Assembly (NCBI RefSeq): GCF_022376445.1
Contig: NW_025955168.1
Span: 1-64,000 of the forward strand
Direction: 5' to 3'
DNA from: Fomitopsis serialis
Taxonomy: Eukaryota > Basidiomycota > Agaricomycetes > Polyporales > Fomitopsidaceae
DNA length: 64,000 nucleotides
Within the stretch, counting starts at the first letter, position 1. Every line of letters begins with the position of its first letter. A program made the translations under genes and the position numbers. Shown piece by piece: positions 1 through 64,000 of the stretch. Under the pieces are notes generated by a model. It ran no database searches. It saw only the letters and a program-made list of their open reading frames with translations, and was not told where the DNA came from.

Positions 1-360
1 TTGAGGATGAGATCAATCTCCTTAGCCCAGCACTTGTTCGTGTCTTTCAGCATCGAAAACATCGTACATAGAGCCGTGTCAAGCCTGGCACTGCGTGATG
101 GTTAGAAGCAGGCGCGAACAAACACAACTTGAACATCATGACGGACCCTAGGCACCACCGAGTGTGCCCCTGTACGACTGACACTGCTGGAAAGGTGCAA
201 CTCGTTAAGAACTTCCGAGGGTTATTCAAAAGTCGTGGGTAGTCACCAGTGACAGTACTTGTCGACGAGGAGATGAGAAAGAAGACAGAATACAGAGGAT
301 AAACTTGGAGGACATCAAAGAATTAAATAAATAAATAAGAGAGAGGAAAGGTGAAGAAAA
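1..360. other. No recognisable gene
   Basis: Ordinary-composition flank. I see no exon, RNA or repeat that I can support here. The last part is AT-rich (runs of aataaataaa near 325-345) and precedes the tRNA-like fragment. Confidence 0.4.
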
Positions 361-367
361 AATGAAC

Positions 368-402
368 TGCCCCACTGAGGCTCGAACTCAGGACCTTGAT
401 CC
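368..402 (-). pseudogene. tRNA 3'-half relic
   Basis: The reverse complement carries a perfect T-arm (CTGAG, TTCGAGC loop, CTCAG) followed by TGGGGCA, as in the 3' half of a tRNA. It closely resembles the 3' half of the intact tRNA-Asn at 1801-1927. The matching 5' acceptor strand (TGCCCCA on the minus strand) and a D-arm are not found in the next several hundred bases. I read it as a tRNA fragment or the tRNA-derived end of a short interspersed element, not a working gene. Confidence 0.45.
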
Positions 403-1800
403 AGGGAATGAGTTCCCTCCAGGCGGCTCGCCCCTCTTCATTCCTCTCTCCGGGCGGCAGCACCCCATATTCATTCCTCTCTCCGGTCGTAGGCGCACCC
501 TGCGCACATATAAACCCCCCCCCCTCGCGCCATCTCCCTCCCCCATCCCCCGCCGCCGTGCGCCCTGCCCTGTCCTCTTTGCGGTAAGTGCGCTGTCGGC
601 TCAAGCGCTCAGCGCTCACGGGGGCCACGCGCTCCGGCGGCGCCTATCTCCCTTGTCGCGCACCTCCACCCGTCCTCGACCGCCTTGCTCCCTCGCACCG
701 CGCCCGCTTTCGCTCATCTATACGTATGCGCAACGCACACGCATCGTCGCCGCCTCCCTCCCCCGCCGTGCTCGGTCGCGATGCACGTCCTTACCCGCTG
801 CCTGACATCTCTCGAGGTTGCGTGCAATCTCCTGGCTATCGATAGCCACCGCTTCTCGCCCACACAGCGCAGGCTCCCTGCCCAGTATGTCCCACCCCGT
901 GCACGTTGTGTCTACACTGTCGCATCAATGGCTCCTTAATTGTAAATAAACGTCACTTTCGTCTCGCAGCCTGCCACAGCCGCCTCGTCGTTCGCCCGGG
1001 AGATTCCCTGGTGAACCATATGCGCACGTCCACGATGTCAACGAGTCCTGCACCCGCGGACCACGCCCGCGTGAACCATCGCGGCCGGCCAACGACGCCC
1101 GCGTGAGCAGTGGCACCCAGTCAACGATGCCCGCATGAGTGGCCAACGACGCCCGCGTCAGCGTTCGCCGCCAGTCAACGTTTCAACGCTGTCAGCGACG
1201 CCCTGTCGCCCTGCGCCGTACCCGCCGCACGCTCCGTGTCCTCAAAAGCGCGCCCGCCTCGCTTGCCCTCACCCACCCACTCAGTGCGAGGAGGATGGTC
1301 ATACCTGGGCTCCTTTCCTTTCTCGAGTGTTTCTTGTTGTTGTTGTTGTTGGATTTATCGGTCTTGGCTGACCTTGCACGCTTTTTCGTCGTCAGCGATG
1401 GCTGAGTCTCTCCAGGTGCAGCTTGAGCAGTAGACGAGTCATATGCTGAAGGAGCGAGATGATCAATACCAGTCATTGCAAAAAGATAAAACTCAGCCAT
1501 CCAAGAGGTCCAAGACAGGTGATGGTCCTGAAGAGAGTAGACTGCCAACAAGATACGGACGGTGCGTAGCGTGGCACGGTGTGCCGATCGATTAGGAAGT
1601 ACATATGTACTAGAACTGTGGCGGATGTGGCGCGCACCGACGTCATTTAGCCCGATCTTTGATTGCCAGTGTTCCACGTATGCTGCCCTTGCTTCGTCAC
1701 TCATTTCACCGCCTTGTCGCTTTCTCCGTCAACAGGTCTTCGAATCCAATCCTCCGCCCTTACATATGCTAAATCCGTTGACATAAAAAAGCAAAACAAC
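403..1800. other. C-rich, low-complexity, non-coding stretch
   Basis: The plus strand is strongly C-rich. A 20-bp motif around ttcattcctctctccgg occurs twice (about 438 and 470). A TATAAA sits at 509-514 ahead of a run of C. At 1060-1165 a short minisatellite repeats a core like cgacgcccgcgtgag four times at 20-32 bp spacing. Long overlapping open frames here follow from the low stop density of C-rich DNA; none looks like a protein I know. Confidence 0.5.
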
Positions 1801-1927
1801 TGCTCCACTGAGGATCGAACTCAGGGCCTTCCGATTATGGCAAGTGAAGACTTTTTCCCAACATAGAAAGTAGAGACTTGTCTTCGACTTAACAGTCGGA
1901 CGCTGTAACCAACTCAGCCATGGAGCA
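1801..1927 (-). tRNA. tRNA-Asn(GTT) with 54-nt intron
   Basis: Read on the minus strand: 7-bp acceptor stem TGCTCCA/TGGAGCA, D-stem GCTG/CAGC, anticodon stem TCCGA/TCGGA, loop CTGTTAA with anticodon GTT, and T-stem CTGAG/CTCAG around TTCGATC. All stems pair perfectly once about 54 nt are removed just 3' of the anticodon, the canonical position for eukaryotic nuclear tRNA introns. The mature tRNA would be 73 nt before CCA addition. The gene lies 128 bp upstream of ATP17 on the opposite strand. The exact intron ends (within one or two A residues) are inferred from pairing. Confidence 0.9.
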
Positions 1928-2055
1928 CATTTGCAGGGTTCTCAAAGTCAGTGGTTATCCCGAATAAGCTCTTCCGGCTGTCGGGAACGCGGGTCCCGCC
2001 GAAGGGCGGTGTGTGTTGCGGTCGGGCGCCAGCAGAGCTCTCATCGTCCGCCACC

Positions 2056-2520
2056 ATGCAGCCCACCCTCATCCGTCGCCAGCTCGGCGGCCTTGTGCCT
2101 CCCAAAATCGCGACCCCCTCCATTCTGGTCAGGACGCCCCGTACACCTCATTCTCTTTAGTCGGCTGACCCATGGATTGCCGTAGTCTTCTGGCCAGGGA
2201 GCAGGCCTGGGCCCGCTCGTGAACTTCTACTCGAAGCTGCCCAAGGGTTCCTCCCCCGCCCCCGCTGTGCGTGGCATCAAGGAGCGGTTCTTTAACGGAA
2301 AGAACGCGTCGGCAGCGCCGCTGCTTTGGGGCATCCTAGGCATCTTCGGTCTGGGCTACACCATTGACTACCAGAGTACGTCGCCGAGTTCTCCACACTC
2401 ACATAGTAGTGCTGACTTGTTCCGGACTATCAGTGCACTTGAGTGAGTGTTCATTGTCCTGTGGTGTGTTGCGGCACTCACGTTCGCGGCGCAGAGAACC
2501 ACAAGAACCACCCTCACTAA
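2056..2520 (+). CDS. ATP17: Mitochondrial ATP synthase subunit f
   Basis: Small membrane subunit of the F1Fo-ATP synthase, inner mitochondrial membrane, stator/dimer region. Four exons: 2056-2127, 2198-2375, 2434-2442 and 2495-2520. The product begins MQPTLIRRQLGGLVPPKIAT, continues with FYSKLPKGSSPAPAVRGIKERF, has one transmembrane helix around WGILGIFGLGYTIDY, and ends in a short Lys/His-rich tail (HLKNHKNHPH). This order and length (about 94 residues) fit fungal ATP17. The third exon is only 9 nt, supplying the end of the Met codon, His, Leu and the first base of the next Lys; reading phase closes only if it is included, and each flanking intron has GT-AG ends. The first intron uses a less usual GTCAGG donor. 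Confidence 0.9.
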
Positions 2521-3492
2521 AGGTCGGACTTGGGGAATTCGGCCGGCTGTTGGACGGGCTAGATGTGAAGTCAAGTTTGGATCAATGTTCTGCTGCTCCC
2601 GTAATGCATTTTTACTACAAGGCACAGCACATGAGACAACGATTTTTATCGTTGTCGCTCGTTTCCGCCGCCGGACAGGGAGCCCGCCTTCTACTGTGTC
2701 TCGCGTGAGTGTATATGCTCTGTGATCTTGCAAGCGTTCTCGTTTGGCTGCTCTCGTGCCGCCGGAGGATCCCATCCCTGCATACCCAGTTCAATTGGCT
2801 CGTCGAATCTGTCTCACTTTCCTCGATGCCTCATTCCCTGGGGAGATCGATTCTCTCCAGTCCCGTACGGGTTAAACCTCGCGAATGCCGATCTTCGTCT
2901 TCACGATTGTTGGCAAGATTCTAGGGAGCACATTCTCATCGTATCCACGTCTATATTCACCATTGCTGTAGTATGTAGCCATTGCAAAAATATCAAGAAT
3001 GTGGTCGTTACGGCTTTTGGAAAACAGCGCGGCTCAGCGAAAGAAGGTTCGATCATAGAACGCTTGCCAGTCGATGACTCAGGAGTGCATGTGCTGTGCC
3101 AGGGTCCGCACACATTCTTCTCGTCTCAATGATTGTTTGAGTCTGCTGCAGGGCAGGGCCCTATGCCGGATTTACAAACGGGGAAGTCTTCAGGATGGAA
3201 CAGACGGGGGTAGCGATCATGGGGTAGGGTCCGCACATACGTCCTCGGGTGGTCCTCCGGGTACTGAGATACCTCTTCTACGGTGATACTGCGCATGCCC
3301 GACTATGCCCCAGAGAACGTTGACGATCGAAGGTCTTCGAGAAAATGGTACATCATCGCACGCATGAAACGGGTGCGTCGTGTTCGTCCCTCTGCTGCAT
3401 GTCAGTATAGGCTGACGCTGGCGGCTGTGTAGACAACGAGACGTGCGGAATAATAGCCATAGCGAGACCTGTAACAGAGTCTACACCTTTAC
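2521..3492. other. No recognisable gene
   Basis: Reading all frames gives only short, compositionally ordinary open frames. I find no conserved motif, no credible exon chain and no repeat here. It separates ATP17 from a possible small minus-strand frame at 3493. Confidence 0.4.
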
Positions 3493-3792
3493 CTAGAAAT
3501 TCAGCCCATGTTGCTCCGGTTTGAGCTTCGCTACGGCATCACAGACTGCGTGGCCTAGTTCCGAGTTGAGGACCTCGCGGCAAGACACTCCGGCTGCATA
3601 TGCATGTGCTGCGTACGTGGTTTGAGACTTACGGATGGCTCTTTCGCTGGCGTTCATATTCGCGACGCGTTTCCGAGGGTGGCTGCGAAAGGCATCGTTC
3701 CGTGAGTCTTGGCTGCGATACGCGCGTGTAGGCTTTTGCTCGTATTTCGTTATAGCGGCTTTATTGGTACCCGTACTTGTGGTTGATATCAC
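3493..3792 (-). CDS. Possible small protein, unrecognised
   Basis: A 99-codon minus-strand frame, with an internal Met giving a 54-residue form starting MNASERAIRKSQ. The C-terminal half (VSCREVLNSELGHAVCDAVAKL) has the mixed polarity of a real helical protein, but I do not recognise a family. It lies back to back with the gene at 3970, whose TATA box is near 3882. It may be a chance frame. Confidence 0.2.
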   Translation of the reverse strand: MISTTSTGTNKAAITKYEQKPTRAYRSQDSRNDAFRSHPRKRVANMNASERAIRKSQTTYAAHAYAAGVSCREVLNSELGHAVCDAVAKLKPEQHGLNF

Positions 3793-3881
3793 CGTGGTTG
3801 CACCACTGCATCCCCGTGACGTCAGGATGACTGGCCTGACGACATCATGTCCCCCACCTCCGCGCCGCCTGGGCGGACGGG

Positions 3882-3889
3882 TATATAAG
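3882..3889 (+). promoter_or_regulatory. TATA box of the small gene at 3970
   Basis: The motif TATATAAG lies 88 bp upstream of the ATG at 3970, a normal distance for a basidiomycete TATA promoter. Its fit with the two-exon gene downstream supports both calls. Confidence 0.55.
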
Positions 3890-3969
3890 AGGTCGTTGTC
3901 CGTCGATCATTGCAGCCCACAACTCGTTCTACTGGACCATTTCACGGCTTAACGACTTCTGTATCCATC

Positions 3970-4271
3970 ATGTCCACCCAGAAGTTTGTCGGTACCCAGC
4001 CCGTCGACAGCTTCCCGCAGGACGCGACGTCGAAGATCCCCGACTCAGAGCTCAACAAGCGCGAGGCTCAGCGTAACCCCACACAGGAGCCGGGCGCGAA
4101 TAAGCGTGCCGGCGCTGCGTCAAGGGATCCTGCAGGTATGTTAACTACACATCGTACAGTTGGAAGACGTATGACTGACATGGCGGCCCAGAATTCGACA
4201 ATGTAGGACGGTCAGGAGGACCCTACGGAGATCCAAAACCGACAGCAGGTGTGTTCAATGCCACCAAGTAA
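3970..4271 (+). CDS. Small hydrophilic protein, function unknown
   Basis: Two exons, 3970-4135 and 4192-4271, separated by a 56-bp GT-AG intron; phase closes and gives 81 residues. The product begins MSTQKFVGTQPVDSFPQ and is rich in Asp, Pro, Asn, Lys and Gly, with no transmembrane segment or signal peptide; the tail reads GGPYGDPKPTAGVFNATK. It looks natively disordered, like small stress-associated proteins of fungi, but I do not recognise a named family and assign no function. The strong TATA box, in-frame short intron and codon bias support a real gene. Confidence 0.7.
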
Positions 4272-4526
4272 GGTTCCATGCACGGAATACTGACACTCTC
4301 ACGCAGATCCTGTGGTATAAAACGTCGCCAGTAGCTCGGACATTGCATGTCACAGGCAATGTTTGTATCAACAGAACGCACATATTTTGCATTGCTTCCC
4401 GCACGCCACAGTAATCACGACAAATACAGAGTAATGATATCACACCTTTACGCTTCAATGCCAGTTGGCAATACCTGCGATCAGTGGGAATGTCCGTCTC
4501 TAGCAAAGTACGGGTACCCGAGTGCT

Positions 4527-7549
<3,023 letters not shown>

Positions 7550-7897
7550 GTTGCACCCGGCGCGAATAGGACAGATCAACTTTTCAGAAAAGGCGCAGGA
7601 GTCGATGTCGACGCGAGCCACACAGGCCAGCGTAGCCGCTACCAAGCCGTCGTGGCAGAGGGGCGATCGTAGGTGGAGGCGGGTGTTTCGTAGGATTTAC
7701 GTTTTTAGTAGTCCTACTTTTCGATCGCTGTGCCACGTGGTCGCCATACCTGCGCGGTGGCGACGGGAAGCCCGCGTGTCTTCGACGTTCGTCCTCCCGG
7801 TCGTCCTCCTCGCTCAGTCTTTGTTATGCATTCATCGTCCTGAACAACCTTCTCACATAATACTCCCGCTCTGTGCGAGCTCCAGACCACCAGGAAC
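7550..7897. promoter_or_regulatory. Bidirectional promoter AFG2/GPI16
   Basis: A 348-bp interval between the divergent start codons of AFG2 (minus, 7549) and GPI16 (plus, 7898). It must hold both promoters and 5' leaders. No clear TATA box is visible, as usual for housekeeping genes. Confidence 0.5.
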
Positions 7898-9872
7898 ATG
7901 CGGCCGTCGTTCAGAACACTCGTATGCAGTCTCTGCCTTGGGGCAATCGCCGTAGCTCGATTGTCAGAAGAGTTCAACGAAGAGCTTCATCTACGACCTC
8001 TGCGGGACGGTAAACTAGCAGCTCGGTTCTCATTCAGCACACTTCTGAAGGGTGCGACTCCAAGACACCCGGAGACTCTGGGAGTAGAGGACGACTGTGA
8101 GTCGCTCAGTGATCGTCGTACAGCTTAGAGGTGAATTGCCAGCTAGCGCAGCTTTATACTTTGCTTCCTCTTGCTCTCGGTCAAATTTTACGAGAGTATG
8201 CTGTGACCGAATTACACCTCACGCTCAACGCTGGAAACTGGAACTACGACCGCTGGGGCTATCCTGATGAGCCCGGTGTTGGCACGGGGGCCGAGCTGTG
8301 GGCATGGATGGGAGAAGGTGGCGTTGTCACGTAAGTGTTCGATGTCCTTTCAAAGAAACGGCATATCTTACCCTATTGCCGCAGAGTGGACAGCCGATGG
8401 CTGGGACTACGCAATGCCCTCGCTGGACTATTTTGCGCCTCGTTGGGTTCTTTGGACGAGCAACGTACGACTTCACCCGTGCTCACATTCCAGCCGGAGG
8501 GCGCCTTGCCAAATGGGACTGCGAGCCATCAGCTACGGCACGCCACGCTACCGTCGGAGCACGTCTGCACGGAGAATCTGACGCCCTTCCTCAAGCTCCT
8601 GCCGTGCAAGTCTCTGTCCGGCATCGCCAGCCTCCTCAACCCACACAGACTGTTTGATGCCGACTGGCACGGTCTAGGCGTGCACGTCCGATATCTTGAA
8701 GACGCTGGCGTCGAGGTGCGCCTGGCGTTCCAAGCCGTCCTGGATCCGGTCCGAGCTGTATCGGACGGACGACGAGGTCGGTGGGCTAGCGTGTACAGCC
8801 TCGCCATGCCAGCTGATCCCAAGCGTTGACTTTGCAATCGCCAGACTGGTCTCTCAGCGCCATTTTTGATCGCCGTATCGAGAGGGCTTGTCCTGTGGCG
8901 CGTTCGAGCGTCATTCGCGTGCGGCTCCCCCAAAACGAGACGTACGCAATCATACCATCACCGTCGACAATGGACTCGACATATGCAACATATGTTATGA
9001 GTGAAGGTATGACCTAAGTGATCACGTCATGGATCTCGGTGCTTATGGTGAGTGGGCGCAGTGAACAACCCACCCGATGTCGCCATTCGATGGGTCGAAG
9101 AAACAACGTTTCAGTATCGTGAGTCTGCATACGTGTCGTCTCGAATATGCCTTACGTGAAGAGACTACAGCACCCACCATCGAACCGCAGACGCACATAT
9201 CCGTGCATCGCACATTGAACGGCGCTAGCCAGCATACGGGCCAACTGGCGCTGACAGTTACGAATAACCACGATATCCAGCTACAAGCGGGTTATTTGGA
9301 GACCATGCCGTGGCTGTTGCAGTTTTACTTGCATACTCTTCACGCCCAGATCGATGGCGCGTCTCGGGGTACGTCTTCCGTCCAGTTCAGCCCGGATTGT
9401 CTTGTCTCACATTGTGCGGGTCTGCTTTTCAGATGATCTCGTTAAGGTCATATCATACACGCCACCTCTTCCACATGTCCAGCCAGCGCTTCTGCAAGCT
9501 GTCTTGACACTCCCGCCGAAAAGCACGTTGCGGCTAACCATGGATGTCGTGAAACCCTTCCTTGCCTACACGGAGCACCCTCCAGATGCGCAGCGCGGCT
9601 GGGATCTCCCCCCGGCCGTTTTCGTGCCGTTCTCAAGTCAGGACGGCAGTCAAACAGACTCTGATCCGCAGCAACGCGCCATCCTCTCGGACGTGCGCTC
9701 GATGCGGATGTATACCCCTGTCCTCCTCGTCGACCTGGCCACGCCGGACTTCAGCATGCCGTACAACGTGATCATCATGAGCTGCACGCTGATTGCACTC
9801 ATCTTCGGCATGGTATTCAACCTGCTGACGAGGAAGTTTGTAGTAGTACGCGTTGCCGAGAAATCGTCTTGA
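7898..9872 (+). CDS. GPI16: GPI transamidase subunit Gpi16/PIG-T
   Basis: Subunit of the GPI transamidase of the endoplasmic reticulum, which attaches GPI anchors to proteins; the family is disulfide-linked to the catalytic Gpi8. Seven exons: 7898-8096, 8147-8330, 8385-8776, 8824-9006, 9062-9118, 9171-9368 and 9433-9872, giving about 550 residues. The product has a signal peptide (RTLVCSLCLGAIAVA), the family blocks LALGQILREYAVTELHLTLN, RNALAGLFCASLGSLD and EHVCTENLTPFLKLLPCKS, and one C-terminal transmembrane helix (VIIMSCTLIALIFGMVFNLL) with a short cytosolic tail ending VRVAEKSS. Phase closes throughout. The third intron (8777-8823), with an AAG acceptor, is the least certain junction. 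Confidence 0.9.
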
Positions 9873-12800
9873 AAGGATGCGAACGCATCTTCGTGGACCC
9901 TCGCCCGATCCGCCGAGGCAATCCGGAATGAATGGGTGAGAACCACAGGCACCTGTCGCGACTAGCCTTGTCCTTGAGACCACAGCAGTCGCTGGCGACC
10001 AGCTGACTGCAGACTGACGGCAACGTGGGCCAGATCCGCAAAAACACCCGCGGCTATTGCGCGTCAGATCGGCGATGCTCGACTATTCTTGAGAGCAGCA
10101 AAGCAGGAGGGCTCCTGGGACGCGGTACACGGACTGATGGCAGTCAGTGGCACCACCCTTGTTTTCTTGCCGTACGTCCCAAGGCCGTTCGTGAGGCGTC
10201 TTCGCTGACTCCACCATCTCGCCGACAGGCCAATACGCTCAGAAGTGTGGTCATGAGAGTGCTCCTGCGGACTGCACCCGGCCTGGACCGATATGTACGA
10301 GCACTGAGCCCACATCTCGTCACACACAACCTGGACCGCGTGGTGAGCTCGGATGCGTATCGAGTTTTATGGCTGGCGGCTTCTCTGACCTGCCTCCGGA
10401 GCCGTCAATTCGCGAAAGGGTCGTACGCCGTAGTATGCCCAGGATCCGATCCCGACGGTCGTTCTGATAGTGTCGGCCAGATAGCAGATCGATGCGCGTA
10501 TGAGGACGTTGCATCGATGGCGAGCATCGGGCGGCAGCAAAATGTGTGCCGTTCCACCTGGTCTTGGCTTATCGAGGAACGGGATATTCTTTCAACCTTT
10601 GGCTGGGGATGAGGTACGGATCTTGCTGGGAGCTCATTGACTCGCGGCTTGATGAAATGTCGTTCGGGTGTGGCTGGTCCACATACAGAAGTCCTCGCCG
10701 CACGATCCGAGGAGCTTCCTCGGTGAGTTACATATGTTCTACGAACCGGTCGCACATACGTACGGTATGAGCGAACCTGCCGCGGCGAGTTCTATCGATG
10801 ATTCCTACAGACTCCGCGGCCAACGAGATTGACAGTTTTCCTGACAATCCAGGTACACCGCACGTTTGTGAGTTCGATCGCTCGTCATTTCACGCGCGCG
10901 TGTGAACGCCCAGGACTGGCTCCTCGTTCTCATGTCCTGGACCTTCACAGCCAGTTCACAGCTGGAGTGCGGCCACCGGTAGACCCACAAGATCGATATG
11001 GGAGAAGGCCTCCTATGCTTCCGGACGCAGGGCCAATGTGGCTTGGATCTTCTCAGCCTCTTCCGTGATCGAGTCTGCTGAACAATCTCGGAAGCGGCCA
11101 ATCGCTCGGAACAGTGCTGGTATAACAAGAGCGTTAGGTGAGATGGCACTATACCTCAAACAAGCGTTGAGGGCGCGCAGACGGACGCTGGTGACGAACG
11201 ATTCTCATCCTATGCGCTATCTTCGTAACACCGATGGCGACAGCGTCCTTTTATCTCTTCTCCGGAGGAAGTGCTTTCGCCTGCGCGTCCACCCTCGTCA
11301 TGATAAAGAAAATAGTCGTCGAGTCACATGATAGTAGCCTCGAAGGCCTTCTGCGTGGACCAGTGTAAGTATGGTTCAGAACCGCCTGCAGGCGAGGACA
11401 GCACAAATATCTCACGAGTCGCATTCCGACAGCCCAATCAGTGTGGTGCTTTCATGCGCCGCTCGTTGAGTTCTGATCATGCTGGGGACCTGTTAGCCCA
11501 GCGCTTCCTGCACGCATGTTCGCATAAAAAGACAAGAACTTCTGCAGTGGCACGTCCCGACATCTCTTCGCCCCTCCCGTGTGCCACCGTATCACCCGCC
11601 TCTGAGTCACTAGGACTCATCCCCGGCGTGGCAGTCGGTATATCTTGAGCCTGTTCCCCCCTTACCAGTCCACTCATCCTACGTGTAATGTGTCGCCGTA
11701 TTGCGTACGTTCCTTCACGCTCATCCTTTGAGCCACCACTGAGAGCGCCTATGTAGGGAAGGTACACGGTGGTCGAAGTGTGGGGTATGCCGTCCCGAGC
11801 CGATCAGAAAGAGGTCAGCTGAACGAGTAGCATGTCTGTCCTTGCAGCACTTTCAGCGTCACGGCATTGCCGCCATCATGGACTGCAACTCAGGTCACTG
11901 CGAAAGGAGTATTTCGCACCCTCGCAATTGCAAAGACCCCAAATGTCAAAAAGTGAGTGGACGCGCGTAACAATGTTGCCACCGTGGCGCATTCCCCGGC
12001 GGATTCGCTGACGCTCCGCGGCGCATCTGCAGAACTACGGTCAAGAGGTCCAGAAAGACATCGACGTTGTGAAGGACTACTGCTTCCAATGTCGAGCCAC
12101 CGCCGCACGTACAGTTCCCACTTGATCGGGACCCGGCCAGTTGTTGTATTCGTCTGCATTCATGTCTTCCTCTGCTATTTCGCACGCATGGACAGGTTGT
12201 ATCACTCACATGTCTTCGCTTTCGCTTCGCACATCCCACCGGTAACCTTGCATATTTGTAATCATAATACAGTAATGATACTCTGTCCGAGTACTGACCG
12301 TGGCTAGCTCTTCCCCGGTGAGAACCACCCCTGATAGGATTTGTGACCACAATGCACGTAACTCTGGGTGGGCTAGTGGACTCACCACTGCTGGCATTTG
12401 AATGCTGTGTACCCTGCAGGATCCGAGTCATACCCTGCTACGTACCATGTCCTTGTTTCATTCCACTTTCCAACCAGTGGTCCGCAACCGGCGGGTAGAG
12501 GCAGGGTACCCGTGATTGATTATTAGAAGCTGTGGCGTCATCTTCTATTAATCTTCATGTTCTGCCATTCAGCGATGACACGATGGCTTTGAGACATGAA
12601 GGTCATCGGTCAAACATGAGGCGAACGTGAGGACGGTGGCAGCGCGCCTTGCTACCAAGAAGTGGAATTACCGGTCCCTGGAGTCCCCGCGTTGGCGTTC
12701 TCACCTTCGAGCAAGTTGCGGGCTTGCATGTTTCAGGGTCTGCTGCGTCTACTCATGGAGGTCTGGCGCCTGAGGCGCTTCACAATACGTCGAAGACGAA

Positions 12801-14690
12801 GTTGTGCGATAGCAGAGGCGGACTCCAGAGAAGTTTTCTGGTCGGTAAAACCATATCAGCGTGGTCATGAGCATGCAACAAAAGCAATGCAATGTACTGC
12901 CTTTGAAGCGGTGTCACCGCAGGACCAGATGGGTCGCAGAGATGATGTGGATACGGGTTCAACGAGATACGGGATGCACAATCCAACAAGAAGCAACCGG
13001 GCCGCGTGGCGAGAAGTTCATACACGCACGTCTGATCGAAGAAGATCCTAGATACATAGATGTGAGCCGAAATGAAAACCAGGAACATGCCAAAGAGATG
13101 ACGACGATACGCTTGGAAGGAGTATCCGATATGCTGGGAGGAAGGGCTCGAGTCAAACAACTTTGTACGTCAAGATATGAGCAGGCGCCCACTCTGAGAC
13201 GTCACCGTAAGAACACAGCTGAGCGAGATGCGCACGATTCCTGGGAAGACGGGGACGCTCTTGAACAACCTGAATGTCTTGTGTGCGAAGGATGGCGAGG
13301 TATGCGTCCTCCCGGAACAAGGCCGGTGGTCTAGTGGGAGATCGTGCTATCCTACATGCAATCAGAAAGGAGCTGTACTCAAAGAGAATAGAGCTCACCA
13401 GTTACCCGCACTGGAGTCCGACCGATCGAGGAGCGTATCGCAATGGTGCCTCATTGGCCAGAACGAGGCAGGCAAACTCATAAAATGCCGCGGTAAGATA
13501 TCAATATATCAATAGAGATCAGGGCACGATGCCGGTAGTCGAAGCAGGAGAACAGCACCTTCGAGGCTGCTGTGGGATCGGGAAGGCCTGCTGCACGCCT
13601 GTGTACGTCAATGGATGAATAGCGATAAATAGCCATTCTCATTCTATACGATTCGATCGCCACGTCGATTGCGACAGTGCGTTGCATTTGTGCAGATCGC
13701 GAATTCCCAAAGGACGCGTGCGAAAACAACACATAGCTACAGTATGCTGATGCGAATGCCTTGCTGAAGGATCGATGTACTCGTCGGAAACTGGCCACAC
13801 AGACGCACATAGATAGGGCATAGTAACAGCTGAATCGAGACTCATGGGCACTCACCGAGTACCACAGAGGCCATCATTAGGTCAGAGAAGCATTGCCCAT
13901 AGCATTGTACTGGGCTAGGCCCGACTTCGAATGACGCCTAGGAGGTGATGCGGTGATCTATCGAATAGCGAGTAAAGTTAGCCACAGCAATACCGCTGTT
14001 AACTAACGACCTTCGCAGTGACAAATCACCTGCACATAGCATATCCACTTCCGGACGATTGAGGTTAAGACCACGGTAGCCGACATCTGACCTAGAGAGC
14101 ACCGAAGTTAACAACTCCGGGCCTACAGTCCCACTCAGCATTTCGGATACGACGTACGTTGTATTTATACCTTCATGCCGGGATCTACTTTGGGTTATCA
14201 TACCCAATAATCAGCTTGAAGGCTTGGACGTGGTCTTGGGTCAAAAAGGATCAGAACTCAAGTTCATTGAAGGCGCAACTTAAAGGTGTGGCTTACCTGA
14301 TTACCGTGACGGTCCACTGGCAGTCACTTCAGTTTCGCTGTGATGATTTTAAGTACAAGCCGAATCTAGAGAGGAACTGGCTGTAACTTGCAAGTAGTAG
14401 TATGTACAATGTCGAGAACGCTCGAGGACGGCGCGTGCGACTCGGACTCGGAGGCGTTGAACAGACGTACGTAAGCCATTTCATCCACGATCTGATCTGA
14501 ATCTGCCGTGCGTCTAAATTCGGCGTGACAAATTCGTGCAACCAAACGACTGCCACAAACGACTGCCCAACAGCCACCATCGTGCGGGTGTATGCGTCAC
14601 GAACGAACTTGATCAGGCCACCGACTTCAATCGACCAAGACCAAGGATATATTGCTATCCCACCCTCTAGCTCAAAGCTCAACTGCAACC
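9873..14690. other. Long interval without a supportable gene
   Basis: About 4.8 kb. Frames up to 195 codons exist (for example 10025-10612 plus and 13153-13398 minus), but none shows a conserved motif, a believable exon chain or a family I recognise. Hydrophobic stretches on the minus strand between 12780 and 13190 (such as GMFLVFISAHIYV) could be remains of a membrane-protein gene. I see no tRNA, tandem array or transposon end here. Confidence 0.4.
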
Positions 14691-16314
14691 ATGAGTGAGG
14701 CAGTTCGGAGGTCTCGCGCCAGGGAGTCTGCTACGGGGACCTTACCGCTGCCTCCGAGAAGGATAGACTCTATCTCAAGAATACCGCATTCGAATGGGTG
14801 AGTTCGAAACAGGGTTTGCGAGAACTGGGCTCAGTAAATGTGATACCTAATCTGGCGACTTTTCTGTAGCACCGCCGAGCGAGCATCCCTGAACCTGTGG
14901 ACAGCGGGTGCCAGTGACTCGAGAGCTTCGGATACAGAGCGTACGTGTCTCTCAAGTTACCTCAGCATGTATTCAGGCTTGACATTGCGCATTAGCGAAT
15001 CATGATTCACGTAGGCTGCCACAAGAAGTCTGGGCCATCATTCTCGACTACTTGTGGAACGAGCAGAAGGCACTCATTGCTTGCAGTCTGACGTGTCACG
15101 CGTGGGTTTCGATAACGCGTCGTCACCTCTGGAATACTGTCAAGTGCGTCTTGCCGTGGAAGATTCAATACCTCCGGGAGTCTCTCAAAAGCTTCCCCGA
15201 GCGAGGGACCTTGATCCGCTGCCTCGAAATCGAAGGGGACTTATTGACCCCCAGCTCGCTTGTATCGCTCCTATCAAATTTTATCAACCTCGAAACGTTG
15301 ACGATTGGGATGTTAAAATACATGCACCGAGCGGGGGTGCACATCTCGGAAGAATCGCTCAAAGCCATAACGCTCCCGCGACTGAGCACGCTATCACTCC
15401 TTTACTCCACCTGGGAGACCGTCACTCTGGGCCGCTTGCTTTGCGCGTTCCCCCGCCTTACTACATTGTATATGAAACGAATCGTTTTCTCCGACGAAGG
15501 CGAGCAGTGGGATTCCATCGACCCTTCTATCCGCGACGACCTTGTGGCCCGTCTCGCCGGTCTCCATCTGAAGACTCTGACTTGGTATTGCGGAGCAGTA
15601 TGGGAGGAACTCGACGGGTTGCTCATCAGCTCACCACTGTGTCGAGGTCTTCGCAAGCTCTCCCTCCCGGGCGCTTACGGTATCACAGTTGGCCATAAGG
15701 TCGCCACCGCGTTCCCGATCCTACGGACAGCTGGGCCATCGCTCGATGCCCTCACGCTGATGGTGTCTACCCGAGATGAGGATGAAGCGGGCCTAGACCT
15801 TCTGGACTTTTCGCTGAATACAAACCTTTCGACGTTCCACATCGGGATTTTGGCAGGTGGACATCGCAGTTATTGGGCGGACCGCCCGGCGTCCGTGCTT
15901 CGTCGACTGGTGGGCTCGCCAGCGATGTATTCCCTCAGACGCCTGGACCTCTACTTGCTCCTGTATGACTGCACACAGCCTCCTCCGGACAACTACATGA
16001 GGCCGAGCAACGCCCGTCTCGGCGACATAATCGTGTCTATGCTCCGGGACAATTCGCACTTGATCATCACTTTCCATGCGCGTGGTTCGGCGTATGCAGC
16101 TGGGGTTGCGCGGCGCGTGTTGGCGGAGTATGTCGTGCGTTGTGCACCCGAGTTCGTCGCCACCGATGCGCAGACACGTCTGCGGTTGATACACGACCTC
16201 GCTGTCTTTGGAAGTGAACATTCACCTTTGAATATGGGACATTGGGAACCAGGCTGGGAAGATACGGACATATCTGGAAGTGTCGCTCTTCTGGACGCAG
16301 AGGTCGGCGGATAA
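14691..16314 (+). CDS. F-box/leucine-rich repeat-like protein 1
   Basis: Probable substrate-recognition subunit of an SCF ubiquitin ligase, by family analogy. Three exons: 14691-14797, 14870-14944 and 15015-16314; phase closes and gives 493 residues. A short basic leader precedes the F-box-like motif LPQEVWAIILDYLWNEQ, then ALIACSLTCHAWVSITRRHLW. The rest is leucine-rich and repeat-like (LLDFSLNTNLSTFHIG, YSLRRLDLYLLLYDC). The second intron uses a GTGTCT donor; the same donor position and phase are needed in the neighbouring paralogue at 16870, which supports the model. The ligase target is unknown. Confidence 0.8.
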
Positions 16315-16869
16315 ATTACGGGATGTTCTTAGTATGTAAGTCAGTCGCAATATCCTTCCTTGTGTGCCGCTTCCTAAGCCGTACCATTCTCCATATAGTA
16401 TCCTCTGTACCGAGTACATGCATAACACAGTATCCTACTCCCAAATGAGCGTGCATTCTTTGTGCTACTGGTGTGTACCCACATATGCTTTTAGTATTTC
16501 GCGCGAGACGACCTGGAAAATGCGACTGGTTCTTCTGTGAAACGATGTACTTCCTATTCCATTTTCAAGTTGATTTGTCTCTTCCCGGAATTGCGTGCAC
16601 GCTGCACGCTACATGGGGGACACCTTCATTGTTCAAGGGGCCACCTCCTCCACCCGGCAGACGCCGGATCAATCGATCACGCGACACGAGTTGACTCTCG
16701 GAAGGTCCGAACATCAACCAACTTGCCTTCGGTTGAGCACCCCAATAGTACTCGGATACATAGCGTGACCCTGTAAGCCTACTATACCACTCGTCGTTCT
16801 CGACCCATTGACCAGGTGTCGATCTACTTAGTCTCGTATACAGAGGCTGTATGTCCCGGGGAGTCTGCT
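16315..16869. other. Intergenic, paralogue spacer
   Basis: 555 bp between two tandem F-box paralogues. It holds the 3' end of the first and presumably the promoter of the second. No other feature seen. Confidence 0.4.
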
Positions 16870-18471
16870 ATGGACGCATCATCGCCTCCGCCTCCGGCAG
16901 ACATCCTAAGTGTTTTGCCCGGAGCTCTGGCACAGCTGGAGATTGATACACAGTACATACAATTCGTCTCACATGTCCATGAAACGCTCTGACGAGTTTC
17001 TATGCAGGTTTGCAAAAGGATCTCTCCGTGCGGATCCACGTACACTAGGCGTCGCTGTCTCGAGGGCGCCCGAGTCTCACACAGAGCGTCAGTGTCCCTT
17101 TCATTGCGTGTGCATCGTCTACTCATCTGTCGATTCATTTCTTCAGCGACACATGAATCATAGAGACTGCCACAGGAGGTCTGGGACCACGTTCTTGACC
17201 ACCTCTGGGATGATCATAAAACACTCGTGGCCTGCAGCCTGACGTGTCTTGCATGGGTACCGACAACGCGCTGGCACTTATGGCACACGATTCAGTGCCC
17301 CTCCTCGCGTAAAGCGACAGCCCTACTGAACGTTCTCTCGAACTTTCCGGAGCGAGCGGCGTCGACTCGCTGTCTCTCAATCTACGCTACAGCCCAGCTG
17401 TCACTCGTGTCACTCTTCTCAACCTTTGTAAACCTCGTCACGTTGACCGTCACCGCATACCTGGGCACAGATGAGGAAGGCGGATCCGAGGAACCCTTTA
17501 GGGCGATGCAACTCCCGCATCTGACCAAGCTGTCGCTTCGCGACTCTGTTGTCCCGACGGCAGTCATAGGCCGCATACTCTCTGCACTCCCGCGCCTCTC
17601 TACGTTGCGCTTGGACGATACGGTACTCCCCGGCGGTCATACAGAGACCTGGAGTTCGACGGATACTGTCACTCGTATTGCCAAATTACAGCTGGAGACC
17701 TTGGTCTTGGGTGGTAGATCAGGATGGGGGGAACCCAACGAGCCCCTCATCAGCTCACCACTATGCCGAGGCCTTCGAACACTCGTTCTCAGGTATCTTC
17801 AACCTGATGGTCTTCACAGTGATAAAATGCTCGCTGCAACCCTCCCACTCCTCCGCACGGCGGGACCATCGCTCCAAGTGCTCACGCTGATGGTGACGAC
17901 CCCCGACACGCCCGAGCAGGCCTTCAACCTCTTGGACTTCTCGCTGAACACGAACCTTGCCGCTCTTCACACTGGCTTTGTGGCGAATTCAGGCGTATGG
18001 GCTCATCGACTGACTGCCGTGCTTCGCCAGCTTCGGCGCTCACCGGCGATATATTCCCTCAGACGCCTCGACGTCTATTTGCTCCTGCATGACTGTAGGG
18101 AGCCGCCGGCTCACGAGAACTACATGAAGCCGAAAAACAACAATCTCGGGAACATGATCGCTGTCACTCTCCGTCAGCACTGGCAGCTGGTTGTCACCTT
18201 CCATGCTCGCGGTTCCTCGTACGCGGCTGGCTATGCACGACGCGTGTTGGCGGAGTATGTCGAGCAATGTAAGCTGGAGGTCATGAACGCAGAGACGCGT
18301 AAGCGCCTGCGATTCGTGCATGACCTGGCAGAGGACTGCCCGCCTTGGCACAGGGAGGAATGGGCTACGGTACTGGACTGGGATGATGTGGGTATTTCCG
18401 GGAGCGTTATTCTTCTAGGTGCAGCGACTAGTGATGAAACGGGATGTCCGTCTCAACTTGCGAGTGAGTGA
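16870..18471 (+). CDS. F-box/leucine-rich repeat-like protein 2
   Basis: Tandem paralogue of the gene at 14691. Three exons: 16870-16952, 17008-17091 and 17166-18471; phase closes and gives 490 residues. It begins MDASSPPPPADILSVLPG; the F-box-like motif is LPQEVWDHVLDHLWDD, followed by KTLVACSLTCLAWVPTTRWHLW. The long C-terminal half mirrors the first gene block by block (LLISSPLCRGLR in both, YSLRRLDVYLLLHDC here). The intron pattern, including the GTGTCC donor in phase 2, matches the first gene, so the pair arose by tandem duplication after the introns were in place. The two proteins are clearly diverged, so the duplication is not recent. Confidence 0.8.
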
Positions 18472-18880
18472 CACTATCTATCGCTTGCCGTCTGTTTACC
18501 GGTACAGCGTCATCGGTTTGCAAGGAGACTAGATCGTGCAGGCAGTAAATGAGTGGTATACGTATATCCGAGATATATGTAGGTCATAATTGCAATACAA
18601 GGGCGATCCCGACAGTCTTCCTTACGCGAAACACTGTCATTATTATACAGAGGTACAGTATAGCCTCGATCCTGTGGTTGAGGGACGGTACATATCGATG
18701 ATGAGAAGACACCCCTATAAATACAGAGACGCGATAACCAAGAGCCCGTTTCAGAGGATACACGAGTCATGGGAGAAATACGTTGTTACATGACGAAAGC
18801 ACTTGTGGAGGGTCCATATGGATCGATGGGTGCGACCGCACAGGTGGAGTCCCGCGGGCGTTTGACGACGCGACGGGATT
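18472..18880. other. Intergenic, convergent 3' ends
   Basis: About 410 bp between the stop of the second F-box gene and the stop of the minus-strand gene ending at 18881. No gene or repeat recognised. Confidence 0.4.
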
Positions 18881-19363
18881 TCACTTTCTCTGATGCGTTG
18901 TATGAGCTTTATACTGCGCTGAGAATGCATGTCCACACTCACTTCCTCCGCCCTTCAGACGCCGTAGCTTGCGCTTCTCCGCGAGCACGTCATCGTTGTG
19001 CTCGTCGACCTCCGGCTGCCTCTCGTAGGGGACCGTGTGCCCGCACGTCGGGCATGTACAGCGCACGGGATACGACGCGCTCAGCTTCTGCTTCCAGTAT
19101 TCCTTCCTGAGCTTCGTGATCTCCTTCGTGTACATGTGTGTACGAAGGCTGGCGTCGGGAGTGGCACGACGCGCTCGTAGGACGGGTTCTTTGTCCAGTG
19201 CGTGTTCGAAAGCGGCAACTGCCTCGTGGGGGACGATGACCTCTTTCTGCCCCGGTGCTATGTAGCCGATGATTCTGAGGTAGTCGACGAGAACGCTCGG
19301 CACGGTGACCTCTTCGCGCTTACGCAAGACTGAGGAGATGGCGAGCTCGATGTTGGTGAGCAT
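18881..19363 (-). CDS. Small protein with a CxxC pair, unrecognised
   Basis: The frame gives about 160 residues from the Met at 19363, beginning MLTNIELAISSVLRKREEV. The frame stays open upstream to 19531, but a TATATA-like motif near 19485 lies about 120 bp upstream of this ATG and favours the shorter start. The product is mostly helical and charged, with a single short metal-binding-like motif CTCPTCGHTVP and a basic stretch AEKRKLRRLKGG near the end. One CxxC is not enough for a classical zinc finger. A GTGAGTGTGG at the 3' end could be a splice donor, so the C-terminus is uncertain. Function unknown. Confidence 0.5.
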   Translation of the reverse strand: MLTNIELAISSVLRKREEVTVPSVLVDYLRIIGYIAPGQKEVIVPHEAVAAFEHALDKEPVLRARRATPDASLRTHMYTKEITKLRKEYWKQKLSASYPVRCTCPTCGHTVPYERQPEVDEHNDDVLAEKRKLRRLKGGGSECGHAFSAQYKAHTTHQRK

Positions 19364-19531
19364 GATGAATCGACCAGAGGCTGACAGCGAACGATGATGC
19401 AGACGAAAAGGACAAGTGGATCCTGGAGGATGTGTGCGGAATGATGAGACGCGGTTAAGTAGTGGCTTTGAGAGAAGGTGTCGCAATATATACGCAGAGT
19501 CGATTGTGCCACTCAGAGATGCACGCGGCAC

Positions 19532-20180
19532 AGGTGCGGTACACTGGATTGTATTCTGGGGAGTGGCTGGATCTTCCGCCCCGCACTGAAGAGCGACTGT
19601 ATGTAGACAGAGTTCCGAAGCAGGACGACAATCCAGTAACTTATCAACGACTGTGCTGGTGGCCTGTCAGTAGGAGTTCGACGACAAAGACGAGGACCAC
19701 AATGGTCAGCGTCGCGGTCTCGTGCCCGCGTGTCGCGAGAGTGGCGATGTCACAAGTCAGGTGCCTTCGGACCGCGACATGTCACGCTTATCCGTCACTC
19801 CTACGCGCGTGCTGCCCTGAGACGCGTTTCTGCATACGCTGTATGCGGGTCGTACATACTGGTGGGACTTGCTGACCTATCGCGCGTGTGCACATGAAGT
19901 GGGCGTGCGCACGGATTCAGAGATGCGGTCAGGTCAACTCGAAACACAAAGCATCCGCGGCCTACATCAGACATTCACGGTCAGTGAGAAAGTACTCTGG
20001 TCGATACTATCTGGACGACTCACGTCAATGATATGCGGTCCGTGTCCAAACAGGATGCCCGTGCTCCGAGACACTGATAGAAGGTAGACGACGAGGAGAA
20101 AGAGCGACGAAGTATGATGACTATGATCTGCGTTGTTCCTTTCGGTGAGTGGTAGTCGTGTTACGAACGTTGTCTCCGCG
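19532..20180. other. Intergenic
   Basis: About 650 bp between the small gene (transcribed leftward from 19363) and the 3' end of the minus-strand F-box gene. I see no gene, RNA or repeat here. Confidence 0.4.
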
Positions 20181-21440
20181 TCACACCGCAAACAGGGGAA
20201 TGCTGCCCGCAGTGTCCAATTCCTGCCATCCAGGCTCCCAGACGTACGTCGCCGGGTCCGCCACGAACTCATGGGAGAATCGCAGCCGTTCCGCTTCAGC
20301 TTCGAGCCACGGGGAGGACGTACGCAGACGTTTGGTGATGGAGCCTCTCGCAGGCTCAGCATCCTGTACATGGCCGCGAACGTGGAACGTCACGACGAGA
20401 TCGCGATGATCCCGCAGAAGACGAGTGATTTCGTGGTCGAGCTGCTCTTGGTGCGGGCGGCGGGGACGCTGGAGAAGGTGCTCGTGCGGTCGCAAGAGCG
20501 TGTAGATGTCGACTCGCCTGAGAGCGTCGAGTGTTGGCGGTAGGCGGGCGAGAACGGCGGCAGGGCCGTCTGTCCAGTCGCGAGTGTTCGCTCCGTTGAG
20601 CGCGATGTGCAGGGATGTGAGACTGCGGTTGTCAGAGAGGTCCAATCTTCCGATTCCTGCTCGAAAGGCCGTGGACTGGTGACGCAGTACGTTCGGTAGC
20701 AACAGAGAGAGCGTCCTCAGGTATGTACTTGCACTACGCAGCATGCGCGAAGACTCCTCGAAATCGCACGCTGATGTTGCCCTGTACTGCCCATGACCAG
20801 TGTAGGGGATGCATACAAGAGTGGCCTCCTGGAGTGTACTGCATAACGGTGATAGGAGAAGTCGTAGGGGACCCTGCTTGGCAAAATATAGGATCCACCA
20901 CACATGCTCGAGTCGGCAAGGCGCATCGGTCGATGAATGGCTACCGAGGTACATTATTGACGTCCCTTCTGGCAAGATAAGCGATTTTGTACTGGGCATG
21001 ATGTGAAGTAACCAGCCCAGCATCACCGTCGATATATCGCACTCTTGTAGGGACAGAGCCACAATTGATGCCAGAGGTCTCGTCCAGTTTCGTATCACAG
21101 GTTCCTGGTCGAGGCGATATGCTTTGGAGTGCAGCCGGTGTAGAGTGAGGGTTCTGAGGTTAGGAAATAAGGCGAGCCGGTGCAGGTTTCGGAATATCAA
21201 GTGGACATCCAACTCCACGACCATAGCGGCCAGATCGGGGTATTGTCTTATGAGTACCTGCAAGCGTGGTAAATGTGCCGGCGTAGTACACTGAACCCTG
21301 TGCCAAAGATGGGTACGTGCTGTGGGCAGCCAGACCCGACAAGTCAGGCTGCATGTAGCAAGCGCGTCTCGGTCTTTCCGAAGGAGGTCGATTACGTGGT
21401 CCCACAGCTCTTGGGGCAGGATTGACAGAGCTGATGTCAT
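20181..21440 (-). CDS. F-box/leucine-rich repeat-like protein 3
   Basis: Single-exon, 419 residues. The F-box-like motif is at the very N-terminus: LPQELWDHVIDLLRKD, then RDALATCSLTCRVWLPTARTHLW. The remainder shares the layout of the two plus-strand paralogues: LALFPNLRTLTLHRL, TYLRTLSLLLPNVLRH, LDLSDNRSLTSLHIAL and a C-terminal WEPGWQELDTAGSIPLF that matches WEPGWEDTDISGSVALL of the gene at 14691. It lacks the N-terminal leader and both introns of those genes, so it is an older or differently derived member. An SCF adaptor role is inferred from the family only. Confidence 0.8.
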   Translation of the reverse strand: MTSALSILPQELWDHVIDLLRKDRDALATCSLTCRVWLPTARTHLWHRVQCTTPAHLPRLQVLIRQYPDLAAMVVELDVHLIFRNLHRLALFPNLRTLTLHRLHSKAYRLDQEPVIRNWTRPLASIVALSLQECDISTVMLGWLLHIMPSTKSLILPEGTSIMYLGSHSSTDAPCRLEHVWWILYFAKQGPLRLLLSPLCSTLQEATLVCIPYTGHGQYRATSACDFEESSRMLRSASTYLRTLSLLLPNVLRHQSTAFRAGIGRLDLSDNRSLTSLHIALNGANTRDWTDGPAAVLARLPPTLDALRRVDIYTLLRPHEHLLQRPRRPHQEQLDHEITRLLRDHRDLVVTFHVRGHVQDAEPARGSITKRLRTSSPWLEAEAERLRFSHEFVADPATYVWEPGWQELDTAGSIPLFAV

Positions 21441-21781
21441 GCAGATTCGGTAGGAGGGGTCTTTTAAGACGCAGGGCCTTGTACTAGTAGTTAAAGATGC
21501 TTGGCAAACGCAATCCTCTGCGATGTGGGCCCAACGCCTTGACCGGTGACCGCGACGCGCGTCTGACAGAGGTCAGTACGTAGAACTACTCAGGATAGAA
21601 TCAGTTAAAACTCACCTATACAGTTGCGAGAGATCGACACTGGGCCACGGACGGTCTGAGCGAAGTCCTGAGCCACGCAGTACTGGTATATGGCAGTGGA
21701 CAGATGGGTGCTTTCCAGAGGAGGAGGAGGAGGCGCGGCGTCTCACAGCACGTGCATCGCAGTTACAGTAATTAAGGAAAT
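21441..21781. other. Intergenic
   Basis: Promoter side of the third F-box gene. A short purine run, ggaggaggaggagg, lies near 21720. Nothing else recognised. Confidence 0.4.
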
Positions 21782-21896
21782 ATGACCGTTCTACATACTT
21801 AGTCTCCCCTAGGCAGACCCTAAAGAAGACCTCTTTGAGTGGGGGAGAGGACGGTCTTCTATGGCGTTCTACTGCCTTGAAGTATTTTACTACTAC
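21782..21896 (+). repeat. 115-bp direct repeat, copy 1
   Basis: This 115-bp block recurs without a visible difference at 24141-24255, in the same orientation. It starts atgaccgttctacatac and ends gaagtattttactactac. Inside it has two nested inverted pairs, gaccgt/acggtc and tctcccc/ggggaga, around a loop of about 32 nt, so the first 75 bp can fold into one hairpin. A diverged third copy of the hairpin core is at 49423-49475. Confidence 0.9.
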
Positions 21897-22299
21897 GTGC
21901 TATGCGCGAAGAGGTACGAAGGCCACTCCAAATCAACCGCCTCCCTCGGCCACGCGGGGAGTCAGCTTCACAGCTATGGCAACAGTTGTATGTCAGTACT
22001 ACTGCTGTGCGCGAAGATGTATACGCTGTACGCAAAGGCCACTCAGCCGCCTCCCTTCGGGAGTCGGCTTCATGGCCTCATTGAGCAATTTTCAACCGCA
22101 TCCGTGACCCGCGACCTGCATACCCATACCCTGCCCGGGTTCACCGCCGGTGTCGACGGTGGACCGCTGGTTGACTTACCTCGGCGGTATCTGCGCGGGT
22201 TTGGGCTTGTTGCCTGCACCCGCCGTCCTCCCCGTCCTCCGTCTTCGCTCCTCATGCGCCATCCTCACCTGCTCCCGCCTGTTCGCCACTGTGTCCGTA

Positions 22300-23530
22300 C
22301 CCACGGCGCCCTCGTCGGCTGCGTTGGCATGCGGGGCACTGGCCCTGTGCGCTCGCAGTCGGCGTATTGCGCATGCCCCGGCCTTGCCCTTCACTCACGC
22401 GCGCGCGGTCCCTTCGTCGGCCGGGCTTGCCTGCTCGTCATTCGCCCTACGAGCTCGCGGTCGCCATGCGTGTGTCGTCGTCCGGTCGTGTGCCCGCTTG
22501 CCCGACCGATTGTGTGACCACTCGCCCGCCCACTCGTCTGCCTGCGTGCGCGTTCATCGGCCGTGTCTGCGTACTGGGCATTCGCCCTCCACGCTCGCGG
22601 TCGGTGTGTTGCGCGTGCGCCGGCCTACCCAACAACGTCGCCGTTGCTGGTCTTTTGCTCAGCGCGTGGGGTCTGCCCACCATCTGCTCGCTCGTGTCCA
22701 CACCCACTCGGTTCCGCACTCACCCTCCACCCATCCTCCTCCTGCTCGCCGCTATGCTCGCACCTGTGGCCCGCTCATCGGCCGCGCATGCACAGGGGAC
22801 CTCTGCCCTGCGTGCTAGTGGTCGGTGGTGTTGCCGTGCGCCCACCGTCTACTTGCCCTTACGCGTTCTTCGCTCACACGCGGGTGGTCCGTTCATCGGT
22901 CGTGTTTGCGTGACGTGCATTCGCCCGGTGCGCTCTGACGTGCGCGCCGTCACCTGCCTTGCTTCACGTCGCCGCGCCCTGTGACTGCAGTCAGCGCGCT
23001 CGCTCGCGTGCGTCTGCACTCACCTTTCCCCGATGCCCTTTAGCTCTCGCGCACGCCATCCGTTCGTCGGCTGTGTCTGCACGCAGGGCATTAGCCCTGC
23101 ATGCTCGTGGTCGTTGTGCGTCTTGTGCCCGTGCTGTTCAAGTTTGGGTTGCTGCACGTCACGCCCGCCAGCCCCTCGCCCTCGCCCTCGCCCTCGCCCT
23201 CGCTGTGCATGTCGTGGCCCACTTGTCTGCCCGCTCGCCTGCGTACGTGTTCGTCTTCGTCGGCCGCATCTGCGTGCACTGGGTGTTCGCCCACCGCGCT
23301 CATGGGCGGCGGTGGACGTGTGCGCTGTCGCCTGCCGCCCGCCCGCTCTCCCGCCCGCCCGCTCACTCTCCCGCCCATCCACTTGCTTGCACATCCGATT
23401 GCCCGTCCACGTGTGCCCACCTGCGCACCAGCTCGCCCGCCTGTCCACTGGCTCCACGCGCATTCGTCGGCCGTGTCTGTGTGCTGGGCATTCGCCCGGC
23501 GCGCTCGCGCTCGGCGTGCGCATCGCGTTT
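22300..23530 (+). repeat. Degenerate GC-rich minisatellite
   Basis: At least eight diverged copies of a roughly 60-bp core, starting ttcgtcggccgtgtctgcg and followed by a conserved gggcattcgccc, begin near 22311, 22413, 22553, 22773, 22891, 23062, 23254 and 23463. Spacing varies from 102 to 220 bp because the C-rich linkers between cores differ in length; one linker, near 23170-23205, is a run of ccctcg repeats. Long overlapping open frames here (up to 250 codons) result from composition and have no recognisable protein features. Confidence 0.7.
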
Positions 23531-24140
23531 CATGTCACCACAGCAACTGCACCCTGGGGCAGGTCAACTCCGGTGCTTCAGACCACTGGGAAGAAAGACG
23601 TACATTCTGGCCACTTCCCATCAATCTGTATGCGGGAGCCTGAATCTCGGACAACCTAGCCTGCTTGTGTGTCCTGTCATCCGGTTGCTCAAGCGCTCAC
23701 TAAGAGGATAGTACAGTGTGAGAATATGACTGGCATACCCTTGGCCTTCAATACTTCAATCCCTAGTCGGGCTCATCATCTCCTGCGCTTGACGATCCTC
23801 ACGCCGACGCGCACTCCATGGAGTATTGACAGGCGGTGGTATAGCTGCCATTTGTGCCGAGTTATTGTGGCGAAGGCGGGCAAAGGACGGCAGTGTAGTG
23901 GCATAAGTAAATTCAAGCCATCTGCATGGATATGGAAAAAGTGTCCGCTGTGCAGAACGTGTGGAGCGAGGGCCTCCGAGCTTGCAGAGGAGGAACGCGC
24001 ACTGGCAGTGGCTGAGGGCGCCGCGTCAGACTCAAGAGGTCGGGCAGCGCTCGGTGTTCGTCTCTCAGCCAATGAGATGTCATCTTTGTCTCATCCAATT
24101 GTCTGCCGTGTGAAAATTATCGACGCCTCTTGTAGAGTAG

Positions 24141-24255
24141 ATGACCGTTCTACATACTTAGTCTCCCCTAGGCAGACCCTAAAGAAGACCTCTTTGAGTG
24201 GGGGAGAGGACGGTCTTCTATGGCGTTCTACTGCCTTGAAGTATTTTACTACTAC
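24141..24255 (+). repeat. 115-bp direct repeat, copy 2
   Basis: No difference from 21782-21896 is visible base by base. The identity, against the strong decay of the minisatellite between the copies, points to recent origin or gene conversion. Confidence 0.9.
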
Positions 24256-25100
24256 ACTCAGTGTTTTTATAAGAGGCTTCCCTACTAGTACGACAGTCAA
24301 GCCGCGCCGCGTATCGAGGAGGACTCGGAGGTCATCCCATACTGTACTAGCTTGGGATCTCTGGTTGGCATGGAACCGGGACAGTCAAACTACCATGTCG
24401 CCGTACGTCGCCATTCTGGCCGCGCGGCCTGGGCTACAGTTGACCGGTGACTCGGACTGTAACATTCTATAAGCTTCTGTACGTGAAGATATCCTCACGA
24501 TAGATGCAGTCAGTCAAACAGTGCTGGGCGACACTTCGAGGCTGTTCGATCCGACGAACAAGGTGATCTGATTCTGAGGACGCACATCCGGCGCATGCCA
24601 TGTTCTCTAAGGCAACTACTCATCCTACTCGCCGGCGTGTTCTCGACATTCTCTTGGTGTGGCGCAACGTTTGACATGACAGTGTAGATAGGTATGTGCA
24701 ACCTTTGGCCGTGCACCAGCCGCGTGTGCAATGGCATCCTTGACATATTGATGACCTCTGCATATAGGCTGCGTAATGAAGCACGTCCGAATGAAATGAA
24801 CAGCTTCTGTACATGTTGGCATCTCGAAACCTTGTCGCTTTCGAATCCTCGGATCCCACATGCAGTTCCTCCGAGTCGCTGAGCTCTGTTCAAAATTCGG
24901 AAGCATCCCAATATGCTTCTGCACCGCGTGGACGTCATGACGATGTCAGGCACAATACTTAAATGGGTCCCGAACATCGAAGTACATTGCCTCTGTCCCA
25001 GGATGACATATATGAACGATGAACGCCGTGCGTGCTGTGTGAGCACTGCAAACATACTCCGCGCGCCCCTTACATCCCTCCACCGTGACCTCACGGATTC
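24256..25100. other. No recognisable gene
   Basis: Only short open frames without recognisable motifs. The right end holds the leader of the DUF6533-like gene relic. Confidence 0.4.
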
Positions 25101-26400
25101 ATGTTGCTCTACGATGTCCACTCTCTCTTTGTTGCAGAATATCTCACGGGTTCGTTGCTCTTGTCAGCAATTATCTGCGCATTCTTGAGACTTACGCAAC
25201 ATACAGCCGCCGCACTTACGCTCTCGCTCTGGGATCATGCCTTGACGTTCGGGAGGGAGGTCCAGCTGCTCTGGCGCTTGCCTTTGTCTCCCCTGCAGAT
25301 GCTCCTGCTCGTCAACCGGTACGGCGCGGAGATAAGCATGATCTTCATTGCTTCGAGTAAGTCCTGTCAATGCAACGAATTATGATCCGCCGTGCTGAGA
25401 ACGTTGTCTATACAGATATCGGCTGGGGCATGCCATTAGTGACTGTTATGGTGCGTACTAGGCTGAGCATCTTTGAACAGTATGACTTCACTAGGATTAC
25501 TCGATATCAATCAATTCTAGAGGTTCGTCTTTGTTTATGTCCTCTTTACGATTGCGAAATTCATTCTATGATTGCGTAGATGTGAAGGTATATCGGTGCT
25601 CATCACAGTGTACTGCATCATCAATAGCGCATCTTCACAATGTGAGTCAGAACAGAGTTAACGTAACCGTTATTTATGTCTCACTCGCAATGTTGCTCTA
25701 GTCTCAATCCTCTTTTACTTGTATAAGCTTTTCGACAGTAAATGCTTATATAGAAGGGCTCTCGTGGGCGGCTTTATCGTATGTTTCTCTGTCTCCATCA
25801 CGTTTGGTATTCTGAGCGTCAGGCAAACATTTGGTGTGTGAATATTTCCCTAAGTATTCGTGCTCTTCACTGATGATCCCTACATCCTAGATATGCTTCG
25901 GCATTCGAATGACATATTATGTGTCGAATCATTGAGACGCGAGCTCGCGATAGGTATGTGGAGTGGCATGGTGAGCTATCATTCTCTGTCGTACACGAAC
26001 ATGGTACGCTGATGATAACCTTGGGAACAGGTCGCGTATGACATTTTCGTGTTCTTGCTGCTTGTCGTCAACGCAATACACCAGCCTCGGCGACGCGATT
26101 CTGAGATCGTCAACCGGCTGCTTCATGGAGGCGCCTTCGTGTTCTTGGTACGAGTCTCCGGCCTCTACGTACGTTGATATGCTCACTGATGTCTTAGGCA
26201 TGTTTTGGTTCGTCTAAATCTTTTGATGATCGAGGCCTAACTTTTGAGATTAGGATTAGTTCTCCGTGTCTCTCAGCTCTTATCAAGTGTCCTAGCAGCG
26301 GTAAGTTTTCGCTATCCGAGTCATTGATCCTTGTTAATGACACATTGATATTGTTTCGTCGCTGCAGGGAGCGCAGTCATTACTCATTCCGTTGTGAGTT
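25101..26400 (+). pseudogene. DUF6533-family membrane protein, probably decayed
   Basis: The first two exons (25101-25149, 25207-25356) splice in phase to the typical N-terminus of this basidiomycete multi-helix family: MLLYDVHSLFVAEYLT, then LWDHALTFGREVQLLWR and LLLVNRYGAEISMIFIASS. A third exon at 25416-25450 also fits. Further helices are recognisable (EGISVLITVYCIINSASS near 25580, LYKLFDSKCLYRRALVGGF near 25720, AYDIFVFLLLVVNAIHQPRR near 26040), but the junction into the exon near 25577 does not close in phase, and the segment near 26225 hits a stop just after VRLNLLMIEA. I read it as a pseudogene or badly eroded gene; unusual splicing is the alternative. Confidence 0.6.
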
Positions 26401-26935
26401 TCTGCGCCGTATGGAGTGACTGTAAGAGATATAGCTCACAGACACCCGACAGGCTGGCTTGGTCGTTAGACGGAATCCTGACGTATCGCCTTCTGCTGAA
26501 GGTCAAGGCTGTCGAACTGGTTGCAGAGGGGCAACTCTCACGCCTGTTGAACGTCGGCGACGGACCCTCCATCCAGTTATACCATGAAGTGCACGTACAG
26601 GACAGATGAAGGTATGTCAATTTCATTCATCGTGTACTGTAGTACACATTTCAGACTGACAGTGACGAGGCTTCGTACTCTCCTCAGTTCCACGGCGACT
26701 CGTCCCCGATGTATTTATGCGCTCCCAAAGAATATCTCTCTCGGATGTTTCACGGTGTATTTGTAGCCCGGATACCACAACTCGACGACTCGGACATCAT
26801 GTACTTACTAGTAGCTGGACTCGGATGCCAGTGCCCCCGACGTAGCAAGGCCGTCCATCACTTCCTACTAGCGCTTGTGGAATTGAGGAATACGGCTATT
26901 CTCATGTCGCTAGTGACTATCCCTATGTTAGCCAA
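26401..26935. other. No recognisable gene
   Basis: Between the DUF6533 relic and the second GC-rich block. An open frame at 26394-26609 might be an eroded C-terminus of the membrane protein, but I cannot support it. Confidence 0.3.
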
Positions 26936-26944
26936 ATCTCAGGC

Positions 26945-29378
26945 AGCCTCAGGGCTCAGGCCTCTGCAGCGCGCCATTCCGCGCACGCGAGGAACGAGCG
27001 TGCGCCACCATCCCGCGCGAGGGACGAGCGTGCCTCCCCGACCATATATTCCTGCATGCGAGGGACGAGCGTGCCCTCCCCGACCATATATCCCCGCCGC
27101 GGCGGCGCGCGAGCGTGCCCGCCGCCCGCCACGTCCATATCAGGACGTGACCATATCCGGCCGTATCCAGCGCCTACGACACGCGATCACGCAAACTGCC
27201 GCAGACTGCCGCGCGCGACCCACACCGCCACCACCCGCATCCCTCGCCGTCGCCCCGTCACCCACGCCGCCCCGCATCCGCTGTTGTCCGCGGTGCCACC
27301 GTCCCGCAGCGCCGCATGGAGGGCGCTGCGGGACATAGGACCAATGTCCCCGCTGTCGACGAGTCCCCTCTGTGGCCACCCGCCGCTGCCCCCACCTGCG
27401 CTTTGATCGTCGCCCACGTCAGTCCCTGCCACCCCCGCTATCCGCGCGGCCGCCGACTGTTCCCCGACGACTGCCACTCGGTCGTCCTACGTGCGCTCGC
27501 CGACGCCGCGTCGAAACCCCGCAAAGATTCCCAAGCGGTCCTAGGGAGTCCTGCGTGCCGCGCGTGGTGACGTAAGCATCGCCTTGTGAACCGTCCCTGC
27601 CGCCCCTGCCAGTGCGCACCGTGGTCCCCGTCTGCGCCCGCGCCCCCGCGATCATGGCGACATCCCGCAAAGACTCCCAAGGAGTCCTCGGGAATCATGC
27701 GCGCGCAATGTCGTCGGCTTCGGCCGTCCGCCCCAGCCCGCACTCTGCCTGCGCGCACCGTGCTGACAAAATGCCGCCGCCCGCCACCCTGCCACGCCCT
27801 TCTTGATCCACAACCACCACTATCCCGCTCCATCCTTCCTCGCCGGCGCGATTGCGTCACGGTCGTGCCCCTTTGTCAGTCCCGCCCGCCTTCGTTTCGC
27901 GGCACACCCTTCCCACCCGTCGCTACCATTGCCTTCGCCGCCGGTAGACAGTACCGCACGACTTCGACCTGGAGGCTCCACTCGTGCACGAATGTCGTGC
28001 ACGAAAGGTCGGCCAAATCGGCCATAGTGATCGTCCGGGGTCACTCCTCCGCACAGTCATCTTTTCTGGCCAAGAGACCACACGAGAGGTCCGCACGCGG
28101 ACTCGAGCATGCCAACGTAGACACACCAAATCGCTGTAAAAAGGCGCCGCTCAGGCTTGCCACGGCTTAGTTGCATCCGCAGCGGGCAGGCGTGGCTTGA
28201 GCAGGGTGTGGAAGCTTGGTCCGCTCACAGAACCTCTCGCGCGAGTCCTTCGAGTTCAGCAATGGCGAGCACAAGCTACCGGGTGTCAAGTATGCTATCG
28301 GCGGTCTCGGCAACCAGACGTACGAGCACTACAACCCCATCGCGAAGAACGTCGACCGGGATCGCGAAGAACGTCGACGGGCTCTTGGGGGCGAGGGTGA
28401 CGACGACAAGAGCATAGAGGAGGACTCTGGAGTGGACTGCATGAACCTCGAGGAGGGCGGTGACACTCCCGACTTTGCTGTCACAGAAGACCCGCTTGAG
28501 AAGGTCTGCCTCGGTAAGTCGGCGCGGCACATCCATTTCTTCCGTATCTGACTCCGTCCAGGTGTATTGTCTTTGAGGATGTGCACGACCCCTCTTTGAC
28601 GAAGCAGCCGCATCGCGCGGGTCCCGAATCGCGCGAGCCGTCCATCCCTATCGCAAGCATGGTGCGCCTCTTCGCGCCAGTGGGCCTGCCGTCGGCGCAT
28701 CAACCCTGTTACCGCCTTTGCGTCTGCCCCCCGTCGCCCCCCGCCACCCCGCCCTTCGATCGTCGCCCGTCGCCCCACCGTCGTCCTCCTGTCCCTAGCT
28801 CTCATCGCCCTGATCCCCGCCATCGTCCTCCCTCTCCCTCCCTTCTGTTTGCCATCGCGGCCCTCACATTCGCCACCCCGTGTGCGAGCCGGAGCCAGAG
28901 CGGGTGCAGTGCATGGTGGCGGCGCCCGCGCTCTCTCGCCACCACGAGAGAGCGACCGCCCGCCACATCCGCCCACCCCTTCCTCCCCACGACTCTTCCC
29001 GCCGCCTCCACGCTGTCTTTGACCGGTGTTTCCTCGCGTGTACAGCCACCAACGTGTCTGTGCACGCCCGCCCTTCACAGAGCGCCGTTTGTTCATAGAG
29101 TAGCTGTAAGGATTCCGTATGCACAAATGACATCCATGTCAGAGGGACTCTAACCCTAGCCTCGGGGTCCCCTTGCGCGCGCGTTTCGAGCCCACTACAT
29201 CGTATTGGAAGCGGCTCGGGATGGCGAGCATTGACCAGGGCTTTGGGGAGTGGCTGGCGACGTGCCATCCGAGACGTCGAGCACGAGATGTCGGGCACGA
29301 GAGAGACCCTGAGAATGGTCCTGGCACATTCGTCAATGCCTTCAGCCTCAGGGCTGCAGCGCGCCATTCCACAACGCG
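26945..29378. mobile_element. GC-rich block with captured gene fragment
   Basis: A 2.4-kb C-rich block bounded by short direct repeats: cagcctcagggct and ctgcagcgcgccattcc occur at both 26947-26983 and 29345-29372, with 9 extra bases in the left copy. Inside are two adjacent copies of a 34-bp unit, gcgagggacgagcgtgccct, near 27010-27090; a second pair near 27520 and 27665 (cccgcaaagattccc / cccgcaaagactccc); and a fragment of a cytochrome P450 reductase gene at 28216. It resembles the block at 21782-24255 in size, composition and direct-repeat borders, though the border sequences differ. Transposon class not determined. Confidence 0.4.
28216..28515 (+). pseudogene. NADPH-cytochrome P450 reductase fragment
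   Basis: The frame carries part of the FMN-binding (flavodoxin-like) domain of cytochrome P450 reductase: VKYAIGGLGNQTYEHYNPIA, KNVDRD, then GEGDDDKSIEEDSG and MNLEEGGDTPDFAVTED. In the intact enzyme the first block reads as GLGNKTYEHYN and the second as RGEGDDDKSMEED; here the segment between them is shortened and changed, and the Trp-rich stretch after the acidic motif is missing. About 100 of roughly 720 residues are present with no other reductase exons nearby. It is a dead fragment inside a GC-rich block, so capture by a mobile element is the likeliest origin. Confidence 0.75.
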
Positions 29379-30036
29379 CAACGGGCCCTAGGCCTGCTTG
29401 TGTCGGAATTTTCCTTATATAGAAACACACAGCGCTGCCAGTGCCACTTTGCACAGGCGCCGGGCCGCCTCTCTCTTGACCCACCATGCACTGATGCAGT
29501 CGCTGTTCTGTCAATACTGGGAACGACCGATAGCAGTTACCTCCCGTTGCGGAAGTAGTACTTGCCGATCTTGCTTTGCGTCGAACGAGGCTTTCTCGAG
29601 TTGCGGTTCCATCAATCCTCGACCGCGTCAAACCCCCAGTCACGGCAGTACTAAATATTGACACGCACGCCGATCTTAGGTCTGAACGTTGCAGCCAGGT
29701 GTTGTTCTCCGAGAGCATCAGCAGGCATCAGCATACGTCAATGGTAGAAACGCGGCCAAGACGACTCGGATGTCTTGCGGACGTCCATAACTTCAGCATA
29801 GCTGCCGAACCACTAGTACGTACACTGTACAGCGCACTCAATATGGCGCCGGTCGATGTTCACTCACGCGTTACAACTGACACCTCATCTTCCTTGCCTG
29901 TACCTATGTATGTAACAAGCCGAGAAATGAGCGGCGGCTATAGAACGACCACCGTACGGAAGGCCGCTGGGAAGTACGTTACCGTTACGGTCGCAGGAGA
30001 ACTCTCTGCAACACCCTTGCTTCCGACTAAGTCAGG
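29379..30036. other. No recognisable gene
   Basis: About 660 bp between the GC-rich block and the first short-chain dehydrogenase. Open frames exist (29576-30088) but overlap the start of the dehydrogenase in another frame and show no motif. Confidence 0.4.
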
Positions 30037-31008
30037 ATGCCAACGTACGTTGTTACGGGAGCAAGCAGGGGTATCGGGCTGGCGATAGTTGAAGAACTGG
30101 TGCGTCGCGTCCCTATTACCATCTCTAGACTGAGTCGCATCGGCATCCGCAGCTGACAGACAAAGATAACGTTGTCATCGCCGCTGTGCGGAATCGTGCA
30201 GCCAGGAGTTGGAGAATTTCATTCGAAGCATCCCAATAGCCCTCTAGAGACCATTCATCTGGACCTCGCGGACCCCACCAGTATTCGTCGCGCCGCAGCC
30301 GACGCCTCGGACATTCTCCAGGGTAGCTTGGACTATCTGATTCATTGCGCTGGCGTCAGCGTTCAAGATCTCACGCCTTTCGAAGAGTGTAAGTCTCATG
30401 ATTAATGCAGAGAGAGTCGGAGCTCAGACGCGCGTCGCGCTTGCAGGGACCTGAAACTTCATGAAGAGCAACTTCGCCTCAATGCCGTTGCACCCCTCGA
30501 GGTGATGCGCTCGTTCCTTCCTTTGATAAGGGAAGGGACGGCCAAGAAGATCATGCTCCTCTCATCGGGACTCGGATCTTTGCAGAATGCCCCTTACCTG
30601 CCGGGATACTGTGAGAGCTACTCGGTGTCGAAGGCTGCTTTGAATATGTGCGTCCCCGGGTTCACCGCTCTGTTGTCTGGGACTCATGACCTGACAAGGC
30701 TCGCTCGCAAATGGGGTGCGTCGCTGAGCAAGGAGCGTATCACGACCATCCTGGTTCATCCGGGTACGTCTTTCAGTTCGAGGAGGCATCCACGACGTGT
30801 TATGTAACTCAGCTGCCTGTTCGCTCCTAGGTTGGGTCGACACGGATATGGGCAACTCGACCAAAGAATGGATGGCAGAACGTTTCCCACAAATCAAGCA
30901 GATCTCGCGGTCGGCATCCGCGACTGGATGCCTCCAGGTCCTGACTCATGCGAAGCCGAGGACGCAGTGGGCTACTACGCTTGGGATGGCTCGCGATTGC
31001 CTTGGTGA
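30037..31008 (+). pseudogene. Short-chain dehydrogenase/reductase, broken copy
   Basis: SDR-family NAD(P)-dependent oxidoreductase remains. Exon 1 (30037-30099) encodes MPTYVVTGASRGIGLAIVEEL with the TGxxxGIG nucleotide-binding motif; exon 2 starts at 30153 (LTDKDNVVIAAVRN). The catalytic YxxxK is present as YSVSK near 30620. Three breaks are visible: a frame change near 30205 before EFHSKHPNSPLE, a missing base at the exon end near 30390 compared with the neighbour at 31636, and another near 30956, after which the true C-terminus EDAVGYYAWDGSRLPW continues in a different frame to the TGA at 31006. The gene is therefore a pseudogene unless the assembly is wrong. Confidence 0.75.
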
Positions 31009-31635
31009 CGTCATCGTCGAGCTGTTGATGTTCACGGTAGCACGGTCGAACTCGAAGAGATACTCGAAAACGTGTCAGCTGTGGCTTTTGAATATGAATA
31101 CCGGTACTCCCGGAGCTGAGTGCTACAGTATCTCATCATCTAAGCTCGACTACCAGGTGAGTGATCACGGAAAGCAAGGCACCTTGTTCACACCGACCGT
31201 ATGTCGTGGTTGATGGTACTTATACCTCAGCAGCACGATACCACTTCAACTACTAATGCAAGGGGAATCCGTTTGCTGAAAGTCTGCAGCTCGCCGTTAC
31301 GTGTCCCCTCCACCCTATGTCACGAAGCGGGTAAATTCCACCTGCTCCACGTCGCATGCACACAGGATCTGTCAGTGCGAAGCTCCTATCCGATCATCCG
31401 ACTCATCGGACATCTGCTAATTATTGATCCATGTCACCTAACTCGGCGCGCAGTGAGTAAGTAACCGCCTACCGGAAGAGCTCTCATATCGCTCCTCCTC
31501 ATCAATGCGGTGCCGCTTTGTGAGGCACACTGATTAATGTGCCGCTGCATGATGGCCATGACGTGATTCGACGCAGTTTATAAGTCGTGCAACGTTCCTC
31601 ACTCACCGCAAGTCAGCCTTGATACATTCCCGAAC
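31009..31635. other. Intergenic between SDR copies
   Basis: About 630 bp with no gene seen. It holds the promoter of the second SDR copy. Confidence 0.4.
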
Positions 31636-32607
31636 ATGCCGTCTTTCCTTGTTATCGGGGGAAGCAGAGGGATTGGGCTTGCACTTGTTGAGGAATTGGT
31701 GAGTGCTTTGACCTCGTCGTCTCTAGAAATGCCACTTTACTATTGTGGTGGTAGCTGAAGGACCCAAGTAACTTCATCGTCGCTACAGCACGAGATCTTA
31801 AACGGTCTCCTGGCCTGCAGAGTCTCACATCTACGTACCCGGAAGCACGACTCGCAGTTCTTCTTCTGGACTTGGCGTCCAAAGAAAGTATTGAAAAGGC
31901 TGGAGAGCAAGCGGCGACTCTGCTTCCAAACGGATTGGATTTTTTAATCCACAATTCGGCCATAATCTTCGACCGGTTGGCCCATTTGAAGAGATGTACG
32001 CAGTGGCTTGTCTGGGACATGTCGCCGTATCTGATGCCTTTCTGTTGCAATGTAGCGACCTTGACCAACTCGAAGAGGAACTGCGCATCAATACAATAGC
32101 TCCCATCCGCGCTGTTCGCACCTTCCTTCCCCTGATCCGCAAGTCGAAGGCACAAGACAGGAAGATAGTCTTTATCAGCTCCGGTCTCGCATCAATCGAG
32201 AATGGCCACTTCTGGACGGGACTCAGCGAAGGCTACTCAATATCGAAAGCCGGCTTGAATATGTAAGAACATGCGAAAATGCACCGATCGACGCACACTT
32301 ACAGACGCTATGCAGGGTTGTTCGCAAGTGGGGAGTCGCTCTGAAACTGGAAGGCATCAACACCATGGCCTTGCAGCCGGGTATAAAGATCTTCTCTGCT
32401 CTCTGACCATGTCTGACAGTCTTTGTAGGTTATGTCGACACAGACATGGGGCAAGGCCTGAGTGCATGGATTCAGGAACATGCAGCGTGGGTGCCGATGA
32501 TGAGTCCGAACGAATGTGCGGTGCAATGTCTCAATGTAGTCAAGGAAGCCAAGCTGGAGGACGCGGTAGCATTCTACGGGTTCGATGGCACCCGAGTACC
32601 GTGGTGA
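31636..32607 (+). CDS. Short-chain dehydrogenase/reductase, one frame break
   Basis: SDR-family oxidoreductase; substrate unknown. Exons 31636-31698, 31755-31995, 32056-32262, 32316-32380 and 32429-32607. The N-terminus MPSFLVIGGSRGIGLALVEEL has the GxxxGIG motif; later features are LDFLIHNSAI (NAG-type strand), LRINTIAPIRAVRTFLPLIR, the catalytic YSISK, and a C-terminus VAFYGFDGTRVPW. All junctions work except that exon 2 loses one base near 31980: with four instead of three C in ttggcccat the frame would run on as FEEM into exon 3. This single homopolymer loss is either a sequencing error or a fresh knockout. It is a tandem relative of the broken copy at 30037. Confidence 0.7.
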
Positions 32608-32844
32608 TCTCAAGGCAGGCATTGAGATATCCATGTTTGAGTTCGGTTAGGGGACACGCTATTGATAGCACGCATATGTATTGTTAACAGGACCCTTTAA
32701 ACATGCGAAGTGGTACAACGACGTGACAGTAATGCAGCACACTCAAACACGGTACGTAGAATAGTCCAGAACGGGGCATTCGAGAGTGTAAGATGCTCGT
32801 AGACGTCGACAGCGCACATCGACCTACTCGAACCATGCGCGGTA

Positions 32845-34399
32845 TCAGGCAGAGTCTGTGTCCTCACTGACGGGCGCCGTTTCTTCGACTACGTCGCTAG
32901 ACTCGGAAGCAACGTCCAACTCCCTGTCGTCATCGGAGTCCGTGCCGCTCGCCTCCCCAAAGTCGTCATCGCTGTAAATCTCTTCGACTTCGCCTAGCTG
33001 TCTCTCACCAAACTTCCCCACGTCCACGACGACACATAGGTGCGCGTACTCATACCCTACAGAAGGCTCGTTGCCGTACGCGATGAAACGACTCTTGAGG
33101 TTGGCATCGCGCTTCGGTCGCACAACCCAGCGCACGAGGACGTCAGGCTTCGACAGCGAATTGGTTCTGTACTCCGGTGGAATAGGGGTCACGAGACGAC
33201 CGCCCATGTCCCGTAGGTGGTAGCGCATCGGTCCGTCGAGCATGTCGCTATGGGTATCAACCAGGCGGTCCAGCATGATATACGCGACATATACCACGTC
33301 TCTGCCTCCTTTCCTGATGGTCATGTCGGTGTCCTCGACCAGGAATTTCAGCGAAGACTTGAGACCGAGGTCGGTGCAGACTTTCATGATAACGGCATCA
33401 CCGCCTTTCAGACACGTCTGCAAGTCGCAGCATCTGGCGTCCATCCTCCTCCTGAATCCAGTCCTCCAACTCGACAGGGTAGCGGTGGCTGAGGCCGAAG
33501 CCTAAGTGACCGCCCTTAGGAAGAAACGTGGGGTCTTCCAATAGGCGCTGCAATACTGCCTTTAGATCTGGCCCGAAGGTAAAGGGATGTGCGGGAGGCA
33601 ACGGGGGCTGAGATGGCTTGAAGTAGAGGTTGTACGTTATGGTAATGCGATAGCCGGACTTGACCTCGAGTACCTCATGTTCGACGTCGCTGAAGAAGGC
33701 GATGTATGCCAGACAAGGCTGTTCGGATTGCTGGTTGGCGAGGATCTTGGACGAGTCGAATGTCCATTCCTTGCCCTCGTGACGAAGCACTAGAGTGCCA
33801 CCTTCGTGTGGGGAGGGATACACGACCACGAGGGAGCCGAACATATAGCACTGCGGGGAGTATCCTGATGCGCTTTGAAGAATGAACCTGGCCCTGGAGA
33901 ACGTCACAGGTTCACTGTTGGTCAGCCATCGAAGTGGCACGACCGGGCACCGATCGACGTACCGTACACGTTCAGCTTGTACAGTTCCGCACGGACAGAC
34001 GGGCTATCTCTATCCCTCTCCATCAGCTCCGTCCCAATGATGTCCAAGAGTCCGGAGCGTGTAGGATCGAACTTCGGAGAGAAGTGCTCTGCATCGAGTT
34101 TCCCTGCCTTTCGGTACGATTCGTCGTGGACGTCTTTCTGGTTCACGCCAAACGTCGCGATGTCGCATGACTGTGCGACGTGCTCGATATCTTCCTCTCC
34201 GGCCTGAGCGAAGTTGATACGCCTACTCACGTCAAGCTGGCGTCAGATCCTAAAGTGACTAGGCTCACCTCGCATCACTGTCCTTTCCATAGAACATCGT
34301 GAGATCTTGAGCGGGTAGCCTTAGGGTGCCGCTACAGTACGGAGGCTTGTCCTGGATGCAAGCCGCGAGAGTAGAAAGCTGTTCCTGGAGCGTAGACAT
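32845..34399 (-). pseudogene. 2OG-Fe(II) oxygenase-like gene with two frameshifts
   Basis: Oxygenase-fold protein of the type common in basidiomycetes; a 2-oxoglutarate/iron-dependent role is inferred. Exon 1 starts at 34399 (MSTLQEQLSTLAACIQDKPP); introns precede RRINFAQAGEEDIEHVAQSC and follow RAELYKLNVYG. Iron ligands are visible: HQD in GSFFKAHQDTPR, the distal His in FFSDVEHEV, and the 2OG-binding Arg in GYRITITYNLYF. Two single-base frame breaks interrupt the coding region: near 33858, between DTPRSA and MFGSLVVVYPSP, and near 33430, between EDGRQML and LKGGDAVIMKV. After these, the acidic C-terminus is open to the TGA at 32847-32845. Restored splicing cannot explain either break, so this is a pseudogene or an assembly defect. 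Confidence 0.7.
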
Positions 34400-35139
34400 G
34401 GTTGAGAAAGCGGGTGTTGTCCGGTCTACGATGGATGGTGCTAACCTATGCAGTGCCTCATACCGCCTCGGCGTATTATACTCTTGAGGTCCATTACGAA
34501 GTCCGCTGTACTGGGTGTGAAGAGAGTTATAGTCATTCTGGCCGAATTTGGAACGCACTTCGCTACGGACGATGATTGGCACTCATCCAAATGGGGTCAC
34601 TCACCGAACATGCAAGCGACGGAGCATGTGAGAACAGAGCTCATCGAAGCCGTCAACATGTACCCACAGTAACTTCCTCGCGACGGGCAAAGATGCTGAG
34701 AGCCCTGGTATCGGATCACAGGAGTCAATGGAGGTGTAGAAGTCGCGGAGATGTACTGCACCTGACACCGCTACCAACTGCATGCAGCCCTTCCCGATGG
34801 CATGTCGTGGAGATTAACAACGAGAATGCTGATTTACGTCAAGTCAGCTTGCGATGAGCCGATTAATTGAACAGATTCTCTGTAGCCGGATCATTTGCGC
34901 CATATTCAGGATATCTGACTTCGGGTGAGATCAAGGTGAGACACGGTCCACGGATTGGCTGAGTTCCGCCCTAAAGTGTCCAGGTTGACTTCCGCTGACT
35001 GCATGAGGTCGCATAGACTTCTCGGCATGACTCTCATCGCAATAATACCGATGTGACGATACTCAACACCTAGGTCAGAAGACTGAGTCAGTCAGTCCGT
35101 CTTCATTTGCGATTATCTGATCCTTTAGCGAACATCATG
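34400..35139. other. No recognisable gene
   Basis: Upstream region of the oxygenase-like gene. Nothing I can support. Confidence 0.4.
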
Positions 35140-35143
35140 GGCT

Positions 35144-37150
35144 ACACGGAGTTTTCGCAGAATGGCGAACAGCAGATCGTGACGACGCAATCTGGAACCT
35201 CCCGTAGAACAGTTTTGCGAAGATGCGCACGAGATGAGGGTGTCCTGTCGCATCCTTGACCTGAAGACACATCATTATCAGGACCATCACACTTAGTTCG
35301 CAGAGCCGGTAGCGTGAATCCTCACCTTTCATCCGCCGCCGCAATCTTGGTACAGTTGTGGGTATGACATCCACCTTGGCGCGTTTTATGGCCCGCAAGA
35401 CGCCATCGTCTCCCAATGCGCGTCTGATCGATGCAGCCTTCTCGTTGGCCTGCACACTCAATTCTTCGAAAAGGGACGATGAGGATGGCGGAAATGAAAA
35501 CGGGGTTACACATACTGATGATGCTGCGCGGCGTCAGCACTCCTTTGGAGGCGGAGATTCGGCTGATGACTCCGTGGGTGTCTGGGAAGACGGCGGAGTA
35601 GTGGGTCTGCTGGGAGACAGACATCCGGATGGAGTACAGACCGAAGATATCTCTGTGAGTATCGGGAAGGCTGAGGTGATCGTGTTAACGAGGATACTAT
35701 AGGAAAGTGTGAGGACATCAACACTTACGTATTTGTGCCTGTCGCGCCCGTTGCTTGCGATCGAATTGCGACCATGTCCTCGAGCAGATCCCCGTCCCAA
35801 CCGAGACCGACGCTTTGCGTATCGACCAGCCAAGCCTTCGCAGACCGCCTCGTGCCATTGCGTCCTCTGGCTGCATCCTCAGGGAGTCGATTTTTTGAAG
35901 GTGAACACTGCACGTAGCCATCCTCTGTGAGGGCGGAAGGCTCGAACATAGAAATCGAACAATGTATAGGACGGATGACTGTCGTCCGATGGATTGTCGG
36001 CCGATAGAGCATCTTCAAGTTATCCCGACAGAGTTTCCGTTAGGGCGTCCGCTCCACGAAAAACCAGAACGAGCATTGGTACATTCCCGCGTCTGCGTGT
36101 CGCAAGTACAGAGGTAGCACGGGTCCAAGTCGCCTGTACGCCTGGTATGCCACATTTTCTGCGACCTCGACGTCGCCATAACTCGCAGAGAGTTCTGGGA
36201 ACTCCCGACGGTCCTCCTGTACATCGACGATGTCAGAGTCAATAAGGTGAGTATCTGGAAGCATACTCACGGAAATTGCGCTGGAATGCGCTTCAATGAT
36301 ACTCCATCCAGCTCGTGCTCTGGCTCACGTCCCTCGATTTCGGCACATGAGATATCTTGAAGATCACACTCGGCATCGCTTGTCTCCTTCGACCATTCTG
36401 CTAACTTCAGGACTTTCCGGAAAACATGTTCAAGAAAGCCGAGGTAGTAGATATACGCAGCGATTGGTGAGGGAGACGTAGCGCATGCAAGGAGGTGCTC
36501 CCGCAGCTCGGGAGCATCAGAGTGACGACTGTCACTGTCGGCATTTGAAGGGGCCTCGAGGTTGAACGACAGTATTACAGCTGAGGGTTGATACATCCCC
36601 GTTATCCGATCTGCGAGGTCGGCGTCTTGACATTGTAGGGCCATGATCATATGGTTATTCAGATCGTCTTTCAGCTCACTGCCGCAGATCGCATAGAACC
36701 ACGGGCTAACGTCGCCGTCGTCGTCGACGTCGTCCGAGTCGATGTTCCATGACCTGATGTGAACTGTATGTATGAGCCCATGACTATCATCACGCGAAGC
36801 ATCACATACCGCACTCTGAAAAGAAGACGTTTCAATGGGCGTGGCGCTACCTCGACTGTGATCGTGTCTACATACCGTGCGCAAAATCATGTTGCATAGG
36901 CTTCACCTCGAATAGCTCCAACGGGTCTAGTAGGAATTGCGGTGAAGGTCCTAAAATCTATTCAGCAACTGTTCCTGAGAAGAGATCATCATCTACTGAC
37001 TTTTGTCATCCGACTCTTGCTCTTCTAAAGCTTCCGCAGATGCTCCTCTATGTTCGCTGTCTATCGGGCTTGGATCATTATCATCACAAGCAGGCGACAG
37101 CTCAGACTTTGAGGGAGTTGTGCTACGCAACGGGGAACCAGACATAGCTC
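35144..37150 (-). CDS. Possible multi-exon gene or remnant, unrecognised
   Basis: The minus strand carries a series of exon-like frames that I do not recognise: an acidic segment at 36267-36890 (WFYAICGSELKDDLNNH, AYIYYLGFLEHVFRKVLKL); a segment near 36030-36200 (YRRLGPVLPLYLRHADAGMY) after a good GTGAGT donor; and near 35140-35480 LFEELSVQANEKAASIRRAL joined by a GTGAGG/CAG intron to TVLREVPDCVVTIC before a TAG at 35146. A short leader, MSGSPLRSTTPSKSEL, starts near 37143. Phase does not close across all the pieces, so this may be one eroded gene or two. No function assigned. Confidence 0.3.
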
Positions 37151-40138
37151 AAACACCTCGTGTAGTTCGCGTCGCGTTATGTGCGTCAATATGGTGAGAG
37201 CCTTCCGACGAGCGCAAATCCTGGAACTGCTTGCGTCGCACTGTATGTCCGTCGAACTGTAAGTTATACGCGAACAAGCTCGCACGCGCCCGGGGGCACT
37301 CACGCGTCGCCAGCCGCACAGGTGCCGCACGCACAGGCTGTGCCCTCCATTCTAGCTTGCATCAGATCCGAGACAACTCGAGGCACCTAAGCGCTACGCA
37401 TTGAGAATCGCAAGAAGCAAGTTCTACAGAGGCGGAGATCCTAGGAATCGATAGCGCATCTATCCGATGTCCTGGTACGGCATGCCAAACAAGGTGACAT
37501 GACTGAATGCGAGGGTGCGGTTATCGTAACATGCGGCCTGCAGGTGCGTATTGGAGTCAGCAAGAGCATGGCAGAGAGAAGGATGCGTGAAAGACTTGCC
37601 TGCTGCCGTCGTGGATGTACAGTGGCCCAGCCAGGCGAGCTGGCAGGCTCGCGGTTGAGTTGGCAGCGCATCCGCACGAACTATCCTATCTACAGCTGCA
37701 GCTCAAGCACTCAGTACTCAGGTCCTCCTCAGAACATTCAACACGAGGAATTGCACGGTACTCACCGGCGAGAGCGGTAGGAATAGCCTAGCTGAACGAT
37801 AGGCTTCCGGCGAAGTCAGCAGCAGCGCTAACAATATAAGGGACCATGCCGTATATATAGTGGCAGTCTGTAGGCCAACAAGGGTAGATGAGGTCTCCGG
37901 AGACAACTGTTGGACAACTGCATGGAACGTCTCGAGCCACAGTGACACTGACAGTACAACAATAACATTACTGTACGTACGCTCGTGTCACTGTAGTCGT
38001 GGGAACGTTACCCCTTTCCGACGCTCGTCAACGAGTCGTCGCAGGTCGTCGCTTCTCGTCTGGCGTGCTCCGTTCGGGACCCTCACATGCAGTACAACTA
38101 CAAGTCAGCAGCCATGGCATTTTGCGCGTCGTGTACACCAACACAGTCATTGACGCTAGGAAGACAGCCGGTTGACGTTCGGAGGCCATTCTTTGGATGA
38201 GTCTGTTACCAGTGAGTGTGACGCGGCGTACTGAAGTAAATATTGTGGCAGAAAAGTATGACTGTATGTTGCCTTCGAATTCTGCTGCAACTCTGTTGAT
38301 GATTTTGCGAACGAGGTGTCGTGCCGTACACGTTGTAGGCAAGGTCAGACGACTAGACAACTCGAAGTCATCAGATGGATCACACGTCAATACGTTCGCT
38401 CCGAGTCTAGGTTTCCTGACGTTCGAAGTTTCGTCAAGCTTTCGCATTGTGCATTATGCTGAGTGTCCTTCTGACTGGTTGTGTCCACAAAGTCCTACGA
38501 CTCCGCCAGCGCAACATTACCAGGTAATGTGCAACTTGACAATTGAATCTTCCAACTCATCTAATCCTCTCTGCTTCTCAGGCGTTCAGTGTTCTGAATC
38601 AGCGCTCGGCCCTGGGCTGCCTAACGGCTGGCTGACTAGCTTCGCGTTGGTGTTGGGCCGTCGTAAACAAGTGGATGACAATTCAGGAGGCATTCGCGCA
38701 GGCAACGACTGTGATATTCGCGCGATGTTATGGCTGCGTAGCTCACCTTACCTCCTCGCCTGTGCCATCCTCCTGGTGGGGTCATTGACGACGATGAATT
38801 CGACGAGGCTGCCTCGGCTTGGTATCCGCTTCGAGTGTCTACCCGACAACTTGACCAGTACTGTTCAGTGAGACAAATACAGCCTCATCTTGAACGATCG
38901 GGGGATAATCTTTCAGTACGTTGTTAATCGTTGCCGCTGATTGAGGCTAACGGGCCAATTTAGTGCGCGAGAGTTCCACACATGGCGCCTACCGGTGCCT
39001 AACTGACCTGCAGTGGTTAGACGTCTTCCAGAAGATGGTCTACATGGCGCCAGCGCGTGCTTACACGGTGAACTTCGTCGCAACATGTATGCTCTGGATA
39101 GTTGATTAGACGTGCGACAGGGGGCCTGGTCAACCCTGCACAGGGTGTACTAGAGTTCGATAACTGACGAACTTAGCAACCCATCTCCAATGCGGCAAAA
39201 CAAGCTGGAACGCTTCTGTTTCAGCGTCCGTGCCGATGTGGTTGGCTGTCTCACCGACCAGGAATTATTCTGATTTTGTACCATTGTGATAGGTCCATAT
39301 ATGAGCTACAACATATCGTGTCGTTGATGCATGGCATGAACGATGAACGGCGAGTCGACAATTGGAGCCATCTCTCATTGGGCTATGACTCAGGGCTGCT
39401 TGATCAACGAGGCTCAAAGTAAGCACATCCATGCTGTTCTCGAAGTTGTCTTGAGTACATCATTATGTAGCACCGCTGCAGTGGCCCTCTGGACGCTGAA
39501 AGACGAGCCTGTGGCACCGACTCTAAGGTTCGTCGTGAATAGCCTCCTCGCAGGTGGAGTGAAATGTGTCGGCGTCGATGATTCGATGTGGATGTCGCGT
39601 TCTGAGTCAACGTGATAGTGCATCCGGTCTGAGATTCTGAAATCGGTGAGTTATCGGTTATCGTGGCGCGTTTATATACCTCATTGACCTTTTCCTTTGC
39701 GGCATTTGGAATGACCGCGCACCTATAAGGCGTACGTCCTTCGCCTGCGCAGGTTTCGACCTGGCAGCTCGTCGCCCGCGCAATCTAGCCATCGCCCATT
39801 GCTTCGGCTCCAGCGTCACAGGTCATGTAATGGACCGTGCGGGGGAGCCGCTGCATATCACAACATCGATTCAAGCGCTGTGAACCCACGCCAAGTGGCT
39901 CTGGTGGCAGCGCGTCAAAAAAGGAGGTAAGGAGGAGGTCCGAGGAGGAGGGTATTCCATCTAGTCATGACATCCAGACGCATTGGCGTTTTCGGTGTGT
40001 GACAGCGTCCACTAGGTACATGACGGTCCCCGACTACTGTTGTGCCTCTCCGCAGGGCCTCACCTGTCAAGATGTGTCAAGACGCCAGATCGGCGGAGTG
40101 CACACGCTGGTCAGCGTTGAACGCTGCAGGAAGACAAT
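37151..40138. other. No supportable gene; scattered membrane-like frames
   Basis: Minus-strand frames near 37720-37950 (IYTAWSLILLALLLTSPEAY) and 38030-38450 (SYFSATIFTSVRRVTLT) have membrane-protein character, but I could not chain them into a gene. They may be remains of a further multi-helix membrane protein. No RNA gene or tandem repeat seen. Confidence 0.35.
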
Positions 40139-40380
40139 GACCGGGTCTGCAATGACCGCTGGCGTAACCTTCGCATTGTGTCGCATTCTGTACGCTTATG
40201 CAGGTAAGTCAGAAGATCACTTTCTATGTCTTATCTCGCGGACGTGCGACTGGTTATTTCAAGGTACTAATGATCTTCAGCCTATCTATACTCGCTCTGA
40301 CGGTAGAGACGGTATATCTTATTGGCAGGTACTGGTGTCGGATAGCAGTACAAGACAACGCTCTGGAGGCTCTACTTAAT
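40139..40380 (+). pseudogene. Fragment of a multi-helix membrane protein (DUF6534-like)
   Basis: Two frames together resemble the N-terminal helices of the DUF6534-type family: GVTFALCRILYAYA near 40150-40200, then in another frame LMIFSLSILALTVETVYL and ALEALLNRAHVLRYHG up to about 40400. The frame changes at a GTAAGT near 40204 that does not splice in phase. No later exons are seen before the next gene at 40775. Assignment rests on helix pattern and the ETV..L motif, so it is tentative. Confidence 0.35.
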
Positions 40381-40774
40381 CGAGCCCATGTTCTCCGCTA
40401 TCATGGCAGGTACGGAACCGCACCCTTGGCATGTCTGGGCCACGCTTCCTTCGCTGATTGGCTTCCAGCCACACCTAGGTTCATACACTGATGCATGGCA
40501 TTCAATGATACCGACTCTGAACGCTGAAGCCACAGCACTCACTCCGTGCGCAAACGGCCGGCCTTCCCCTCCAACGTACACAATGACAGCTACGTGCGCT
40601 TATGTTTGTGATGATGCCGTGTGGGCGTTTGATGGCCTTCTCACAATACCACTAGGCCTCGTGTTAGCATCTCCCGGACTGACAAGAACGCAGGTGCTGT
40701 GGTCTACTGTCTTTATATAAGCTCCATGCGATGTGTACTGAAGGAGTCATCCGTTCCGATCCTACCCTCTTCAC
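40381..40774. other. Intergenic
   Basis: Leader region of the first seven-helix gene. No feature recognised. Confidence 0.4.
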
Positions 40775-42069
40775 ATGATGAGAAGCTTTCCGATCGCAGA
40801 AGCACAGCTGGCTGCGCTGTTTATGCAGAGCATTGCATATGGTATGCACGCAGTGACATTCGCGGCATGCATATATACCTGGTTCCACCAATCGTACAGT
40901 TCCGGAGGGCGGATGTCAGGTCGCTGGCTTTGGATGTTCGTCGCCGTCGCTTTCTTCGTGATCGGTACCTGCGACGTGTCTTTCAATTTCTACCACAACG
41001 TCATCGCCTTCATCGTCTACAAGGGCCCCGGAGGTGCAAATGCGCAATTTGATCAATTCTCTAATTGGGTCAATTTCATGCGGGTCCGTATACTTCTCAT
41101 CTGTACGGCTACTCATGCATCAATCGGAGCATACAGAATCTTCTTTTTGATATCAATGTCGCAGTTTCCGACGCTGCCTTGGTGAGTATTCCCGCAGCGG
41201 TCTATTGCTTGGTCCTGTGCTCGACAAAGGCATGCATGTTGATGGTTGACTGCAGATCTATCGCTGCTGGCTCGTGTACACAGAATCACCACATAGGACA
41301 ATCGTCGGGATCGTACCAGCTATACTATGGCTGGCATGGTTATCCATCGCAATCGTACTTCTTTATTACGCCGTGACCCTGAACACGGCAACGTCGATCC
41401 CAGGAACTCTCGAAATCCAGCCTTTCGTCTATGCGTTCTACTCGACGACGTTAACAATCAATGTGTTCACAACGGGTACGTTGACCTGGCATTTCCTCTA
41501 CTTCATGTAACTGATCTGGCTGATCGTCAATAAAAGGCCTTGTCATTGTCAGACTCTGGAAATTTCATAGGCGTAATGCAGAGCTATTCTCGCGAAGCTG
41601 GCGAGTCCCAGGCCGAATGGACTGGGCTCGGTACACCTTGATCATAGTGGAGTCGGCCCTTCTGTACACGGCGACTGTCGTCACTTGCATTGCGCTGGAT
41701 CTTGTGGGTACGAATGCGTACTATGGCATGACAGACATTGTAAGTGAAGACTCAGAGTGGAATCGGCACTTATACAACTTTCCTCTGACACATCCGATTT
41801 TGCAGAGTCTAGAAGCTGCCGGTATCACCTTCGACCTCATCATTATACGGATCTGGACGGGAGTATCAACAGAGCAGACTCAAGCTTTCATGGATACGGT
41901 GCAGCATGCATCCAAAGTGGTGGCGACTGCGCACGATGAACAAATCAAATCTGCTCCGTCAGCTTTCACGGCCCGGGATGTAAACACCTTGGACCTGACC
42001 CAGGCCCTCCCCGGTGATCATGACGATCAACTGGAGTGGCAGAGGAATGGCTCCGGAAACCATGTATGA
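40775..42069 (+). CDS. Seven-helix membrane protein, array member 1
   Basis: Uncharacterised basidiomycete seven-transmembrane family, receptor-like in layout but with no known ligand. Five exons: 40775-41083, 41137-41181, 41256-41475, 41537-41739 and 41806-42069; phase closes to 346 residues. Features in order: FPIAEAQLAALFMQSIAYG (helix 1), a helix ending FFVIGTCDVSFNFYHN, VSDAALIYRCWLVYTE, VLLYYAVTLN, FTTGLVIVRLWKFHRRN, IIVESALLYTATVVTCIAL, and AGITFDLIIIRIWTGVSTEQ, then a polar tail. Exon 2 of 45 nt and exon 3 of 220 nt recur in the other intact plus-strand members. Proteins of this family are usually annotated only as hypothetical; no enzyme motif is visible. Confidence 0.85.
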
Positions 42070-43033
42070 TCGTTCAGACACAGGCCGCATATTGCTAGAC
42101 CACTGACTGTATTCATGATGGTGTACTTCGACTTTCGATTTCGGTAGGAGAAAACTGTACAATTAGAACTCGTGTCGTTCAAATCCCTCCAGGATAATCA
42201 AGCAAATATGGCCGTCGAGATGTACATATGTTACGACTTACGTGAAGTTAATGAACCGTAACCCTGAGGACGACTGGGCGAACAAACAAGTACAAAGACA
42301 ATGAAGTACTGCTTCTTCCTCCTCCCGCCGACCGCACGACCGATCATCGACATCGTACACATATACTCTTCGGAACTGCTGTATAAACAGGCTTGATAAC
42401 TGAACCGCATCCGCATCTCGCCGGTCACCCCTGAAATCATGACTGGGCTTGCCGCGGCGTGAACACATGCACTGCAAGTCCTGTTGGCGCTAAACTACTG
42501 CTATGACAGTGTTGAGACCCACCAAGTTTGCAGTTCGGGGTCTGGTGTGAGTGGCTAGTCGGGACTCGTCAATGTAAGCATTCGGCCAGTGACTCTGAGC
42601 CTGAGGCTACTGCACACCAGCGCTAACGTCAATTTGCAGTCGGTGCAATGATCTCTCCGAGACCTTCCTTCCAAGCCCCAACGTTCGGTGCTGAATAGGC
42701 ACAGCTTGTGACGGTAGTGTTCAGTCTATAAGGCCTCACTGTGAGTGTGTGTCTAACCAATGTTATGGTTCATCTTTGTCTTGGGAACTTTCCACCGACA
42801 TCTTCCGTCGTAACGTTTGTCCGGCTGGTCGAACAGATGCACCTTGGACGCGCGCCTTCATGGTAGACAGTCCGTTCAAACGTCTACCAACTCTCACGTT
42901 GCCACATCGCCTTGTGGACAGAATCATTGAAGACTGACAGTGCGTCCACTGCCACGACGATACGTATATGAGCCTACATTCTATCGACGAGACCTGGGAA
43001 ACCCGAGCCCGAGCCCTTTTCCCAGCGGTCAGG
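42070..43033. other. Intergenic
   Basis: About 960 bp between array members 1 and 2. I see no gene; some of it may be old promoter sequence of the pseudogene downstream. Confidence 0.4.
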
Positions 43034-44260
43034 ATGGGCGCATTCCCTATTCGGGACTGCTGCCTCATGCAGCGTAGCTACGGCGTACACTGACATTAGC
43101 GCTAACTGGATGCTGGCCCGTGGATGCTCGTCGCCTAGCCTTCTTCGTCTTCGGCACTTGCGACGTCTCATTCAACTTATACCACAACCTCATTGCATTC
43201 ATATTCTATACGGGACCCGGTGGGGCAGATGCTGAATTTGACCGTCTGTCGACTTGGGTCAACGTTATGCAGGTAAGTTATGTGGCTGTCTTCGAGCTGG
43301 GTCCTGCGCGTTGCATGTCTCATTGAATTCTTCCAGAGTGTATAATCCGATCTCAATATCGCCTTATCTGACGCAACCCTGGTGAGTATTGAAGTGAAGA
43401 TAGCCTTACCACAACCGAATAGGTCGATTAACACACGTTGGTAGATTTACCGCTGCTGGCTCGTGTACGCGCATTCGCCTCGTCGGGCAGTTGTGGCCAT
43501 TGCACCCGTCGTACTTTGGCTGGGATGGATTTCTTGCCAATCATATCCTCTACTACATCTGCACCTTGAATGCAGTGACGTCTATACCTTCAACCGACGA
43601 GATCCAACCCTTCCTATATGCCTTCTATTCTTGACACTCGCGATAAATCTCTTTACAACGGGTATGTGCGCACACTCCATTTTTAAGCACGACCTAACTA
43701 CTTACAGGTCTTATCATCCTCCGGCTCTGGAGGGTCCATAAGCGCACATCATCGTTCTTCACGCGGAGTTGGCGAGGACCGAGTCGTTTGAGTTTCGCAG
43801 ACGTCACTTTGATTATCATCGAGTCTGCGCTCCTGTACACGACAACCGTCATCATCTGCGTCGTGCTGGACTTGGCGAATAGCAACGCGTACTATGGCGC
43901 TACGGATGTCGTAAGTCATCTACGTGGTCCTCTGCTGTGTAGCGTTCTGATATGATCTGTGCTTTGCAGAGCCTTGAAGTAGCAGGGATATCATTCGATC
44001 TGATCATTATACGGATCTGGACAGGCGTGTCCACGGAACAGACGCAAGCCTTCACGGATACGGTGGAGAATTTGTCGAAAATCAAGGCAGGAGCGAGCGA
44101 ACAGGTCATCACCGCTCACTCGGGCTTCACGGACTTGAACACTTGGATTGTGGCTTCCCGTGATGATATGCCCAGTGGGGTGACGATGATGCGAACCCCG
44201 TCTGATGTGTCCTGGCGATCTCCTGGTCTTGTTGGTAATCCAACGTACCGTAGATGGTGA
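43034..44260 (+). pseudogene. Seven-helix membrane protein, array member 2 (broken)
   Basis: Same family as the gene at 40775. The N-terminus MGAFPI is recognisable at 43034 but helix 1 has lost internal sequence. Near 43137 a base is missing between MLVA and AFFVFGTCDVSFN. Exon 2 (near 43340) has a TAA where the family has Trp (SVW). In exon 3 the frame slips after VVLWLGWIS and slips back before LTLAINLFTTG. The last two exons are intact (LIILRLWRVHKRTSSFF, ADVTLIIIESALLYTTTVII, AGISFDLIIIRIWTGVSTEQ) to the TGA at 44258. Conserved intron positions show it began as a normal member. Confidence 0.85.
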
Positions 44261-45250
44261 CTATACTAGGAGCGAATAGATTGAGTCGACATTGACTATA
44301 CGACGTTCGGCCTAGTAGTATCCATGCAAGAGCAACCCGACATGATGCTCGATGGCTTAGCTCAGGTCCGGAGAACCAGCTCTCGGCATTGCTTGATGAA
44401 GTCTCTGTTGTTGTGGCAGCTCAACCACACACGGTACATACGGCTGAGAATTCGCTGTAGATTTCAACTCGACGCTAGATTAGCGCGCAAAGTGTGGCGT
44501 GTGGCGAGCAAGTCGATTTGATCGAACCGTCATGAACCTGGGTCGTCGACTTCCTCTCATCTCCTCGCGCAAAGCCTCGAGTCGCAATAACACACGAGCG
44601 TCGACGTAATGCGAGTATTGGACTTTTCATCAACACATGGTGAATATCGCTGCAGAATGTTCACTGTAGTCCGAATACCGTGACTGCGTTAGCTCGTGTT
44701 CAACAGTTAGTTCCTTTAACCGCACATGTTCCTCGTCTAATCATCAACTTGAAGCGTGCTCACAGCGCGGATACATCGATAACGACCAAGTCCAGAAAGC
44801 GCAATGTGGTTACAACTCGGACCTTCCCGAGGTTGCGCGGGGCAGGTGCGCTATTTCGGCTTGGGTGTGCAGAGCCGTCGAATGGGATCATGCAATTTGC
44901 ACGGAGCGTGATACGGACGATATGTGCAGACCGCTGCCAATCTCTGCGCCGCGTCGTGTCGCTTGTTATAATACAGGGGCAGTCGCTTGGCATTCGTACA
45001 GGTGCGAGTGAGTGTTGGTTCACTCTGATTGTTTCCTACCTCTCGAGGACTGCGTCTATGTTCGTTGCTTGATGATGACATTCATATAAAGAACTCAAAA
45101 GCCCGAAGATCACAAATGCGCTCGCTCAAACGGGCGGCAAACAACTCCCAAATCTACCGTTCAAGACTCAACATGATCGTGGTCTCAGATGACTACTATG
45201 AGTCGGAATGACTCTGAGTCCATTTATCGAAGCTCAGGCTCAGTGACGGC
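44261..45250. other. Intergenic
   Basis: About 1 kb without a recognisable gene, between pseudogene member 2 and the duplicated unit A. Confidence 0.4.
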
Positions 45251-45808
45251 AATCATGGCGGACTTCTCTTTGGTCCTCACGTTCGACTCTTCGTAGCCTG
45301 GACTTTCGCATTGGGCCGCATATCAGCATCAGGGCTTGCTCGGAGCACCAGTATACCGGACACTCGGCTGCGCTGACGTTCACTCGGTTCCTGTTCAGTA
45401 CTGGCCTGGGATGAAACACGAATTATCCTATCCTAGATTCAGTGTGGCCAGTGTGGACAAGGTTCAATCTGAAATATCCACTACTTTAAGGTTCGTCTCA
45501 AGGCAAACTTTGTACGGTCAGGCAATGTCTCATGGTTCTTTCTTCCAGGCATATCTCGGATGGCGTTAGACTCACTAAGCCGGCTCCCATGATGTTGGAC
45601 AGGCCTTATCATAAGCCTGTCATTGGGTCTCGACACATCTTATGCTGTTCTGCTCAACGCAACATAGACGCACAACATACCAGAACAGAGAAGCCTGTCA
45701 GTCCATCCACTCGCGGCGGTGCACTGCCATACCGATATGCATATAGAGCCTAGCTATACTCCACGCCTATGCATACCACGTCCCGCCTTCCACTGGTACC
45801 GCCACACA

Positions 45809-47058
45809 ATGGGGGCGCTCCCTATAGCAGAAGCGCAGCTGGTTGCGCTCTTCATGCAGAGTGTGACCTATGGCGTCCACATGGTGACGTTCGCTATCTG
45901 CATATATACTTGGTTCAGTCGCTCGAGCAGCTCCTGGACATCGGCGTCGAGGATTTGGTTGTCTGTCGCCATCGCCTTCTTCGTCATCGGCACTTGCGAT
46001 GTCTCCTTCAATTTGTATCATAATCTCATGGCGTTCGTCCTCCCTACGGCGTCCTCCGGCGCAAACACTGTTTTTGATCAAGCGAGCAATTGGGTCAACG
46101 TGATTCGCGTACGTACATAGTGCATTGGGTCGACTTGTATGACTGATGCAAGGTTCGCTCTAGAGCGTTTGGTTCTATATCGGTGCTTCCCTCTCCGACG
46201 CAGCCTTGGTAAGGGCAATGTTTGAATATATGTATCTGCGTGTATTCACTTTTGCGTATGTAGATTTACCGGTGCTGGATGGTGTATGCCAGTTCACGCC
46301 ATCGGGCGATAGTCGGAATAGTACCTCTGGTACTCTGGCTCGCATGCATAGCCTTCGCGGTAATGATTTTATACATCTTGGGCACTTTGGATGCGGATAC
46401 CACTATACCCGAGATACCACAATTGCAGCCATACCTATACTCGTTCTATTTGACGACAGTTGTCCTGAATCTCCTCACAACCGGTGCGTTGTCTTCCAGG
46501 TCCCTGGTGTATGACATAAACATTTCTGACGCTGTAGCATTGTCGGTCGCAGGTCTAATCATCTTTAGACTGTGGAGGGCTCATAAGCGCACTTCATCGT
46601 TCTTCACGCGGAGCTGGCGCGTTCGGAGTCGACTCAGCTTAGCGAATGTCATCTTGATTATGGTCGAATCCGCGCTTCTGTACACCACAACCGTCGTGAT
46701 CAGCGTCGTCTTGGACCTTGCAAGATCGAATATGTACTACGGTGTCGCTGACATTGTGAGTACTCTACAATTGATGACTGTTGTACCTGAGCTTTTGACG
46801 CTGATTCGTAATTTGTAGGGCCTCGAAGTCGCCGGCATTTCTTTCGATATGATCATCATCCGTATCTGGACCGGGGTATCGACGGAGCAGACGCAGGCGT
46901 TCGCAGCAACTCTGCCAAACTTATCGAAGTCGAAATCGGAACCAGGGGACCAGGTCGTCTCTGTTCACTACGGCTCAAAAGATCTGAACGCGGCCGAGCT
47001 TGTGGTTTCCCGTGTCGAAGTGATCGAGTGGCAGGGAGCTGATGAGAACCCTGTCTGA
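45809..47058 (+). CDS. Seven-helix membrane protein, array member 3
   Basis: Five exons: 45809-46108, 46164-46208, 46264-46483, 46553-46755 and 46819-47058; phase closes to 335 residues. Start MGALPIAEAQLVALFMQSVT; then FFVIGTCDVSFNLYHNLMAF, SVWFYIGASLSDAAL (the 45-nt exon), IYRCWMVYASSRHRAIVG, LLTTGLIIFRLWRAHKRTSS, ANVILIMVESALLYTTTVV, and GLEVAGISFDMIIIRIWTG. It is most similar to member 4 at 51183, its counterpart in the segmental duplication. Function unknown. Confidence 0.87.
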
Positions 47059-47259
47059 TGTTTGACATCGTTCAGTGACCCTCGACTCCGCTGCTGCTCG
47101 TGATTCCTTCTTATGTATAACGGGTCATACAAAGTATGGTAAGGCTCTGTAGTAACGTAGTATATGTATTCTGCGACGCTTGTACGAGGTACTGCGGTGC
47201 TACCAAACTTGAAAGCACAGACCCGTCGACCGTGCAACAGTATTTACCACTGATTAGCT

Positions 47260-48230
47260 AAGGATTGGCTATTGCCCTCGTCAAATCACTGGTATTCACA
47301 AGACCAGTCACTTTTCTATCGGCGCGTTCACTTCGAATCCTGCGACAGGCGGAGCCAGGTGTCGGAGAGAAGGCGTGCGTGGCGACGACAAACCCACACC
47401 ACACGCGTACTCGTCCTAGATGCAGGGAGGTCGGATGGTCGAGATGGACGAGGGCTCGGTGGAGGACGACGGTGGATGTCTATAGCACGAAGTTAGGCCG
47501 CCGAGACTCAATGAAACACTTACAAATGTCGAACGCGACTCGACGTGATTCTACTCGACTTGCGACTCGACTTGCTTTGCACCCGCGACCGCAGTTGTCG
47601 CGTCTAAGTGCCGAGGTCGGGACAGCGAGGCGAGAGAGAGAGCGAGAAGTGGGGATCTGATTCGATGGAGAGACGGGCAGCTCAGCCCAGTACTTAATAC
47701 ACACGAGAGGAGTTCTAGAACCTTGGAAGCGCGAGAGGGATAAAAAAGTAGAAGAGAGGGAGAGAGACGTCGGCGAGTGAGAGATGGTTCGAAAGAAGCG
47801 CGAAGCGTGAGTGTTTGACGTATCGGGAAGGAATGATACCTAATAAGGAAAGTATTGTACAGCAGGCATATGGGCACCCTCCTGGGCGACGGACGTCCCT
47901 TGAGTCCCCTTCCAGCGTTGACTGACGAACCCTTGTCTCGGTACGTGATTGGCAGCTCGCACGCGGTGCTATTTACTAATCGCGACCTGGTCCCCCAGCA
48001 GGTGCGGCACTCGGCGTCGCGGCGCTCGTCTCGTCCTACTAGTGGGTCCGCGTCGCGGCCTTCCGGTTCGTCGCAGGCGCGCCGGTAGAGTCGAGAGTAA
48101 CGTAGGGAATTGTAACGAAAAAGAAAAAGAAAAAGAAAGACGTGGGATGGGTTCCCTTCCACACAGGTCAACTATATGTGAACCTACAGCTATGCTACGT
48201 ACAACATTCGAACACACGTCATACATAGCT
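47260..48230. mobile_element. Possible LTR-type insertion in unit A
   Basis: The interval between the two seven-helix genes is about 580 bp longer in unit A than in unit B. The extra DNA is purine-rich on the plus strand (gagagagagagcgag near 47635, gagagggagagagac near 47755), has a gactcgac-rich patch near 47540-47580, and ends near a simple repeat of aaaaag at 48118-48140. It looks like LTR sequence, but I found no clear TG...CA ends or target-site duplication and no coding part. Confidence 0.25.
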
Positions 48231-48499
48231 TAGTGTGTACATCAGTGAGCAGCAAACACAGCGCTGTGCTTGACGCAAAGTTCGCAGACAGACTGGCAGC
48301 TTGCACCGTACAAACGAGAGCAGCCATTCCTGTCAAGAGTCGTTCTTGCCATCGACGAAGCAAATGGTGCGAAGGTTGTCAACAAAGGGCGATACGGCCC
48401 TGCTGTGCTCCACCGAAGTCGCCTCTCGGGTGTCTCGTCGTACTTCACGCTGTTTATCCAGCCCATATGCAAATCGTGGGCTCTGCTCCGCCGTGACGG

Positions 48500-49050
48500 C
48501 ACGCTAGATCCGTATGACGACTTCGAATGTGATGCCGGCGAGCTCCGTGCCCAGATACTGAGGAAACGTCAGGTCGTCTCGTACAATGTTGCTTACAAGT
48601 TCACCGGTGCCGCAGTAAGCATCCGACATTGCGAGCTCAACGGTGACACTGGCTCCGATCGAGAGGGTAGTGCAGGCTGAACGAATATCCAAATGACACT
48701 CTTGACGCGGTCTGTGCCAAGCCAGCTGCTCCTGAAGAGGGCAGTGGTATGATGGCCGGATGTACGTCCTAAATGCCATACACGATCAACTTGCCTGGAC
48801 GTGGTCGTTTGAGCATACAAACTGAGGAATGTGTCTCGCGCTGAGCGCACCTGTCGCCATGTGCAATGCAGGGGTTGTGACGAGGTACGTGGTCAAGTCC
48901 GGTCGAAGACATCCATGGCCACGACCCGGCAGTTCTGAGTGAGTCTCAGAGTGTAAACCAGATATACACGCACTGGGTGACCACGTTGACGCCATACGAG
49001 ACGGGTTCCATGAACAACGCGACCAGCTGCCGGCGATGCACATAGGCGCA
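48500..49050 (-). pseudogene. Seven-helix membrane protein fragment (unit A)
   Basis: The minus strand keeps an N-terminal piece near 49030 (QLVALFMEPVSYGVNVVT, then QCVYIWFTL) and a C-terminal piece at 48500-48680 (VTVELAMSDAYCGTGEL, ELAGITFEVVIRI). Most of the middle is missing and frames are broken. The closest relative is array member 5 (53307-54543), its counterpart in unit B. Confidence 0.7.
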
Positions 49051-49225
49051 TCGCTGCCGAGTACGTTCGGTGTACGACAACAACGAGTCGCCGATTATGT
49101 CCTAGCACAATCATCCAGACGCCTCGGCATTGCAGCATCATCAAATCATACCTGACCTAAGAGCATAATCCACACGACTCTCACGACCTTCACCATTGAC
49201 GTGAACCACGAGAAAGATGATCAGC

Positions 49226-50015
49226 CCCGAGTCGCGCTGGTGCCCCCGACTGGCATCGACGAACTGCGGTCCATCATGTTCAATACATCCAGGTCGTGCC
49301 CTATCGGCAGGGCGTGCACTGCCCACAGGACTCGTGTTTGTGAAACTGGAGATAGCGCTGAGGTGTCAGAGAAGATAACGCAGAGAAAGGTACATACTTA
49401 CGTGAGCGAAGCCTGCAACCGCCTCTCCCGTAGGCAGACTATAAAGCGACCTTTTTAAGTGGGGGAGGACGGTCACATATCATTGAGACAATGTTAGTGC
49501 TCTTGTTCATCGCGATGACTTCGCCCATTCCGATTGCAGGTCCTTGAGCGAGTCGTAGTCGAGTCGTAGTGTCCGTTGCAGACCATAAAAGCCGACAAGC
49601 GTCTATTATGGTCGAGTCCATCCTGACGTACGATATGAGTCTCCGGATAGACTAGAGTTCTCATATCAACTCACAGTACCTCCTCACACCGCTTGATAGG
49701 CAGAACAGGAACGGAACTTCCGCTCGCAGGAATAATACCGAGAAGCTTGTTCCACCCACTGATCAAATCGCCACAGTGCTTCTTCAAGAGGTCCTTGAGC
49801 GGAACACCCATCTCCGAGTCCTCCTAGACGGCACAGGGGTTATTCACATGTCTGCTAATGCAAAACAGCTTCGTACCCTGGTTCTGTGGGCGGCCAAAGC
49901 CCGCATTGAAACCACTCTGAGCGGCCGCCGCGCCTGTACATACTACGACGGTCTCGACGTTCGCCAGCCTCCTGTGGTCGGACAGCCCAATCCGACGTCC
50001 GCGGGGAAACTAGTA
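49226..50015 (-). pseudogene. NUO51 pseudogene (partial copy)
   Basis: Diverged copy of part of the NUO51 gene at 55707-57427. It matches the end of exon 3, the following intron, exon 4 (IAMNKSTNIVSMI against [13 protein letters not shown]), and a small part of exon 5. Retained introns show DNA-level duplication. About 520 bp of exon 5 and flanking DNA are missing between 49225 and the position matching 55970, and exon 4 is interrupted at about 49423-49475 by a copy of the repeat found at 21782. It cannot encode a working complex I subunit. Confidence 0.8.
49423..49475 (+). repeat. Diverged third copy of the 115-bp repeat core
   Basis: Matches the hairpin core of the repeats at 21782 and 24141 at roughly 80 percent (taggcagactataaagcga against taggcagaccctaaagaag; then gtgggggaggacggtc). 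It lies inside the NUO51 pseudogene, between sequences that are adjacent in the intact gene, so it arrived by insertion. Confidence 0.75.
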
Positions 50016-50629
50016 GTATGTTTGGCGGCTTTTCTGTTCTGTGACGGAGACAGAACGGAGACTTGGAAAGTAGTGTCCCTACAGTAGTAGTATACACTGA
50101 GTAGGCCCAGTACCGGCTGTGGATACCGGGCCGAGGCCCGAGGATCCATGAGATCGGCTCGAAACATGCCTGCCAACGCACTCGCAGCATCTACGCTCGC
50201 GTAGACATGCTCTGCTTTTGTATCACCGATTCGTGACCGGCGTGCAAGCGGTGTCCTACCAAACGATATACATGGTACGTGGCCGATCTCGCTGCTGAGG
50301 AGGTTGGCAGAGCTCAGGCTCGAGGGAGGGACATCCTATCAAGCTGCATATCTACTCGACTCGGACGGAGGACACCATAGCTCGAAATCTCAAGTCACTT
50401 CATATGGAATAGATGGTGGCGGGCTATTTCGTCACTGAGGCTGTGGCCGGAGTCGGGTCTCGGGGTCCTCGACATGAAAAGGCAAGTACTGACCGTGACC
50501 TAGCCAGTACTATGATATGGCTGACCAGGTACGCACTCCTACCATCGACCACAAACGCATACAGCTGACTCGGACTCGGAGGCCGCCACTGCCATGGCGC
50601 CGGTAGCAGCCATAGCCTGGCCATGAGTC
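50016..50629. other. Intergenic
   Basis: About 610 bp between duplication units A and B. No gene seen. Confidence 0.4.
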
Positions 50630-51182
50630 GAGATCGGATCGCTTCTATGTGGTCCTTACGCTCGAGGTTTGTAGCCTGAACTCCTGCATTGGGCATGTAT
50701 CAGGGGGAAGGGCTTATTCGGAGCGCCGCTATACTGGACAGCTCGCTGCGCTGACATTATTCGGATCCTCTTTAGTACTGGCCTGGGGATGGAAACGCGG
50801 GGTCTCTCACCGCAGAACCAGTGTGGTCAATCTGAAGTATCCGCTCTACCGTCAGGTTCGTCTCAAGCAATATATGGTCAGGCAATGTCTGAATTGGATT
50901 TCTTCGATTCAGGCACATCTCGTCCAGCGTCAGACTGTCACACAGCACTCATGAGGTCGGACAGGTGTCATCGTAAGTCCGCCATTGGCTCTCGTCAAAT
51001 CTCGAGTCAACCCAACTTAAGCATGTAACATATCGAGGATAGCGAAGCTGTCAGGCCATGCACCCGCGGCGGTGCACCGCCATACCGACATGTATATAGG
51101 GCATAACTCTACTCTATGTCTGAGGTATAAACGTCCTGCCACATACCACGTCCCGCCGGAGTTCCATTGGTACCGCCACGCG

Positions 51183-52441
51183 ATGGGGGCGCTCCCTATA
51201 GCAGAGGCGCAGCTGGTCGCGCTCTTCATGCAAAGTGTAGCCTACGGCGTCCACTTGGTGACGTTCGCTATCTGCATATACACCTGGTTCCGTCGTTCGA
51301 GCAACTCCCGGACATCGGCGTCCACGATTTGGTTGTGTGTCGCCATCGCCTTCTTCGTCATCGGCAGTTGCGACGTCTCCTTCAACCTGTACCACAACCT
51401 CATGGCGTTCGTCCTCCCTGCTACAGCGTCCTCTGGCGCGAAGACTGTTTTTGACGATGCGGGCGATTGGGTAAACGTGATGCGCGTACGTAGTGCATTT
51501 GGTCAGCGTGTTTTGTGTGACTGATGCAAAGTTCACTTCACAGAGTGTTTGGTTCTATATGAATGCTGCCCTCTCCGACGCAGCCTTGGTAAGGACAATG
51601 TTGGGAAATACGCACATCAACGTGTATTCACTCTTGCGTATCTAGATTTACCGGTGCTGGATGGTGTATGCCAATTCACGCCATCGGGCGATAGTCGGAA
51701 CAGTACCTCTAGTACTCTGGCTCGCATGCATGGCCTTCGCTGTCACGATTGTGTACTACCTGAGCACTGTGGGTGCGGATACCACTATACCCATGATCCC
51801 GCAACTGCAACCCTTCCTATACTCGTTCTATGTGACGACACTTGTGTTGAATCTCCTCACGACCGGTGCGTTGTATTCCAGGTTCCGACGTATGTCAAAT
51901 GTGTCTCTGACGCTGTTGCATCGTCGGTCGCAGGTCTAATCATCGTCAGACTGTGGAAGATTCATAGGCGGACTTCAGCAGACTTCGCACAGACCTGGCG
52001 CGTTCGAAGTCCGAGTCGACTCAGCTTCGCGGATATCATCTTGATTATGGTCGAATCCGCGCTCCTGTACACCACGACCGTCGTGTTCTGCGTCGTCTTG
52101 GATCTTGCCAGGACAAATGTGTACTACGGGATCACCGATATCGTGAGTCACCCACATCGGACTGTCGTACAGCTTTTGACATTCTGGTTTGCCATTCGCA
52201 GAGCCTCGAAGTCGCCGGTATCTCCTTCGACATGATCATCATCCGTATCTGGACCGGGGTGTCGACGGAAGAGACGCAGGCATTCGCGGCAACCCTCCCC
52301 ACCCCGTCAAAATTGACAATGGAACGGATGGAACAGGCAGCCTCTGTTCACTCAGGCTCGACGGATCTGCGCGTGATCGATCTTGCGGTTTCTCGTGTCG
52401 AAGTGGTCAAGTGGCAAGGATCTGACGAGAACCCTGTCTGA
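51183..52441 (+). CDS. Seven-helix membrane protein, array member 4
   Basis: Five exons: 51183-51485, 51544-51588, 51646-51865, 51934-52142 and 52202-52441; phase closes to 338 residues. Begins MGALPIAEAQLVALFMQSVA and follows member 3 closely: FFVIGSCDVSFNLYHN, SVWFYMNAALSDAAL, IYRCWMVYANSRHRAIVG, LLTTGLIIVRLWKIHRRTS, ADIILIMVESALLYTTTVV, SLEVAGISFDMIIIRIWTG. Exon 4 is 6 nt longer than in members 1 and 3. Close similarity to member 3, including about 300 bp of shared upstream DNA, fits its place in the segmental duplication. No known function. Confidence 0.88.
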
Positions 52442-53306
52442 TGCTTGGCGACCATCGACTACGGTGCTGGTCAAGATCCCCTTCTGCGTGGCAGGCTATG
52501 AACTACTTTTGTAACTTATAGCCCGAGAGGTGAGGGACATAAAACATGTATTCTACGACGCTTACACGAGATGCTGCGGCTACTGAACATGAAACCACGA
52601 TCATGTCGAACGCAGCAGAACCACACACCAGTCAATTCTGCCTTCGAATAGCCCCAGCTCTCCGCCGGTGAGCTTGTGGCGTCCTCTGCATCGAGGTCAA
52701 AGTCATTGAAGATTCATCAAGAGCCCATCGTTATGGCGGCTCACCGCAGTTCCACAGGGCCCGTCATACCCAGTGGTCATATCGAGGACAGTCGCCATAC
52801 TCGTACCTGCGCTTCTAAAAGTGCCCATGTTGCCAGTCAAAGTGGTAGTGGTGTTCGGGAACCGTAGTCCTCTCTGTCCCGCGGTCGGGATGATTTCCGT
52901 TGAAAAGTCGAACCTGACCACATTGATCCACGCAACGACGTTCGCGGCTTGGACTTTCCTGGGGATCTGCAAGCTGGTTATGGGTGACTGTCGTTGTCTT
53001 TTGCATCGATGCTCGTGTTGGCACCATCGACTCCTCACAACGTCTCCGTACTTCGCTTCTCTGCATCAAGGGTGTCACTCACAATACAGTGATAGGGGCG
53101 GAAGCCAGGTACAAAACAGTATAGATGAGGCTACAAATACTCTACAACATTTCGTTATGGTACTATACAATGATACGCTTCAGAGCATTACACCAATGAG
53201 CAGGAAAGCAACAAATTACTCAACGAGGACGTCATTCAAACCTCGCGGCGTGCGTCGCAGTCGAACGTACTGACCGCCACTAACGCCGTCGCCGTCTAAC
53301 AGACAC
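52442..53306. other. Intergenic, convergent genes
   Basis: About 865 bp between the stops of members 4 and 5. The first 200 bp resemble the DNA after member 3 (47060-47260). No gene seen. Confidence 0.5.
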
Positions 53307-54543
53307 TCAAGGCCAGTCCTTGCCATCTTCGATGCGAACGGTATGAAGGCTGACGACAATGGGTGACACAGCCCTACTGCGCTCCATCGTATGCACTTCC
53401 TGGGTATCTCTTCGCTCGTCGCGCCCTTGCCCCTGCGATTGTGCAAAGTGAGGGGTTTGCTCCGCCGTGACGCCACGCCAGATGCGTATGATGATGAGGT
53501 CGAATGTGATGCCCGCAAGCTCCACGCTCTGATAACAACAACGCAACAGTGTTAGCCGCTGTGAGACGTCCAAGAATGTCGACAGACTTACAAGGTCGCT
53601 GGTCCCGTAGTATGCGTTCGATCCCGCGAGCTCGACGATGATGCTAACCCCGACCGAGAGGGTATAGAGCAGTGCAGACTCGACGAATATCCGCATTGCA
53701 CTCCTGATGCGGTCTGTGCTACACAAGCTGCTCTTGAAGAACGCAGTGGTCTGATGGTGTATGTCCCAGATGCGATACACGATCAAGCCTGGTTGTAGTC
53801 GCGTGAGTACATGAGCTGTCGGATATACGTCAGGATGAGCGCACCTGTCGCTAAGATGTTCAACGCGAGGGTCAAAATGAAGTAAGCGACTAGGTATGGC
53901 CGGAGGCGGGTCGCGTCGGGTATCGAGGTCGACTCGTGAAGGGTGGAGAGGACTACGATGTCCATGACTGCGCAGACGATGGCCCCGAGGCAGAGCAGTA
54001 TGGGTATGAAGAGGATGAACCAGTGGTGCTTCTTGAAGTCATACTGTTTGTAGACGATCCAGCAGCGAGCAGTCTGGTGCTGCGTTAGCACAAACAAAGA
54101 GACAACGGCGAGCAGGGTACTCACAAGGGCGATATCAGAGACCACGGCACTCGATCGAGCCCAAACGCTCTGAACGCTGGTGAGCATAGGGTGGCTTGCA
54201 AAGTGGTCATACTACTACTGACCCGCATGACGTCGACCCAGTTCGACATATCATTGAACTGATATTCTGCGCCGCCTTTCCCCGAGTACAGCACGAAGGC
54301 CATGATGTTGTGGGCCAGGTTGAACGAGACATCGAGCGTCCCGATAGCGAATAGAATGACCGCAACAAACATCCATGGCCACGTCTTGGATGTTCCACGC
54401 GAGTGCCGGACCGTGAACCAGGTGTACATGCACTGCGCGAAGGTGACCACGTGGATGCCATACGAGACGGATTCCATGAACAGGGCGACCAGCTGGGCCT
54501 CTGTGATTGGAAATGCACGGCCAGAGTTGGGCATGGACGACAT
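53307..54543 (-). CDS. Seven-helix membrane protein, array member 5
   Basis: Five exons on the minus strand: 54543-54223, 54169-54125, 54073-53845, 53788-53592 and 53528-53307; phase closes to 337 residues. Begins MSSMPNSGRAFPITEAQLVA; then FAIGTLDVSFNLAHNIMAF, SVWARSSAVVSDIAL (45-nt exon as in the others), CWIVYKQYDFKKHHWF, ILATGLIVYRIWDIHHQT, RIFVESALLYTLSVGVSII, VELAGITFDLIIIRIWRG, and a polar tail ending RIEDGKDWP. It is the most divergent intact member; the fragment at 48500 is its decayed duplicate. Function unknown. Confidence 0.87.
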
Positions 54544-55706
54544 CGTAGGCTGGGTGCTTGAAGGGGACCAGTTTTCAATCGTGGAGAGCGTCGCTATCGC
54601 TCGCTGTGTCGTTTTTGTGCGGGGATAGGCTCTGCGGAGATGGCCCCAGTCCCGGGGCGCGCGCTGCCAGCATGCGATAGATAAATGTAGTTCCCTGCGA
54701 ACACGTCAAGCTAGATATGGGCCTCCTGCACCTCACTAAACTTTGACTGATTGCATCCGCAGCTCATGTCGGCGTCTCCCGACAGAGGCTACACGTGGAC
54801 GCCATAGACCTTGCACACTTCTGTCAGGGACTCAGAGATGTTCGCGTCGAGAGCAGGTCGTGTGCGCCTACTACATAGTACAAGTCTTGTGTCGGATGAT
54901 GTTGGAGTCCGAACAGATCGGCTGGCGGACGACGTCCGATGACTGAGCGGTTCCGAACCGACTGAACAAAATCAATTTGTTAGACAGCTCCCAAAGGCAC
55001 TTGGTAGCTCCTCTTACCCTGATCCAGTTTCAGCTACCCACGACAACGGGCTTATCTCAGGAGGGAGGAGGAGTTCGAGTCACGGCGAGTGCTTGGTATC
55101 ACCAAGCAGCCCCGGAGCAGCCCTGCAGGATGTTGAGATGATCATGAATGCGATATTAGACCGCTACCGACGTATGATGAAAGGGTGGCTCCTCGAACAC
55201 TAATCAGTCGCTAGAAGTGCTCACCTGTCCTGGATTTCAGGGGTAGGCATATTGTATCGCTGCCAAGTACGTTCGCTCTTCGACAACAACAAGTCGCTGA
55301 TTACGTCCTAGCTATACAGACAATTAGCCAAAATTAGCCAGACGCTTCGGCATTACAATCGTTCAATTGCCTGACCTCAGAGCATAACCCACACGACTCC
55401 CACCACCTTCACCATTGACGTGCACCACGAGAAAGATATGATCAGTATCCTGGCCAACAAGCAGGGCCGAGTCAAGCCATGTAATGGAATGTGTCGAATA
55501 GGCTTCGCGCAAGCCCCGGATACTATAGGTGGGCTGTGCGTGCGCCTCTAGTTCCTAATTCCTGACGTCCAGCGTCGAGCGCAGCCAACGCAACGTCGTC
55601 CGTGGGGTAGCCAAATCCAAACAAGACTGACATATGGCCACCGGAACTATATACATGCAGCGCTTGCATGCGTCCTTACTGTATCCCATTCTACCGCCGC
55701 CACCGT
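54544..55706. other. Intergenic
   Basis: About 1.16 kb upstream of member 5 and downstream of NUO51. The part 55255-55440 is duplicated at 49050-49225. No gene recognised. Confidence 0.45.
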
Positions 55707-57427
55707 TCACTGCCGCACGGGCGGCGCGACCTCCGGCAGGTTCGCGCCCATGTTGTCCGGGAGCGCCAGCGTCGGGTCCGTCTGGCTATTGAGACGACCA
55801 CCAAAGAGCACAGTCCCGTTCTCCGCGCGGAACTGCTCGATGCGCTTCTCGACTTCTGGGCGGAAGTGACGCATGAGGCCTTGAATCGGCCATGCCGCGG
55901 CGTCGCCCAACGCACAGATCGTGCGGCCCTCGACCTGCTTGGTGAGCTCGAGCAGCATGTCAATCTCGCGCTGGTGACCCCGGCCCTCGACGAAGCGGTC
56001 CATCATGTTCATCATCCAGGTCGTGCCCTCTCGGCAGGGCGTGCACTGCCCGCAGGACTCGTGTTTGTAAAACTAGGGACAATGCTGGATCAACCGAAGA
56101 AGATAACGCAGAAGAAGGTACTTACGTGAGCGAAGCGTGCAATCGCCTTGACAATGTCAGTGCTCTTGTTCATCACAATGACCGCACCCGTTCCGAGGCC
56201 CGATTGTAGGTCCTTGAGCGAGTCGTAGTCCATCCTGACGTACAACATGAGTCTCCGGCTGGACTCAAGTTCACATGTCAACTCACAGTGCCTCCTCGCA
56301 CTGCTTGATAGGCAGAACAGGGACGGAGCTGCCGCCAGGAATAATTCCGAGAAGGTTGTCCCACCCGCCAATCACGCCACCACAGTGCTTCTCGACGAGG
56401 TCCTTGAGCGGGATACTCATCTCCTCTTCAACCACACAAGGGTTGTTCACATGCCCGCTGATGCAGAACAGCTTCGTGCCCTGGTTCCGTGGGCGGCCAA
56501 AGCCCGCAAACCACGCTGATCCGCGCCTGCAGATAGTTGGCGCCACCGCGACGGTCTCGACGTTCGCCACAGTGGTCGGACAGCCAAACAAGCCGACGTC
56601 CGCAGGGAAAGGCGGCTTGAGGCGCGGCTTGCCTTGCTTGCCCTCGATCGACTCAATGAGCGCCGTCTCCTCACCGCAAATGTAAGCACCCGCGCCACGG
56701 TGCAGGTACACGTCGAAAGCATATCCACTTCCGCAGGCGTTCTTGCCGAGAAGGCCCGCAGCATACGCCTCGCTGATGGCCTGCTGTACGTGAGACGCCT
56801 CTTGGAAGAACTCGCCACGGATGTAGATGTACGCCGCGGTCGCGTTCATCGCACGGCCAGCTACGAGACAGCCCTCGATGAGCTTGTGTGGGTCACCGCG
56901 CAAGATCTCTCTGTCCTTGCATGTCCCCGGCTCTCCTTCATCAGCATTGACGACGAGGTAGCGGGGTCTGGCCGGGGTCAGCTTGGTCTATATGCAGGGA
57001 CATGCGGAACGGACCGTGGATCTTTCTCCCATCCAGGCTTGTTCATGAAACTCCATTTCAACCCACTGGGGAACCCAGCCCCTCCACGACCCCTTAGACC
57101 GGAGTCCTTGATGGTCTGGATAATCCACGAGTCACCCTTCAGAACGATATCCTTCGTTTTGTGCCAGTCACCCCGAGCCTGGATGGAATGGGGTTAACAG
57201 AGGGGTCGCCGGGCAGGGTTGAACGACCTCACCTGTGCACCTTTCAATCCATGGTCATGCCTGCAGTTCGCATTGGTGAAAATGCGGTCCTGGTCCTTCA
57301 GGCCCCCATATCGCCTCGGCGGGGGGTCCTGCACCGTAGCGAACGACCGCCGCAAGTTGAGCTTCGCCCGGAAGGGCCTCGCTATTTCTGTGAAAGACGT
57401 TGGAAATAATGTTAACACTGATTGCAT
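55707..57427 (-). CDS. NUO51: NADH dehydrogenase 51-kDa flavoprotein (complex I)
   Basis: NDUFV1-type subunit of mitochondrial complex I; oxidises NADH and carries FMN and a 4Fe-4S cluster (N3) on the matrix side. Five exons: 57427-57233, 57178-57015, 56967-56287, 56234-56126 and 56072-55707; phase closes to 504 residues, normal for the family. The basic presequence [12 protein letters not shown], then [10 protein letters not shown], suits mitochondrial import. Motifs: [16 protein letters not shown] (nucleotide/FMN site), [35 protein letters not shown], and the cluster ligands [11 protein letters not shown] plus the later Cys in [15 protein letters not shown]. The tail ends [11 protein letters not shown] partial pseudogene copy lies at 49226. 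The start at 57427 was chosen over an upstream in-frame start because it gives a classical presequence. Confidence 0.95.
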
Positions 57428-57775
57428 GCGGTCAGAAATGGAGGAGACAGCGACGCACGCGAGGAGGACGATGCTCTGAGCATCGTCGTGGTCGATGAGC
57501 AAAGGGTGTCTGGCGATTGGCCCAGCCGCCGCCGTATGACGGGCCAGCGACCGCGAGCGCTTACTGATCGTACCCGGGCAACCCCGAGTTCCTCCCCCCT
57601 ATTTTCCCGGCACGTGCGATTCCCGACGCGCGACCGGCCCGGGCAACGCGTCGACATGGTCCGGTCGAGTCGTCGAATTGGAATCTCCAGTCAAGCAAGT
57701 CTGCAAGTTGACTCTGACCGGTACGATTGCTGTGCACTGGGTGAGACAATCTATCTTTTGACATGAAAGATAACA
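57428..57775. promoter_or_regulatory. NUO51 upstream region
   Basis: About 350 bp of normal GC composition between the NUO51 start and the sharp edge of the AT-rich block. It must contain the NUO51 promoter; no TATA box is obvious. Confidence 0.45.
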
Positions 57776-58648
57776 AAAAAGAGGCCTTACAATTTCAAAA
57801 TCCTTTTTCCATGAATGATTGCTAAAATGATTGAGAATATTTCATTGATCCCTGTGCCTGAGGTATTGCAAAAGGATCCCATACAGGATTGTGAACAAAT
57901 TTTATGTGATCATACCCATGTACTTCATGGTCAATGATAGAGTAAGGATTCTGAACAACTTTTGAATCTTTTGTGCCCTAAGGATTGCAGAAAGATTTGA
58001 AACCAGATCACAATGGCCTGGTATGTTATAATTTCTTTGACTTCATGCAGCAAATGATGGCAAACTGATACTGAATCTAACACAAGTGAGTTACTCATAA
58101 AAGATTGAAACCTAATGTTGAAGACCACAATTTTGGATTATGTATCAATATCTTGCAGTGAATTATGGAGAACTTATCAAGGATCATATCTCTGATCTTC
58201 TGGATGGAAGTGTGCCTATAGTATAAGAGATATTGTGGAGATGGTGACTGTCATGCAGAGTATATAATCTCAACTTCCTCCTTCTGCTATCTTTCCTTGC
58301 ATGAGATAATGGCCAGCAGTTTCATCACCATGCAACACTAGGTACAAATCCTATTGACATCATCAGCTAGGAAAGATATGTCACATATGGTCACAGCCTG
58401 TTATGAATCACTCAGTCCAACAAGATACATAAATGATTGTGACAGGTGTGTTATCAATCCATTATGTACAAGTGGCTCAGAAAGATGTAAGAATGATTGT
58501 GACAGTGCCTGTCACAGGAGACTACTCCACCCAATGATGAGATGGTGCTATTGCAATACATGTGAATACACTTATGCAAGGGTATGCACCAGTGACACTG
58601 AGCTTTTGTACATGTACATGTACAAGTGGCACATGTGAATGCATAAGT

Positions 58649-59807
58649 AACACAGTGTGGGACTGGTGCAAATTTGTGCACTCAAGTGACACCCTGGCTG
58701 TGCATGTGGGCATCATCAAGCATGACTGGCATGAGAGCAGGACAAATAATGTTACAAATTCCCATGCACTGGCTAGGATGTACCAGTGCACCATGGGGGT
58801 GCCAATGTACAAATAGCACAGTATGGGACAAATACAAACCTGTACATACCAGTGACACCCTGGATGTGCACGTGCCTATTGTTGGACATGACTGACACCA
58901 GGGCAATACAAGTCACATGCCAGATTCCCACACACTGGCTAGGATGTACAAGTGGCACATGTGGATGTACATGTAAGACAGTACAGCATGGGTACAGATT
59001 TTTACACTATAGTGACATCCTGGATGTGCTTGTAGGTATTGCCTGACATGGCCATCACAACAGTTGTACAAGTCATATGTTGGATTCCCAAGCACTGGCT
59101 AGGATGTACCAGTGGCACATGTGGATGTACAAGTAACACTGTATGGGGTGGGTATGAAACTAAATGGTTCAATGATACCCTGAATGTGCATTTGGGAATT
59201 GACAGGCATGATCAACACAACAGCTGTACAAGTAACATTTTATATTCCTGTGTAATGGCTAGGATGTACCAGTGGCATGTGTGGATGTACAAGTAACACC
59301 ATACAGAATGGGCATGCACTTGTACACTGCACTGATGCCCTATATGTGCACATAGGTGTTATCAGACATGACAAGCACAAGGACAGTGTGAGTGACATTT
59401 TGCATTCCTGTGCATTGGCTGGGATGTACAAGTGGCACATGTGGATTTACATGTAACACAGAACAGGACAGGTACAAACTTGTGCACTATTGTGACACCC
59501 AGAATATGCCCATGTGCATTACCAAATGTGACTTGCACGAAAGTGAAACAGATAATAAGTCAAATTCCCATGCATTGGCTAGGATGTACCAGTGGCACAT
59601 GTACATGTACATGTAACACAGTATAGGATGAGGACACACTTATATGTTCCAGTGACACCTTGGGCATACATGTACAGCATATCAAAGTTTGCTTGCACAG
59701 GAGCAGTGCAAGTAATATTTCAAATTCTGATACACTGGCTAGGATGTACAAGTGGCACATATTGTTGTACATGTACCACTGCACAGCATAAGTAACAACT
59801 TGTACAC
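58649..59807 (+). repeat. Palindrome left arm, 160-bp satellite array
   Basis: Pairs base for base with 59899-61057 (position i with 119706 minus i). A landmark, ggctaggatgta (once ggctgggatgta), begins at 58771, 58937, 59097, 59257, 59417, 59577 and 59737: one step of 166 and five of exactly 160 bp. Each unit carries a gtgacacc box, a variable middle, and tacaagtggcacatgtggat-type sequence. Units differ from one another by perhaps a quarter of positions, while the arms appear identical. Confidence 0.93.
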
Positions 59808-59898
59808 TTTAGTGACACCTATGCTCCAACACCTAGCTAGTGCATGGGAATGTAACCTGTGTTGATCAGGTCTGGTAATGCACACATACACATTCTGG
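59808..59898. other. Palindrome spacer
   Basis: 91 bp of unique sequence between the two inverted arms. It contains cctagctagtgcatggg and gttgatcaggtctggtaatgc, which look like rearranged pieces of the satellite unit, but it is not itself inverted. Confidence 0.85.
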
Positions 59899-61057
59899 GT
59901 GTACAAGTTGTTACTTATGCTGTGCAGTGGTACATGTACAACAATATGTGCCACTTGTACATCCTAGCCAGTGTATCAGAATTTGAAATATTACTTGCAC
60001 TGCTCCTGTGCAAGCAAACTTTGATATGCTGTACATGTATGCCCAAGGTGTCACTGGAACATATAAGTGTGTCCTCATCCTATACTGTGTTACATGTACA
60101 TGTACATGTGCCACTGGTACATCCTAGCCAATGCATGGGAATTTGACTTATTATCTGTTTCACTTTCGTGCAAGTCACATTTGGTAATGCACATGGGCAT
60201 ATTCTGGGTGTCACAATAGTGCACAAGTTTGTACCTGTCCTGTTCTGTGTTACATGTAAATCCACATGTGCCACTTGTACATCCCAGCCAATGCACAGGA
60301 ATGCAAAATGTCACTCACACTGTCCTTGTGCTTGTCATGTCTGATAACACCTATGTGCACATATAGGGCATCAGTGCAGTGTACAAGTGCATGCCCATTC
60401 TGTATGGTGTTACTTGTACATCCACACATGCCACTGGTACATCCTAGCCATTACACAGGAATATAAAATGTTACTTGTACAGCTGTTGTGTTGATCATGC
60501 CTGTCAATTCCCAAATGCACATTCAGGGTATCATTGAACCATTTAGTTTCATACCCACCCCATACAGTGTTACTTGTACATCCACATGTGCCACTGGTAC
60601 ATCCTAGCCAGTGCTTGGGAATCCAACATATGACTTGTACAACTGTTGTGATGGCCATGTCAGGCAATACCTACAAGCACATCCAGGATGTCACTATAGT
60701 GTAAAAATCTGTACCCATGCTGTACTGTCTTACATGTACATCCACATGTGCCACTTGTACATCCTAGCCAGTGTGTGGGAATCTGGCATGTGACTTGTAT
60801 TGCCCTGGTGTCAGTCATGTCCAACAATAGGCACGTGCACATCCAGGGTGTCACTGGTATGTACAGGTTTGTATTTGTCCCATACTGTGCTATTTGTACA
60901 TTGGCACCCCCATGGTGCACTGGTACATCCTAGCCAGTGCATGGGAATTTGTAACATTATTTGTCCTGCTCTCATGCCAGTCATGCTTGATGATGCCCAC
61001 ATGCACAGCCAGGGTGTCACTTGAGTGCACAAATTTGCACCAGTCCCACACTGTGTT
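59899..61057 (-). repeat. Palindrome right arm, 160-bp satellite array
   Basis: Reverse complement of the left arm. Every open frame in one arm has a partner of the same length and sequence in the other where it lies fully inside, and hand comparison of several stretches shows no mismatch. The arm ends at 61057, within the first four bases of the copia LTR (61054), while the left-hand satellite goes on outward for a further partial unit. The retrotransposon therefore probably cut off this arm. Confidence 0.93.
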
Positions 61058-61501
61058 GATGCAACCAACAGAGCGAGCACGAGTCGTCAGGCTGTAGCAA
61101 ACAGACGACGACCTCAGATCGTGCTCGGGAAGACGAGGCAAGAACTGTATTGGCATACCTGTAGCAAACAGACGACGACTACGAAGTAAGTGAGTACAGG
61201 TATGCGAGACACAAAAGCTAACTACTCACCCTCAGATCGTGCTCGGGAAGACAAGGCAAGAACTGAGGGTGCGAACGCGGCGCGAGGGTATAAGTGGGCG
61301 AGCGAGCGAGTTAGGTACGAGATACGAGACTGTCCGTAAATGGTAATGAATGTACGGATGCGCACGGCGGGCACGGCGGGATAAGAGAACGGAACGGCGC
61401 ATTGGACAGCGCGTAAGCAGCATGCAGTAAAGAACGAAAAACGGGTATAGTATGAAGCCGGAGAGCCGGCGAGGACGACGTACGGATTGTCGGCTCCAAC
61501 A
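61054..61501 (-). repeat. Ty1/copia LTR (3' LTR in element orientation)
   Basis: 448 bp with terminal TGTTG...CAACA. On the minus strand it begins TGTTGGAGCCGAC immediately after the polypurine tract at 61502-61512 (GAGGGGAAG), as expected for the 3' LTR. It carries internal duplications: gtagcaaacagacgacgac near 61093 and 61161, and ctcagatcgtgctcgggaag near 61112 and 61231, the second followed both times by ggcaagaactg. Confidence 0.85.
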
Positions 61502-61514
61502 CTTCCCCTCAATC

Positions 61515-64000
61515 CTAAACGAGTCCGAGTGCAGCCGCAAAGTGCTTGACTTTGGGACTCGGTAGCGCCTTCGTGAGCGCGTCGGCAACCATCTCGTCGG
61601 TCGGGCAGTAAACGAGTGTGAGCTTCTTGTCGGCGATGACCCAGCGAATGAAGTGAAAGCGGATGTCAATGTGTTTCGTACGGGCGTGGTACTGGTGGTC
61701 CTGGGTGAGTGCGATGGCGCCGAGGTTGTCAGAGTTAAGCGGGATGGGCTCCGTGAACGGCGCGAAGACCTGGCCAATAAGGGAGCGTAGCCAAAGGGCC
61801 TCCTTCGACGCATGCGTGATGGCGACGTACTCCGATTCAGTCGTGGAGAGAGAGATGATCTCCTGGCGTTTCGATGCCCAAGAGACCGCGCCGCCGTCGA
61901 TGAGGAAAGCGTACCCAGAGATCGCCTTGCGATCCTCGTGCATCGACCCATCTGCGTCGGTGTACCCAACGAGGTCGAGCGAGATGGCACCGTAGGTGAG
62001 CTTCAGCTTCTTCGTTCCAGCGAGATAGCGAAAAACGCGTTTGACGGCTTCCCAGTGAGCGCGCCCAGGGTTCTGCGAGAAACGAGCAAGGATAGATACG
62101 GCGTAGGTGATGTCAGGACGAGTGCCCAGCGACGCGTACATGAGCGAGCCAACTGCCTCTCGGTACGGGATGTTGCGCATCTCCGCGGCTTCGGCGGTCG
62201 TCTGCGGCGACTGTGTGGCAGACAGCTGAACGTGCGGGTCCATCGGCGAGGACACGGGCCGCGCGTCTTCGAGGTTGTACCGCCGCAGGATCGACTCGAT
62301 GTACACTACCTGCGAAAGCGAGAGGGTCCGGGCCTCGCGATCACGCTCAACAGCGAAGCCGAGGATCCAATGGATCTCTCCTTCGTCCGTGATCTCGAAG
62401 TCCTTCCGTAGGTTCGTTTTCACCTCATCCATAAGCCCTACTGACGCGACAATCGTCAGGTCGTCAACGTGTACGCCCATTGCAATGAGCTTGCCGCGCT
62501 CCGAGCGGTAGAACACGGCCTGGTCCACATCACATGCGGACATGCGGAGGCGCTTCTGCAAGACGCCGCGCAGCTTCTGGTGCCAGTTCCGCGCGCTCTG
62601 GCGAAGGCCGTACAGCGGGCGCAGCAGGCGCAGTACGAGGGACTTATCCTCGGTGAGTGTCAGACCTGGCGGCAGTGCCATATAGATGACCTCGTTCTCC
62701 TCGAACTCGCCATTCAGGTATGCACTCTTAATGTCCACCTGGTGCACATCGAGGTCGTGGCGCGCTGCAAACACGAGCAGGGTCCGAATGGACGCCATCT
62801 TTGCAACGGGCGCGTAGGTGTCGAAGAAGTCAACTCCGGGCACCTGTGAGAAGCCGCGGGCAACGAGGCGTGCACGGTAACGGTAAACGCTTCCGGCTGC
62901 GTCTTTCTTCGCATGGAAAACCCATCGGCAACTGACGATATTCGCGCCCGGCGGGGGCCGCTCGAGACGCCACGTCCCGTGCGCTTCGAGCGCGCGCAGC
63001 TCTTCCTGCATCGCCTCCTGCCAGCGCAGCCATTCCGGCCTGCGTTTTGCTTCCGCCAGCGACTGGGGGTCCAAGCCCTCGACCTCAGCAATCTGCGCGG
63101 CCATGGCAGCGCCTGAGACCTCTTCAAGCAGCTCGGCAGCACTGTCCTCAACTGGGACCTGCACACCGCGAGGTACGTCGCTATCTGCGCCCTTGCCAGT
63201 GAGGATGTCACTGACTTTCTGCGACGGCTTGCGGACGCGCGTTGGCCGTGGCGCTGGCGGCGGTTCAGGGATCTCGGGCTTAGGAGAAGCGGGCGGTGTA
63301 GATGGCTCGACAGCGGGTTCGTCAGAAGACTCGTTATCAGAGTCGGAGGAGTCGGCGGTGGATGCGGGCTTGCCATTGCCCGGCTCCTGCTCCCCTCAAG
63401 CTTGACATCCTCGACGACAGCGGGCGGCGAGCTATCGCCGAAACGAACATTTCGCTCGACGGTAATGCGGTGAGCCTCCTCCCAATAAACTCGGTGGCCC
63501 TTGCTCTGACTGTCGTATCCGACCCATCGCGCAGCCTTCGCACGTACGCCGAGCTTTCCAGTCGACGTGTCGTGTACCCAAACACGGCAACCCCAGATGG
63601 GCAGGCCTACTAGGGTGGGCGGGCGTCCATTAACAGCCTCGAACGGTGTCCTGCCGCCGAGCGCTTTGGTGGACGTGCGGTTCTTCAACCACACAGCATG
63701 CATCACAGCCTCCCCCAGAGGTTCGCTGGCATCCCGGATGCGATCAACATCGCCCGGGTCTTCTCCATCAGCGTGCGGTTCAGGCGTTCCGACACGCCTG
63801 CCTCCTCGTGGGTATCATGCACGGAGAGCTTCTGCGTGATGCCGCGCGCCTCGAGGTGAGTCTTAAACTCTTCGCTGAGATACTCGCCGCCGCGGTCGGT
63901 GTTTAACACCTCCAGCCGCTTGCCATGGTGGTTCTCCTGCCACGCCTCGAATGCCTTAAATGCTTCGAAGGACTCGCTCTTCAGACGCAGCAGGTAAGCT
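61515..64000 (-). pseudogene. pol: copia pol: integrase, reverse transcriptase, RNase H (partial)
   Basis: The minus-strand reading begins off the window end with the integrase core (VLNTDRGGEYLSEEF, HEEAGVSERLNRTLMEK), then the copia-type NRTSTKALGGRTPFEAVNGR block near 63660. The reverse transcriptase (about 62950-62200) shows YAPVAKMASIRTLLVFA, HQVDIKSAYLNG and the catalytic HVDDL; RNase H follows (VGYTDADGSMHEDRKAISGY, LSTTESEYVAITHASKEALW, TKHIDIRFHFIRW). The stop is at 61515. Single missing bases, each in a run of G, break the frame near 63712 and near 63395. The protein would be one polyprotein if these were errors. Confidence 0.85.

Follow-up and report, generated by a model that had tools for sequence, protein, structure and literature searches.

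A large palindrome in Fomitopsis serialis is a transposon with arms built of a 160-bp tandem repeat

The palindrome described here resembles both the foldback-like elements of Drosophila and the CACTA/EnSpm transposons of plants and fungi. In the available part of its description, the Drosophila virilis foldback element Tetris is like the present element in having long inverted repeats with internal tandem repeats (~220 bp) and an outer flanking domain, in lacking a transposase, and in having no autonomous partner found (PMC4079207). Galileo, a foldback-like element of the P superfamily, shares the long, internally repetitive inverted repeats in the accessible portions of two accounts (PMC3573991, PMC3688188). 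The same partial sources place Tetris and Galileo in superfamilies other than CACTA (PMC4079207, PMC3573991, PMC3688188). Excerpts of further papers describe CACTA elements in fungi (PMC1636069) and fungal EnSpm families with CAC..GTG ends and 3-bp duplications (PMC12730594). Among the literature matches listed, which covered few subscription journals, we found no account of foldback CACTA elements in fungi.

We analyzed a window of 64,000 nucleotides of Fomitopsis serialis (contig NW_025955168.1, here C122, positions 1 to 64,000) within its 66-Mb assembly of 806 contigs. The palindrome in this window is real, larger than first noted, and a transposon. It is very probably a nonautonomous cut-and-paste transposon of the CACTA/EnSpm type, with a foldback build and satellite-built arms.

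Extent and insertion site of the element

Within the window, two stretches of 1,159 bp, 58649-59807 and 59899-61057, form inverted repeats without a single mismatch, with 91 bp between them. The initial annotation had described this geometry and was correct about the identity of the arms (1,159/1,159) but wrong about both outer edges. The left arm starts not at 58649 but at 57735, since the stretch 57735-58648 is repeated on a second contig, C181, where positions 48208-49121 are identical to it (914/914 bp). The supposed right edge at 61057 is merely the point at which a copia long terminal repeat (LTR), with a 5-bp target duplication, breaks the right arm (61056/61057), and C181 carries what is left of that arm together with the right flank. 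The complete left arm, with its CACTGGGTGAGAC end, spans 57735-59807 on the plus strand (2,073 bp). The inner part of the right arm (59899-61056, minus strand) is its exact reverse complement, the last five bases (61052-61056) being the copia target duplication. Altogether, the arms agree at 2,073/2,073 sites (1,159/1,159 inside the window plus 914/914 against C181), and the element comes to 4,237 bp when the nested copia is left out (2 × 2,073 + 91). For the 1,101 bases around the center, the predicted single-stranded fold is one long hairpin (−671 kcal/mol).

Each arm has two domains. The outer domain contains a terminal box (57764-57795, plus strand), common to a second family of elements; the genome contains 15 exact copies of it, none of them outside the two families. 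It also contains a subterminal box, GTCACA[CG]CCTGTTATGAATC (58390-58409, plus strand), a candidate transposase-binding site with 37 exact places in 66 Mb. The inner domain is a tandem array of a 160-bp unit, with 7 to 8 units per arm; the left array (58618-59820, plus strand) has seven complete units plus part of another. The 160-bp period reported initially recurs in both arms, as does the greater divergence of units than of arms: pairwise identity among the seven full left-arm units is 58 to 74% (mean, 66%), against 100% between the arms. The 91-bp spacer, in contrast, is not unique as had been thought. A profile of the 160-bp unit matches 59962-59832 on the minus strand (E = 1.4e-21), which takes in 67 of the 91 spacer bases and assigns them to one more unit belonging to the right array. 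Most of the palindrome center (59808-59898) is thus an incomplete satellite unit, oriented like those of the right arm.

The right side of the element was followed through the nested retrotransposon. C181 runs from a foreign left flank into the arm stretch, then a complete copia with a 5-bp duplication (ACACA), then inner arm, and then ends. On C122, the right arm stops at the same point as that of C181 and is followed by the same copia in opposite orientation. The copia occupies 61057-64000 of the window (minus strand; 3′ LTR at 61057-61501, RVT_2 in an open frame at 61515-63395), continuing to C122:66316 and the contig end, and C181:48208-49121 is followed by its counterpart at C181:49128-54748. 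Over 5,250 aligned sites, the two are separated by a single substitution and 20 indel columns; we take them to be one copy, and the reversed C181 therefore continues the right-hand side of the window. The inner arm on C181 is 97% rather than 100% identical to the window, with clustered mismatches (14 substitutions and 26 indel columns in 966 aligned bases) that, given their position near the contig end, we read as contig-end errors. The palindrome structure itself probably explains the contig break and why C181 stops inside an arm.

A third contig, C50, carries the empty site. The flank at 57000-57734 aligns to C50 up to the last base preceding the palindrome, and C50 runs from the C122 left flank straight on into that of C181 in reverse. 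The sequence is ..GCTGTG-CACTGGG...CCCAGTG-GTGTCG.. in the filled allele and ..GCTGTG-TCG.. in the empty one, so that the trinucleotide GTG is present twice in the filled allele (left copy at 57732-57734, ending the C122 left flank; right copy on C181) and once in C50. The element has therefore inserted at this position with a 3-bp target site duplication. Over the first 60 kb of C50, matches of at least 400 bp follow C122 collinearly between 41189 and 57734, in diagonal blocks 90 to 99% identical. On the other side, they follow the reversed C181, to which blocks of more than 1 kb are 95 to 99% identical, and two shorter ones 85% and, inverted, 75%. We read C50 as the homologous chromosome in a two-haplotype assembly, which would place the palindrome on one of two chromosome copies. 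The same region of the window also contains a direct duplication of ~1.8 kb at 79% identity (45263-47064 and 50642-52447), among paralogous stretches from 40.8 to 56.6 kb.

Related elements and alternative readings

A genome search with an outer arm of a second family gave 15 matches at 8 loci, comprising five two-ended elements (C1, C112, C212, C366, and C445) and three one-ended or truncated ones (C56, C161, and C396); C366 and C445 are known from their 40-base ends and the places of their boxes and outer arms only. A search with the 17-base end of the window element at up to three mismatches (176 places, 100 of them listed, against 72 in the control) led to this family and served as a lead only. 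The relatives elsewhere in the genome share the inverted build, and each arm of C212 contains an array of 152-bp units, 8.4 of them in one arm and 8.6 in the other. The ends are CACTGGG..CCCAGTG in the window element (57735 and C181) and CACTGG..CCAGTG in all five two-ended relatives. Perfect and mutually different 3-bp duplications (GTG, GTA, GCA, GAA, AAA, and GGA) flank 6/6 two-ended elements, including that of the window. Local alignment of the outer arms of the two families scored 70, compared with a best score of 35 in 300 dinucleotide shuffles, and on this sequence comparison the two families are related. Between the array units no relationship was detected, which counts against the main reading: a profile of the 160-bp unit gave no significant match in the second family (best E, 0.076).

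The boxes also link the two families. In the 66-Mb assembly, all 15 matches to the terminal box at up to three mismatches are exact and lie inside these elements, with 0 in the control. The subterminal box has 45 matches at up to three mismatches (8 in the control), of which the 37 exact ones are all in these elements; the remaining eight lie outside them and need three mismatches. With CAC..GTG termini, a 3-bp target duplication, and repeated subterminal motifs, the element has three features of CACTA/EnSpm transposons, the repetition being weak in the window element, where each arm has one exact subterminal box against two to three in the second family. It also has the long inverted repeats of tandem subrepeats, with little or no middle, that define a foldback build. 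The fold-back element offered as one option in the initial annotation was the right one, as the empty site, the 3-bp duplications, and the related copies elsewhere attest. Mutator-type target duplications of 8 to 10 bp are absent, all 6/6 two-ended elements having 3 bp, and the element, while foldback shaped, is outside the Mutator foldback lineage.

Among other explanations, the one that fares best accepts the transposon but assigns it to a different superfamily that makes 3-bp duplications, whether PIF/Harbinger-like or Plavaka; we consider this unlikely. Harbinger elements and a number of Plavaka elements likewise have 3-bp duplications in the accessible part of PMC12730594, which gives Plavaka termini as TGT..ACA or CATCA..TGATG, against CACTGG..CCAGTG here. 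The genome does contain at least 139 matches to the Plavaka domain (PF18759; 123 of 323 candidates scored), many with internal stops. Harbinger elements prefer TWA targets, which contrasts with the six target sequences listed above. The ends speak against Plavaka and the targets against Harbinger.

Less probable still is an assembly fold-back artifact, in which the second arm is the first one read again from the other strand. Such an error would account for arms that are 100% identical and for a contig, C181, that ends inside an arm with clustered errors, as happens where assemblers struggle. It would not, however, put a copia on the right side only, nor give the two ends different flanks that adjoin each other in C50, nor produce a matching GTG target duplication, nor repeat the inverted build in related elements at other loci. 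The initial annotation had reached the same conclusion from the supposedly unique spacer; that argument fails, the spacer being mostly satellite unit, while the conclusion holds by way of the different flanks contiguous in C50. A satellite of centromere or heterochromatin, also proposed at first and here taken to have been inverted by chance, is highly improbable: the 160-bp tandem unit and an A+T content higher than that of the surrounding DNA would suit it, but an assembly-wide DNA search with the arm (E ≤ 0.001; counts are lower bounds) matched only C122 at the window locus and the very end of C181 and found no free satellite arrays of the unit, neither long arrays (7 to 8 units per arm) nor many loci were seen, the element has precise ends, a target duplication, and an empty site, and one exon of the gene for the complex I 51-kDa subunit lies ~0.75 kb away. 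In the 120 best of 7,712 relatives of the neighboring gene, the first to bear a species name is from Mycena chlorophos (88%).

Several features of the other loci were recorded alongside these comparisons. One finding sits less well with the model: opposite the C1 element, the homologous contig C517 has no clean empty site. Its match to the C1 left flank breaks off no more than 3 bp from the element, and ~1.38 kb of different sequence (C517:2534-3915) then fills the place opposite the element before the right flank resumes. The right array of C1 contains a 266-bp G+C-rich insert (C1:328111-328376; L041:1512-1777) with inverted ends TGTAGCGAACC..GGTTCGCTAC, which looks like a nested miniature element. 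At C56, no left arm was found in the sequence read upstream of the array, and the open frame next to the array, similar to an ABC1/UbiB-type kinase, is taken to be a host gene. A stretch of C170 (15500-20300; L040), first picked as a possible CACTG element, proved to be an inverted gene pair rather than a transposon: two divergent coding regions, presumably related to sugar transporters by their resemblance, lie in inverted repeats 91% identical over 1.5 kb.

Arm homogenization and CpG depletion

The arms of second-family elements are homogenized. Within single elements, they differ at 2/2,976 sites in four elements (2/931 in C1, 0/784 in C212, 0/768 in C112, and 0/493 in C161), against 10.8 differences per kb between arms of different elements (32 pairs among nine arms). 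Variants private to one element sit in both of its arms (eight in C112, five in C161, two in C1, and one in C212), and the numbers of exact subterminal boxes are equal between arms (3 and 3 in C1, C212, C366, and C161; 2 and 2 in C112 and C445). Changes therefore spread from arm to arm, and the pattern supports gene conversion, or the rebuilding of one arm on the other, as the route in this family. The early suggestion that the arms are kept identical by gene conversion thus gains support from the private variants of the second family, whereas the window element is a single copy in its own family, and homogenization of its arms may be supposed by analogy with its cousins. The nested copia was considered as a clock and rejected: its 445-bp LTRs differ at 5/445 sites and the arms at 0/2,073, but because each of the five LTR changes is a transition at CpG, of which the arms have almost none, the contrast says nothing about conversion. 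That the LTR changes are all at CpG does suggest that CpG deamination acts on transposons of this genome.

The arm of the window element has 2 CpG in 2,073 bp (observed/expected, 0.02; TpG+CpA, 1.87), whereas among 223 overlapping segments of equal length to the left of the arm the lowest ratio is 0.92. Measured stretches of C112, C212, and C161 have ratios of 0.02 to 0.08, and the C1 arms 0.08; the whole C1 element reaches 0.36 owing to the G+C-rich insert in its middle. The copia LTR has a ratio of 1.44. Because outer arms at different loci are ~99% alike, CpG was probably lost before the copies spread, a loss likely due to the deamination of methylated CpG. One may speculate that a CpG-free state helps the elements stay mobile. 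A more elaborate and rather doubtful idea is that of a still-mobile, nearly CpG-free lineage that could be invisible to CpG methylation in a genome with normal CpG in the rest of its DNA, as far as measured, with the palindrome as the transmitted form and pairing of its arms repairing changes or fixing them in both. If true, such a self-correcting, methylation-blind element would be new. Since copies almost without CpG have spread, escape from methylation can be put to the test.

Possible mechanism and comparison with described systems

No open frame longer than 124 amino acids (stop to stop) was found in the window element or in the parts read of C1, C112, C212, C161, and C56; ATG frames of the window element reach 90 amino acids at most. 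The Transposase_21 domain (PF02992) has 27 matches in the genome, 25 above the cutoff and 26 without stops inside the matched domain. None is tied to the ends described here, as there is no subterminal box at 0 to 2 mismatches and no terminal box at 0 to 3 mismatches outside the elements. We propose that a CACTA-type transposase supplied in trans would recognize the CACTGG end together with, presumably, the terminal and subterminal boxes, excise the element, and reinsert it by cut and paste with a 3-bp duplication. The arms may pair with each other as a hairpin, in which case arm-to-arm conversion would keep them identical, while unequal exchange could make the arrays grow and shrink.

The combination of a foldback build with CACTA-type ends supports the idea that foldback structure has arisen repeatedly, and the nine loci in two families offer natural replicates for the persistence of near-perfect palindromes and for arm-to-arm conversion. 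Compared with this element, Tetris as far as its available description goes has target duplications of 8 to 10 bp, leading its authors to suggest the Mutator superfamily, instead of 3 bp with CACTGG ends, and free satellite arrays of its unit are known, whereas none were found for the unit of the window element (PMC4079207). Galileo copies are bounded by 7-bp sequences rather than 3 bp, and the longest repeats reported in Drosophila mojavensis, in the portion of the source at hand, are 1,260 and 1,241 bp at 95.2% identity, against 2,073 bp at 100% here (PMC3573991). With CACTA/EnSpm elements of plants and fungi, in the parts of two accounts available, the present element shares CAC..GTG ends, 3-bp duplications, and repeated subterminal motifs, and some plant copies contain a satellite array (PMC12730594, PMC8978399). 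The form set out in the accessible text of the second account has subterminal repeats of 10- to 20-bp units within several hundred bases, whereas in the window element inverted satellite arrays of 2 kb make up nearly the whole (PMC8978399).
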